From positions 160,359,933 through 160,423,932 of the forward strand of contig OZ020585.1 of assembly GCA_963971535.1 (NCBI GenBank): a stretch of DNA of 64,000 nucleotides. The letters run 5' to 3'. Below are positions 1 to 64,000 of the stretch, one piece after another. A program made the translations under genes and the position numbers. Origin of the DNA: Notolepis coatsorum (taxonomy: Eukaryota > Chordata > Actinopteri > Aulopiformes > Paralepididae). The notes under the pieces were generated by a model. It had not been told where the DNA came from. It saw only the letters and a program-made list of their open reading frames with translations, and searched no databases. Numbering within the stretch: the first letter of the stretch is position 1; each line of letters opens with the position of its first letter.

Positions 1-473
1 TTGAGGATGACATGAGCCTGCCTATCAATTGTTTTAAAGCTCAATAAACTATGACCGGAATTAATCTCATTTGTCCGGTAGTTGAAATCTTGCAGGTCAC
101 GGAGACCGGCAACAATTTTTTCTAACGGAAACCCTGCCCAATACATGTGCATAAATGTCCCTTCGTCTCCATTTGTACATTGGGAGCATTTTGAGTCCTG
201 TTTCAGGCCCATTCTGTTCAGTCTTATAGGAGTCAAGTATGTCCTGTGAATATAGTTAAGATTGATTTGTTGATGGTCCGGGTTCCTTGATGTAAGACGG
301 ACATTTGCCCATGCTTCTTGCCAATCAAAGTCACTTTCCAGGTCTGGAATATCCCTCCTCCAGACAGTGTCTAGTTGAAGGGTTTCATACGAGGACGTTA
401 GTAATTGATAATAAAAACCTGATACAAAACCTCCCAATGTTTCTCTTTCATAGAAAAATGTGTGGTATCTGTG
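1..473 (-). mobile_element. L1-like LINE fragment (ORF2 C-terminal part)
   Basis: The minus strand reads like the + strand LINE at 14079-15106: shared pieces include [11 protein letters not shown] and [20 protein letters not shown] in a shadow frame, and the same DNA for most of 130-470. Only the post-RT C-terminal part is present and the window edge cuts it. It ends at a TA-rich run near 473. Confidence 0.8.
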
Positions 474-474
474 G

Positions 475-1062
475 TGTATATATATATATATATTTTTTGC
501 ACTACCTATCTTTGTGAAAGTGGCTTCTCAGCTCTGGTCCAGCTGAAGACAAAGCAGAGGAACAGATTGGACATTGAGCATGACCTCGGAGTTGCTTTGT
601 CTACCATCACCCCAGACTTTGAGACTCTTGTCAGGAGCAAACAACATCCCCACTTATCCCATTAGTTCCCTGGGATGTTAAGCTAAGAAGTCTGCTAAGA
701 AGGATACCGTATATTATTTATTATTATTATTATTTTATTTCATTGTGTTTTTAGCCCTAGTTGCACTTTTGTTGCAACCCCAGTCATCCCATTAGTTCCC
801 CCAAACTTAGGTCTGTTATGTTAAGCTAAGAAATCTCCTAAGAAGCATATTATTTATTATTATTTTATTTCATTGGGTTTTTAGCCCTAGTTGCACTTTT
901 GTTGCACTTTTTTGTGTTTTCATGTTTTTAACAGTGCATGAAAGATTGTGTATTACTGCAAAACATTTTAAATTTTAATAATTTTGGTTAAAAAATATGG
1001 GTTGCGGGTTAATGACTAAGGAAAGTGTTGGGTCCCGAGGCTAGACCAGTTGAGAACCACTG
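475..1062 (+). mobile_element. hAT (Charlie/ZBED-like) 3' end with transposase C-terminus
   Basis: 474-665 reads ESGFSALVQLKTKQRN and then HDLGVALSTITPDFETLV before a TAG stop, which fits the C-terminus of hAT-derived ZBED/FAM200-type transposases. The sequence ends at 1062 with gttgagaaccactg, a Charlie-type terminal repeat like the end of the element at 4907-6478. The 5' part is missing, so this is a truncated copy. Confidence 0.65.
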
Positions 1063-1183
1063 TCTGTCGTAGTGTACCAATGATTAATAACGGAATATCT
1101 TATCTTATGGTACTCTAGGAAAGGACATTTCTATACATACTGTCTTAACCCTTGTGTCTGAAAACTGTGTTCCACTCTTACCA

Positions 1184-2096
1184 TTAACACTTTGAGCGCC
1201 AGCCGTGTTTTCCTTTTTACCCCCTTGAATGCCACCATCCACGGCCAATGTTAACGTTAATATCGCCTAATCTATGTTTTAAATTATGGCTATGTGTCTA
1301 ATCTGCCCGTCGCTTATCAAAGAATCATTTTCCAGTCAACATTGTCAAGGCAGATTGTATTATCGCTTAATTTCCGTTTGATAGCATTTTGAAAATCGCC
1401 CGTTTTCGGGGGAAAAACAACCCATGCCTTTGATAATCGCCTTTTACTGGAATATTCCAGAACGTTGTCATTTGTCGGCCTATTTATGAATCGTTTTCAA
1501 ATAAACGCTAGATGATCGATAGTATGTGTGCGCACGCTCGTGCCGTGCGCTGATAATCTCTGCTCTTATTTCCTCATGGCTTTTACAGTCAAAACAGCCA
1601 TATCACATAAACGCTTATATATCCGTGAAAACGAGTCTGATTATCCTAACACTGATAACATAGATTCCTTACCTGAGATCAGATGGTATCCAAATGGTTT
1701 ATTCCAATTTCCGATCGCCATTCGAAAAAATCAATAAATGTATTGATCCATCGTGTATACAGTATAACCCATATTCGCCGTGGCTCAGAGGCTCCAGAAT
1801 GAACTCTGGTAGACGCCGGCTGCATCAGTGAGAAGTAAAATGTGGAGTCAGAAATCCGTTCTCCCATTCACTTTCATTGAGTCCATTCCAAAAGGGTGAT
1901 TTACCATCTGGGAGACGATAGGGGGCGCTTTTTTCACATCTGAGCGCTGGCGGTCCCTGGATCTCCAACGGTAGGCTTGCGTGATGCAATATGATTTCAG
2001 ATCGCTAATAAAAAAAAACGAGAATACTCGTGACGTGGCATTCAACGGTCGGGGCGTAAACCAGAGAAAAGCCGTGAGTGGCATACAAAGTGTTAA
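1184..2096. mobile_element. Non-autonomous TTAA (piggyBac-like) element, copy 1
   Basis: TTAA lies at both ends, with left end CACTTTGAGCGCCAG and right end GGCATACAAAGTG inverted. The interior has the family's shared TTTTCAAATAAACGCTAGAT block (about 1493-1513), also found near 47893 and 51929. No coding capacity was seen. Confidence 0.75.
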
Positions 2097-3051
2097 CACA
2101 TTGACCGCCAGCAGCAGGGGGCGCTGATCCCCCTTCATCGCCAGGTCTTTATTCAATCGATATAGTTTTAGACTGCGACATTTGCGAGTGCTTAAAATAT
2201 ATCTTATATAATATATGGGTCTAATAACGCTATCTCAGTGAGTTGCTTCCAGTCAACATGCCAGAGACAGACATTTCAGACAGACATTTCCGTTTTATAC
2301 CGTTTTGAATAGAGTATGGTTTGGGTGCTTTTCAGTAATTCCAGGAAAAAGATGAGAAAAAGGCATTTTACTGTAATCCTGTCATCACGTTGTAATTTTT
2401 CGGCTGATTATCTAATCATCCTGAAATCAACACTAGATTATCATTATTATGTCTACTCATGCATACATGAAATGACCGTCGTAGCGGCGCGCTCCCCCCC
2501 CCCCCCCCCCCACCGCAGCCAACGGTAAACGGCCATACACGGTCCACAGAGATAGCTGAGATCGTGGTAGAAATAAATGTCAGATCAACGATCAAATTTA
2601 TATATAATGTTCTTACCATGTATCTGATGTAATGCAAAAGAAATAATCCGAATATCTGATTGCAATTCCAAATAATGCTTGTGGAGGTCCGTACCACACT
2701 ACCGACTGTTTCACAATGACGGGCGGGCGGAGTTACTGTTACTGTCTGCCATCGTTGTATAGAACTGGCTCGCCTGAGTATTTAAACCCTGCCCGCTCAG
2801 ATCAGCCCCTAAAACACACCAGCTCATTTCCAATGAGATGCAATAGCTCCGCCTGGCAGTAGAGGGCGGTGTTGACCGTCTGCCAGCTCAGACAGGGTCT
2901 GAAGGCTATACCAGAGGCTGCAGCTATGAATTATGAATAGATATAGCGAATAAACGAAATAACGATCCCAAAAACGAGTAAACTCGTTTCTGGCGCTGAA
3001 CGCATGGCGGGCAATAACGCGTAAACTCTTTTCCGGCACAGATTGTGTTAA
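2093..3051. mobile_element. Non-autonomous TTAA (piggyBac-like) element, copy 2
   Basis: It starts at the TTAA that ends copy 1 (2093-2096), with CACATTGACCGCCAG, and ends ...GATTGTG at TTAA 3048-3051. It resembles copies at 16112-17223 and 27287-28219 (the CTGATGTAATGCAAAA stretch). It contains a poly-C run near 2496. Confidence 0.7.
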
Positions 3052-3296
3052 GGGACTAAATTGTCCTCTTCAAAAACGCCATAAAAATATTATGTTGAAA
3101 TAATTGTCCACTTTTCTTCAGTCAACTTCAGCCCTGATCATAACCACCAAATATTCAATTCATCTTAGAATTGTAACCCTTTAAATGCCAGTGTTTGTGA
3201 TGGAATCACAATTATTGTTATAAAAAAAACACGCAATGTAAATATTTTCAATATATCAAATGCAAAGTGGATTTTTCTGGGGGGGGGGGGGGTTAT

Positions 3297-3473
3297 AGGC
3301 TAGCATGTGTAAACGATTAGCAACACTGATTTTAATGTATTTTTAGTTTTTTGTAATGTCAGATAAAAAATGAAATACTCCAATTTTTCTGAAAAGAGTT
3401 GTTGTTAAATCTGACATTACAAAAAATCCATAAAAATCAGTGTTGTTGCTAATCATTGACACATGCTAGCCTG
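3297..3473. repeat. Imperfect inverted repeat, about 65-bp arms
   Basis: The arm from 3297 (GGCTAGCATGTG...) and the arm ending 3473 (...CACATGCTAGCC) are complementary over most of their length, with a spacer of about 45 bp. It lies in the right part of the outer piggyBac-like element and follows a G run. Confidence 0.7.
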
Positions 3474-3860
3474 TAATGATCCTGAATGAAAGTGGTGTGG
3501 GGAAAAAAAAGTTGAAAAATGCCAGGATAATTCAAAGATCACACCTTTGCCACATCTTGGCTACAACATAACCACTGCAAAGTTATCAAAAAATTAAGAA
3601 TCTCAAAGGACAATTTTGTCCTCATCAGACACAAGGGTTAAGTATGAAGATCTTTTTAGCAGATGAAACTAGTCAAACGCTTGGTTGTGTTTGTGCTTCT
3701 CCTGACTCTTGGGCGACCCACCTAACTGTTTTTCTCTCTCTGTCCACCTAAAAGAACAGTTGAGCTCCCAAAACGTCATGCCTAATGTGTCCCCTCTCTG
3801 TGTGAGCCACGGCCTCCCAATTAGTTCCAGATACCTTCTGTGGCTCACTTGTTCTTCTAT

Positions 3861-4020
3861 GTGGCTCACTTGTTCTCCATGTGGTTCCCTTGTTCTTCTA
3901 TGTGGTTCCCTTGTTCTTCTATGTGTCTCTTCTATGTGGTTCACTTGTTCTCCTATGTGGGTTAGCTTGTTCTTCTATATGGCTCACTTGTTCTTCTATG
4001 TGGTTCGCTTGTTCTTCTAT
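3861..4020. repeat. Minisatellite, about 20-bp unit
   Basis: There are about eight diverged copies of a TATGTGGTTCACTTGTTCTT-type unit. The long frames on both strands here come from the repeat and are not genes. The flanks 3642-3860 and 4021-4628 show no gene or clear repeat that I recognise. Confidence 0.8.
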
Positions 4021-4628
4021 GAGCGATCATGAGATAGTTCAACCCCTTCATCATGATCATACAAAACCCTGGCAAAGCAAGGGGAAACCTAGTGTTTGAT
4101 GAATGACCTGGTAGAAGATGGGAGCAAACCCTGAGCGCCTTTCTTCTGAATACTTAGTGGGGTGTTGACCTAGTGTTGTCAAATGTTTCCACACATCTTT
4201 TAGTAGATAAAAAGTAGATAAAAAGCATGGTTTATTGGACAGACCTTCGCCCTTCAGGGCGTCATCTGTGTTTTCTTTCCTTCATGTTATTGACACAGTT
4301 TGCTCTGAACTAGGAAAAACAGTTTTTCCATTGCTGCTTCCAACACCTGGAATGCCCTCCGACTGACAGCTGATGGTTCTTCCTTATTTAGCTGCGTCTC
4401 CGACCACTGTGTCGACTTGTAACTGTCTTAGCTGATTTGTTATTGTTTATTCTTATTTATTGTGTCTGTATGTATGAAACTGCTCATAAGTTGTCTTGTT
4501 TTGTGAGCTTTATCTGCAAAATAAATGATCTCTACTGATAAACTAGCAAATAGTAAACATGTTGTCCACCCACCAGCAGTAATGCAGTTCCCCTCTTGGG
4601 TCAGTCAGACATGATAGTCCCTGGTTCT

Positions 4629-4658
4629 TATCGGCCCGATAATTATCGTGCATCCCTA
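4629..4658. mobile_element. Right end of an hAT-like TAGGGATGCA element (fragment)
   Basis: Read inverted, the sequence is TAGGGATGCACGATAATTAT, similar to the ends at 22602, 36973 and 38583. Only this short end is left, abutting the next hAT at 4657. Confidence 0.4.
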
Positions 4659-4906
4659 GGGCTGCATGATTTTGGGAAATAATGTAATTGCGATTTTTCT
4701 GACGGATATTGCGATTGCGATTATAATAATTTTTTTAAGCAGCCCCACAGAGGTTTATTGTAAAATGCGGCTTGCATCTGGCCTACTCGTGGGTCTGTTC
4801 GGGACGCTTGAAGCCTTTCTCCAACGTGTTCGTGTTTCCGCATCTCTGATTGGCCAGGTCATGTGACATGTACGCCCAATCGTGGGACCGCAAGTTTGTC
4901 TTAGAG

Positions 4907-6478
4907 CAGCGGTTCCCAAACTTCTTTGGCCGTGCACCTAGGGGAGGGCGATATATCGAGTATACTCGATGTATCGCGGATTGTTCTACCCGAGATGTAG
5001 TACTGTACTATATCGCGAACATCGAGTATTTAGTTTATATGGCGCCGCCCGCGGCCGAGAGACACTCGCAGTGCTTTCCTCGAGAAGGGACGGCGGAGCT
5101 ATAGGCTAACGTTAGTGTAGTCAGGGCTGTACAGTGCGATATAATGTTGCGGTTGTAATTTCATTAGACAGACCAGCGCGGACCTTTAATAACATGTAAT
5201 TTAATTGACACGAGCAATGAGCTAACGGTAGCTGCTAACCAAGGTATCCATTAGGATTATGCTAAGCTAACTAGCGATAGCTGCTAACCCTGGTAAACGG
5301 TCAAAGCGGACTCCACAAGACTAGTTCCATTCGTGAGGAAATGGGGTGGGTTATATTGACAACGCTTGACAACAGCAGTTTAAACATAACTTCATATTTA
5401 TTAGTTATTCGTTTCTGTATATCATTCAATTTCCATCTCCGTGTGTCTCCATCTCCATCTCTTCCCGTTTACATTCGAGTGTGACGTTATCACCTACAGC
5501 AGCTTAGACGATCAAAACGCGAACCTAGAACAAACCTCGAGGGGGGGGGGGGGGCTGGCTCTCTTGTTCATTCTCTCTCTCTCGCTCTCTCTCTACATTC
5601 AATGATTTAAAGTAGCCAAACGTTACAGACAGTATAAATACTAACTGGATAGTTGATGATATAAACATTTAATTTCATTATCTGAAATATTCTAAAATCA
5701 TTAAGTCTGCTATAAGCCATTATACCTTTGTGTGTGATTATTATTTTCTCACAGTAGGGTGTGTATATATATATACATATATATATATGTGTGTGTGTGT
5801 TTGGCTAAAGTGGATAAAAAACACAGTACTGTGTAAAAGTCTTAGGCACCCAAGAGTTTTTATATAAATTGTCTTTTTTTTTATTAGTGTGTCAGTAGAC
5901 TACTCTTAGTACATTTTCATTAAATATTTTTTTAAAGCATCTTCATGGTTTAATAATGCAAACATGTTGCAGGGACTTATTATAATCATCATATTGGCGT
6001 GACTGTATGCATCAAAGGGTTAAATCAAGCATTTTTAAGTGATTTAGAGGAAATGTAAAAATATCGCGATATATATCGCGATATAGCCAAAATATTTCGC
6101 GATATCATTTTTGGCCATATCGCCCAGCCCTACGTGCACCCCCTGTCACCTCCCGACCTAGCTGACGCACCCCCCAATGGGTTTCTGTTAGAAAAAATAG
6201 TTGCTGGTCTCCGTACACAGATTTTATTTTTTATTTTATCTCTTTCCACGGCGACTATGGATAGGGAATTTCTTTATTTAATTAAAATGTTCACAACAAC
6301 ATGGATGCATGTACTCTGCCAGCATGTTTAATATCCATAATACTAAAGGTTTGACTAAGATTTTTATGAAATTTAAAAAAATATATATATATAATTTCTT
6401 TTTTTTAAACCACCATTAGCCTTTTCATGTCATGCACCACCTAGAGGGCGCTCAGCACCACAGTTTTTGGAACCACTG
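4907..6478. mobile_element. hAT (Charlie-like) element
   Basis: The ends are CAGCGGTTCCCAAACTT and GTTTTTGGAACCACTG. The 8-bp duplication TCTTAGAG lies at 4899-4906 and 6479-6486. It is interrupted by the hAT at 4939-6132. No transposase is visible. Confidence 0.85.
4939..6132. mobile_element. hAT-like element, innermost on the left of the nest
   Basis: The ends are TAGGGGAGGGCGATATA and GCCATATCGCCCAGCCCTA, with 8-bp duplication CGTGCACC at 4931-4938 and 6133-6140. The interior holds a start CAGGGCTGTACAGTGCGAT (5123) of another hAT family, a G run (5541-5553), a CT microsatellite and TA/TG repeats (5760-5805). Confidence 0.88.
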
Positions 6479-7863
6479 TCTTAGAGCATGGCAATAGAAC
6501 GCCTGCCCTGATTCCAAACTCTAACCTTAACCAACTTCGAAAGAGTCGCCTAAGCTTAACCAGTGATAAACTAGGCGTTAGGTAGTTTGCAGGCTGTTCG
6601 ACCCGGAAATAGGCGCAGAACTTGCCGTCCCACGATTGGCGCACATGTCACATGACCTGGCCAATCGGAGCACAAAACGGGAACCCGGAAACACGGACGC
6701 GTTGGAGAAAAGCTACACGCGTTCGGGACACCGTGCCTGAAAATGTTTCTTTTTACCTGGGAATCGATACTGATACCCAACGGTACCTTTTTTTCTGTAC
6801 TTTACTCTCCCTCTCTGAAGTCTAAACTTCACAACACACAATCTAAAACCCCTTACCTCCCTCTCCCAAACCGTTCCTACAACAATAACAACAACTTGCA
6901 AAGGCGATCTTGTATCTCAATGGGACTTCCTGGTTAAAAAAAAGAATAAAAAAATTTATTTTTATTTTTGCGATTTGCTAATTGCATCTAGGGCTGTCTT
7001 AAATACTTCGAAGCTTCGTTCGATGGCACAAGCTTCGAACATTAAAAAAAAAAAAAAAAATTACTTCGATTTGTGTGTGTGCGTGGGGCCATTGGGTGGG
7101 GCCGGGGGACAAATACACTGGAGGAAGTAACCCAGCTCAGCACTGCCCAAATTATATCATCACTATTGCCTGTTTGAAGGATATCATCCTCAAACACATA
7201 TACACCTACATGCCTTGTAGAATTCCACACATAAGAAAGAAAGATACTGGGATGAATAAACAAAATGGGAAATAAAATGTAGAAATGCATGCAATACATA
7301 AATAAATATGAATCTCCATATATGAAATAGAACATTTAGATAAGGTGCTACTGAGATGTTTTGGTGAGTTCTTTGTTTTTTTGTGGAAGTAGCCCTTCTT
7401 AAAAATGCATGAACATTCACTGATAATTGGTCTGTAGTGGAGTCTACATTGCCGGACCATGTAGAATCCGGACCTTGTAGACCAGGGGTCTCAAACTCAA
7501 TTTACCTGGGGGCCGCTGGAGGTAGAGTCTGGGTGAGGCTGGGCCGCATCAAATATTCCACAAAAAAAGGGTTTCAAGTATTCCAAAATAAAGTACAACT
7601 GATCCAATCTTCTCAATCTTTAGCAATAACAATTCAGAACATGAACAGTTCTTCAGAACATGAACGGTTCTTCAGAACATAGGCTTCTCAGTGGTGTCAG
7701 TGGACTCATCCACAGCTATGGAAATGCACTGTGCATTTTTTTTAATTCTATCACAAAGCTGTTTAATAATCACCAGCCAGTATTTCAGTTATTCTGGTTG
7801 CTGTGCGATCTGAGGGGGATTTGCTTTTGTTTGCCTTCAAACATGGTCTCAATCACTTCAGTC

Positions 7864-8849
7864 TAGGGCTGACCTTCGAAGCTTTTTTTGGCAATCGAAG
7901 CTTCGGGGGCGAGCTTCGATTTTAATTCGAAGCTTCGATAAAAAAAAGAAAAAAAAAATAATTTCTTATCTTATGTTGTGGGACTTGTACAGCACTTTGG
8001 TAAACTTTGTTGTTTTTAAATGTGCTCTATAAATAAAGTGGATTGTTCACACACACACACAAATCGAAGTAAAAAATTAAAATAAAAAATTAAAATCGAA
8101 AAGCGAGAGACTAAACCTGTTGTTGTTAGCTTACATGCTAACGTGAATGGGATCGACCATAGCATTGCGGCTAGGCTAGCTACCATAGCAGTACAGCAGC
8201 TAGTTGAATGGATAAACGTTATTTAACATTGCAGAATGGGTACAATACGGCTCAATACAAACAGTTGTTAAGGGGGGGTGCAGAGTCATCAACACAATGT
8301 ACCACCAAGAGTGGAGAGTTTATGTCTCTCAAAAAGCGAGAGACCCTAACGCTCTTGTTGTTAGCTTATATGCTAACGTGAATGGGATCGACCATAGCAT
8401 TGCGGCTAGGCTAGCTACCATAGCAGTACAGCAGCTAGTTGAATGGATAAACGTTATTTAACATTGCAGAATGGGTACAATACAATACGGCTCAATACAA
8501 ACAGTTGTTAAGGGGGGGTGCAGAGTCATCAACACAATGTACCACCAAGAGCGGAGAGTTTATGTCTCTCAAAAAGCGAGAGACTAAACCTAAAGCTCTT
8601 GTTGTTAGCTTACATGCTAACGTGAATGGGATCGGCCATAGCATTGCGGCTAGGCTAGCTACCATAGCAGTACAGCAGCTAGTTGAATGGATACACGTTA
8701 TTTCGATGGCACAAGCTTCGAGCAGAAAAAAAAATCGAAGTTAAAAAATAAAACATTTTTTTTTTATTATTTTTTTAAACTTCGATTTTTTTTAAATGTT
8801 CGAAGCTTGTGCCATCGAACGAAGCTTCGAAGTATTTAAGACAGCCCTA
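7864..8849. mobile_element. hAT-like element (GAAGCTTCG family, inner copy)
   Basis: The ends are TAGGGCTGACCTTCGAAG and TATTTAAGACAGCCCTA, with 8-bp duplication CTTCAGTC at 7856-7863 and 8850-8857. The middle is a tandem array (8097-8702). It has no open transposase. Confidence 0.88.
8097..8702. repeat. Tandem repeat, about 235-240-bp unit, 2.5 copies
   Basis: Copies begin near 8097, 8332 and 8572 with AAAAAGCGAGAGAC and share GCGGCTAGGCTAGCTACCAT. Each complete unit includes a piece like the LINE 3' tail (GCAGAATGGGTACAATA). The array amplified inside the hAT. Confidence 0.85.
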
Positions 8850-8929
8850 CTTCAGTCATACATTATTTTATTACATGCATCAGAGAGAGAATGGCTTCTT
8901 GCCACTGAGTGAGCACTTGTGAGTGAGTA

Positions 8930-9103
8930 TCTGTATGTCATATATGTCCCGATGAATTGAAAATGGGGGACCCTGATGTAAACAAGACGAAAGTCTTTCT
9001 CTGGTCTGCATCCCCTTAACAATTGTGTGTATTGAGCTGTACTGTATTGTACCCATTCTGCAATCTGTTAATAAAGTTTTCAATCAATCAATCAATACAC
9101 GTC
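8930..9103 (+). mobile_element. 3' tail of (TCAA)n LINE
   Basis: It matches the 3' UTR of the LINE at 53590-56010, from GAATTGAAAATGGGGGACC to TTAATAAAGTTTTCAATCAA and a TCAA tail. It is heavily 5'-truncated and lies inside the hAT at 7483-10046. Confidence 0.8.
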
Positions 9104-9147
9104 AATTCTAGCCTCCGATCCCATGACGTCATTTATCTCCTGCGGTT

Positions 9148-9270
9148 TTTGATTGATTGATTGAAAACTTTATTAACAGATTGCAGAATGGGTACAATAC
9201 AGTACAGCTCAATACACACAATTGTTAAGGGGATGCAGACCAGAGAGAGACTTTCATTTTGTTTACATCA
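9148..9270 (-). mobile_element. 3' tail of (TCAA)n LINE, inverted
   Basis: This is the same LINE end on the minus strand, starting TTGATTGATTGATTGAAAAC and reading through AACAGATTGCAGAATGGG. It faces the copy at 8930-9103 about 45 bp away. Confidence 0.8.
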
Positions 9271-10525
9271 GGGAGAGTGAGGATTATATAGGATTGTTTT
9301 AAAGTGTGATGCTGTTTGTCATTTTAACAGCAGATACACTTTCTTAAATTCCATTGTCCCCGACAGAGCGTGTGACGGGGAGCTCGGACGGGATGTGTTT
9401 TGCTTGGTGTTATTATAGCATTAGCTGAAAAGCTAGCGTTAGCTACGTTACATCAAATCAGATGATGGCCTGTCCTTTCTCCAGGACCTGACACTGTCCG
9501 TCTATCAACAATAATGCACCCACGGTGAATCGTATTTGAGTCAAGTAGCTACTGACTAGCGTTAGCTGACTAATGTTATTAAATGTCAATGTGAAAACCT
9601 TGCAGGGAAGACGAGCTAGGTCAGCTTAGCTTGACAACGGTCCCCGTGGCTAAAGTTGGTGCTATTCATAATCCAGCAATAATGGCTGCAGACCTACAAG
9701 CAAAGTACAGCAAGTGCCAAGGGATAAGAGTCTGAGGTGGAGTCTCAAAAGAGAATGTTGATATTTATTTTGCATCGAAAATCACAACATTCGAACGTCA
9801 CTACTAGCCAGAGTCTCTGCGACTGCTACAGACTGGGTAGCGAGTGCAACACCGTCTAATGTCCGTGCGGATCATTGGAGTAGGGTATATCTGCAGTGCC
9901 GCAGCCCCATAAAACTTCCAACTCTCGCGCAACGACTCGGCAAACAGTTGGGCGCGGGCTGCATTAACACTAAACTTTGACGTCAAGTAGGGGGCCGCAA
10001 AATATCATCCCGCGGGCCGCAAATGGCTGCAAGTTTGAGACCCCTGTTGTAGACTGACATAATTCTGTGCATAGTTTAGTCTACACAGGCCATATTTCAA
10101 ATAATCTAAATCTTACTTCATTCATCTTAAACATTCTTGATTTGGGGGATTGGTAGTTCCCATGACATCTGAAGTTGTTCAAACGACAACAGCGATCCAC
10201 CTTGAATTAAATCACACAGCCGAGTGAAACCTTGTTGGCTGCGTCAGTCACGAAAGGGGCTACTTAATTCATTAATCCAATCCACTTTATTTATAGAGCA
10301 CATTTAAAAACAACAACGTTTACGAAAGTGCTGTACAAGTCCCACAACATAAGATTAAAAAGAAAATTATAATAAAAAAAAAAAAAAATCGAAGCTTCGA
10401 ATTAAAATCGAAGCTCGGCCCGAAGCTTCGATTGCCAAAAAGAAATTCGAAGGTCAGCCCTAATTGCATCATTTCAAATTTTGATTTAAAATCGATTAAT
10501 CGTTCAGCCCTAGTTGAGACCTATT

Positions 10526-11010
10526 TTTTTTTTTGATCCACTTTTTCTCCCATTTTTCTATATTTTTCTCCCATCCCAATTTCGTATCATCCAATTCAAC
10601 CCTCCCCTGTCACGAACGCTGTTTCTTGCCTCCCACAAGCCGGCTGCAATGTGGACTAAGTCATACATAGCACAAGTCCCCTCCGGTACTCGAGGTAACA
10701 GCAGTCGCATCTTTTCACCTGCGCAGCTCGATCTCTCAGTGGCGAGGAGTAACGCGTGGGAGGCTCACGCTGCCCCCGACACTTCCTGATTCCACTGCGC
10801 AGGCGCACCAACCGACTTGTAGGAGTCGCTTGTTCACAACGTTCGATCCCCACCCTTCAGTTTTCCCTCCCCGTAATACGGCCAATGTGTATTACTGCGG
10901 ACGACCAGCTAAACTGAAAACAATGTGGAGAGCTGGATTCGAACACGCGAATCCTAGCGTCTCCACACTGGTGGCGAGTGCCTTGCCCACTACACCACCT
11001 AGCCGCCCCC
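10526..11010 (-). mobile_element. tRNA-derived SINE
   Basis: The duplication CTAGTTGAGACCTATT lies at 10510-10525 and 11011-11026. On the minus strand it starts with a tRNA-like head (GGCGGCTAGGTGGTGTAGTG, then a B box GGATTCGAA read inverted near 10935) and ends in an A-rich tail (the T run at 10526). It is the same family as 26454, 27332 and 34001. Confidence 0.85.
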
Positions 11011-11032
11011 CTAGTTGAGACCTATTAAAGTG

Positions 11033-11177
11033 TATACCTGGGTCTGAAGGTCAGGGTGTGAGACGATGACCTGGGTCTGAAGGTCAGGGTGTGAGCCGAT
11101 GACCTGGGTCTGAAGGTCAGGGTGTGAGACGATGTCCTGGGTCTGAAGGTCAGGGTGTGAGACGATGTCCTGGGTCT
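11033..11177. repeat. Minisatellite, 33-bp unit
   Basis: About 4.4 copies of a unit with CCTGGGTCTGAAGGTCAGGG and TGTGAGACGATG lie just right of the SINE target site. Confidence 0.9.
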
Positions 11178-11701
11178 AAATAAATCTCCCTCTGCCTTTT
11201 ATTAGGTGAATCCTAATTAAGGTTGGATACCGTTCACATTTGAACCGATACTTTCGGTATTCCTGGAATTCGGTATTGGTACCCAGCGGTACCCTTTTTC
11301 TGTATTTAATTATCTCTGTAATAAGGGAAGGGATATTTCCCGGTCAAGCGTTAGTTACTTTGAAGAAAAGGATTTAGCATAGAAAACACAATATATACAA
11401 AATAAAAAATGTATGAAGATATTCTTCCGCATTGGAAGCCTATCAACTTCAAGAGGATGTAATCGGAGCAGCATAACTGAACCACATACCACTTTAACAT
11501 AACCTGTAGAGGTCAATGGATACACAAACGTCATGGAGAATGTGTACTTTTACTTTAGATACTTAAGTACATTCAATAGCAAATACATCTCTACTTTTAC
11601 TTAAGTAGAATTTGAATGGAGGACTTTTACTTTGACCAGAGTACTCCATTTATCTGAGTATTTCTACTTAAGTAAAGGAACTGTGTACTTCTTCCACCAC
11701 T
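11178..11701. mobile_element. hAT-like fragments upstream of the first exon
   Basis: 11221-11300 resembles the GGTACC-rich piece at 6755-6790. 11525-11701 is the fish repeat with TTTTACTTAAGTAGAATTTG, ending CTTCTTCCACCACTG, a hAT-type end. Left ends were not found, so the limits are uncertain. Confidence 0.45.
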
Positions 11702-11822
11702 GACTATACAAATATACAAACTAAAGTACAAACCTACAATGAGGTACAAAAAAGCAGACAATGAGGTACAAAAATGCAGACAATGAGGTAAAAAAAAGCT
11801 AACTGGATGTGGTGTTTTCCAG

Positions 11823-11989
11823 GTGTTCCCAGAGTCTGGTCCACAACGACTTGCCGACCACCAGCGTGATCTTCTGCTTCGTGGACGAGGTTTGGTCCAC
11901 GCTGCTGCGCTCCGTCCACAGCGTCATCAACCGATCTCCTCCGCACCTCCTCAAGGAGATCATCCTGGTGGACGACTTCAGCACCAAAG
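11823..11989 (+). CDS. GALNT5: GALNT5-like exon (first in window): start of catalytic domain
   Basis: The acceptor is ttttccag and the donor follows ...accaaag|gtaaat. The exon enters with the third base of a codon and leaves with the first, so a further coding exon must lie upstream of the window. It encodes 55 residues with the GT1 motif start ([19 protein letters not shown]) and the VDDFSTK segment that forms part of the UDP-GalNAc site. The start of the protein is not here. Confidence 0.9.
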
Positions 11990-14900
11990 GTAAATGAGGT
12001 TGTGCGTTTATATAGCGGCTTTACAATTCTGTTCCTCACATTCACTCATTCATTCACACATTCACACACCAACGGCAGAGCCAACCGTGCAAGGTGCCGA
12101 CCTGCTTATCGGGAGCAGTTGGGGGTTAAGTGTCTTGCTCAAGGATACTTCGACACTCTGCCCGGGAGGAGCGGGAATCGAACCGTATTACATATTCTTT
12201 TGTGACCATGGTTTTGTTACTGCATACTTATAAATGGCCTCACTCTGGGAGAAGAAAAGATGTGATCACAAAAGAAATGGGGAAATGCTTTAATTTCTTA
12301 GGTTCAAGTGAATTAAAATTAGTAGGAAATAGTCATTTGGAAGAACAAACGGTATATGATCCCGATTACCATTTTCTTGGCCTCCGAAGCTTCAGTAGTA
12401 ATTATCGTGAAATAAACTAGCCTCATTCTTCTACCAAAAATGAAGCATTGGACTAGTGATTCTGACCATGGATCACCACGCCAGTGACGGGAGCCTGGAG
12501 ACATTCAGGTCAGCATTACGCCACACGGCCACCACGTCTGGAGCCTGGAGACATTCGGGTCAGCATTCCGCCATGTTTGTAGAGGGAGAGATAAGACTCA
12601 CACATCTGCTGTTTGCTCCACAGGTGTGAGATAGGATCTTGGGAACTGAACACTGATGATGTAACAACAGCTACCGGATACACGGCTCCAGAACAGATGG
12701 AATTCCAATAATTGTTGGGGGAATATACTGTATACACCTGAAAGGGTTAACAGGATATATACACCTGACAGGGTTAACGGGATATAATACATCGGACAGG
12801 ATTAACAGGATATATAGGAGGATGCAAAGCATGTTAAATGCATTGGATGCATTGTGGGGGGAAAAGGCAGGGACTTATACTGTAGGCGCACTCTGGAGCT
12901 GTAACGTCTACACACACAGACGTGTTGTTTGGCTGCCGGAGCTGCGCTTGGGCGGAAATGAGACTTGCCACGGGATTTTCAAAATAAAGAGTATTGATAT
13001 GAACCGATCCTTTTACGTTGCATCGATCCTATTGGATCGTTGATAATTAGATCAACGTATCGATTAGGGGTGGGACGATACATCGATCCAGATCGATACA
13101 TCGATGTAATTATCAACGATCGAATCGGATCGATGCGATGTAATAAGATCGATTCATATCGATACTCTTATTTTGAAAATCCTGTGGCGAGTCTCATAAC
13201 TCATTGTGTTAAATGGGCATATGATATCATCTCATATCGATCGCAGGCACCTGAATCTAATCGTATCGTATTGTATCGTGAGAGACTTTGTGATATCGGC
13301 AAATATCGTATCGTTGTCCAAAGAATCGATATTGTATCGTATCATGATGAAACTGGTGATTCCCACCCCTAGTATCGATCTGGATCTATGTATCGTCCCA
13401 CCCCTAGTTGACAGGATATATACACCTGACAGGGTTGACTGAATATATACACCTGACAGGGTTAACAGGATATATACACCTGACAGGGTTAACAGTATAT
13501 ATACACCTGAAGGGTTGACTGAATATATATACCTGACAGGGTTGGCTGAATATATACACCTGACAGGGTTAACAGGATATATACACCTGACAGGGTTGAC
13601 TGAATATATACACCTGACAGGGTTGACTGAATATATACACCTGACAGGGTTGAGGATATATACACCTGAAAGGGTTGACTGAATATATACACCTGACAGG
13701 GTTGACTGAATATATACACCTGACAGGGTTGACTGAATATATACACCTGACAGGGTTGAGGATATATACACCTGAAAGGGTTGACTGAATATATACACCT
13801 GACAGGGTTGACAGGATATATACACTTGACAGGTTTTTTTTACTTCGATTTTTGTGTGTGTGCGTGGGGCCATTGGGTGGGGCCGGGGACAAATACACTG
13901 GAGGAAAGTAACCCAGCTCAGCACTGCCCAAATTATATCATCACTATTGCCTGTTTGAATGATATCATCCTCAAACACATATACACCTACATGCCTTGTA
14001 GAATTCCACACATAAGAAAGAAAGATACTGGGATGAATAAACAAAATAGGAAATAAAATGTAGAAATGCATGCAATACTCGCTCACAATGCTTTTTTTGA
14101 GCGAGAATTTGGCCCAATAATTACCCATGCAATCAGGACATGGCGGGAAACACAAAGGAAATTTCCTAACCCTCAAGTATGGCATAATCACACTCCCATA
14201 TTCAATAACAATGCTCTCTTAATGGGAAAACGACCTATAAGATTCCCTATATGGGAAGAGAAAGGCATACACTCATTAGGGGATATTTTTAATAACAAGG
14301 GCCTCTGTAGTTATGTCGAAATATGCATAAAGTTTAACCTCACCGAGTCCACATGGCTTTTTTACATACAGTTACGACTTTGTATGAGATCTCACGGTGT
14401 TCCATTACTCATACCAATTGAACACCACAGATACCACAAATTTTTCTATGAAAGAGATACATTGGGAGGTTTTGTATCAGGTTTTTATTATCAATTACTA
14501 ACGTCCTCGTATGAAACCCTTCAACTAGACAATGTCTGGAGGAGGGATATACCAGACCTGGAAAATGACTTTGATTGGCAAGGAGCCTGGGCAAATGTCC
14601 GACTTACATCAAGGAACCCGGATCATCAACAAATCAATCTGAACTATATTCACAGGACATACTTGACTCCTATAAGGCTGTGCAAAATGGGGCTTATACA
14701 AGACTCCAAATGCTCCCAATGTACAAATGGGGACGAAGGAACATTTATGCACATGTATTGGGACTGCCCACCAGTTAAGGCATTCTGGAAAGATGTGTCC
14801 CAACAATTATCAATACTCGTATTCTGGAATATACCTGTACACCCCGCGGTATTGCTATTGAATGATGTTTTTGAGTTTGCAGTGAATCCACAACTAAAAA

Positions 14901-17900
14901 GATTGGTTTTATCGGGTATCACAGTAGCTAAAAAACTGATCGCATCACGTTGGTTTCAACCGGAAAAAATGTGCCGGAAAGTGTGGTTTCTTACATATCT
15001 CGATGTGATATATCAAGAAATATCTACAGCAAGAATTCTGGGGCTCAATGAATCCAAAATGTCAATGTGGTTAGAAGTGGTGGAGAGAATAAAAGCTAGC
15101 CTATAATGGTAGTGTCTGGTTAGGAGTGAGGGATAATGGAGGTACTATCCAAGAGGGGGTCCGGGAGGGGGGGGTTTGAGCTGGAGCATATGTGTGTAGG
15201 GTTTTAGAAAATAGGTATTAGGGGTATATTATATACTAACATTTATATAATTGTAATTTCACTGGATATACACTGTATACGGTTAAAATGTTATTATTGA
15301 CTATTTTTGTTTTATCCTGTTTCTGTACTTGCATATATTTTAACCACCTTTACTGAAAGTTTCATTATACATTGTGTGTTGAGTACTGACTTTTAATAAG
15401 TTTTGTTTTGCAATAATAAAAAAAATTTAAAAAAAAATAAATGCATGCAATACATAAATAAATATGAATCTCCATATATGAAATAGAACATTTAGATAAG
15501 GTGCTACTGAGATGTTTTGGTGAGTTCATTCATTCATTAATCCAATCCACTTTATTTATAGAGCACATTTAAAAACAACAAAGTTTACCAAAGTGCTGTA
15601 CAAGTCCCACAACATAAGATTACAAAAAATTAAATTATTAAAAATACACTTGACAGGGTTAACTGAATATAAACACCTGACAGGGTTGACTGAATATAAA
15701 CACCTGACAGGGTTGACTGAATATATACACCTGACAGGGTTGACCGCAGCTGTACTGACGAGGTGATTATCTGTGTTTTCAGACCATCTGAAGCAGCAGC
15801 TGGACGACTACATGTCCCAGTTTCCCAAAGTCCGTATCGTCCGTCTGAAAGAGAGGCAGGGTCTGATCAGGGCCAGGATAGCTGGAGCTGCCATCGCCCA
15901 AGGTACCTGCACCTCCTCCTCCTTCTCCTCCTCCCTCTCCTCCTCCTCCTCCTCATATTACTGTCACAGAAAGCAGGGTTCCCACTAGAGCTGTGAATCT
16001 TCACTGGCCTTCCGAGATTCGATTCTACGAGGCATCTCGATGCAGCTCAATAATATATTACATCCTCAATTTTATAATCTATATTACTGCACATGGCTAC
16101 TTTTTCATCAATTAATACATTGGACGCCAGAGGGCGCTACGGTCATTGGGCCGTTGTCTGCCATCGCTTTGTTCAATGGAAAGAATGCCGTGTTTGCGAG
16201 TGCTTAAACTATATGAAATAGTATTATTATTATTATTATTTTTTTCTTTTAATGTGTCTATTCACCAATGGGGTTTTTCTTCACAATTGCAGATAAAGAT
16301 TAGGTTACACTAATATTATAGTATTAAAAAAAACTGCTAAGTTATATTCATTAAAGAAAGTTGATTTAATAAAAAAGAGACTCATTTAATCACTTTATTC
16401 AAATTGAGGATTTAGTTTGAGTATACCTAACCCGGCTTGTATTAGGAGGTCGGCTTATAATTGCTTAGCTCAAGAGCGCACCCGGCCATTAATAGAGACC
16501 CGGTTTGTAATTGAATACCGGTCACTATTAGAGGAATTACGGTATTTATAAAAATAAAATCAAAATATTATTTTGAAAAGAAATATTCAAAATGTTTAAT
16601 TTTTTTTTTAAATTAAAAACGAAGGTTTGAACGTTCGTTCGAAAAACCCTGACGAAGTTCTAATCCCAAAAACAGGCTTCGGGGTCAGCCTTAGGGTGCT
16701 GTGATGTGACCAACAGCACACACACATTCCACACAGACGGCTTCGATCGCAGGAGAAAAATATATCAGATCAACGCAAGGTTGGATATAGTGTCCTTACC
16801 TTGTCTCTGATGTAATGCAAAAAAAATAATCCAATTATCTGATCGCCATTCCAAGTACTGGTCGCGGGAGTCCGTCCCACATTGTCCGGCATTGCATATG
16901 AAGGAGGGGGGGGGGGGGGGCAGCCTAGTTGATGCATCGTTGTAAGAGCTTGCCTTGCCGGAGTATTTAAACCCCGCCCACACGGCTCAGCTCGGCAAAC
17001 TACATGGTTTCGAATGGAGTGCAATAGCGGCCACAAGGCATTAGGCAGCGGTATTGACCATCTGCGATCTCGGACACACTCAGAACAGGCTTCCCCGATG
17101 AATTATGAATGGAAATAGCGAATAAAATAAAAACGGATCTAATAACTAGTATACTCGTTGTCTGGCGCTCCACGGTTGGACGGCAATAACGAGTATACTC
17201 GTTTTTGGCGCAGAACCAGTTAATAAAAGGAGTCTAATAAATTAACCTTTATTTAGAAAGTTCTTAAATCAGAATGTCAAAATAAATGTTGTTACTAGTG
17301 TTGCATGATACAGATACTAGAAAGGTATCTCGATACCCAGCTGTTAAAAACGGTTCAATACTCTTTTTTTTATTAGTATCAATACTTTTAGAATAGCCTG
17401 ATGCTGTATTTTCTATGAGTTGAGTGGATGCATGACCAGAGCACTAGCTTTAATAATACAATAATAATAATAATATATTTGATTTGTAGGGCGCTTTATA
17501 GTTGTGGAGCAAATCCCAAAGTGCTACATTGTAAAAGAACATAAACATTTTAAATATATATATATATTTTTTTTATAATCCATTATGTTCCCTCACTGCA
17601 TCGATGCTGAATCGTCCACATCCGCATCGTGATGCATCTTAGAATCGATAAATTTGTGCTCGTATGTGTGCTGGTCTGTCCTCGTATGTGTGCTGGTCTG
17701 TCCTCGTAACATGCTGGTCTGTCTAGAATACGGGGCTGTACAATTGTGCAGGATGTAGTAGAGTATATACACTAAATGATTAGATTCGATTTCAAATGTA
17801 TTGTCATTATACAGCATATGTCAAGTACAGTACAACAAAAATAAGTTTGGCGTCCAACCAGAGTGCAAATGTAGCAGTAAAGTGCAATATACAATGTACA

Positions 17901-20900
17901 GGTGATTAAACTGGGTACAAAATATACAAATTAGTTAATCAGATGTATGTACAGAGTTATATTATATCAAGTCAAGAGTCACTTTATTGTCCCATCAGCT
18001 GGGAAATTAGTCTTGGGCTTACACCCACACTGCAGCCACAAACGCATACATGATGACGCAACTGACTCCAAACAAAGAAGATAAACAACATAAAAGATAC
18101 AAAAAGTACCTGCACGGCAGGATGTCTGGCAACACCACATATATATAAGTATGACCAAATAACGATTATCGAATATTGATCATATTACGACCAAATATCG
18201 AATATCGATCATATTACGTCCAATATATATCGATATCGATTATTCGATAATTGCCATTTATCTGCCGCTATTTGAAAGTTGAACTGACAACGGAATAAAG
18301 GAATGTTTAAACCTGTTTAGTCTAGAGCATAGGTGTCAAACTCACGGCCCGCGGGCCAAATCCGGCCCGCCACGTCATTTGATGTGGCCCCCCAAGAGCT
18401 CAGGTAAAAAAAAAAAAAACGTTTTTTTTTTTTTTTTTTTTATTTACATTAATATTGGGTTAAAAAATACCAGTGTTAAAATAATTGTGGGTTAATGCGT
18501 TAATAAAGCTTTAACTTTGACAGCCTTAGTTATTACACATTCTTACACATACATGTATGTTGAACATCTGAGGTAACAAAGGAAAAAAGCCAAAAGCACT
18601 TACTCCTCAGACATTCTTTGACAATTTTACAGCCCAAAATACAAAAACGATCCAGGCGGAATAGGTAACAAAGGGTTGAAGAAATATTGTCTGAACTGTC
18701 AGATGCAAACTGGCTGTGTGACATAACCGAGCATCTCGCTCAATTGAATAAGAAGCTGTAGGGACGCAAACAAGTCCCACCCAAAACTTGACCAATATAG
18801 TTGTGAACTGAGACAACCCTTATTTTGTTATTTTTGAGTACAGTTACAGTTGTGTGTTCATGCAGACACATAATAGCAATTTCATTACGAATTGAAAATG
18901 GGGGACCCTGATGTAAACAAGTCGAAAGTCTTTCTCTGGTCTGCATCCCCTTAACAATTGTGTGTATTGAGCTGTACTGTACTGTACCCATTCTGCAATC
19001 TGTTAATTAAAGTTAATTAAACTATCTTCCATTAGTTGTATGTATGGCCTCTGCAAGGTTGTGTGCAGCCATTTGTTTTTGTAACATCTGCTACATCTGT
19101 CCCACGTGTTCTTTGCAGCTCACAGTTGTTAGTTCTGCCCCTCTTGACTGTGACAAAAAGGTTTTGAACAAACTTAATGTCATAGCTTGTATTTGATGAT
19201 ATTCTTCTTTGTTATTTACTTGAATGGTTTGATCATTGATTGGTGGAGTAATATGGGGTTCTGATAAACTAAAATTATTTGTTAAAATAACATAAGCTAA
19301 CATATATTTTTACATTTATGCAAATGAATATGCAATATGTATAACTTGAATAAGTAATAAATACAGAAACACCATGTTTAACAATATGTAAATGTGTAGC
19401 TACATTTATTTTACATTACATTAACATTTATACGGTCTTTGGCCCTTTGAGGGCAACCATAATGCTGATGTGGCCCTCTGTGAAAATGAGTTTGACACCC
19501 CTGGTCTAGAGTGTGGAACTCTAAACCTCCTCCCAGAGGGCAGTAGCTCATATTACTCTGCATGTAAAACATGGGGAGACAATTCTATTGGCTTGCCTTA
19601 GAGTAGCCTGTTCAAAAATAGACTGCAGGGATGAGTGACCTTTCACCCCTATGATCTTCCATCCATGATGAGACTCTGTAATACAGACCGGTAAAAAAGT
19701 AACATAAATCTTTTATCTACACCATGAACTCTAAGGCGGTGTAGAAAGGCTGTCTACATGGGTGTTCCAGGTTAACACATTGAGTGCCACGCCCCTTCCG
19801 GGAAGTGATCCCTTCCTTGCCGTCCATTAACCCCATGTAAACGTAGTTGTAGAGCAGGGGTCAGCAACCTTTTTGACATGGAGTGCCTGTTTGAAATATA
19901 GTTGTAACTAGTGTGCCTCAACAATATTCCATGAATCGTAATTTTTTTTTCTCATAATCAGGTATTTTTAATGATAATTTTTACATTATTACATCATTAT
20001 TGTTATTGTTATTATTAACTATTATTATGATGGTTGTATCAACCCTAAATCTGAGTTGGGGGGGGGAATGCAATGCAGACAAACAGCTGCATACAGTGCG
20101 ACCATTTCACTCACATTTGCCCATTCATTTTTGGACACATCACACACCATCGGTGTGTGTACTGTACGTGTGCTGTCATAGCTCCACCTACAGGCCTAAT
20201 GGAGAACACCAGGAGAACACCAGGATGTGAATGGAGGGTGAATGTGAGGTATATCGTGTAAATAAGTTTTGATTGATCTGTAAAAAAAATAATAATAATA
20301 AGTTACCAGAACTTAAAAATATTGAGTTCAGTTACTGTGCATTAAGGTTTTCAGTTTTCAATCCATAATAAGTTAACAGAAAAATAAGTACACAACCACA
20401 TTATTTCAACCTAAGTTGAAACCTAACCTAACCTAACCTATGTTTATTGTCATTGTTTTAAGAACACAAGTTGACTTGGTAATACTCACATTTTGAGTAA
20501 AAATAAATGGCTTTTAACATGTGCAATGTTCAATGAAATAGAAAAATAAATAATAAAAATTGTTGATTAATCCCACTGGTCACAATGGTGACCGTAATAT
20601 TGTTTTTGTTATAAGGCTCTGAAAATGTTACTGAATGATGTAGCAATGTATTTCCAGCTAAATTGAAATAATAAACAAATAAAGGGTCTCAATTAAATAT
20701 GTGGTAGTAAAAAGAACCTGTGTGAGGATTTCTACAAGATAAATGCGACAACAGTGCAAAATATTTCACTATAATATTTCGGAGCAAAAAAATAAATAAA
20801 AAAAAATTATATATATATATTTTCTTTTTTACTGCTGCCCCCTGTGCCTATGCAAATGCCCCACGCGTGCCTAGGGTTGCCTACCCCTGTTGTAGAGCTT

Positions 20901-23900
20901 AACCTATATTTTATAGTATAGCTATGGGTCTAATAATGCCGTAGAGTCTCAGTGACTTGCTGGTCAATGTGCAAAAAACAGATTATTTTTTCATCCGTAC
21001 ATTTCCGTTTTATACCGTTTTGAATATGAATATAGTTTGGTTGCTTCTGAGTCATTCCAGGGAAAAGACGCGAAAACTGTTTTTGTGTAATTCGATAAAC
21101 ACGTTGTCATTTTTCACCTGTTTATCGGATCTTCCTGAAATCAACGTTAGATCATAATTATTATCCTTCCTCGTGCAAGCATGCAATGTGGTTTAGACCG
21201 CCGCACTGGAATCGCATGCCTCCGTGACTATCGATTCCTCTTATCGCTGCCAGGTTTTTCCTACAGTTGTGTTGTGAAGGGCCAGATTAAAGCTGAGAAT
21301 CTACATTTATTGTTTTATATACATTGTATATTATTTATATATACACGGTATATCCCTTTAAACCTGCGTTCGAACCATAGTAATATTCGCTCTCCTTATT
21401 GGATAGCGCCCCAGGCGCCAGCCCGCAAGCCCCCAACGTCAGGTTCAAAGACAAGCTCAGGCATGTCGTAACATGCCCGGAGACAGCGTATTGATTCCAG
21501 ACAAGAACTGAGGTTTGGGACTAGATAATCACTTAAGTATATATACGGCGCAAGGTGCGCACAGCAGCACTTCGTTCATCAAGTTCATCCCGAGTCAACG
21601 GGTAGTGAAGTGAGCAACCGTGCGTTGAGAACACGTGCGAATAGAATAGTAAAGTGTCAGAGTTTAATGCAGTAACGTCAAGTTCGACCTAGTTTAATGT
21701 GAAGTAAATAGTCGTTCATTTATTGTATATCGTGCAACCACAGTTCGTTCGTGTGTAGCATTACCTAACGGTTCGTTCGTGTTAGCTAGTGGACCTTAGC
21801 CAGGGTGCGTGGCCTAAATACGTTGGTGCCAGTACCCGAGGAGGCCTAGTCGGAGAACCCGTTGGACATGTGCACAGGAGAACCAGCGGCGGCGATTGCA
21901 GAACCATTACTGGTTGGATTATATTGATTTGGAACGTGTTACCCGGAGAAGAGCATCGTTGATTTCCACTATCGTTTGGGATTTAACCTCGTGAGGATTT
22001 ACACTCGGGCTGGCCTCATGGACAGAGGCTGGCTAGCTATCATCGTTTGCTATCGAGCATTGGATTACAGTTATTGCTTTTGCTGCTGATCGTTGGATTT
22101 ACAAGGACTGGCTTCTGTACGTGAAGTCCCTTTATTCTTCATTGAATCAGACTGAGTATCCGAACATTCCTCTATCCTCTAGACCTTACAACTCTGAGAG
22201 GAACCCAGTGTCTCCAGGCGGTACCAGCGTTGCCTTCTATAATTGCTATTATACGCCAGGTGGCGTCAGCTTAGTACCCATCGTAGGAATCCTGCTATTC
22301 CCAGTGACTCATGCTACTGACTGACTTTATGCATATTCTTCGCCATACAAGCGCGACCCTAATTCTCATTCTGTAACCTAATGTTGCATAATAATAAAAT
22401 ACCCTCAAATACTATTTCTTTGTCAATGCCGTGTTATTATGAGTGTCCACCATCTATATTCGATGTACTGTCTGGCCAGTAATTAAAGTACATACCTAGC
22501 AGTGGTTTAATCTATCACAATCTTTAATACAGTCAGGGTTTTGTAACCCCTCAGTTACAAGTTGCGTAAGCGTTAGAGCTCGAAATTGCCTGGGTTTTGG
22601 TTAGGGATGCACCGATATGAAAATTTGCCACCGATACCGATTGTTCAACTAACACAATTGGCCGATACCGATATTTGTGGCAAAAAATATATATATTTGT
22701 AATTTTTTTTCTTTATTATTATTTTTTAATTTATATATATATTTTTGTAATTATTATAATTTTTTTAATGAAACTACTGTATATTTGTATGTGTATGTTT
22801 GTATTTGTAGGCCTCTTTACTTACTTAAAAAAAGGAAACATCAAGAAATATGTTTATGGTATTAATTCCACCATGCCATGTAGCACTATCCCTCTCCCAG
22901 TATGGTCTGGCGGCCTGCAGCTGGATACTATTGTCTCAACCAGAGCTCTCAACCAATGCAATAGAACAATTTTGATTGACAGTCGATTCGGCCAATTACG
23001 TCACACCGCTAGCACCCACCTCCTGCTGTTCTTACCACCAATCGGCAAGCGTTTATTCATTTTCTATTTCCGGGCATGCCGCCATTGATCTGCTTGCGAG
23101 AACCACAACAAGCTTACCGTAGCTAATACGTTAGCTCCCCGGCCCCGCCGACCAGCGCTCCACAGGATGACCAAACGAGGCATAATGATTTTACTGCAAC
23201 GAATGTTATAATAAAACAAAGCCTTTCTATACATTTGTCTGATTGAAAACTTTATTAACAGATTGCAGAATGGATTGGGTACAACTCTCGGGGCTCTATG
23301 AGCAACGGAAGGAACTGAGCTAGTATGAACGAGTAATGCTAGCTACTTGCTATGTTCGGGTAAATACTATGCTGATGTTATTGAACGTGTAACACTAACT
23401 ATATAACATTAAAGGGGCTATGCATTGCTATTCCTAGCACTATTTGGGCAACTTTACACAATTCCTCTGAGTCTATGTAACTGTAAGGTTTATTCCAAAA
23501 ATAATCATTGTTTTATATTTCTAATCAAGTACTCAAAACCAGCATTTTTCTGCCTCTGGATTTCAGGCTGTTATTGGCTTGGCTCCACCCATACTAGCAG
23601 AATGCTTTGAGTGACAGCCACCCACCAAATAGCTCCGCCCATCTCCCCGTCCTTCCCTCTCAGGTCTCAGGTGAAGGGTTTTTATTTCGACACGCAAAAC
23701 ATATACCGATTTTACTAACTAATACAACATGGCTGTACATTATGTTTGGGATCCAGAGAGCGACCCACAGTATGATTCAGAAGAAGAAGTCGATTTGCAA
23801 CAGCGAGGCTTGCAAATAGTTTCCGATTGGTAAGTTGATTACACCGTTAGTATAATGGCTTGCCGAAATAACGTTACTTACTTGATCGATAAATAGTAAA

Positions 23901-26900
23901 ACAATTACATTATATAATCCAAGCCACAAATATAAATAAACTCACCCACCGTCGAACACACAGCCAGCTTGCTTCGATAGCTTGCTATAAGTAACGTTAC
24001 CTTGTTTACCTCTGACTAGTTGTGTTTTTTTATTGAGCAGTTTTTAATTATGACTAGCTTGCTTCAATAGTTTGCTATAACGTTACTTTATAAAGAGCAG
24101 CAGTTATATACAGTGTACTTCTGTCGCGTCCCAAATAGTAGGTACAACTCCTTTGTTTAGCACCATCCAGGATGCCACCCCAGCATCAAAAAATGTATTA
24201 TATACCCCACCATCGAACACACACAGTAACGTTAGATTGTATTGATGATAACATACCTCACCCCACCCCCCAAGGTCCCCCCCCCCACACACACAGTGAA
24301 CGTAGCAACAGTTAATTAGTTAGCTGGCTAATTACGACATATCTACTTACTACTTGTGTCGGGTCCCGAATAGTAGGTACAACTCCTTTGTTTAGCACCA
24401 TCCAGGATGCCACCCCAGCATCAAAAAATTTATTATATACCCCACCGTCGAACACACACAGTAACGTTAGATTGTATTGATGATAACATACCTCACCCCA
24501 CCCCCCAAGGTTCCCCCCCACACACACACAGTGAACGTAGCAACAGTTAGTTAGTTAGTTGGCTAATTACGACATATCTACTTACTACTTGTGTCGGGTC
24601 CCGAATAGTAGGTACAACTCCTTTTGTTTAGCACCATCCAGGATGCCACCCCAGCATCAAAAAGACCTTGATTGACAACGTCTTCGGTGGAAAAATGTGC
24701 AGTACAAACCAGAGTATGAGACGTTGGGACAGAACTAGGAGGGTCCCCAAAAACGAACTTGGTCCATTGCTGGCGAAGTTCGGCATCCACGGGAAAAGCG
24801 TGCAAAGACGTATTAGTAGCTTTACAGCCAGGAACAGAACATGTTCTGCGGGGTTTGCTCATCGTGGAAGATATGCAAGTGACTGCACTCCTGTTTCTAG
24901 GTAGTGTACCTCTCTATTCTTGGTAGAATGGGGGCGGGCATTAGCTCCAACCACAGAGCCAATCGCATCACTGTGCGCTACCCACAGCCCGAATGACGTG
25001 ACTCAGGCCTTCAAATCAAAATGACCCGATTTACTAGAGGACGAAAGGGGCTGGGCTGAATCGGAGCAATCCGCCAATATGGTATTTAGACCCTAAAACA
25101 CATTGATACGAACTCCTATTACTATAATACAATGCTAGAGACTGAAAAATGACATTTATAATGCATAGCCCCTTTAATGCCACAAAACGAATGTTTGTCA
25201 TTTTAACAGCAGATACTTTCTTAAATGCCATCTTCCCGAGAGAGGGGTGTTGACGGCTCTGATGGGTTCGCTTGGTTGTGTTATTAGCATTGAACAGCTA
25301 ACCGAAAGCTAGCGTTAACTAACGTTAAAGGTTTAGCCATAACGTTACCTTGGCTAAAGTTGGGGCTATTCATAATCCAGCAATAATGGCTGCAGACCTG
25401 CAAGCAAAGTACAGCAAGTTGGCAAAGGAGTATTCCAACGTAAATCACATTTTCACCAGTAACGTTAGTCTTTCCATCTCCCGGTAGCTCATGCTAGCTA
25501 ACCTAGCTCACGTTAGCGTCGTCACTGAGCGACCACCTCGCGTACACAATTAATGACATGTTGCGGACAGCCATATCGGTGACAATGTTTAGCTTTTAGT
25601 GCCAAATGATAAGAGTCTGAAGCGGAGTCTCAAAAAGAGAATGTTGAATATTTAGTAGTAACTTTGATGCAGTAGCTTGTGTGTGTGGGGGACTGGGGGC
25701 GGCGTTGTGCAGGACGCGACTGAACTTTTTTTTGCCTTTTGACGCGACACAAATTGATGGATATTTATCGGCTACTGCCATCGGCACATTCGAGCTTATC
25801 GGCCGATAGGCCGATTGCAGTCAACAAGGCACTTATCGGCCGATACCGATACCCGACCGATACATCGGTGCACCACTAGTTTTGGTCATATGCTCCCGAA
25901 ATGCTCCCGCTGTTTGGCTGCTTCTATCTGCAGTGAAAACTACTCCAATGTTTTAGAACCTAGTCATTGATTTAATTCAGGGTAACCTAAGATTAGCCGC
26001 GGAGCTAACGCTAGCTAACCAAGCGGATACAGACGCACCAATCACGCAACAGAGAGAGATAACAGCTGACTGGGCTCAGGTAGGGTGGGGGCGAGCGGGG
26101 ACTCCGGGGAGGGAGCCGTGTGTGTGCGCGCGCTGGTCTTCAGAAAGAACAGATGACAGAGGAGTCAGGAATTACGACCTGTTCAATGCAACTACAGTTC
26201 AATAGATTAAATTAGTTTAAGATATTGAACTGTAGGGGCGCCCCAGTGGCGAACCACATAGCGCGCTCAGCCGCGACACGGCCGACCCGGGTTCGACTCC
26301 CGAACCCGTCGTTATTTGCCGAATGTCTTCCCCCCACTCTGTCTCCCATTCCTCCTCTGTCTCTCTCTACTGGACTGCCCAGTAGCAATAAAGCGATAAA
26401 ACGCCAAAAAAATGTATCGTAAAAAAATATATATATATATATATTGAACTGTATTCGGGCGGTCAGGTGGCGTAGCGGAGATTGCGCTCGTCACCAATGC
26501 AGGAGATGCTGGGTTCGAGCCCAGCTCTCGGCGTTACTACCAGCTTGGCTGGCCGTTCATACTAATACAATTGGCAGTATTAGGGGGTGGGAAAGCTGGC
26601 GGGTGGGAATCTGCCGTTGTGGACAGCGACGCCTACAGGTCAGGTCTCTGCGCTTGCTAAGCGGGGCAGGACTTGGTGGAGATAGCGTGCCCTCCCACGC
26701 GTTACACTTCACCAATGAGAGTCCTCGCTGCCAAGTGGAAAGAGCGTCACTGGCTTGACGGCGCATGTCTCGGAGGAAGCGTGCGTTCGACATCAGGACA
26801 CCCTTGTACCGACTCGTGGGAGAACATGCGTACAACAACCAGGTAGGGGAGGGGGGGAATTGGCACAACGACTAAATTGGGACGGGGAGAAAATCAGAGA

Positions 26901-29900
26901 AAAGAATTGGAGAAAGAGAAGGTTAAAAAAAAATAAAAAGATATTGAACTGTAGTTGCATTCAACGGGTCGTTATTCAATAGATTAAATTAGTTTAAGAA
27001 TACAAAAATTCAAAAAATAAATTTAGTTTAAGAGAATCTCAAATACATTTTCTTTTTTTTACAGTTTTTGTATTTTTCTGACATGGGGGCTCAACAATAA
27101 ATGACAATCAGAAATGTCAAGTTGCATGTTGTTATTCTAACCAGCTTAGTTCTGTTGCATTTCCAATTTATTTATGTAAATTATAAATGTATCAGGAATC
27201 GATAAGGGAATCGACAAAGAATCGAATTGATACGCAGAATCGACAATTGAATCGTATCGATAAAATCTTATCAATTCCCATCCCTACATAAAACACAGAT
27301 AGCTTCAATCGCCGTAGAAATAAATATCAGAGGCGGCTAGGTGGTGCAGTGGGCAAGGCGCTCACCACCAATGCAGGAGACGCTGGCATTGCATTCGGCT
27401 TTGCTGGTCGTTCATACTAATACATTTGGCAGTATTAGGGGGTGGGAAGCTGATGGGTGGGGATCGGACGTTGTGGACAGCGACTCATACAGGTCGGTTG
27501 GTGCGCCTGCGCAGTAGAATCAGGAAGCGACGGGGGCGTCATCCCTCCAAAGCGCAGACCCCCGACGCTGAAAGATCGCGCTGTGCAGGTGAAAAGATGC
27601 GACGGCTGCTACCTCAAGTACCGGAGGGGACTCGTGCAATGTATGGCTTCGTCCACATTACAGCTGGCTTGTGGGAGGCATGGCCAAACAGCGTTCGAGA
27701 CAGGGGAGGGTAGAATTGGACGATACGAAATTGGGATGGGAGAAAAATAGAAAATGGGAGAAAAAGTAGATAAAAAAAAAAGAAATTAATATCAGATCAA
27801 CACAAGCTTTCATATATAGTTTCCTTACCTGGTCTCTGATGTAATGTAAAAAAGAATCCAAATATCTGATCACCATTCCAGTTATCCACAGCGATCCTGT
27901 CTCCGACGTTGTTGGGCATTGCACTTCAACGGGCGGGCGGGGTCAGTAGTCCAAACCATCCCTACAAGCGTGTGTTTTGCCGGAGTGTTTAGGACCCGCC
28001 CCCACGCCGCAGCTCGGTAGAGAAAAGAAACTAACCAGTTTCTAACGGGGTGCAATAATGGCCGAAGGCGTTAGAGGGCGGTATAAGACCGTCTGCCAGC
28101 TCAGACACATTCAGTACAGCATGCACAAGGTGCCCCGCTGAATTATGAATGGCAATTGCGAATAAAAGAAATACCGTAAGAAAAACGTAGATCTACGTTT
28201 CCGGCAACCAAATGGTTAATGAGTTATGAACAAAAATCCCATGATATGCGACTGTTAGGACTGTTTGTGGATGACCACAGACCTGTGGTCCCCAACACCT
28301 CTGGGGTCGAACACCATCTTCTCAGTCTTCTTAACATTTAAAACCAGACAGTTATTGTCGCACCAATTTACAAACCGCTGGATTTCCGAATAATAGTCAG
28401 CTAGGTCACTGTCATTCTTAATTAGAGCTAAAATGGCAATGTCATCAGAAAATGTAATGATCCGGTTGTTAGGATAGATGCTTCTGCACTCGTTTGTATA
28501 TAAGGTAAAAAGCACAGGGGAACTTACTATATACCCTGGGGCAGGGGTGTACAGTGCGACATATATCTCGCACGTGCTACAGCAACAGCTGTCTGTGCGA
28601 TGGATGGATTTACTTCAGTAGCACTGGTGCGATAGGGATTCGGTTCATATAGATACTCTTATTTTGAAAATCCTGTAGCGGGTCTCATTTCTGCCCACGC
28701 GCAGCTCCAGCTAGGCTCCGAAAGCTAGCAACGTTCAGGTGCATATGATACTCTTATTTTGAAAAAACTCTTGTGACAACTCGACGAGTCGTATCCGCCC
28801 TATCCGTGCTTCTGCTAGAAGAGCAGCGCGTTGGTCGGTTGGTGCACGTTAACACAGCAGTGCGCCTACACGTCCCGAAATAAGTCTGTGGTGTTTTTTC
28901 TTTCTCGCAACGGGTCAAATGCATCTACATGCTTTGCACCGTCGCCATTCCTTTATGCGCACATCGCCCGAAATTAACGTTTATGTACCATTACAATCAC
29001 TACAACGTTAGCAAGCTAACAAGCTAATCCTGATCAGAGGGCGCAGAGCCAGCAGACACAGTGTGGAAAGGGAAATGGGGGGCACTCTCTCCCCTTCCCT
29101 GTGTGTGTGTGTGTGTGTGCGTGCGTGCGTTTGGAAAGACGATGAAGTCACTAGTCAGGACTCAGGACAGGAGTATATTATAGTAAACTGAGGATGGACA
29201 GATAATGATGATATTCAAATACAAGTTTCGAGAGGAGTGGAAGTTTGAAGACAGACTAGACTACAATATGATGCGGGGGTGGTGAGTTGAAACAGTGTGT
29301 GTGAATGAATGAATGAAAACTTTATTTAACAGATTGCAGAATGGGTACAGTACGGCTCAATACACACAATTGTTAAGGGGATGCAGACCAGAGAAAGACG
29401 TTTGTCTTGTTTACATCAGGGTCCCCCATTGTGTGTGTGTGTGTGTCCCAACCGACCCCACTTCTATGTTTCAATAAATTATTTGCATTTAAAACTATTA
29501 ACGCTGACTCATTCCTTCAGTCCACTCAAAATTATGCTAATATTCCTTATGTTGTTTATGATATTAATTTAAAATAGCATATGAGAGTATCATAGTAATA
29601 ATAACACATGGCGATATACTAAATGACAGCCAAACATGGCACTGCAACTAAATAACACAAATACAATAGGCACATTTGTGACTGTTACAAATATAACACG
29701 TTTTATACTTGTGCTACAAGATTTTGGCCTGTGCTACAAAACTATCAACCTCTGTAGCACCAGTGCTATGTGCAAAAAAAGTTAACGTACAGCCCTGCCC
29801 TGGGGAGCTCCAGTGCTCAGGGTTCTAGATTATGAAAGAGTGCCGTTAACACTGACCCGCTGTGTACGGTTAGTTAAAAAGGAATGAGGGTGGACATTAA

Positions 29901-32900
29901 GCCGATTCAACTTCTCAATTAAAAGGTGCGGCTGTACCGTATTAAATGCTGAACTAAAATCTACAAATAAAAGTCGGACATAAGAGGTAGGGTCCTCTAA
30001 GTGCTTAGATATTAAATGAACCATGGCTGAGGCTGCATCATCAGTACCTGTATTACACTATATAAGCAAACTGAATCGGATCCAAAAAAACAGCTGATTT
30101 TCACTAGATTGATCATTATTTTCTCTAAACACTTCATGACCACTGAGGTCAAAGCAACTGGTCGAAAGTCATTACCGGTACTTTCCTTGCAGCTTGCTTT
30201 CTTAGGAACAGGAATAATAATAGTCTTTCCAGGTGGACGGAACAGTGTGAGAGTCCAGAGACTTCTGGTAGATTGGGCACCAGGCCTCTGCCAGCTCCTC
30301 ACTGCATGACTTCAGCACGAGGCCAGAGATCCGGTCCAGAGGCCTTCCCGGGGCAGATGTTGGAGAACAGTTTCTGAGCCACACGTGGCTCAATTGTAAT
30401 GGGTTCTGATGCAGGTAGTGCCTGGAGAGCCGTTACTTGCTCCTGTGAGAAGTCGGCAGTCTCAAACCTGGCATAAAAGTTATTAAGTTCATTGGCCTTC
30501 TCACCCTCATTTAGAACACATTTATTTGTCACATATAAAGTACAGGTACATCAGGGCTGTACAGTGCGACGAGGACATCGCATATTGAGCCTAAATATAG
30601 CCTGTGCGAGTGGAAAATAATATTTGGGGGCAACCTTGCGAGTAGTGATTTCAACCCTTTCACTCCTAAATGAATCAATACAAATTGGATACAAAAATAG
30701 TAAAACATTAGCCTACAACCAGGGCTATACAGTGCAACATAATGTTGCGGTACTATGAAAAAATCTGTCTGCGATGAATGAATTTACTGCGATAGCCTGT
30801 GTGAAAGAAATAATTTACGTGTGAAGTGAATCTGGGCCACGCTATTCTACTTATCATGCGATTAAAGACCATGTCTGTGTAGAGTCCATACATCCAACAC
30901 CAAATCCCATAATTCCTAGCGAACAATCGAAACGAAATTCCGTGAAGATGAAAATTAATGTGGCCTATTGCATCGCCAAAGAAGAACTTCCTTTCAATAA
31001 GTTTAAGCCGCTAATTTTGCTCTGCAAGAAGAACGGAGTGGTTATCAGTCCATCTTATGACAACCACGTCCGATGTTGAGAGATGATAAGAGACCATAGC
31101 CGATTAAATTAAGTCTGATCTGGCAGTGATGATTGACAGGGACACGGACACTTCTAACTAGGGCCACCTTCGATTTATTTTTTTGGAATTCAAAGCTTCG
31201 GGGCCGAGATTCGATTTTAATTCGAAGCTTCGAGATTAAAAAGAAATGTTTATGTTGTGGGACTTGTACAGCACTTTGTTCAACTTTGTCAGTGCTGTAA
31301 AGTTGAAACCTTTTTAAATCTTAGACAAACAAAACACTTTGCTTTCATGAAATATTGTAAGCCGTCATTTGAGGCTTTATAAAAGCAGCACAATGAACAC
31401 AAATCTGTCAGTGCAGAGTCTGACCTCATCTTAAATAACAAACAGCATTGCTTGTTGTAGTTAACAAAGAGGCAGAGTTGATTTACCAAAAAAATAAAAC
31501 AAATCATATTTTATTTTTTTTATAATCTAATTTTATTTTCCATGCCCATCGAACGAAGCTTCGAAGTATTTAAGACAGCCCTACTTTTAACAAATGTCAG
31601 CCATGCATTAGGTGAGTAGCCCACTATTAGGACGTTTTTCAATACTTAAATACTGTACTTAAATAAAGTATCAACCTATCTATATATATCTAATAACGAG
31701 ACAATATGCAAATAAGATAATACTAATAATTGTCACGGTTCCCCGTATGAAAGTGGCTTGCGACTTACTGCTGGTAAAATCACTGTTTATTTGTCGTTTT
31801 GCATAGTATTACATTCCTCTTCTATAAACAATCAAAGTCCCACCGTAAGAGCCTCAGACGGGTCAATTAAACCTTTTTGATTAGAGTCTTTCCTTCGAGC
31901 TAAGTTGAACTGAACATTTCACTGTCAAAAGCGCAAACTTAAACAAGGTTGCGTCGCAACACTGTTTTCAAAATAAAGGTCACATATACAAATACCGTAG
32001 TAGGCCTCTCAATTCTTATAAAAAAAGTCCCGGATATACATAAATTGGCATAGATCTCTATAAACGGCCCAACACATTGATCACTTTAGGCACACACTGA
32101 AACCAGTAACATCACAAATATGAAGCAGGTAATTACCCATAAAAATTATAAACCTTTCATGGGGTTATTTACAATAATAATAATTAATTTTATTTCTAAA
32201 GCACTTTTCATTGTGAAACAAAGGTATGCAGAGTTTCTTGTACTCCTGATTAATGCAATGGTGTGTGTTGTGGTGATCTCATTCAATGAGCACTACAAGT
32301 GCACACACACACACAGTTTGTTGTTTTTGTTCTATTAGTGATTTACACACTTTCTCAGTTGGTTCATTATAAAAGATACAAACCTGAAAACAAAAGCACT
32401 TAAATGTTAAATAAAAGGACCACAGTAATGAGGCAGGAGGAACATATTTTTTTGCACTATAATGGTAAAATTGTTATTTAAAAAAAGTGCCCCTAAAGAA
32501 TATTCTGTGCCCCTATTGAAAAAGCTTAGCGTACAGCCCTGACATTGCAGTGAGATGCTTGGTTCATACACATACAGCTCATTATAGTAATATTCCACAA
32601 TTATTACATTTGGTAGTAATAATGGCACACATAAATTCACACAAACATGCGCATTTGTTGATACATGCAGGACTAGTCTTGAGACAGACGTATGTGTATC
32701 TCCGCTGCCATGTTAGGTGCGGAAATTGGCATTAATAAATGAGATGTCATGTTCTACAGTAGGACTTACTACTACCCATTAAAACAAGTAATTTGAATAA
32801 TAGAAGCTTACTTTGCTGGAACGATTCATTTAGAACGTATACAGTGCGTGTGTGTACGTGTGTTTTTTTGTGTGCGCTCGCACGCTGAGGCTCGCTAAGC

Positions 32901-35900
32901 CTTTCTCCACGCATATTTATTTCTGGAGCATTTCTTTATCCACTCTGGTTGGATGGTGTATTGTACTTGTGCTGTATAATAACAATACATTTTAATCTAA
33001 TCTCGTTTTGAGATGAGTCGCAAATTGCTTCCTGTTGAATGGATCGGTTGAGTGAAATGCAGACTCTACTTTCCCCCGTTTACGCTTGTCTTCACAGCTT
33101 AGAATATGACACGCCCACTGATGATGTCACGGTTCGCACGGAAAAACCAAAAACATTTATGTTCCAGCTGAGCACCAACTTTTCAAGTTCCGAACCAATT
33201 AATCCCAGTGTGTGAACTCACCGGCCGGTTCGAGATTAGGTTCTGGAACCGGCACGGAGCCCAGCCGGTGGGAAAGGCCTATTGGGAGACCTTTTAGCTG
33301 GGGCCATATTTGTCATAAACTTCATAGAGTCCCACAATCTTTTTCATAAATAGAGATGGTATGACTTCTACTGACCAGCAGTGTAACTAATAAGAGTAGG
33401 ATATGTACAGATATAGATATAGTAAGGGACTATGTGCAGGTAAGTACAGACTGGTGTGGATAGGTATATATGCAGTGTGAATACATATATATGTAGTATA
33501 TACAGCATTATAGTACAGTAAGGAGTCCCACCCTAACCTAACCTTAGTATACACTAAATTATGGTATTACCGGTAACTGTAAATATTGCTTCACAAACAA
33601 ATTCAAATGTTAACAATGTTTTCATTAAACAGCCTCAATCAAATACATAGGCCCTAATATTAATAAGATATATGTGTAAATACTACAGTACATGGTGTCC
33701 TGGACCTACATTATGTAAACAGCTTGAATCCGGCTCATGTTTGTTTGACGGCTGCTGCACCTTGTTTGCTCTCCTCTCAGGCGAGGTGCTGACATTCCTG
33801 GACTCCCATGTTGAATGCAACGTGGGTTGGCTGGAGCCCCTGCTGGAGAGAGTGTACCTGGACCGGAGGAAGGTGGCCTGTCCTGTCATCGAAGTCATCA
33901 GCGACAAGGATATGAGGTGAGGCCAATAGGGCTGAGCCCAAACGTTCGAATGTTCGGACCTTACGTTGGCATTCGAATTCTGAATCAACATTTCTTCACA
34001 GAGCGGCTACGTGGCGTAGTGGGCAAGGCGCTTGCCACGAATGCGGAGACGCTGGGCTCGCCTGTTCGAGCCCAGCGCTCCACATTGCTTTCAGTTTAGC
34101 TGGTCGTTCATACTAATACACATTGGCCGTATTAGGGGGTGGGAAACTGATGGGTGGGGATCGGGCGTTGTGGACAGCGACTCCTACAGGTCGGTTGGTG
34201 CGCCTGCGCAGTAGAATCAGGAAGTGTCGGGGGCAGCGTGAGCCTCCCACACGTTACTCCTCGCCACTGAGAGATCGAGCTGCGCAGGTGAAAAGATGCG
34301 ACTGCTGTTACCTCAAGTACCGGAGGGGACTTGTGCTATGTATGACTTAGTCCACATTGCAGCCGGCTTGTGGGAGGCAAGAAACAGCGTTCGTGACAGG
34401 GGAGGGTTGAATTGGATGATACGAAATTGGGATGGGAGAAAATATAGAAAATGGGAGAAAAAGTGGATAAAAAAAAAACTTTTCTTCACAGTTGCAGATA
34501 AAGATTAGGCTACACTAATATTATACTATTATAGTATATGACTCGTCGTAAAAATTTAAATAAAACATTTATCATAAATGATGTAGCCTATCTGCATCCG
34601 CTTGGCACTCGGCGCTCCATCAAGACGTCACCATCACTTTCGTACCAACCGTGCCCTTATTGGATTATTTATGTCGACGAAACAGATGAGTTATATTCAT
34701 TAAAGAGTGTTGATTTAATTAAAAAAATACTTATTCAAATTGAGGATTTAGTTTGAAGATACTTTTTTTTGTAATATTTTTATTTATTTAATTAAAAACG
34801 AAGGTTTGAACATCCGTTCGAAAAACCCTGACGAAGTTCGAAGCCCAAAAACGGGCTTCGGGGACAGCTCTAGATGCCAACGGTCAACGGCACACTGGGA
34901 CTAACCCCTCCATGTGGCCACAGCAACACTGGGACTAACCCCTCCATGTGGCAACACACTGTGGCTAACTCCTCCATGTGGCAACACACTGGGACTAACC
35001 CCTCCATGTGGCAACACACTGGGACTAACCCCTCCATGTGGCAACACACTGGGACTAACCCCTCCAAGTGGACGTGGCAGTTCATTGGTCGTCGCTGGTC
35101 GGCCAAGCTGTGATGCCAGAACTCATCATAATATTCATCTAAATAGAGTCCGACCCTAACCTAAAATTGAGTCCCACCTAACTTAAAATAGAGTCCAACC
35201 CTCACCTAAAATAGAGTCCGACCCTCACCTCCAACTCAACACCAGTAAGACCAAGGAGCTGGTGGTGGACTTCCGGAGGGGCAAGAAGAGGCCCCCCCCC
35301 GATTCCCATCACCATCCGAGGGGTGGAGGTGGAGGTGGTGGACTCATATAAGTTCCTTGGGGTACACCTGAACAATAAACTGGACTGGTCGGATAACACA
35401 GAGGCCCTCTACAGGAAGGGACAGAGCAGGCTGTTCTTCCTGAGGAGACTCGGGTCCTTCAACGTGTGCAATAGACTGCTGCAGTCATTTTACCAGTCTG
35501 TAGTGGCCAGCGTCCTCTTCTATGCTGTGGCATGTTGGGGAGGCTACATCAACTCAAGGGACACCAACAAGCTGGTGAGGAAGGCTAGCTCTGTGGTGGG
35601 AGTCGAGCTACCTAGACTAGAGGTGATGGCAGAGAGGGGGATGAGAAGGAAGCTGGCTGCCATCATGGAGAACCCCTACCACCCCCTCTACGACGAGCTA
35701 GTCAAGATGAGAAGCTCGTTCAGCCACAGACTCATACCCCCCCGACACTCAACTAACCGCCTCGGACAGTCCTTCATACCAGCGGCCATCAGGCTCCACA
35801 ACAGTGGGCAGCGACTAGCGGCCTCCAGGCTCCACAACAGGGGGCAGCGACTGCTGCCAGACATTGACCTAGGACTAATAGGAACCCAAGGAGGACAATA

Positions 35901-38900
35901 ACACTACCTTAGGCATACTGCACCTTATGTGGATACTGTGATACTGTGAATAATGTATATTTCAGTGGATACTGTGATACTGTGAATAATGTATATTTCA
36001 GTAGATAGTAAATTATAACACTACCTTATGCATACTGCACCTTATGTGACACTGAATACTGTGAATATATTTTTCAGTTAGTTAGATAGTAAATTATATT
36101 GACATTTGTTTACTACCTGTACCCCCCCCCCCCTTCCCCCATGCTGCTATGATGCCTGAATTTCCCCAAGGGGATCAATAAAGGAATATCTTATCTTAAA
36201 ATAGAGTCCGACCCTAACCTAAAATAGAGTCCGACCCTAACCTAAAATAGAGTCCGACCCTAACCTAAAATAGAGTCCGACCCTAACCTAAAATAGAGTC
36301 CGACCCTAACCTAAAATAGAGTCCGACCCTAACCTAAAATAGAGTCCGACCCTAACCTAAAATAGAGTCCGACCCTAACCTAAAATAGAGTCCGACCCTA
36401 ACCTAAAATAGAGTCCGACCCTAACCTAAAAGAGTCCGACCCTAACCTAAAAGAGTCCGACCCTAACCTAAAAGAGTCCGACCCTAACCTAAAAGAGTCC
36501 GACCCTAACCTAAAATAGAGTCCGACCCTAACCTAAAATAGAGTCCGACCCTAACCTAAAATAGAGTCCGACCCTAACCTAAAATAGAGTCCGACCTAAC
36601 CTAAAATAGAGTCCCACCCTAACCTAAAACAGAGTCCCACCCTCACCTAAAATAGAGAAGATATTCTTTTACTTTGCAGCTTGGCCGTTCAATGACAACC
36701 CAGTTTGATGAGTTTATTCGGACGCCCATTAGCTGTTACCAAGGAAACTACTATTCTTCATATCCAAACATCAAAAACACAGTCTTCTGTCAATGCACCC
36801 AAACCCCCAACCATGGCTCTTACCCTTTACTATCGGGGCTCGGGGGGTAGAGCAGTCGTCTGGTAATCCGGAGGTTCCTGGTTCGATTCCCGTGTCGGAA
36901 GTGTCCCTGAGCAAGACACTTAACCCCTAACTGCTCCCAATGAGCAAGTTGGCACCATTGGTGTGTGAAAATTAGGGATGCACCGAAATTTCGGCTTTCG
37001 GCCGAAAGAGTTTTTTCACCGAAAATATATCACCGAAACAGAAACAACCTGTAACCTAACGCGTGTTGTTGTGATGATGTCGCGCTGTCGGGAGTCGCGC
37101 TGTTTCTATGTAAACTCTGCGTGCAACGCGTCCAATAAATGCGTCTTTAACATCCTTATTTACTATATGCCCGTCGCGGTTAATCACCGAGTGATCTAAT
37201 ATGCATATTCTTCAGAGCGAGAGGGGGGGGGATAGTGTTTCTCACATTGACGCTGTCTGTCGTTGATAATATAATCTTTCTCGAGCATACACGTCGCGCG
37301 TCTACTGTGCCGAGTCAAGAGAGCGCATTCATCTGAGGACTAGAAAGGTGCGCTCAGTAGAGCACAGATGTCCGCCGCGGCAGCCAGAGAAAAGATGGAA
37401 TTAATGTACTGTATGCATTCAGAAGTGCTGAATAAATGTTTTATGGACCCATAATAGTGATTATTTATTATTTAAGTTAAGTTTAGCCATAATCATATAT
37501 TTTTCCATAATCATAATGTTCCACAACATTGGTAAAAAAAAATTCTATTCTATGAATAATTTTCGGCCTTTCGGCATTCGGTTTTCGGCCAACTGTTTTC
37601 TATTTTCGGTATCGGTTTCGGCCAAGAATTTCCCATTCGGTGCATCCCTAGTGAAAATGTGAGGAACACATTGTAATGTGCTTTGGATAAAAGCGCTATA
37701 TAAATGCAGCCATTTACCATTTATCCCCAAATACAATAGAAAATCATGAATTATTAGTAATAAAATCAGTATTTCAGGCTTAAATTAGCTGATTCCTCTA
37801 GTGGAGTAATGTGAAGGGTCCTGCCTCCAATACCGCTTCTGGTCCTGGTTCTGTTCTGGAGTCTCAGAACCTTGGTGCTATCCATATCCGTCTGAATATA
37901 CCTGCATATAATCCTTCTATATACCTACTTATACACCTGCTTATAACCCATATAACTCTGTATGATAGCATGTACAGTAATGCTGTATATACCATGCATA
38001 TAATTTGTACATATCTGTAGATACTATATCTATATGTGTACATACTACATACCTGCATATAATCCTAAATCTGTACATATCCCTTACTACCATAGTGTCT
38101 TTATACCTCTTATCACTGTACATATTAATACTACAACTCTGTACATACATCTGATTAGCACTATTACTCAGTAGTACTAATTTATATATTTTATACCCAG
38201 TTTAATCACCTGTATATTACTATTGCACTTTACTGTTACATTTACACTCTGGTTGGATGACAAACCTATTTTCGTTGTACTGTACTTGTGCTGTATGATG
38301 ACAATACATTTGAATGTAATCTAGGAGACGGTAGGAGATGTGATAACTTCACTAACAGAATTCAGGACAATGTCGTCATAACATCAAGTTCTTCTCTGTC
38401 GTCTGTTCCCTCCTCCCAGTTACGTGCTGGTCGACAACTTCCAGAGAGGGATCTTCAAATGGCCGTTGGTGTTTGGCTGGAGCACTTTAACGGAAGACCA
38501 CATCAAGAAGAACAACATGAGCGTCTCAGATCCCATCAGGTAACACCTGTGATACATGAGGGTGTCAGATCCCATCAGGTACTAGGGGTGCACCGATATG
38601 AAAATTGGCCACCGATACCGATACCGATTGTTCAACTAACACAATCGGCCGATACCGATACTTGTGGCAAAAAATAAGTATTTTAAATTTTTTTTAATAT
38701 TTTCTTTAATTTTTTTTTTTTATTTTTTTTTATGAAACTACTGTATATTTGTATGTGTGTTTGTATTTGTAGGCCTCTTTACTTACTTAAAAAAAGGAAA
38801 CATCAAGAAATATGTTTATGGTATCACTGATCCCTCTCCCAGTATCGTCTGGCGGCCTGCAGAGGGATACTATTTTCTCAACCAGAGCTTTCAACCAATG

Positions 38901-41900
38901 CAATGGAACCATTCTGGCGGCCTGCAGCGGGATACTATTCTCTCAACCAGAGCTTTCAACCAATGCAATGGAACCATTTTGATTGACAGTCGATTCGGCC
39001 AATTACGCCACACCGCTAGCACCCACCTCCTGCTGTTCTTACCACCAATCGGCAAGCGTTTATTCATTTTCTACTTCGGGGCATGCCGCCATTGATCTGC
39101 TTGCGAGAATGCGAGTCAAACTCAGAACCACAACAAGCTAATACGTTAGCTGCCCGGCAGTGCCCGCCGACCAGCGCGCTCCACAGGATGGCCAAACGAG
39201 ACACAATGATTTTACTGCAACAAATGTTATAATAAAACAAAGCCTTTCTATACATTTGTCTGGTTGAAAACTTTATTAACAGATTGCAGAATGTGTAGTT
39301 GGGTACGGAATGAGCAACGGAATGGAACCGAGCTATGAACGGCTTGCTTGCTATCTTCGGGTAAATACTATGCTGATGTAATTGAACGTGTAACTAACTA
39401 TATAACGTTAATGCCACAAAACGAATGTTTGTGTCATTTTAACAGCAGATACTTTCTTAAATGCCATCCTCCCGACAGAGCGGTGTTGATGGGGAGCTCT
39501 GATGGGTTCCCTTGGTTGTGTTATTAGCATTGAACAGCTAACCGAAAGCTAGCGTTAACTAATGTTAAAGGTTTAGCCATAACGTTACGTTCGCTAAAGT
39601 TGGGGCTATTCATAATCCAGCAATAATGGCTGCAGACCTGCAAGCAAAGTACAGCAAGTTGGCAAAGGAGTATTCCAACGTAAATCACATTTTCACCAGT
39701 AACGTTAGTCTTCTGCCTCCCGGCTATGAACGGACTCGGAGTAATGCCTTGCTGCTATGGGTAATAATAATATGCTGATGTTATTGTCCGTGTAACACTA
39801 ACTATATAACGTTAATGCCACAAAACGAATGCCTTGTTAATCATAAATAGTAACTTTGATGCAGTAGCTTGTGTGTGTGTGTGGGGGACAGCGGGCGTTG
39901 TGCAGGTAGGTCGCGAGTGAATTCTATTTTTTTTTGCCTTTTGACGCTACACAAATTGATGGTTAGTTATCGGCGACTGCTATCGGCACATTTGAGCTTA
40001 TCGGCCGATAGGCCGATAGCAGTCAACAAGGCACTTATCGGCCGATACCGATACCCGACCGATATATCGGTGCACCCCTATCAGGTACTGTCAGTAACAC
40101 TGTGATACATGAGGGTGTCAGATCCCATCAGGTACTGTCAGTAACACTGTGATACATGAGGGTTTCAGATCCCATCAGGTACTGTCAGTAACACTGTGAT
40201 ACATGAGGGTGTCAGATCCCATCAGCTACTGTCAGTAACACTGTGATACATGAGGGTGTCAGATCCCATCCGGTACCTTCAGTAACACTGTGATACATGA
40301 GGGTGTCAGATCCCATCCGGTACCTTCAGTAACACTGTGATACATGAGGGTGTCAGATCCCATCCGGTACTTTCAGTAACACTGATACATGAGGGTTTCA
40401 GATCCAATCAGGTACTGTCAGTAACACTGTGATACATGAGGGTTTCAGATCCCACCCCGTACTGTCAGTAACACTGTGATACATGAGGGTGTCAGATCCC
40501 ATCCGGTACCTTCAGTAACACTGTGATACATGAGGGTGGCAGATCCCATCCGGTACCTTCAGTAACACTGTGATACATGAGGGTTTCAGATCCCATCCGG
40601 TACGCGTGTATGCTTTCCCCAACTCAGTTGTGTTTCCGCGTTCCCGTTTTGCGCTCTGATTGGCCAGGTCATGTGACATGTGCGCCAAACGTGGGACAGC
40701 AAGTTATGCGCCTATTTCCGGGTCTAACAGCCTGCAAACTACCTGGCATTCTATCGCCATGCTCTAAGACAAACTCTAACCTTAACCAACTTCGAAAGAG
40801 TGCCTAAGCTTAACCGGCGAAAGAAGGGCAGGCGTTCTATCGCCATGCTCTAAGACAAACTCTAACCTTAACCAACTTCGAAAGAGCGCCTAAGCTTAAC
40901 CAGTGTAGAAACTTGCGGTCCCACGATTGGCGCACATGTCACATGACTAGAAACGTGCGGGCCAATCAGACGCGGAAACACAACTGCGTTGGGTAAAGTA
41001 TTCACGCATCCGGTACCTTCAGTAACACTGTGATACATGAGGGTATTACACACATCAGGAATATAATCCTAGCATGGAGTCACATCCCCTTCTTCATGTC
41101 TCAAGGCTGCATCTCCTTCTCACTGTCTGTTTCATGACTGAAGGATCGAAGACGTCAAATAAATAAGGATAGTTGTTTTCACCTAGTCAGCATATTTCAT
41201 GAACAATACAAATGTAGCTAGTCCATTAGTACATGGTAGTAATACCACTGTAAACTCAGGATTACAGGTGCAGTATCGGGAAAGGGGGTTTGTTTATATT
41301 TGCATAACCTGCGATTAGTGTAGAAAATGTATCATTCTGAGGTGCCGTGAACCAAACGTAGTCCTTCTTTGACTGTTGGTGAACAGAACTGCTGTCGTTG
41401 TAAAGAACCGCAGTGAAACAGCAACTTTTCAGGCAGGACCCAGTGTCCCCCTAAGGATCTGTTTATTCAGTTGTAAACCCTTTACAGCATAGGTGTCAAA
41501 AGCATGGCCCGCGGGCCAAATGTGGCCCGCCACGTCATTTGATGTGGCCCCCCAAGAGCCCTGGTAAAAAAAAATAGAGAAAAAAAATTTAAACATCAAT
41601 CTTGGGTTAAAAAATAGCGGCGTTAAAATAATTGTGGGTTAATGAGTTAATCAAGCTTTAACTTTGACAGCCTTAGTTATTACACATTCTTACACATACA
41701 TGTATGTTGAACATCTGAGGTATTGATGAAGTAACAAAGGAAAAAAGCCAAAAGCACTTACTCCTCAGACATTCTTTGACAATTTTACAGCCCAAAATAC
41801 AAAAAAGATCCAGGCGGAATAGGTAACAAAGGGTTGAAGAAATATTGTCTGAACTGTCGGATGCAAACTGGCTGTGTGACATAACCGAGCATCTCGCTCA

Positions 41901-44900
41901 ATTGAATAAGAAGCTGTAGGGAAGCAAACAAGTCCCACCCAAAACTTGACCAATATAGTTGTGAACTGAGCCAACCCTTATTTAGTTATTTTTGAGTACA
42001 GTTACAGTTGTGTGTTCATGCAGACACATAATAGCAATTTCATTACGAATTGAAAATGGGGGACCCTGATGTAAACAAGTCGAAAGTCTTTCTCTGGTCT
42101 GCATCCCCTTAACAATTGTGTGTATTGAGCTGTACTGTACTGTACCCATTCTGCAATCTGTTAATTAAAGTTAATTAAACTATCTTCCATTAGTTGGATG
42201 TATGGCCTCTGCAAGGTTGTGTGCAGCCATTTGTTTTTGTAACATCTGCTACATCTGTCCCACGTGTTCTTTGCAGCTCACAGTTGTTAGTTCTGCCCCT
42301 CTTGACTGTGACAAAAAGGTTTTGAACAAACTTAATGTCATAGCTTGTATTTGATGATATTCTTCTTTGTTATTTACTTGAATGGTTTGATCATTGATTG
42401 ATGGAGTAATATGGGATTCTGATAAACTAAAATTACATGTTAAAATAACATAAGCTAACATATATTTTTACATCTATGCAAATGCATATGCAATATGTAT
42501 AACTTGAATAAGTAATAAATACAGAAACAACATGTTTAACAATATGTAAATGAGTAGCTACATTTATTTTACATTACATTAACATTTATACGGTCTTTGG
42601 CCCTTTGAGGGCAACCATAATGCTGATGTGGCCCTCTGTGAAAATGAGTTTGACACCCCTGCTTTACAGCCTTTAAATAACCCTTTACAGCCTTAAGATA
42701 ACCTGTTACATCATTTAAATAACCCTTTACAGCCTTTAAATAACCCTTACAGCCTTGTTTCTTTAACAAAATGGGTTGCAGGCCCTCGTCTGGTAGATCA
42801 GTAATATGTTTTAATGAGCCTGGGTCACATGACAACAGTAGTAATATGTGTTAATGAGCCTGGGTCACATGACAACAGTAGTAATATTTTTGAAAATCTA
42901 ATTTCGGTCCCTGATTGAAAGGTTTGAGAAACTATCCTTTTAGAACAGACAGAATTACCAGCATTCTAGTTTCTTCTCTTTTGTCCTGAAAAGAGTGAGT
43001 GTTGTTGATGTTTTGTGTACTTATTATATTTATACTTACTAATTATACCCAAAAAAAAGAGCGCTGATGGAGATGGTCGCAGTCTTTCAAGCTCTCACTC
43101 AACCTTGCGTTTTGCTATGTTTTTTTACTATACCATTCTTGTATTCATTGATGGTTCTTGATTGTGCACTGTTGAGTCTGAGCTCGAAACACAAGAATGT
43201 CAGTACCTGCAATGCCCCCTGTATTGTTGTGTATTTGACAAATGAAGAACTTGAACACAACCCTCTCTTCGACCCTACAGATGTCCAGTTATGGCCGGAG
43301 GTCTCTTCTCTATCGACAAGAAGTACTTCTATGAGCTGGGAGCATACGATCCTGGACTGGATGTGTGGGGGGGTGAGAACATGGAGATCTCATTCAAGGT
43401 AAATCAACATAAACAGAAGCTGATGTTGACGTCAGACTCCTTCAAGTCCACGGCTTTCTGGGCCATTTAGTGAATTCATATTCACTAAATGGCCCAGAAA
43501 GCCGTTCATAAATATCTCTGCGCATCCCGGCGGAAAACCGGATGAATTAGACGCGAGGAAATAATGTGTCATGAAAGCGTTGTAGTCCTAAGACAGAGGA
43601 GACCCAGGGCTTTCAATGGACATCGAAATTTCATAAAACTACACTACCCAGCTCACACCAGCCGCTGTCAAAGCTGCTGAAAATATTTTTTGCGAAAGAT
43701 TCTGACGTTATTTTTGTGATTATATCTCACGGGTCGGACAAACCTGTACGTTATTGCCATAAAATAGGCCGTAGTTTGTTCTTTACATTTCTGTGAACAT
43801 CTAGGAAAAAACTTCTCAATCTGCGGAACTATTTACATAATAAAAATTCACGGTTTTTGCTGCCCTGTCAGGGATGCCTGGTGGTACTAAATCCAGATTG
43901 AACTCTGCCATTGGAAAGAGGAGATTTGGCCCGATCCATAGATGTATGACTTGGCCATAATAAGGTCATTTATAGGCCTGATATTCTATATTCTATATTC
44001 ATATTTCAAATTGCATGGGTCCGGGTGGCAAAAAGAGAGTACACCACAGAGAGGTAATACACCACAGTAGGGCTGCACGATTCTTGCTCAAATGTGAATC
44101 ACGGTTTTTCTCTAAGCATTGAGATCACGATTCTCTCACACGATTCTTATTTTTTCAATAAAATCATTTATTGCACTCTTTCTTAACACTTTGACGACCG
44201 ATGGGCTTAGTCTAATTAGGTAGTGGCTAGAGGACCGGGGAATGTAAACAAACATGTGGGTTTTCTAACCGCTATATCTATACTTTATAGTGTTGCTATC
44301 TGTCCATTCTCATTGTCAATTGAGTGCATAAACCGTCCCTTCAGAATGGCTTAAAGAAAATAAAAACCATCGGTAGGTTGTCATTTTATAGCGCCGTGAA
44401 TATAAGCTTTATCGCAGATTTCGTATCATCTATTTTCTGGAAAGCTAGTTATAGAGCTAAAGGCTACTAACGTTATATTCAACGGCATTTCCGTTGTATA
44501 TATGCTAATGAAATAACAAACTGCTTATGATCCGGACTATCCCAGAGCATCTATGGATGAAAGGGGGGCGGCGGGGGACGTCGATAGTATTATCGATTAC
44601 CAATACAGTGTCCGTGTAAGTAGCCACATTCACAGATCGATTGCTAGCGTTGCACAGCAAGCTCCAATCCGGCTATAAATTAGGTGATAAATGTCTTACC
44701 GTCAGCCCGTGTGATACCCGGCAGCATTTCCCCGTTATCGATCGGCATCTGGTAGATCGATATGTCCATTGGTTGATGATACATCCCCTTATTCCATGGT
44801 GAAATCTCCGCTTCGAAACGTGATACACGGTGCATGCTGTTGGTTTGTGATCAGAGTAATATGATACTCCGTTGGAGGGTAAAAAAAAATTCCATTTGCC

Positions 44901-46373
44901 CACAATGATAGTGCAGCGATGGCGCCCCTAAGAGGATCTGGCCGGTATTGCATGTTGCCGATTCCACAGAGGCGGGTAGATCTGCAGAGACGATCGGGGA
45001 TCTTGATCTGGTTATTAATATGGAATAAAACAATAACAACTTGCCACGGCTATATACGTGCCTCTGGTCCACAACGCATGGCACCGAAACACGTATATAT
45101 ATATGTGGCTGGTCCTTAAAGTGTTAAACAAACAACATATCAAATTGTTTGACTTAAACTTAAAAGTATCTTGTAACACAATAACTCAAGTCAGAATCGT
45201 CATCATTTAAAAAAGTTAAGTAAAAAGTTAAAAAAAGAGAATTGTATAAAAAAAAAACGTCATTTAGAAATGAGATTGCATAGGTCTATGAATCGAGATC
45301 GTGATTTTTTTTTCGATTAATCGTGCAGCCCTACACCACAGAGAGTACACCACAGAGGGATAACACAAAGGTCATTCACCTGCTTTGTCATTGTGAACAG
45401 ATCTGGATGTGCGGCGGTGAGATCGAGATCATCCCCTGCTCCCGGGTCGGACACATCTTCCGTGGCCAGAACCCCTACAAGTTCCCCAAGGACCGGCAGA
45501 AGACTGTGGAGCGGAACCTGGCGCGCGTGGCGGAGGTCTGGCTGGACGACTACAAGGACCTGTTCTACGGACACGGGTACCACCACCTGCTGGACAAGAG
45601 AGTGGACATCGGAGACCTGGCGCAGCAGACGCAGCTGAGGAAGACGCTGGGCTGCAAGAGCTTCAAGTGGTACCTGGACAACGTCTACCCCGACATGGAT
45701 GCCCCTCTGGCCAAAGCCCAGGGCCTGGTAGGTGCATTCACTAACAATGCAAGGGAGGCTGCGCTCTGTTATTCTTAGAACCGCTTCTGGTTTTTGGTAA
45801 CTAGTTCCAAGTTAGTAAAATACCCACATTTGTTTAAAGGGGACATGCATTGCTATTCCTTGCACTATTTGGGCAACTTTACACAATTCCTGTGAGTCTA
45901 TTGAACACATCTGTAAGGTTTATTTAAAAACAAATCATTGTTTTATATTTCTAATGGAGTACTCAAAAGCATCATTTTCCAGCCGCAGGATTTCAGGCTG
46001 TTATTGGATGGGCCCATAAGCGCTTTCAGTGACAGTCACCCACACAGCGTAATAAATACGAGAGAGAGCGAGAGAGAGAGAGATGCCCGACACACACGCA
46101 GTCAAGTTTGTGTGTGTCCCCGACGAGGGAGAGAGATGGCGCACACACATTTACACACACTTCTGCAGTCCCTCCCGCCGTCTCTCTCTATCTCTCTCTC
46201 CTCGCTCGTTCTCTGCCTGTCAAACCCCGTTTGAGGAAGTGTCTGGTTACACTATGCCTACGTCCCCGACACACACGCAGTCAAGTTTGTGTGTGTGTGT
46301 GTGTCCGACGAGGGAGAGAGATGGCGCACACACATTTACACACACTTCTGCAGTCCCTCCCGCCGTCCCTCTC

Positions 46374-46415
<42 letters not shown>

Positions 46416-49400
46416 CCTCTCGCTTGTTCTCTGCCTGTCAAACCCCGTTTGAGGAAGTGTCGGGTTACACTGCACTACAACCATAGAGGGGGCGTTACTG
46501 CAAATCAGTGCTATATTCACGTCAGGAATACCGTCAAATCAGAACGGCTTAGTTGAGTAAGGGGAGATCTCGTGAACTCGAGACTAGACTGATGAGTCAA
46601 TATGGTAATTAGAGACACAGACCCATTGATACTAACCCCTATTGCTATAAAACTGGTAAATACTGAAAAAAGCCATTTATAATGCATATCCCCTTTAAGA
46701 TACTTGTCTGAACAAGATAAGATAATTATAATTAGTGATGCACGATATATCGGCCGATATGGTAATTTTTTTACCCATCGGTATCGGTCCGATATCAAGA
46801 TAGGGCCGATATAAAAAATAAATTATAATTTAATATTTTCTTTTAAATATTTTTTTTACATGTTTTGGTATTTGGTAATAGTTTCAAAATATCAGTAATT
46901 TCTGAAAATAAGTTACAAAAGTTAAAAAAATAAATGCGTTTTGGAAAATAGCTCTTTATTTGATTATCATAAAAAAGTTTTCTATACAGAGATATCGACA
47001 TCGGTAAATATCAGTATCGGCGAGAACAGCAATATTAATATCGGTTATCGGTATCGGCCACAATTTTCACATTGGTGCATCACTAATAATAATAATATCT
47101 TAAATGTATATACCGCCTTTCAGGAGAACCAAGGCGATTAACAGGAGAGGGGGCAGCTAGGGGAAGGGGAACAGGGAACAACGTAACAACTAAATCAAAA
47201 GGAAAGAAATTGATATGACTATTAGATTATATTAGATTAAAATGTATTTTTATCATACAGCACAAGTACAGTACAACAAAAAGATGTTTGGCATCCAACC
47301 AGAGTGCAAATATAACCGTAAAGTGCAATAGTTGTACTATTAATATGTACAGGTATAAAGACACTATGGTAGTAAGTCATACTGGCCAGCAACGTAACTA
47401 GTAAGAGTAGGTAAGGGATATGTACATATATAGATATAGTATCTACAGATATGTAAAAAGGATTATATGCACGTATACAGACAGATGTGGATAAATATAT
47501 ATATATGGTATCTACCCCCCCCCCCCCCCCTCTTTCATCTACAACTTCCTTCAATCCCAGTATTAACACCTTGAGTGCCAGCAGGGGGCGCACGATTTAG
47601 CGCTTGAGTGCCAGCGCTGTAGTCAATGGGAGGGCGAGCACATTTGCAAACGCATAAAATATATCTTAAATTATGGCTATGTGTCTAATACGCCCGTCGC
47701 TTATCAATGACTTGTTTGCAGTCAACATTGTCGAAACTGATTGTTTTTTAATCGGTACATTTCCGTTTTATACCATTTTGAAAAACGTTTGTTTTTGGAA
47801 ACTTCCAGAAAAAAAGGTGATTCTGCAGGAATCGTGCTTTAGTGGAATACACAAAACACGTTGTCATTTTTCGGCCTATTTAAGAATCGTTTTCAAATAA
47901 ACGCTAGGTTATCGATAGTATATGTACGTACTTATGCACGCTAGAGAAGCGGGCTGAAAAATCTATCTTATTTCCTGATCAGCACACACACACACACACA
48001 TATGGGACACGCTGAGATATAGGTGAAAAAAACTCTGATTATCCCAAGACTGGTAAAATAGATTCCTTACCTCAGATCAGATGTTCTCCAAAAAGATTAT
48101 TCCAATTCCTCATCGCCATTCCAAATATCGATCGTGTTTATTGATCCAACGCTGGGTACTGGAAACACATATTCCACGCTGTTCTGCGGCTCGGCAATGA
48201 ATGGGATCGTCTCCGGTTACATGCCTGACAAGTAAAATGTGGATTCTGGACTATTTTTTTCCCATCCATTTCATTCAGTCCAATCCAATGGGTGCAATAC
48301 CATCCGGAGAGACGATAGGGGGTGGTATTTTCCCTGTTCGAGCTCCGATAGATCCCCAATGGTAACGTGAGGCTAGATTGATGAAAAATGAATGGAAATC
48401 GATAATTATGATTAAATAACGAGATTTCTTGTTCTTGGCACTCAACGCATGGCATGAACTAACATGATTTCTCGTGGCTGGCACTCAAAGTGTTAAAGGG
48501 ACAGTTCACCCAAAATTATAATAAAAAAAGCGGGAATTCTTGTCCGAATATAAGTCCCTATAATAAGTAAATGAATGTGTGCAAAACTTTTTAGAGTTTT
48601 TGGATGTATGCGAGATTATGTGCAAAATAAATTAGCGTTGTTGTTTTTTGGTGAAGTGCTCCTTTAAGACGTCTTCTATCTAGAAAGACACTTTTCCGTC
48701 CTGAGAAGAGTGTTGTCTCTGCTCAGCGCTCCTGAGAGAATGCAAACCAGACACAGAGGCTGATTGTGAACTGAACAATGAACTCTGTCTCTCAGGGCCT
48801 GAGAGTTCTCCGTCAGGATCTACTGAGGGACATGAAGAACGTGTATCTGCCTGGTGTCAACGTGGTTAACATCACTAGTGACTAGTAACTAGACTAGTAA
48901 ACAATGTTGCTAAGCTCTGTTAACATTACTTTAGTGACTAGTAAACACTGTTGCTAAGCTCTGTTAACATCACTAGTAACTAGACTAGTAAACAATGTTG
49001 CTGTGCTCTGTTCTTCCAGCTGTGTGATTATGTAAAAGTCATTCATGCTAGGTATATAATACTCCTGCCATTGTCCTTGACCAAGGTACTGGCATTACAA
49101 CTGGAGTTGGTCCCTTGACCAAGGTACTGGCATTACAACTGGAATTGGTCTCTTGACCAAAGTACTGGCATTACAACTGGAGTTGGTCTCTTGACCAAGG
49201 TACTGGCATTATAACTGGAGTTGGTCTCGTGACCAAGGTACTGGCATTATAACTGCAGTTGGTCATTGGGTGTCGCACTGTGTGGCTGCCCACTGCTCCT
49301 AAATAGTTCTGAGGTCAAATGTAAAGGATGTATTTCCCCAAGGATTTAATAAAGGTTCAACTTAACACCTTAACATGTTCTTTTTTATGATTATATTTTC

Positions 49401-52400
49401 TAGGTCTTCAATCGTGGCTTAAGAAAATGCCTGGCTCTTCAGAAAGGCTCTCTGTCCTTCGAGATATGCAATCTCAGCAAGCAGGTAAATCTCAATCCCT
49501 GCCATCCTTTCTTGATCCTCCAATCACTACTGTTGCTTTCCTCAGACAAACAAAGTCGTTCAAACAGGGGGAGACTACTAGTGTTTATTTGTCTCAATCT
49601 CCGCCCTCGCTTCTTGATCCTCCAATCACAACCGTCGCTTTCCTCTGAGTTTGTCTGAGAGGAACAACAGGTGTGATTGGAGATAATAAAAAAAGAGTGC
49701 AGAGTTTGACAGGTAAACACTAGTGTCCCTCTGTGTGATTTGAAATGTCTTCTGCCTGACCCAACACAAGACTCCTGGATCCACTACCATTGAAACCTTT
49801 TTTATTTTACCCAACACAAGACTCCTGGATCCACTACCATTGAAACCTTTTTTATTTAAAAATTTTTTATTTCTAAATCTTTCTCATTTACAACGATGGC
49901 CTGGTGAGAGGACAAAAGGGTAACGGGGAAAGGGGACAAAACAAATTAATAACGATACACACATCACAGAGGTAATGTAAATAATTAAACATGCATCAAA
50001 TAAATCAAATTACAAGGTGTGTAAGACATAAAGCAGAACAGACGCATTACAGTTAAAGTGCTGGGTGACAGTTACAGGTTTGTGCAAAGAACTCTGTGAT
50101 AGAGTCCTTAAAAGTAGTATTACAGATTTTTACAGATTACAGCACTGATGATAAATTACTGTATTAAATTCCATTTGCTCACATTGTGCTTGACTGTAAC
50201 ACAACGATGAGAAGTTCTGGTGGCTTTCTTCCTTATCAACAAACATACCATTTATCATTTAAATTAACATTACAGATACCATAGTACTTTTTATAATGCT
50301 TATATCATGACTACAAACCTGACTAATATCTGGATATTTTCATTTCACTTCATTTCAAACCTTTATTTAAACTCTAAATGCAACTGAGGTTTCCCTCATT
50401 TACAGTCACGTTGAGTGTACATACAGAAAGAAGCAAAAAGAAAAGCATATAAAATCATAACAATAAGACAACAAGACGAGGCAAAGAGCAAGGATAACAA
50501 ATCAATTAAAACATGTACGACTTGATTGACAAAGGTTGGAGATCAAGGTTTTAACCTCTGCAACAGGGGAGAATCTCAACTGTTGGAGTTCATTCCATGA
50601 GCGAGAGGGGCATCATAGCAAAATGCTGATTTACCCTGTTCAGAGCAAACTGGACCTTAACATCAGTGCCTTTGATTAACACTTTGACTGCCGGGACACG
50701 TCTTTAGACGTCTTTGCTGGCCATGCTAAAGTTGCCGGGGGACGCTGTACAGCGTCCTTATATCAATATTTCAAAAATCTGCGATCGGATTGATATTCCC
50801 CCTCCGCTGGCCTGAGATCCACCAGCAGGACCCACTGAGCTCTCTGGCGGTTCAGGAGCGCCATCTGGTGGCTGATCGGCGCAATCGCCACACAGGATCT
50901 TGAATAGAGGTTGTCATGACGACCGTAGTACTTCCGGGCGCTCGCTATGGTTCATGGGACTCTGGCTCGTCACGCTACACGGTGATCGATTGGCAATAAC
51001 TCGATAAACAACATGATTTGGACGTATATACCATTATACAAGCTGGAGATGGACCGGGTAAAAATATATCCCATAATGATAAAATTTCTACTCGACGATG
51101 ATCGCCCAACGGCGCGCGGAGACTGGGGTGAGTTTTAGCGTGTAACGTTACCGTCTTAGATACTAACTGCTATTATCAACATTTGACCCACATTAGATGA
51201 TTGGTATAACGCTGCCCACGGAATTATAAACGCCCCCTCGCCCATCCGGTCAACATCAGATGACGTGTAGTAACTTCTAGAAGTACGTCTAGTTGGAATT
51301 TTTTATATCGCGCTGATTGCCATCAAACTGTATTTCATCATCAATATAATGCATTTGGGGCTATATATCACGTTCTGGAGAAAGCTGCAGAAAGAGATGA
51401 AAACATACTTATACATTAGACCATACTTTACTATGAATATGTGAATGAAAAAGTTTAACGTTGCTACACAATGAACAATACATATAGGACTTTGAATGGG
51501 CCCTAATAATGGCAATGTAGCAATAGAATTTAAAAAGTTATAGCCCTGCAAAGAAGGGGACTTTCTCCATAGACAAATAGCGCTGGCAATCTATGGTATA
51601 TCATTAATTTAACCCAAGGCAACCAAAGTGTTAACATTGATTTACCCCGTTGAATGCCACCATCCACTTCAATGTTAGCGTTAAAAACGCCTAATCTATG
51701 TTTTAAATTATGGCTATGTGTCTAATTTGCCCGTTGCTTATCAATGACTCGTTTTCCAGTCAACATTGTCGAAACAGATTGTTTTTTTATCGGTTCATTT
51801 TCGTTTTATAGCATTTTGAAAAGCCCTCGTTTTCAAGGAAAATATAAAGATGCCATGATAAAAGACATTTACTGGAATATTCTAGAATACACAAAAACTT
51901 TGTCTTTCGGCCTATTTATGAATCGTTTTCAAATAAACGCTAGATTATCGATAGTATATGTACGTATGCACGCTATAGACGCGAGCTGAAAAATGTATTC
52001 TCTTATTTCCTCATCAGCGATCACAGCCAAACAGCCACATCACACATATGGCACACGCTGATATCTCCGCGCATACAGATCCGATTACCCCAAGACTGGT
52101 AACATAGACTCCTTACCTTAGATCAAATGTTCTCCAAAAAGAGTATTCCATTTCCTGATCGCCATTCCAAATATCGATCACGCTTATTGATTACAGTGTT
52201 GATTCCTGTAAATACATAATCCAGGCTGATTTCCGTCCTGCGAGCAGATCGCTCTTGATCAGATCCATCGCCAGCACAAGGAGTGAGTTGGCTCCCCCCC
52301 CAGAGATCTACAGATCCCAGGTCAGTCTAAGCGACTGACCTGCAGTTACACAGGGATAGACGATAGGGGGCGCTTTTTTCCAATCTGAGCTCCTGTAGGG

Positions 52401-55400
52401 GCTGGTGTACCAACGGGAGACTCGGTTGATGAAATATGAATTCAGATCGCTAATAAAAAAATAAAGCGATATTTGTCATCGTGGGCACTCAATGGGGGGG
52501 GCTGATAAAACGAGATATGTCATCCGTGGCACTGAAAGGGTTAAGGCCCAGCCAGTCACTAGAACCAGTTCCATAGGTTCCAAAATACCATAACCAATAA
52601 TGATGTAGTATAAGGAGGTAGCTTACCAATAATGATGTAGTATAAGGAGGTAGCTTACCAATAATGATGTAGTATAAGGAGGTAGCTTATCAATAATGAT
52701 GTAGTATAAGGAGGTAGCGTACCAATAATTATGTAGTATAAGGAGGTAGCTTATCAATAATGATGTAGTATAATGAGGTAGCTTACCAATAATGATGTAG
52801 TATAAAGTATAAGGAGGTAGCTTACCAATAATGATGTAGTATAAGGAGGTAGCTTACCAATAATGATGTAGTACAAGGAGGTAGCTTACCAATAATGTAG
52901 TATAAGGAGGTAGCTTACCAATAATGATGTAGTATAAGGAGGTAGCTTACCAATAATGTAGTATAAGGAGGTAGCTTACCAATAATGATGTAGTATAAGG
53001 GGGTAGCTTACCTTCGGATGTATATATTATATATTACTAAACAGTTCTGTATGTCTTGTATGTCATAAATGTCCTGATTAATTGAAAATGGGGGACCCCG
53101 ATGTAAACAAGACGAAAGTCTTTTTCTGGTCTGCATCCTCTTAGCAGTTGTTTTGTATTGAGCGGTACTGTATTGTACCCATTCTGCAATATGTTAATAA
53201 AGTTTTCAATCAATCAAACCTCTCCCGAGTTTAAACTATGCTAATGGTACTGCCCGCTTCCATTCATTGTGCTAAGCTACAGTAGGCTAAAGTGCAGCCG
53301 GATAGCTTTCTACTGAACGCACAGAGAGGAAACTGGTATCTTATCTTCTTGTCTCACTGTGGAGAAGACGGTAAGATCCTTGGGTATTGTGTACTTCACA
53401 ATACCCACCCACGTCCACGTCATTCTATTCCAAGAGTATCTGTGTTGGGCTTGGAAAGACGTTATGCAAAACACTAAAATATATCCAAGGACCAGACCAA
53501 GACGAATAAGGTCAGAGTCTGAGACAAAAACCAAAACAAGATCGACCCAAGTATGACCACAGTATGACCTAGTTAAAACCTAATTAAATTTTAAAAAAAA
53601 TCATCAATGACAAAACCGAGGAAAACAAAAACAAACCACGTGAACTTTGGAAATTACTCAATAACCAACTAGGCTGCAGTAAAAAACTTAAAACCAGATT
53701 CTCAAACATAAACATAAAGACGGACAACACGCTCATCACAGAAAAGCTGGATGTAGCCAATTACTTAAATAGTTTCTTCACAAACATAGCCACAACACTG
53801 GTAAACAAACTACCCTCCCACTCAGGGCATTATGGGGTAGAACACATGAACACAAGAACCTAGGGGTCCACAAAGACGACTTCAAACTGGAAATGGTAAC
53901 AACAGATGAGGTACTCAAAAAACTGAGCGCCCTCCAACCCAACAAGGCCACTGGCCATGACAACATCCCCTCCAAATTCCTCAGAGACTCAGCAGCCGCC
54001 ATCACCCCAGTCATCACACACATAATAAACCTCTCCATAAAACAGGGACACGTCCCCAAGGACTTCAAAATTGCGAGAGTGACCCCTCTGCACAAAAAAG
54101 GCAGTAAATTAGACCCAGGCAACTACCGCCCTGTTTCTATCCTTACCTCCATCTCGAAAATCATGGAAAAAATTGTATACGAACAGGTCGAAAAATACCT
54201 TGCGGAAAAAAATCTAATCTACGAATTCCAATCTGGCTTCAGAACATCCCACTCCACTGACACATGCCTTCTCTATTTAAACGACCACATCAAACAAGAG
54301 GTGGACGCGGGCAAATACTGCGGCATGGTCATGCTGGACCTACAAAAAGCCTTCGACACTGTCAATCACACCATTCTGATTGACAAGCTAAAAGCAATTG
54401 GTTTTGATAGTCTTATCAGTGAGCTGGATGCAATCCTACCTGGAGGGGAGAGAGCAGATGGTGGAGGTAAACGGTACCCTATCCCCCCCCCTCACAGTAA
54501 GCTGTGGTGTTCCACAAGGAAGCATACTAGGTCCGCTACTGTTCCTAATTTATGCAAATGACATGTCGTCAGCTTGTGACTGCAACTTGTTCCTGTTTGC
54601 GGACGACTCAGCCCTGCTGGTCTCTGACAAGAACAAGTTACAGGTTGAAAAAACCCTCAGCTCAGAACTAGGCAAAATCTGCATATGGCTCGCTGATAAC
54701 AAACTATCATTACACATGGGCAAAACAGAGTCCATTCTCTTCGGTTCAAATAACAAACTCAGCAAGACCGACGGCTTCTCAGTTACAGTGGGTGACAATA
54801 TTGTCACAAGGAAAGAAGATATTACCTACCTGGGTTCCATCCTAGAGGCAAATCTTTCCTGTGACAAAATGGCATCCAATGTAATAAAAAAAGTCAACCA
54901 ACGAACTCTATTCTTGTACCGGATCTCCTCACTGGTAAACAAGAATACCCTGAAGACTCTAGCAGGAGCACTCATTCAAGGGTACTACGACTATGCTTGC
55001 ACCTCATGGTACCAAAGCACCTCAAAGGCGCTAAAAACAAAATTACAAACATCTCAAAACAAACTGGTCAGACTACTGCTTGACCTTACTCCTAGAACCC
55101 ACCTCACCCCTGCCCACTTTGACAACCTAGGATGGCTTAGAGTAGACGACAGAGTACAGCAACTTGCAATGGGCCTGGTCTACAAGATACACTACACGAC
55201 CAAGGTACCCATGTACATGACAAAATACTTCCCAAAGGTCAGTGAATACCACGATCACAACACCAGAGGGAGCTCCACAAATCATGTTAAACCCAGATTC
55301 GGCTCAAACAAGGGACTAAACACGTTTCGCAATTATGCCACATCAATGTGGAACGCCCTACCCAAAGCTGTAAAGGAATGTGAATCACTACCCACTTTCA

Positions 55401-58400
55401 AAAACACTCTCAAAAAACACCTAAGGGAGACTGCAACTCGAAACTGGCCCCTGTAAATGTCCGAACACAACCCCCTCCAATGTACAGTAAATTACCAAGT
55501 ATGGCCTTGTCAATAATCCAATGTACAGTTTTGTTTGTACAGTTGTACAGTGTCCCCCACCCACCCCTCCTACCCAACCCCCCCCCCCCCCCCCCCACTC
55601 CTACCCAACCCCCCCCCCCCCCCCCACACTCCTACCCACCCCCCCCCCCCCCCCCCCCCCCACCCAACCACCTCCAATGTACAGTCCCCCCCCACCCCCA
55701 CCTACCCAATCCAATGTACAGTTTCTATGTCTAATGTATATACTCTTTTTTTTTCTGGACTCTTTTTGTATCACAAACAGTACTGTAATTGCAAATCTGG
55801 TATGTCATAAATGTATAGATGTAGCAGTACTGTCTATCTGTATGTCATGTATGTCATATATGTTACGATGAATTGAAAATGGGGGACCCTGATGTAAACA
55901 AGACGAAAGTCTTTCTCTGGTCTGCATCCCCTTAACAATTGTATGTATTGAGCTGTACTGTACTGTACCCATTCTGCAATCTGTTAATAAAGTTTTCAAT
56001 CAATCAATCATGAAGCCTTAGTTAAAACCTAATTATCATGAAGCCTTAGTTAAAACCTAGTTATCATGAAGCCTTAGTTAAAACCTAGTTATCATGAAGC
56101 CTTAGTTTAAAACCTAGTTATCATGAAGCCTTAGTTAAAACCTAGTTATCATGAAGCCTTAGTAAAAACCTAATTATCATGAAGCCTTAGTTAAAACCTA
56201 GTTACCATGAAGCCTTAGTTAAAACCTAGTTATCATGAATTAGTTAAAACCTAATTACCATGAAGCCTTAGTTCAAACCTAGTTATCATGAAGCCTTAGT
56301 TAAAATCTAGTTATCATGAAGCCTTAGTTAAAACCTAGTTATCATGAAGCCTGATTATACGCCTGCCGTAAACTCTTCCTTCTCTTTCCCTTTGTCTCAA
56401 ACCCAGAGTCAACTATTCAACTACACCTGGCTGAGACACGTTCGGCAGGACGGCCTGTGTGTGGTTCCCCGGGGGGGTGACGCCGGCCTGGAGCCCTGCG
56501 ACAGGACCAAGTCCACCTTCCGCTGGCTCCACAAGGCCTCAGACACCGCTCTGGTAGGTGGTCGGCTTTAGGGGCGGCTCGGTCACTCGGTCTGCTGTGA
56601 TTACAGACCAACTCTATCTATCAGAAGCCAGAGATCCTATAGGTCTTGGGGCTGGGGGGAAATAATCAAATCTGTAACTGAGTCAATGGGGCCTCAGTGG
56701 TTGTTTCTGGTAATCAGATTATGGAGCTCTGCTTTAAGACAAGCTACAAGCTAAATGTTGCTAATGCCGGTTGTCAATGGGTTTGTTTACGTGCATATTA
56801 AGAAATAACATAACATGCCATTTGGTGGATGCTTTTATTTTTTACGAGCCTTAGAGCACCATGATTGAGCGCAGACTAGTGGCAAATGTGAATCACTAAC
56901 ATTCTGGATGCTAGTAAATCTCAAATATCCTGTTTAACACTTTGATCGCCATGCTTAAATTCATAATTGCCATGCTTAAATTCATAATTTACCATCCTTC
57001 GCCAGCCCTATTTAACATGGAGAAGTTCCCCTTCTTTGCAGGGCTATAACTTTTTAAATTGTATTGCTAAATTGACATTACTATGGCCCATTCAACGTCC
57101 TATATCTATTGTTCAGGGTGTAGCAACGTTATACTTTTTCATTCACATATTCATACTAAAATACGGTCTAAAGTATAAGTATGTTTTTATCGTTTTCTGC
57201 AGCTTTCTCCAGAACTTGATTTATAGCCCCAAATGCATTATATTGATGATGAAATACAGTTTGATATGAATCTGCGCGAGATAAAAAAAAATTCAACTGG
57301 ACGTGCTTCTAGAAGTTACTAAGTATGATCTGATGATGACCGGATGGGGGGGGGGGGGGGGGGGGGGTCGTTTATAATTCCGTGGCCAACGTTATATGAT
57401 TCATCTAGTGTGGGTGATATGATCATTAGAGCAGTTAGTATCGAACACATTGAAAAATAACGTTGAATCTTACCGTATCTTCCTCGCGCCGTTGGGCGAT
57501 GAGCGTGGAACAGACATTTTCCTATTATGGGATGTAGAAATATCCGATCCATTTCCAGGTTGTATAATAGTATATACGTCCAAATCATGTTGTTTATCGA
57601 GTTATTGGTAACTGATTGCTATCCGTAACGGATTGCTATCCGTTGTGATCAGCTCGAGTCCTGAGACTATTACCGAGTGATCGGACCGAATTGAAATGAG
57701 CATCAGCTTTCATTTCCTGTTTCCGCCCTGGGCGATCCGCCGATCGGCCACCAGATGGCGCTCTTGAACCGTTGGAGAGTTGAGAGGGCTCAACAGTAGA
57801 TCTCAGGTCTCCGGGGGAGAAATATGATTTCGATTAAGTGTTAAGGCTTTAGATGGGATATGGTGGGTGGTATTATATGTATCTTCATATCAACAACTGG
57901 AACATGAGTACATGGAATATTGTACGTATTGCCCTGGAATCAGAACTCACACAGACCACAGAACCCACCAGAACTCACATAGACTATAAAACCCACCAGA
58001 ACTCACATAGACTATAAAACCCACCAGAACTCACATAGACTACAAAACCCACCAGAACTCACAGACTACAAAACCCACCAGAACTCACATAGTAACCCTC
58101 CCCAGCATGTCCAAATGACTACAGACCGGTGGCACTCACCTCTGTGGTCATGAAATGCTTCGAGAGGCTGGTCAAGGACCACATTTGTGCCTCCCTCCCC
58201 AGTGATATGGACCCTATGCAATTTGCATACAGGACAAACAGGTCCACCGACGACGCGGTCTCCCAGGTACTGCACAGCACCCTCTCGCACCTTGACCGTC
58301 AGAAGGGGGGCTACGTGAGACTGTTGTTCATTGACTACAGCTCAGCGTTCAACACCATAGTCCCCACCAGACTGGTGGACAAGCTGATCGAGCTAGGTCT

Positions 58401-61400
58401 GAGCTCCGCCCTGAGCGCCTGGGTACTGGACTTTCTGAGCGAAAGACCCCAGGCGGTCAGGGTGGGGGGTCAGACCTCCAACACCATCACCCTGAGCATC
58501 GGGTCCCCCCAGGGCTGTGTTCTGAGCCCCCTGCTGTACTCACTCTACACACACGACTGTGTGGCCAAGTTCAGCTCCAACTCCATAGTGAAGTTCGCAG
58601 ATGACACGGTGGTGGTGGGGCTGATCTCGGACAACGACGAGAAGGCCTACCGGGAGGAGGTTGAGGTACTGGAACGCTGGTGCCAGGACAACAGCCTGCT
58701 CCTGAACATTGGTAAAACCAAGGAGCTGATCGTGGATTATAGGAGAGGACAGCAGGAGACACACACACCACTGATGATTAACGGGGCTACCGTGGACAGG
58801 GTGAGCAGCTTCAAGTACCTGGGGGTCCACATCTCAGAGGACCTGACATGGTCAACACACATAGACACAGTAGTAAAGAAAGCGAAGCAGCGCCTCTACC
58901 ACCTGAGACAGTTAAGGAAGTTCAGAGTATCGGGAAAGATACTCCAGTCCTTCTACTCAGGAGCTGTAGAGAGCATCCTGACCGGAAACATCACTGCCTG
59001 GTATGGAAACAGCACGGCACAGGACAAGAAGGCCCTACAGAGAGTGGTGCGCTCAGCCGAGCGTACCACGGGTATTGCACTACCTCCCCTGCAGGTTCTA
59101 TACAACAAGAGGTGCAAATCCAGAGCCTGCAGGATAATGAAAGACCCTCACCACCCCAATAACAGCCTGTTTCAGCTGCTGAGGTCAGGCAGACGCCTGC
59201 GAACCCCAGCTACTAGGACAGAGCGGCTTAGGCTCAGCTTCTTCCCCCAGGCCATCAGAGCCATGAACAATGAACATTGAGTGCTCAGAACATTGAACTG
59301 TCCACACACAAGCACACATGAACACACGCACGACTGTGCACGCTCACACACGAGCAGCCACTTAACACTTTAACATGAGCGGGCACACACTCATGTCGCA
59401 CACACGCACACTTATGGCCAAAGGAAAGGACACTTTAAATTAGAATAACAGGAACAGTGTATTGCACTACCAAAGCTAACTAGCATGTCCCATATGCTCT
59501 GTAAATAACTATGTACAGATACCGAGATGTCACTCCATGTTACCTGCTACCTGTTACTGCACAATGTTGTTTCCTTCTTTTGATTCTATTATATGTACCA
59601 CTGTATTGCACATCGTTGCGGGCAAGACCACCCGCATTTCATTGTATACCTGTATGCCGTGACAATTAAAACTCTTGACTTGACTTGATAGACTATGTCC
59701 AAACATGAGACAATTCAAACTGATTTATAAGGAAATGATGTTCACGAGGTACAGGGATGAGGAAGGGACTTGATATTCACGGGTGTTTACATTTGTATTT
59801 TATTTCTTTCATGTTTTACATAATATAGTTTTTTTTTTTTTTTGCATATATATACATATATATATATATATTTTAGATGTTTTAAATTAGTACACTCATT
59901 TGAGTAGTGGAAAAGGGGTAGGATTAAATAAGCGTATACTTCTTCCTACTCCTTTTCGAACATGTAAATTGAGTTATGTTTTGTTTAGTTATTTATTTTG
60001 TTTGAGTTATGTTTTGATTTTGTTTAGTTATTGATTTTGTTTGTATTCATTTACATGTTCGAAATAAAGATTTCAAATCAAAAATCAAAACCCACCACAA
60101 CTCACAGACTACCATACCCACCAGAACTCACATAGACTACCATACCCACCAGAACTCATATACAACAGAACTCTCATAGACTACCAAACCCACCAGAACT
60201 CACATATACTACAGAACTCGCATAGACTACCATACCCACCAGAACTCGCATATACTACAGAACTCGCATAGACTACCATACCCACCAGAACTCACATACT
60301 ACAGAACTCACATAGACTACAAAATCCACCAGAACTCGCATAGACTACCATACCCACCAGAACTCGCATAGACTACCATACCCACCAGAACTCACATAGA
60401 CTACAGAACTCGCATAGACTACCATACCCACCAGAACTCTCAGACTACCATACCCACCAGAACTCACAGACGACCATACCCACCAGAACTTGCATAGACT
60501 ACCATACCCACCAGAACTCATAGACTACCAAACCCACTAGAACTCACATAGACTACCAAACCCACCAGAACTCACATAGACTACCAAATCCAGAGCCTGC
60601 AGAATAATGAAAGACCCCCACCACCCCAATAACAGCCTGTTCCAGCTGCTGAGGTCAGGCAGACGCCTGCGAACCCCAGCTACTAGGACAGAGAGGCTTA
60701 GGCTCAGCTTCTTCCCCCAGGCCATCAGAGCCTTGAACAATGAACACTGAGTGCCACAGAACACTGATCTATCCACACACAAGCACACATGAGCACACAC
60801 ACGACACGCACGCTGTGCACGCTCACACACTAGCAGCCACTTTAACACTTTAACATGAGCAGACACACACTCATGCCGCACACGCCCACACTTATGGCCA
60901 AAAAGGAAAGGTCACTTTAAATTAGTATAACAACAGTAACAGTGTATTGCACTATCAAAGCTACCTAGCATGTCCTATATGCCCTGTAAATAACTATGTA
61001 CAGATACCGAGATGTCCCACCATGTTACCTGTTACCTGTTACCTGTTTATTGCACAATGTTGTTTTTTATTGGATTCTATTATATGTTGTACCACTGTAT
61101 TGCACATCGTTGCGGGCAAGACCACCCGCATTTCATTGTATACTTGTATGTCGTGACAAATAAAACTCTTGACTTGACTTGACTTGAAACCCAACAACAA
61201 GGCAAGGTGTTGTTTACAGGCCACAGTATCCCGACTAACATGAATCATATTTGATCTCCAGTAATAACTGAATAGTAAACCACACTCAGTATGTTTTTTA
61301 AGTTTAAGTTTTGTTTTATTTGTCACACTGAACCTCTCTCTCCCGCTCTCTCTCTCCCGCGCTCTCTCTCTCCCGCTCTCTCTCTCCCGCTCTCTCTCTC

Positions 61401-61571
61401 CAGGCGGAACACATCCGCGCAGAGGGCGTTCCCGGTCGCAGGTGCCTGGAAGCGGTCCTACAGGGAGCCGTTTTACCGGGAGCTGTTTTACAGGAACCTG
61501 CCGTCCGCCTCAGCGAATGTGACGTCAACGACGCCCTGCAGAAGTGGCAGTTCACTCACTACTACGGTTAA
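11823..61571 (+). CDS. GALNT5: GALNT5-like polypeptide N-acetylgalactosaminyltransferase, 3' nine exons (gene span)
   Basis: The product is a Golgi type II membrane enzyme that moves GalNAc from UDP-GalNAc onto Ser/Thr, the first step of mucin-type O-glycosylation. The exons join as 11823-11989, 15783-15902, 33781-33916, 38420-38539, 43281-43398, 45401-45727, 49404-49484, 56407-56553 and 61404-61571; all borders are AG/GT and all phases agree, giving 460 residues to a TAA stop. Visible in order: GT-A fold with VDDFSTK (about 48-54), DSH metal motif (103-105), WGGEN (210-214), metal His in RVGHIF (238), and a ricin-type lectin domain (about 330-460) ending QKWQF. The [16 protein letters not shown] stretch and the order of motifs match what I remember of vertebrate GALNT5 better than other GALNTs. 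The N-terminal anchor and long stem are not in the window, so the gene is 5'-incomplete here. Introns range from about 2.0 to 17.9 kb and are full of transposons. The paralogue assignment rests on memory of the family, not on a search. Confidence 0.87.
12001..12188 (-). mobile_element. SINE-like fragment (tRNA-like head, inverted)
   Basis: GGAGCAGTTGGGGGTTAAGT, CTTGCTCAAGGATACTTCGA and GGGAATCGAACCG are the features of a common fish SINE head read on the minus strand. It begins 11 bases after the first exon's end. The rest of the intron to 12726 shows nothing I recognise. Confidence 0.55.
12727..12815. repeat. 27-bp minisatellite, left part
   Basis: Three units of the ATACACCTGACAGGGTTAAC type. 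The array continues from 13409 to 15740, and the gap holds a mobile-element mosaic. Confidence 0.85.
13066..13408. mobile_element. hAT-like mosaic (TAGGGGTGGGACGAT family)
   Basis: The left end TAGGGGTGGGACGATACAT and right end TGTATCGTCCCACCCCTA are inverted. A second end (ATTCCCACCCCTA) sits at about 13371. It is rich in ATCGAT. No matching 8-bp flank was seen, so it may be two copies fused. Confidence 0.5.
13409..13833. repeat. 27-bp minisatellite, main block
   Basis: About 15 units of ATATACACCTGACAGGGTTG / ACTGAAT, with deletions. The long minus-strand frames here (repeated GVYIQSTLS) are translations of the array, not a protein gene. The array resumes at 15645-15740, after the insertion. 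Confidence 0.92.
14079..15106 (+). CDS. L1-like ORF2 C-terminal region (after the RT core)
   Basis: About 340 residues are open to a TAA stop at 15104-15106. The upstream limit is set by 5' truncation, not by a true start. No YADD RT core is present. The zinc-knuckle-like run [20 protein letters not shown] (near residue 217) followed by FWKDV is the conserved post-RT C-x2-C-H-C motif of L1 and Tx1 ORF2. The frame has no stop, so the copy is young, yet it cannot move itself because endonuclease and RT are missing. A relative lies inverted at 1-473. Confidence 0.8.
14079..15438 (+). mobile_element. 5'-truncated L1-like LINE with poly(A) tail
   Basis: The target duplication AAATGCATGCAATAC lies at 14064-14078 and 15439-15453. 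The empty site is present in the related sequence at about 7282-7300. It carries the C-terminal ORF2 part and a 330-bp 3' UTR, and ends in an A-rich tail (15414-15438). Confidence 0.9.
15645..15740. repeat. 27-bp minisatellite, right part
   Basis: Three to four units of the ACACCTGACAGGGTTGACTG type continue the block of 13409-13833 and stop about 40 bases before the exon at 15783. Confidence 0.88.
15783..15902 (+). CDS. GALNT5: GALNT5-like exon 2 of window: catalytic domain
   Basis: The acceptor is gtgttttcag, the donor ccaag|gtacct; 120 nt, with a codon split at both ends. The split Asp plus 39 codons read [17 protein letters not shown] and [14 protein letters not shown], the family's helix leading to the DSH motif (residues 56-95 of the joined protein). 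A CTCCTC-rich simple repeat begins within 10 bases of the donor. Confidence 0.9.
15905..15955. repeat. CTC-rich microsatellite at the splice donor
   Basis: The CTCCTCCTCCTTCTCCTC run starts a few bases after the exon's GT at 15903. Confidence 0.9.
16112..17223. mobile_element. TTAA (piggyBac-like) element carrying an hAT fragment
   Basis: TTAA at 16112-16115 with TACATTGGACGCCAG, and the other end GGCGCAGAACCAG before TTAA 17220-17223. 16262-16693 is a foreign piece matching 34488-34872 and ending GGGTCAGCCTTA. The right half matches the family (CTGATGTAATGCAAAA at 16809). Confidence 0.65.
17224..17785. other. Intron stretch with degraded hAT-like and simple repeats
   Basis: The pieces are a TAGTGTTGCATGATAC start (about 17299), an AATAAT run, a GGCGCTTTATAGTTG piece, TA repeats, and a GCATCGATGCTGAATCG piece (17598) that may pair with the GAGCTGTGAATCTTCAC start near 15989. 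No gene is seen. Confidence 0.35.
17786..17955 (-). mobile_element. LINE 3' tail (TGACAATACA type)
   Basis: On the minus strand it contains TTTGCACTCTGGTTGGACG and GTTGTACTGTACTTGACA, with the tail near 17786. The same tail occurs at 37960-38325 (+), 47224-47515 (-) and 32945-33001 (+). No coding part is present. Confidence 0.6.
17968..18120 (-). mobile_element. Rex1-type LINE 3' end
   Basis: It starts TCAAGTCAAGAGTCACTTTA, the reverse of the (CTTGA)n tail seen at 59673-59690. It is short and 5'-truncated. Confidence 0.5.
18328..19503. mobile_element. hAT element (GGTGTCAAACTC family), copy A
   Basis: The ends are CATAGGTGTCAAACTCA and GAGTTTGACACCCCTG, with 8-bp duplication GTCTAGAG at 18320-18327 and 19504-19511. 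The interior includes a plus-strand (TCAA)n-type LINE tail at 18890-19018 and a poly-T run. It is nearly identical to copy B at 41488-42661. Confidence 0.9.
19772..21190. mobile_element. TTAA (piggyBac-like) element, right end lost, with hAT inside
   Basis: TTAA 19772-19775 is followed by CACATTGAGTGCCAC. After the hAT at 19855-20889 the family body resumes (ATGGGTCTAATAATGC; TTCCGTTTTATACCGTTTTG) to about 21190. No right terminus was found. Confidence 0.55.
19855..20889. mobile_element. hAT element (CAGGGGTCAGCAACCT family)
   Basis: The ends are CAGGGGTCAGCAACCTTTTT and AGGGTTGCCTACCCCTG, with 8-bp duplication TTGTAGAG at 19847-19854 and 20890-20897. It is A+T-rich with no open frame of note. 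Confidence 0.87.
21464..22554 (+). mobile_element. Possible solo LTR (low confidence)
   Basis: A moderately G+C-balanced block unlike the flanking intron, with a TATA-like AGTATATATACGG at 21537 and a polyadenylation-type AATAAAAT near 22393. It could begin TGTCG... and end ...TTACA. No matching flanking duplication or second LTR was seen. It looks like a single fossil promoter unit; the family was not assigned. Confidence 0.3.
23729..23829 (+). CDS. Possible first exon of a second Kolobok-encoded gene
   Basis: ATG then 33 codons reading [20 protein letters not shown] and [13 protein letters not shown], stopping at a good donor TTG|GTAAGT. It is acidic and lies on the strand opposite the THAP frame in the same element. 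I do not recognise the protein. It could be the start of a THAP-element accessory gene; no downstream exon was found. Confidence 0.4.
24104..24660. repeat. Tandem duplication, about 237-bp unit, inside the Kolobok-like element
   Basis: GTACAACTCC...GCACCATCCAGGATGCCACC recurs at about 24137, 24376 and 24610, with AACACACACAGTAACGTTAG in the first two units. The third unit runs into the THAP exon, so a piece at the end of that exon was copied twice. Confidence 0.85.
24578..24862 (-). CDS. THAP-domain N-terminus of a Kolobok-like transposase
   Basis: On the minus strand, [20 protein letters not shown] starts a C2CH zinc module: CSVPGC (Cys pair), then AFPVD, QQWTKFV, and [11 protein letters not shown] (the C-x2-H pair). 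These are the family's DNA-binding signatures. The frame runs out after about 94 residues into a region that is tandemly repeated. The end after FDAGVASW is probably past a splice border or a break. There is no DDE domain nearby, so it is a partial gene. Confidence 0.75.
   Translation of the reverse strand: MSKPRRTCSVPGCKATNTSLHAFPVDAELRQQWTKFVFGDPPSSVPTSHTLVCTAHFSTEDVVNQGLFDAGVASWMVLNKRSCTYYSGPDTSSK
26235..26440 (+). mobile_element. tRNA-derived SINE, type A
   Basis: The tRNA-like head GGCGCCCCAGTGGCGAACCA has a B box GGTTCGACTCC, then a CT-rich body and an AATAAAGCGATAAAACGCC tail. Target duplication ATATTGAACTGTA lies at 26222-26234 and 26441-26453. Confidence 0.8.
26454..26940 (+). mobile_element. 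tRNA-derived SINE, type B
   Basis: The head is GGGCGGTCAGGTGGCGTAGC with B box GGGTTCGAGCC. The body is shared with the SINEs at 10526, 27332 and 34001, and the tail is A-rich. It is flanked by the same ATATTGAACTGTA (26441-26453, 26941-26953) as the type A SINE just before it. Confidence 0.85.
27180..27286. mobile_element. Right end of an hAT-like element (fragment)
   Basis: GAATCG-rich sequence ending TATCAATTCCCATCCCTA. No left partner was found in the 25887-27180 stretch. Confidence 0.4.
27287..28219. mobile_element. TTAA (piggyBac-like) element, left end lost, carrying a SINE
   Basis: It matches the right half of the copies at 2093 and 16112 (ATCAGATCAACACAAG; CTGATGTAATG) and ends GGCAACCAAATGG at TTAA 28216-28219. 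The SINE at 27332-27782 splits it. Confidence 0.6.
27332..27782 (+). mobile_element. tRNA-derived SINE, type B
   Basis: It begins GGCGGCTAGGTGGTGCAGTG and ends in an A-rich tail. The duplication AAATAAATATCAGA / AAATTAATATCAGA (one mismatch) lies at 27318-27331 and 27783-27796. It lacks the ordinary B-box segment because of an internal deletion near 27390. Confidence 0.82.
28250..30550 (-). pseudogene. Broken Rex1-like LINE reverse transcriptase
   Basis: Read right to left on the minus strand: [19 protein letters not shown] (30532-30299), [20 protein letters not shown] (30302-30012), [20 protein letters not shown] (30024-29830), then after an h[17 protein letters not shown] and [18 protein letters not shown] (28515-28255). 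These are RT blocks in the right order, with a catalytic-type F-S-D-D. At least three frame breaks separate the pieces, and both the endonuclease and the C-terminal end are missing. It is an old, dead copy. Confidence 0.8.
28542..29797. mobile_element. hAT element (CAGGGGTGTACAGTGCGAC family)
   Basis: The ends are CAGGGGTGTACAGTGCGAC and GTTAACGTACAGCCCTG, with 8-bp duplication CCCTGGGG at 28534-28541 and 29798-29805. It is inserted in the Rex1-like LINE. It holds TG repeats and an inverted (TCAA)n-type LINE tail at about 29309-29430. Confidence 0.88.
30552..32541. mobile_element. hAT-like element (CAGGGCTGTACAGTGCGAC family) with nested hAT
   Basis: The left end CAGGGCTGTACAGTGCGAC and right end TAGCGTACAGCCCTG are inverted. 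A second start (CAGGGCTATACAGTGC) lies at 30725. The flanking 8-mers do not match, so the ends may belong to different copies. A GAAGCTTCG hAT is inside. Confidence 0.55.
31159..31583. mobile_element. hAT-like element (GAAGCTTCG family), short copy
   Basis: The ends are TAGGGCCACCTTCG and TATTTAAGACAGCCCTA. Flanks CTTCTAAC (31151-31158) and CTTTTAAC (31584-31591) match at 7 of 8. It is a 425-bp deletion form of the elements at 6989 and 7864. Confidence 0.8.
32542..33780. other. Intron stretch with LINE tails and no gene
   Basis: A LINE tail piece lies at 32945-33001 (CTCTGGTTGGATGGTGTATT...ACAATACA), and a related piece at 33356-33530 is colinear with 47380-47515. A GGAACCGGCACGG-type piece lies at 33228-33270. 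The rest is A+T-rich and unassigned up to the acceptor at 33780. Confidence 0.45.
33781..33916 (+). CDS. GALNT5: GALNT5-like exon 3 of window: DSH motif
   Basis: The acceptor is ctcctctcag, the donor atatgag|gtgagg; 136 nt. It encodes [20 protein letters not shown] and on to [14 protein letters not shown]. The DSH triad (residues 103-105) binds Mn2+ and the nucleotide sugar. An hAT transposon starts only 10 bases after the exon end. Confidence 0.91.
33927..34872. mobile_element. hAT-like element starting 10 bp inside an intron
   Basis: The ends are TAGGGCTGAGCCCAAACG and CTTCGGGGACAGCTCTA. Flanks GAGGCCAA (33919-33926) and GATGCCAA (34873-34880) match at 7 of 8. It is split by a SINE. A related fragment is at 16262-16693. 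Confidence 0.8.
34001..34480 (+). mobile_element. tRNA-derived SINE, type B
   Basis: The head is GCGGCTACGTGGCGTAGTGG with B box TGTTCGAGCCC, the body is as in 10526-11010, and the tail is GTGGATAAAAAAAAA. Target duplication TTTCTTCACA lies at 33991-34000 and 34481-34490. Confidence 0.88.
34880..35075. repeat. Minisatellite, 30-bp unit
   Basis: About six copies of CTGGGACTAACCCCTCCATG / TGGCAACACA. It abuts the end of the hAT at 34872. Frames on both strands are repeat translations. Confidence 0.92.
35132..35228. repeat. 23-bp minisatellite, left part
   Basis: Four diverged units of AGAGTCCGACCCTAACCTAA / AAT. It is separated from the main array by a LINE insertion. Confidence 0.85.
35229..35901 (+). 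pseudogene. Rex1-like RT C-terminal part
   Basis: From [20 protein letters not shown], then in a shifted frame [20 protein letters not shown] and [20 protein letters not shown] to the TAA at 35899. These are the thumb-region motifs after the catalytic core of the Rex1 clade. There is one frameshift near the C run at 35294-35300, and the catalytic core is missing. Confidence 0.8.
35229..36197 (+). mobile_element. 5'-truncated Rex1-like LINE
   Basis: It begins inside the RT ([20 protein letters not shown]) and ends CCCCAAGGGGATCAATAAAG with an ATCTTATCTTA tail, a CR1/Rex1-type 3' end. It is inserted in the 23-bp array. The same tail motif is present at about 1093-1110 without a body. Confidence 0.82.
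36198..36655. repeat. 23-bp minisatellite, main block (about 20 units)
   Basis: Units of ACCCTAACCTAAAATAGAGT / CCG, with a run of shortened units lacking AT (36428-36500). It contains telomere-like CCCTAA in each unit but is not (CCCTAA)n. Confidence 0.93.
36834..37725 (+). mobile_element. tRNA-derived SINE with conserved 3' tail, split by an hAT
   Basis: The head is GGGGGGTAGAGCAGTCGTCT with B box GGTTCGATTCC, then GAGCAAGACACTTAACCCC. After the hAT, the tail GTGCTTTGGATAAAAGCGCT / ATATAAATG is the L2-type tail used by fish V-SINE/HE1-like families. The B box and tail read well. Confidence 0.78.
36973..37650. mobile_element. hAT-like element (GCACCGAAATTTCGG family)
   Basis: The ends are TAGGGATGCACCGAAATTT and CATTCGGTGCATCCCTA, with 8-bp duplication GTGAAAAT at 36965-36972 and 37651-37658. 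It is inserted in the SINE. Confidence 0.9.
37960..38325 (+). mobile_element. LINE 3' tail (TGACAATACA type)
   Basis: From TATGATAGCATGTACAGTAA through CACTCTGGTTGGATGACAAA and TACTTGTGCTGTATGATGAC to ACAATACATTTGAATG. It is the longest plus-strand copy of this tail here. No coding part is present. It ends about 95 bases before the exon at 38420. Confidence 0.6.
38420..38539 (+). CDS. GALNT5: GALNT5-like exon 4 of window
   Basis: The acceptor is tcctcccag, the donor catcag|gtaaca; 120 nt. It encodes [20 protein letters not shown] and ends [12 protein letters not shown], residues 141-180 of the joined protein. The last bases of this exon and its donor are copied many times in the intron that follows (47-bp minisatellite). 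Confidence 0.88.
38583..40080. mobile_element. hAT-like element (GCACCGATA family), copy B
   Basis: The ends are TAGGGGTGCACCGATATG and ATATATCGGTGCACCCCTA, with 8-bp duplication TCAGGTAC at 38575-38582 and 40081-40088. It is colinear with 22602-25878 but lacks the TTAA insert, and has an internal duplication around 38830-38960 and 39400-39830. Confidence 0.92.
40604..41007. mobile_element. Mutator-like MITE with long TIRs
   Basis: 9-bp duplication ATCCGGTAC at 40595-40603 and 41008-41016. The ends are GCGTGTATGCTTTCCCCAAC and GTTGGGTAAAGTATTCACGC. The internal segment TCTAACCTTAACCAACTTCG is duplicated (40774, 40859). It is the same family as 4806-6720. Confidence 0.85.
41488..42661. mobile_element. 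hAT element (GGTGTCAAACTC family), copy B
   Basis: The ends are CATAGGTGTCAAAAGCA and GAGTTTGACACCCCTG, with 8-bp duplication CTTTACAG at 41480-41487 and 42662-42669. It is nearly identical to 18328-19503 and in the same orientation, including the LINE tail at 42050-42178. Confidence 0.92.
42662..43280. other. Intron stretch with small direct repeats
   Basis: CCTTTACAGCCTTTAAATAA-type units recur four to five times (42662-42755). AATATG(T/G)GTTAATGAGCC occurs twice (42802, 42843). The rest up to the acceptor at 43280 has no recognised element. Confidence 0.6.
43281..43398 (+). CDS. GALNT5: GALNT5-like exon 5 of window: WGGEN motif
   Basis: The acceptor is gaccctacag, the donor ttcaag|gtaaat; 118 nt. 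It reads [20 protein letters not shown] then [20 protein letters not shown]. The WGGEN sequence (residues 210-214) is the conserved Gal/GalNAc-transferase motif of the acceptor and nucleotide-sugar region. The exon ends in phase 0. Confidence 0.91.
43451..43504. repeat. Perfect 25-bp inverted repeat with 4-nt loop
   Basis: CGGCTTTCTGGGCCATTTAG continues with TGAAT, then loop TCAT, then the exact complement. It starts 53 bases after the exon ending 43398. The following 43505-44050 has no assigned element. Confidence 0.93.
44068..45333. mobile_element. hAT-like element (GGGCTGCACGATT family) with TTAA element inside
   Basis: The ends are TAGGGCTGCACGATTCTTG and GATTAATCGTGCAGCCCTA, with 8-bp duplication CACCACAG at 44060-44067 and 45334-45341. 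It ends 67 bases before the exon at 45401. Confidence 0.92.
44183..45127. mobile_element. TTAA (piggyBac-like) element
   Basis: TTAA at both ends (44183-44186, 45124-45127), with CACTTTGACGACCGATGG and ...GGCTGGTCCTTAAAGTG. No coding region was seen. Confidence 0.78.
45401..45727 (+). CDS. GALNT5: GALNT5-like exon 6 of window: end of catalytic domain
   Basis: The acceptor is ttgtgaacag, the donor gggcctg|gtaggt; 327 nt, phase 0 at both ends, 109 codons. It encodes [20 protein letters not shown], with the metal-binding His at residue 238, then the region to [20 protein letters not shown], which links to the lectin domain. G+C is much higher than in the surrounding introns, as for the other exons. 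Confidence 0.92.
45834..46698. mobile_element. Kolobok-like TTAA element, non-coding copy
   Basis: TTAA at 45834-45837 and 46695-46698, with TIRs AGGGGACATGCATTGC and ATAATGCATATCCCCT. The ends match 23409-25177 (CTATTTGGGCAACTTTACAC) but there is no THAP frame. The middle holds a two-copy tandem of about 185 bp (46086 and 46268) rich in CA, GA and CT repeats. Confidence 0.82.
46733..47085. mobile_element. Short hAT-like element (GTGATGCACGATATATCGG family)
   Basis: The ends are TAGTGATGCACGATATATC and CATTGGTGCATCACTA. Flanks ATTATAAT and ATAATAAT match at 7 of 8. It is A+T-rich and non-coding. Confidence 0.75.
47224..47515 (-). mobile_element. LINE 3' tail (TGACAATACA type)
   Basis: On the minus strand, TTTGCACTCTGGTTGGATGC and GTTGTACTGTACTTGTGCTG are followed by an AATCTAAT-type tail. 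It ends next to a C run at 47516-47530. Confidence 0.6.
47563..48496. mobile_element. TTAA (piggyBac-like) element
   Basis: TTAA 47563-47566 with CACCTTGAGTGCCAGCAGG, and GGCTGGCACTCAAAGTG before TTAA 48493-48496. It has the AAATAAACGCTAGGTTATCG family block at about 47897. Confidence 0.85.
48497..49074. other. Intron stretch without a recognised element
   Basis: 48497-48670 contains GGGACAGTTCACCCAAAATTAT and GTTTTTTGGTGAAGTGCTCC in inverted arrangement, the look of a short foldback element. 48880-49010 has small repeats of AACTAGACTAGTAAACAATG and CTCTGTTAACAT. Confidence 0.45.
49075..49265. repeat. Minisatellite, 38-bp unit
   Basis: Five copies of TTGACCAAGGTACTGGCATT / ACAACTGGAGTTGGTCTC. 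Confidence 0.92.
49404..49484 (+). CDS. GALNT5: GALNT5-like exon 7 of window: start of ricin-type lectin domain
   Basis: The acceptor is atattttctag, the donor aagcag|gtaaat; 81 nt, 27 codons, phase 0. It encodes [20 protein letters not shown] then ICNLSKQ, the alpha repeat of the C-terminal beta-trefoil. The cysteine pair (KCLAL ... EIC) fits the disulfide of this repeat type. Confidence 0.86.
49485..50675. other. Intron stretch with short direct repeats
   Basis: CTTGATCCTCCAATCAC recurs (49513, 49613). A 48-bp unit with CCCAACACAAGACTCCTGGA is duplicated (49759, 49809). 50340-50650 resembles the end of an unnamed fish repeat (AAACCTTTATTTAAACTC). No gene is seen. Confidence 0.45.
50676..51634. 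mobile_element. TTAA (piggyBac-like) element, second subfamily
   Basis: TTAA 50676-50679 with CACTTTGACTGCCGGGAC, and GGCAACCAAAGTG before TTAA 51631-51634. It is related, inverted, to 56934-57844 (CGCCATCTGGTGGCTGATCGG). It shares its right TTAA with the next element. Confidence 0.8.
51631..52544. mobile_element. TTAA (piggyBac-like) element, first subfamily
   Basis: It begins at the TTAA shared with the previous element (51631-51634). The body resembles 1184-2096 (GTTGAATGCCACCATCCAC; AAATAAACGCTAGATTATCG), and it ends GGCACTGAAAGGG at TTAA 52541-52544. Confidence 0.75.
52592..53012. repeat. Minisatellite, 31-bp unit
   Basis: About 14 copies of CCAATAATGATGTAGTATAA / GGAGGTAGCTTA, with some units shortened by the loss of GATGTA-type blocks. 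Confidence 0.93.
53055..53216 (+). mobile_element. 3' tail of (TCAA)n LINE
   Basis: From TTGTATGTCATAAATGTCC and AATTGAAAATGGGGGACC to AAAGTTTTCAATCAATCAA. Same family as the larger copy 370 bases downstream. Confidence 0.82.
53590..55456 (+). pseudogene. LINE reverse transcriptase with two frame breaks
   Basis: Pieces in order: [20 protein letters not shown] (53610 on), then [40 protein letters not shown] and [20 protein letters not shown] in the frame from 53893, then [38 protein letters not shown] and [13 protein letters not shown] in the frame open to the TAA at 55454. RT blocks 0-7 are present, with an F-A-D-D active site. Frame changes lie near 53865 and between about 54420 and 54490. 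The endonuclease domain is absent. Confidence 0.85.
53590..56010 (+). mobile_element. 5'-truncated LINE with (TCAA)n tail
   Basis: It has a long RT region, a 3' UTR with long C runs (55578-55663), and the end GTTAATAAAGTTTTCAATCA ATCAATCA. It is inserted in a minisatellite of TTAGTTAAAACCTAATTATC units: the left flank (53568-53590) and right flank (56012 on) are parts of that array. The clade was not assigned; it belongs to the CR1/I/Jockey-like side. Confidence 0.85.
56012..56346. repeat. Minisatellite, 28-bp unit
   Basis: About 12 copies of ATGAAGCCTTAGTTAAAACC / TAGTTATC, ending 60 bases before the exon at 56407. Confidence 0.93.
56407..56553 (+). CDS. GALNT5: GALNT5-like exon 8 of window: lectin beta repeat
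   Basis: The acceptor is tcaaacccag, the donor gctctg|gtaggt; 147 nt, 49 codons, phase 0. It encodes [20 protein letters not shown] and then [26 protein letters not shown] and LCVVP...LEPC are characteristic of the GALNT lectin domain. Confidence 0.88.
56934..57844. mobile_element. TTAA (piggyBac-like) element, second subfamily, inverted
   Basis: TTAA 56934-56937 with CACTTTGATCGCCATGC, and CGATTAAGTG before TTAA 57841-57844. The interior (GGCTATAACTTTTTAAATTG; CCACCAGATGGCGCTC) is the reverse of 50676-51634. There is a G run at 57347-57367. Confidence 0.82.
57945..58092. repeat. 25-28-bp minisatellite, left part
   Basis: Five to six units of CCCACCAGAACTCACATAGA / CTAYAAAA. It continues at 60092-60590, after the Rex1 insertion. 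Confidence 0.88.
58093..59690 (+). mobile_element. 5'-truncated Rex1 LINE with (CTTGA)n tail
   Basis: It starts inside the RT, runs through an uninterrupted frame to 59280, then a 3' UTR with CACACA-rich sequence and GCGGGCAAGACCACCCGCAT, and the tail AACTCTTGACTTGACTTGA. It is inserted in the 25-28-bp array. Confidence 0.88.
58102..59280 (+). CDS. Rex1 reverse transcriptase, C-terminal two-thirds, open frame
   Basis: The frame is open from the truncation point to TGA at 59278. It reads [20 protein letters not shown], then [75 protein letters not shown] and [19 protein letters not shown]. The F-A-D-D active site and following thumb motifs fit the fish Rex1 clade. There is no natural start and no endonuclease domain, so it cannot move itself. 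The open frame suggests a recent insertion. Confidence 0.88.
59691..60091 (+). mobile_element. Probable LINE 3' end, family unknown
   Basis: GGGGTAGGATTAAATAAGCG, CTTCTTCCTACTCCTTTTCG and ACATGTTCGAAATAAAGATT, then an ATCAAA tail. This looks like a 3' UTR with a polyadenylation signal that recurs in fish genomes. No coding part is seen. Confidence 0.45.
60092..60585. repeat. 25-28-bp minisatellite, main block
   Basis: About 20 units of CCCACCAGAACTCACATAGA / CTACCATA, with CGCATA and ATACTACAGAACT variants. Confidence 0.92.
60586..61190 (+). mobile_element. Rex1 LINE 3' fragment
   Basis: It starts at AATCCAGAGCCTGCAGAATA, matching 59116 onward of the longer copy, and ends AACTCTTGACTTGACTTGAC. 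It holds only the last 50 or so codons plus the 3' UTR. It is inserted in the same minisatellite as the larger copy, an independent event. Confidence 0.88.
61335..61403 (+). promoter_or_regulatory. Microsatellite serving as polypyrimidine tract of the last acceptor
   Basis: About 68 bases of CTCTCTCTCCCGC units run straight into the cag of the 61404 acceptor. The splice-site pyrimidine tract of this exon is therefore a simple repeat, and no ordinary tract is visible in front of it. Confidence 0.6.
61404..61571 (+). CDS. GALNT5: GALNT5-like last coding exon: lectin gamma repeat and stop
   Basis: The acceptor lies at the end of a (CTCTCTCCCG)-type simple repeat, ...ctctctccag. There are 56 codons ending TAA (61569-61571). 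It encodes [18 protein letters not shown] ... [20 protein letters not shown], the last ricin-type repeat with CLE and QKW. Between CLE and the next Cys it carries three 15-nt tandem units ([15 protein letters not shown]), so this loop is longer than I recall for the mammalian protein. The exon has no in-frame ATG and is recognised only through phase and homology. Confidence 0.86.
   Translation, partial: AEHIRAEGVPGRRCLEAVLQGAVLPGAVLQEPAVRLSECDVNDALQKWQFTHYYG
61455..61499 (+). repeat. GALNT5: Coding 15-bp tandem repeat (3 units) in the last exon
   Basis: GTCCTACAGGGAGCC, GTTTTACCGGGAGCT and GTTTTACAGGAACCT are in frame, giving [10 protein letters not shown] and VLQEP between CLE and the next Cys of the lectin gamma repeat. 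Confidence 0.85.
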
Positions 61572-61616
61572 ACGACGGGACGTGTCTCCGAGCTGAAGAG
61601 ACACTTGGTGGCCTTA

Positions 61617-61985
61617 ACCTTCCGTCACAAGACTGTCTGTGATACCTTCAGATACAGGACTGTCTGTGATACCTTCCGTTACAGGACTGTCTGTGTCTGT
61701 GATACCTTCAGATACAGGACTGTCTGTGATACCTTCAGATCCAGGACTGTCTGTGATACCTTCAGATACAGGACCGTCTGTGATACCTTCAGATACAGGA
61801 CTGTCTGTGATACCTTCCGTCACAAGACTGTCTGTGTTACCTTCCGTTACAGGACTGTCTGTGTCTGTGATACCTTCAGATCCAGGACTGTCTGCGATAC
61901 CTTCAGATACAGGACTGTCTGTGATACCTTCAGATACAGGACTGTCTGTGACACCTTCAGATACAAGACTGTCTGTGACACTGCG
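61617..61985. repeat. Minisatellite, 24-bp unit with 30-bp variants
   Basis: About 15 copies of GGACTGTCTGTGATACCTTC / AGATACA starting about 45 bases after the stop codon. The unit length is a multiple of three, so all frames stay open on both strands. The resulting frames (RTVCDTFRY; SEGITDSPV) are repeat translations. Confidence 0.92.
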
Positions 61986-62369
61986 CTGTGACACTCTACC
62001 AGGAGGAGGTGCCGGGATGTTATTTTGAAGCCCGAAATCGGAGCAATATATCACAGGATTCCAGTTCCCAAAACCTTTTTTTAGACGGGCAATGTTTCAA
62101 CCCAATGCAAATGACTCAACGTGGCCTATTGGAGCGTCGCTAGCTGTCATCCAGGGGGAGGAACCTACCTTTACCTCTTCATATCTATTTTCATCCTGCA
62201 CCTGACCTACGGCGGGGCAGATGTGTACTCCGCTCCTCTAGGGGACGCTCTGTTGGGATGTGCAATGTGTTTATTTGCCCAATATTCCTTATTTGGCCAC
62301 AGCTGCCAGGAGATCAGCACCAGCACAGTGGTATTTCAATAACATAATGGTGTTTATCTTTCAGTTTAC

Positions 62370-63222
62370 ATTAGACCTTGTCTTCTGGTCTGGTTCACTA
62401 GTCTGTACAGAACCTCTAAATGGACCACCTTGTCTTCTGGTCTGGTTCACTAGTCAGTACAGACCTTCTGCTAAATGGACCACCTTGTCTTCTGGTCTGG
62501 TTCACTAGTCAGTACAGAACCTCTAAATGGACCACCTTGGCTTCTGGTCTGGTTCACTAGTCAGTACAGACCTTCTGCTAAATGGACCACCTTGTCTTCT
62601 GGTCTGGTTCACTAGTCAGTACAGAACCTCTAAATGGACCACCTTGGCTTCTGGTCTGGTTCACTAGTCTGTACAGAACCTCTAAATGGACCACCTTGTC
62701 TTCTGGTCTGGTTCACTAGTCTGTACAGAACCTCTAAATTGACCACCTTGTCTTCTGGTCTGGTTCACTAGTCAGTACAGACCTCTAAATTGACCACCTT
62801 GTCTTCTGGTCTGGTTCACTAGTCAGTACAGAACCTCTAAATGGACCACCTTGTCTTCTGGTCTGGTTCACTAGTCTGTACAGAACCTCTAAATTGACCA
62901 CATTGTCTTCTGGTCTGGTTCACTAGTCAGTACAGAACCTCTAAATGGACCACCTTGTCTTCTGGTCTGGTTCACTAGTCTGTACAGAACCTCTAAATTG
63001 ACCACATTGTCTTCTGGTCTGGTTCACTAGTCTGTACAGAACCTCTAAATTGACCACATTGTCTTCTGGTCTGGTTCACTACTCGGTACAGAACCTCTGC
63101 TAAATGGACCACCTTGTCTTCTGGTCTGGTTCACTACTCGGTACAGAACCTCTGCTAAATGGACCACCTTGTCTTCTGGTCTGGTTCACTACTCGGTACA
63201 GACCTTCTGCTAAATGGACCAC
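62370..63222. repeat. Minisatellite, 52-55-bp unit
   Basis: About 16 copies of GGACCACCTTGTCTTCTGGT / CTGGTTCACTAGTCAGTACA / GAACCTCTAAAT, in two alternating length variants (TTCTGCTAAAT or CTCTAAAT). Confidence 0.95.
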
Positions 63223-63472
63223 AGATGTTCCTAATTCCAGTTTACAGACTCTGCTCGGTCTCCGCTCCGTTTTGACCACATGAGGAATGATAACGGCTGC
63301 ATACTGTTTTCACTGCCAAAGATTGAGGATCACGTTTCGCAGCTTTAATTGTAAAAAAAAAATTGTATTTTTTTATTTGTTTTTTTTTGTGTTTTTTTCT
63401 TCTTTGTTTGGAATGAAACCTGATGTCAAATTAAAACGCATGCGTTGTGCCCGGAGCGTTTCCCCTGCGGAT

Positions 63473-63478
63473 AATAAA
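63473..63478 (+). terminator. Candidate polyadenylation signal
   Basis: AATAAA within ATAATAAAAC follows a T-rich stretch. It is one of three candidates downstream of the stop codon (also 63743 and 63845). Confidence 0.35.
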
Positions 63479-64000
63479 ACAACATATGATTGATTGATTG
63501 ATTGAAAACTGTTTGTCGAGGTACTTGGGCGAAGCGGCTGCTCTGCATCTTTGTTTTTAACTGCTCAGTTGTTTAGGGTTCAGTCTGGTTGTGAAGACCG
63601 TCTGTGTGTGTGGTGCTCGTCTCCGCCACTAGAGGGGGCTGCTGGGTCAACGATTCTGTGATCTCTCTGCTGCGATAGCCTCACTGTTCAACGACCAAAG
63701 TCTTTACACTCATCCGTGGGATACAAATGTTCTTGATGGAGAATAAAGATGAGTTATGATAACGTTCTTTATTATTTTTTACTGTACATTAATGTCTTCT
63801 AATCCATCAGGACATGTGCTTGTACTCCTCTGTGAATTAAAGAAAAATAAACGGGTAATCTTGGAGCTGTGCTGTGACATTTTAAGTTTATTATACTTAA
63901 AACATCGACCCGGAACACACTGGTTTAAATATTAGTTGGCTGAACAAATGTACATTTGAGATACTGACTCTTATAGTTCCCTAACAGACTTACCTTCATA

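Follow-up and report, generated by a model that had tools for sequence, protein, structure and literature searches.

The 64,000-nucleotide stretch of the Notolepis coatsorum genome analysed here (the window) carries four exons, termed a to d, of a polypeptide GalNAc-transferase gene, which we take to be GALNT5-like. An open reading frame is continuous through the spliced exons a (33781-33916, the upstream partner of exon b), b (38420-38539) and c (43281-43398, 118 nt), the last two placed on the + strand by this spliced frame, and exon d, whose acceptor ends at 45400 and whose 3' end is not fixed, was included in the protein match. The protein of exons a-d has GalNAc-T1 as its best PDB match among polypeptide N-acetylgalactosaminyltransferases (E 1.3e-76), with 16 distinct PDB sequences matched at E up to 0.001, and the spliced protein contains Pfam PF00535 and PF02709 above their cut-offs. 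Exon b, assigned to the gene by the spliced frame and these PDB and Pfam matches, is flanked by a good acceptor (CCCTCCTCCCAG) and by the donor CAG/GTAACA, and ends in phase 2 at 38539, where the junction reads ...CCCATCAG/GTAACACC. Alignments to GalNAc-T1 and GalNAc-T2 are gapless across the end of exon b; among the residues encoded by the final 25 bp, few agree with those enzymes (P plus R, or P plus I), and this tail itself appears not strongly conserved. When searched against the same genome, the 40-aa peptide of exon b matched only exon b itself at E values up to 10, all 3 first-look candidates being scored, and use of a paralogue as an outgroup was rejected because no other locus was matched.

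Exon b runs directly into a minisatellite that has probably grown from the exon/intron boundary and spans both the exon end and the true donor. TRF reported a 47-bp repeat at 40080-40603 (11.2 copies), to which motif anchoring added the exon copy and two copies split by inserted elements (unit U1 by insert 1, unit U12 by insert 2), giving a full array that extends from 38515 to 41044 and comprises an exon unit (E0), copies U1-U12 and a stub. The initial annotation had placed the array at 38510..41045 and had its first unit consist of the exon tail and the GTAAC donor; the array is real, does begin on exon b and takes in more than that annotation had recognised. E0 (38515-38553) is 39 bp long, made of 25 bp of exon tail and 14 bp of intron start, and contains the true donor. 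It is followed by the first part of unit U1 (38554-38582, with a decoy donor after 38578), which is split by insert 1; beyond this insert lie the second copy of its target-site duplication, with a decoy donor after 40084, and the rest of unit U1 (40081-40106). Units U2-U11 occupy 40107-40574 as nine units of 47 bp and one, U7, of 45 bp, and lead into the first part of U12 (40575-40603, with the decoy donor CCG/GTACGC after 40599), which is split by insert 2. The second copy of that target-site duplication (decoy donor after 41012) and the rest of U12 (41008-41034) precede a 10-bp stub of a thirteenth unit (41035-41044) at which the array ends, all units lying on the + strand.

Each full unit joins 25 exon-derived base pairs (ACATGAGCGTCTCAGATCCCATCAG) to 22 bp of intron start, and the 12 copies have a mean pairwise identity of 93%. 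E0 is set apart from the other units by one 9-bp gap, placeable between GTA repeats, and a one-base indel; the extra 9 bp are present in all 12 copies and missing from E0. The earlier description of a 47-bp array with the exon as first unit thus holds for unit length in 11 of the 12 copies, but not for E0. It had also put the exon-derived piece at 13 bp, which we measured at 25 bp, and had later units keep CATCAGGTAC or CATCCGGTAC, as most do; U4, U8 and U9 carry neither.

Both inserts are DNA transposons. Insert 1 (38583-40080) is bounded by the inverted ends TAGGGGTGCACCGATAT and flanked by an 8-bp target-site duplication, TCAGGTAC. In insert 2 (40604-41007) the inverted ends read GCGTG..., and its target-site duplication, ATCCGGTAC, measures 9 bp, or 10 bp in another reading. 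From the duplication lengths the first is presumably hAT-like and the second presumably Mutator-like. Relatives of both are present elsewhere in the window. Removal of either insert together with one copy of its duplication leaves exactly one 47-bp unit, which indicates that both landed after the array existed, in agreement with the order first proposed. Since the donor motif lies within both target-site duplications, each insertion would have created one extra decoy donor.

Comparison of the copies with the exon tail revealed 23 matches of 25 bases in four copies, 22 in six, 21 in one and 20 in one, whereas no more than 18 were attained in 20,000 circular units randomised by single-base shuffling; a chance overlap of exon and array was rejected on this ground. 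The register common to exon and array carries on into the intron. In the rest of the window, outside the array, the best match to the consensus 25-mer was 17 of 25 on the + strand and 16 of 25 on the - strand, and a 91-bp junction query against the 3.42-Gb assembly gave 11 matches, all of them here and none elsewhere (best candidates scored), leading us to reject a copy of the array from another part of the genome. As exon b codes for GalNAc-transferase sequence and aligns gaplessly across its end, it probably predates the array and, given that the junction query matched here only, is likely to be its source. Two sites differ from the exon in every copy, the first with G for C in all 12 and the second with G in eight and T in four, and E0 alone retains C at both. 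These common differences and the extra 9 bp in all 12 copies suggest that the copies probably descend from one copy, and that the exon copy was probably left out of the homogenisation of the intronic ones. In a comparison of the window with four exons and their short flanks, exon b alone matched an array (the 3' end of exon d not being fixed), and the unit pattern had 0 and 0 matches in a viral contig and a genome contig collection, both without fish.

At the donor position, four copies carry CAG/GT, six CCG/GT and one CCC/GT, while U4 has lost its GT, leaving the dinucleotide in 11 of the 12. With one CAG/GT (40084) and one CCG/GT (41012) contributed by the target-site duplications, 13 decoy GTs (after 38578, 40084, 40131, 40178, 40272, 40319, 40366, 40411, 40458, 40505, 40552, 40599 and 41012) occupy 14 in-register places, which bears out the initial count of about a dozen decoy donors downstream. 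Donor scores were calculated from a vertebrate donor matrix, and U1 pairing from the U1 end. On these measures the true donor, which is without a G at +5, has a score of 6.88 and a U1 pairing of -8.0. The matrix gives 4.42 for CAG/GTACTG and 3.53 for CAG/GTACTA (U1 pairing -7.1 for the CAG copies), 3.88 for CCG/GTACCT and 3.41 for CCG/GTACTT (-4.3 for the CCG copies), and -1.67 for CCC/GTACTG (-0.9). By this matrix the true donor outscores 12 of the 13 in-register decoys; the exception is CCG/GTACGC at the insert-2 junction (40599), slightly higher at 7.14 with a poorer U1 pairing of -4.3. A strong donor-like site within insert 1, at 39905, exceeds all array donors on the same matrix (score 10.47, U1 pairing -11.8). 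Among the 3,717 + strand GTs of the window, the true donor ranks at the 98th percentile, CAG/GTACTG at the 93rd and CCG/GTACCT at the 91st, so the decoys are weaker than the true donor yet not negligible.

Within the unit, 5 of 9 donor columns are variable as compared to 6 of 38 columns elsewhere (Fisher p 0.02, uncorrected, in a small test whose variants are spread by homogenisation and not independent). With donor columns the more variable and GT lost in one copy of 12, the decoys do not appear to be preserved by selection. RNA folding gave mean unpaired probabilities of 0.14-0.42 for 12 of the 13 decoys (all but 40458), with 0.42 at the true donor and, for reference, a median of 0.39 across 150 random GTs; CCG copies (0.14-0.26) were more paired than CAG copies (0.20-0.42). 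The signal is weak, and masking of the decoys by RNA structure was rejected as an explanation. The proposal that decoys alter donor choice went unsupported, given 12 of 13 scores below that of the true donor, the copy without GT and the variability of the donor columns.

Because exon b ends in phase 2, bypassing the true donor produces AGG TAA whichever downstream donor is used, the in-frame stop lying at 38541-38543 on the + strand in the reading frame of exon b. With TAA directly behind the exon, the lengthening that had been suggested is possible as RNA, but could not yield a longer protein. A decoy-spliced product would end prematurely within the catalytic region. A stop upstream of exon junctions exposes a transcript to nonsense-mediated decay, and since this one has two or more such junctions downstream, the transcript would probably be degraded. 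Skipping of exon c would likewise shift the frame, since this exon has 118 nt.

Arrays of this kind have precedents. In lancelets, tandem repeats spanning exon/intron boundaries, termed 'mirages', are reported in Adh3, the globins BflGb6 and BflGb9 and TnC, with a similar case in PGBD5; regular splicing is reportedly undisturbed, array length is unstable, and in BflGb6 concerted turnover operates inside the array with the boundary copies excluded (PMC3087553, PMC3902484). Like the mirages as these reports describe them, the present array is a minisatellite-like series of boundary copies that have been homogenised with one another and many of which carry AG/GT signals. By three anatomical features it would itself be classed as a mirage: 12 tandem copies after E0 span the boundary (25 bp of exon and 22 bp of intron), many but not all retain the splice dinucleotide (GT in 11 of 12), and the 93% identity of the copies beside a distinct E0 points to concerted turnover without the boundary copy. 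It differs in residing in a GalNAc-transferase gene of a fish, in repeating a 5' boundary 12 times and in harbouring two transposons. For the lancelet globins, regular splicing is reported to have been checked by RT-PCR.

Human genes offer further parallels. The VNTR in intron 18 of ABCA7 has a 25-bp unit, starts with the exon 18 donor and is reported to vary in humans between 12 and about 427 units; retention of one unit is given as 2 +/- 1% independently of length, the next unit's donor being used at low level and breaking the frame, and longer VNTRs are associated with more exon 19 skipping (p 3.24e-13) and lower expression (PMC5954066). As in ABCA7, the first GT of the present array is the exon's canonical donor, contained in the first unit (E0, CAG/GTAACA at 38539); the ABCA7 unit begins at its GT and, in the available text, is described without an exon-derived piece, whereas half of the unit here is exon-derived. 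The minisatellite of human IFI6 (6-16) provides multiple splice donors, two downstream units being reported as used (PMC4526556, citing Turri 1995). Repeat units with donor capacity at an exon end are common to IFI6, as reported, and to the present array, where they are candidate donors by sequence; unlike the reported IFI6 usage, however, use of a downstream unit here would hit a stop at once, making productive use unlikely. Tandem duplication, either of proto-splice sites or of boundary repeats, is also reported as a route to new introns (PMC2891723, PMC2812944). Such a duplication, which takes in AG/GT at an exon end or close to it, resembles the one described here, although no new intron or exon is evident at this locus. 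More generally, human donors reportedly have a mean of 36 decoys within 250 nt each, and about 7% of unannotated decoys turn up at low frequency among the junctions of a large RNA-seq collection, with proximity favouring use (PMC8964760).

We posit that the array is probably a tolerated by-product of minisatellite growth, with the donor at 38539 dominant and a low-level, unproductive leak to the decoys, and not a regulatory device. The last 25 bp of exon b and the first intron bases would have been tandemly duplicated to give one copy, which ordinary array turnover would have expanded and homogenised to 12, with the exon copy remaining separate; the landing of two DNA transposons in array units would have followed. 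Today, the first donor would nearly always be chosen, and leakage to the decoys would be unproductive, as any extension opens with the in-frame TAA and is followed by at least two exon junctions. The reported harmlessness of lancelet mirages to regular splicing and the 2 +/- 1% retention of one ABCA7 unit speak for this reading; the decoy at 40599, which outscores the true donor despite its poor U1 pairing, the true donor's want of a G at +5, the stronger site at 39905 and the reported effect of ABCA7 array length on splicing of the next exon (PMC5954066) speak against it.

By analogy with that last effect, a regulatory role for the array is possible, albeit unlikely: by binding U1, or by interfering with how the following exon is recognised, the copies may let the number of units set the yield of productive mRNA, either via unproductive splicing or because exon 43281-43398 is skipped. 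The reported rise of ABCA7 exon 19 skipping and fall of expression with VNTR length would fit, as would the closeness of the CAG copies' U1 pairing to that of the true donor, the immediate stop behind exon b and the frameshift expected from skipping exon c; ABCA7 unit retention is, however, reported as independent of length (PMC5954066), and here the unit varies more in its donor columns than elsewhere, with one copy lacking GT. It is quite doubtful that the array acts as a length-dependent dimmer of the glycosyltransferase, more units causing more U1 titration or unproductive splicing. In such a scheme the exon's own donor would have escaped the copies by the 9-bp difference between GTA repeats, giving GTAACA; a GTACTG-like start is found, now or formerly, in 8 of the 12 units and GTAC in all, with a lower score than GTAACA.

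Genuine donor use of later units, such as is reported for IFI6, in certain tissues and with a lengthened exon, seems improbable: GT is kept in 11 of 12 copies and the decoy at 40599 outscores the true donor, but the remaining 12 decoys score lower, and read-through past 38539 meets TAA at once, precluding a productive longer protein. We give hardly any credence to an array of other origin that overlaps the exon by chance, or to an exon end derived from the array, for although the exon tail is not strongly conserved against GalNAc-T1/-T2, the exon end is gapless in those alignments, the copies exceed every shuffle, the register runs on into the intron and the junction query matched here only (best candidates scored). 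Tandem arrays are difficult to assemble, but copies made by misassembly are very improbable when they bear point differences and two inserts with distinct target-site duplications, which are hardly artefactual; an assembly error could affect the unit number only.

A literature search named no such array in a GALNT gene or at a fish exon boundary among the matches listed. Boundary-derived minisatellites are already known from lancelets and humans, and the present array adds a fish GalNAc-transferase case: a clear boundary-spanning minisatellite outside those groups, with a legible history from exon tail to array to two transposon landings. The tolerated by-product that we favour most likely has only a small effect on the main splice, and the array alone leaves knowledge of splicing unchanged. 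With nearly identical exon sequence upstream of the true donor and of most look-alikes, it would offer a natural test of donor competition.

Minisatellites are abundant across the window (1-64000), with 74 TRF rows, some overlapping one another; examples include arrays of 23 bp x 20 at 36197-36657 and 52 bp x 16 at 62375-63222. The exon-derived array of 47-bp units is itself split by two DNA transposons, insert 1 (38583-40080) and insert 2 (40604-41007), which are unrelated to each other. Relatives of both were observed elsewhere in the window: fragmented relatives of insert 1 lie at 22602-23412 and 25174-25878 (80-95% identity), with shorter related pieces at 9317-9724, while fragments related to insert 2 occur at 4806-4897 and 6515-6720 (75-98% identity). 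The termini of insert 2 are inverted copies of each other (~100 bp, 79%), and its interior contains a 71-bp direct duplication, the copies of which (40745-40815 and 40831-40901) are 97% identical.

Within insert 1 we identified a donor-like CAG|GTAGGT at 39903-39911; it lies in the intron that follows the host exon and is oriented in the direction of the gene. Scored with a vertebrate donor matrix, this site reaches 10.47, as compared to 6.88 for the host exon's own donor at 38539.

Relative to the 47-bp unit, the target-site duplications of insert 1 (38575-38582) and insert 2 (40595-40603) both end at the C of GGTAC. This shared end base may reflect either chance or a common target preference.
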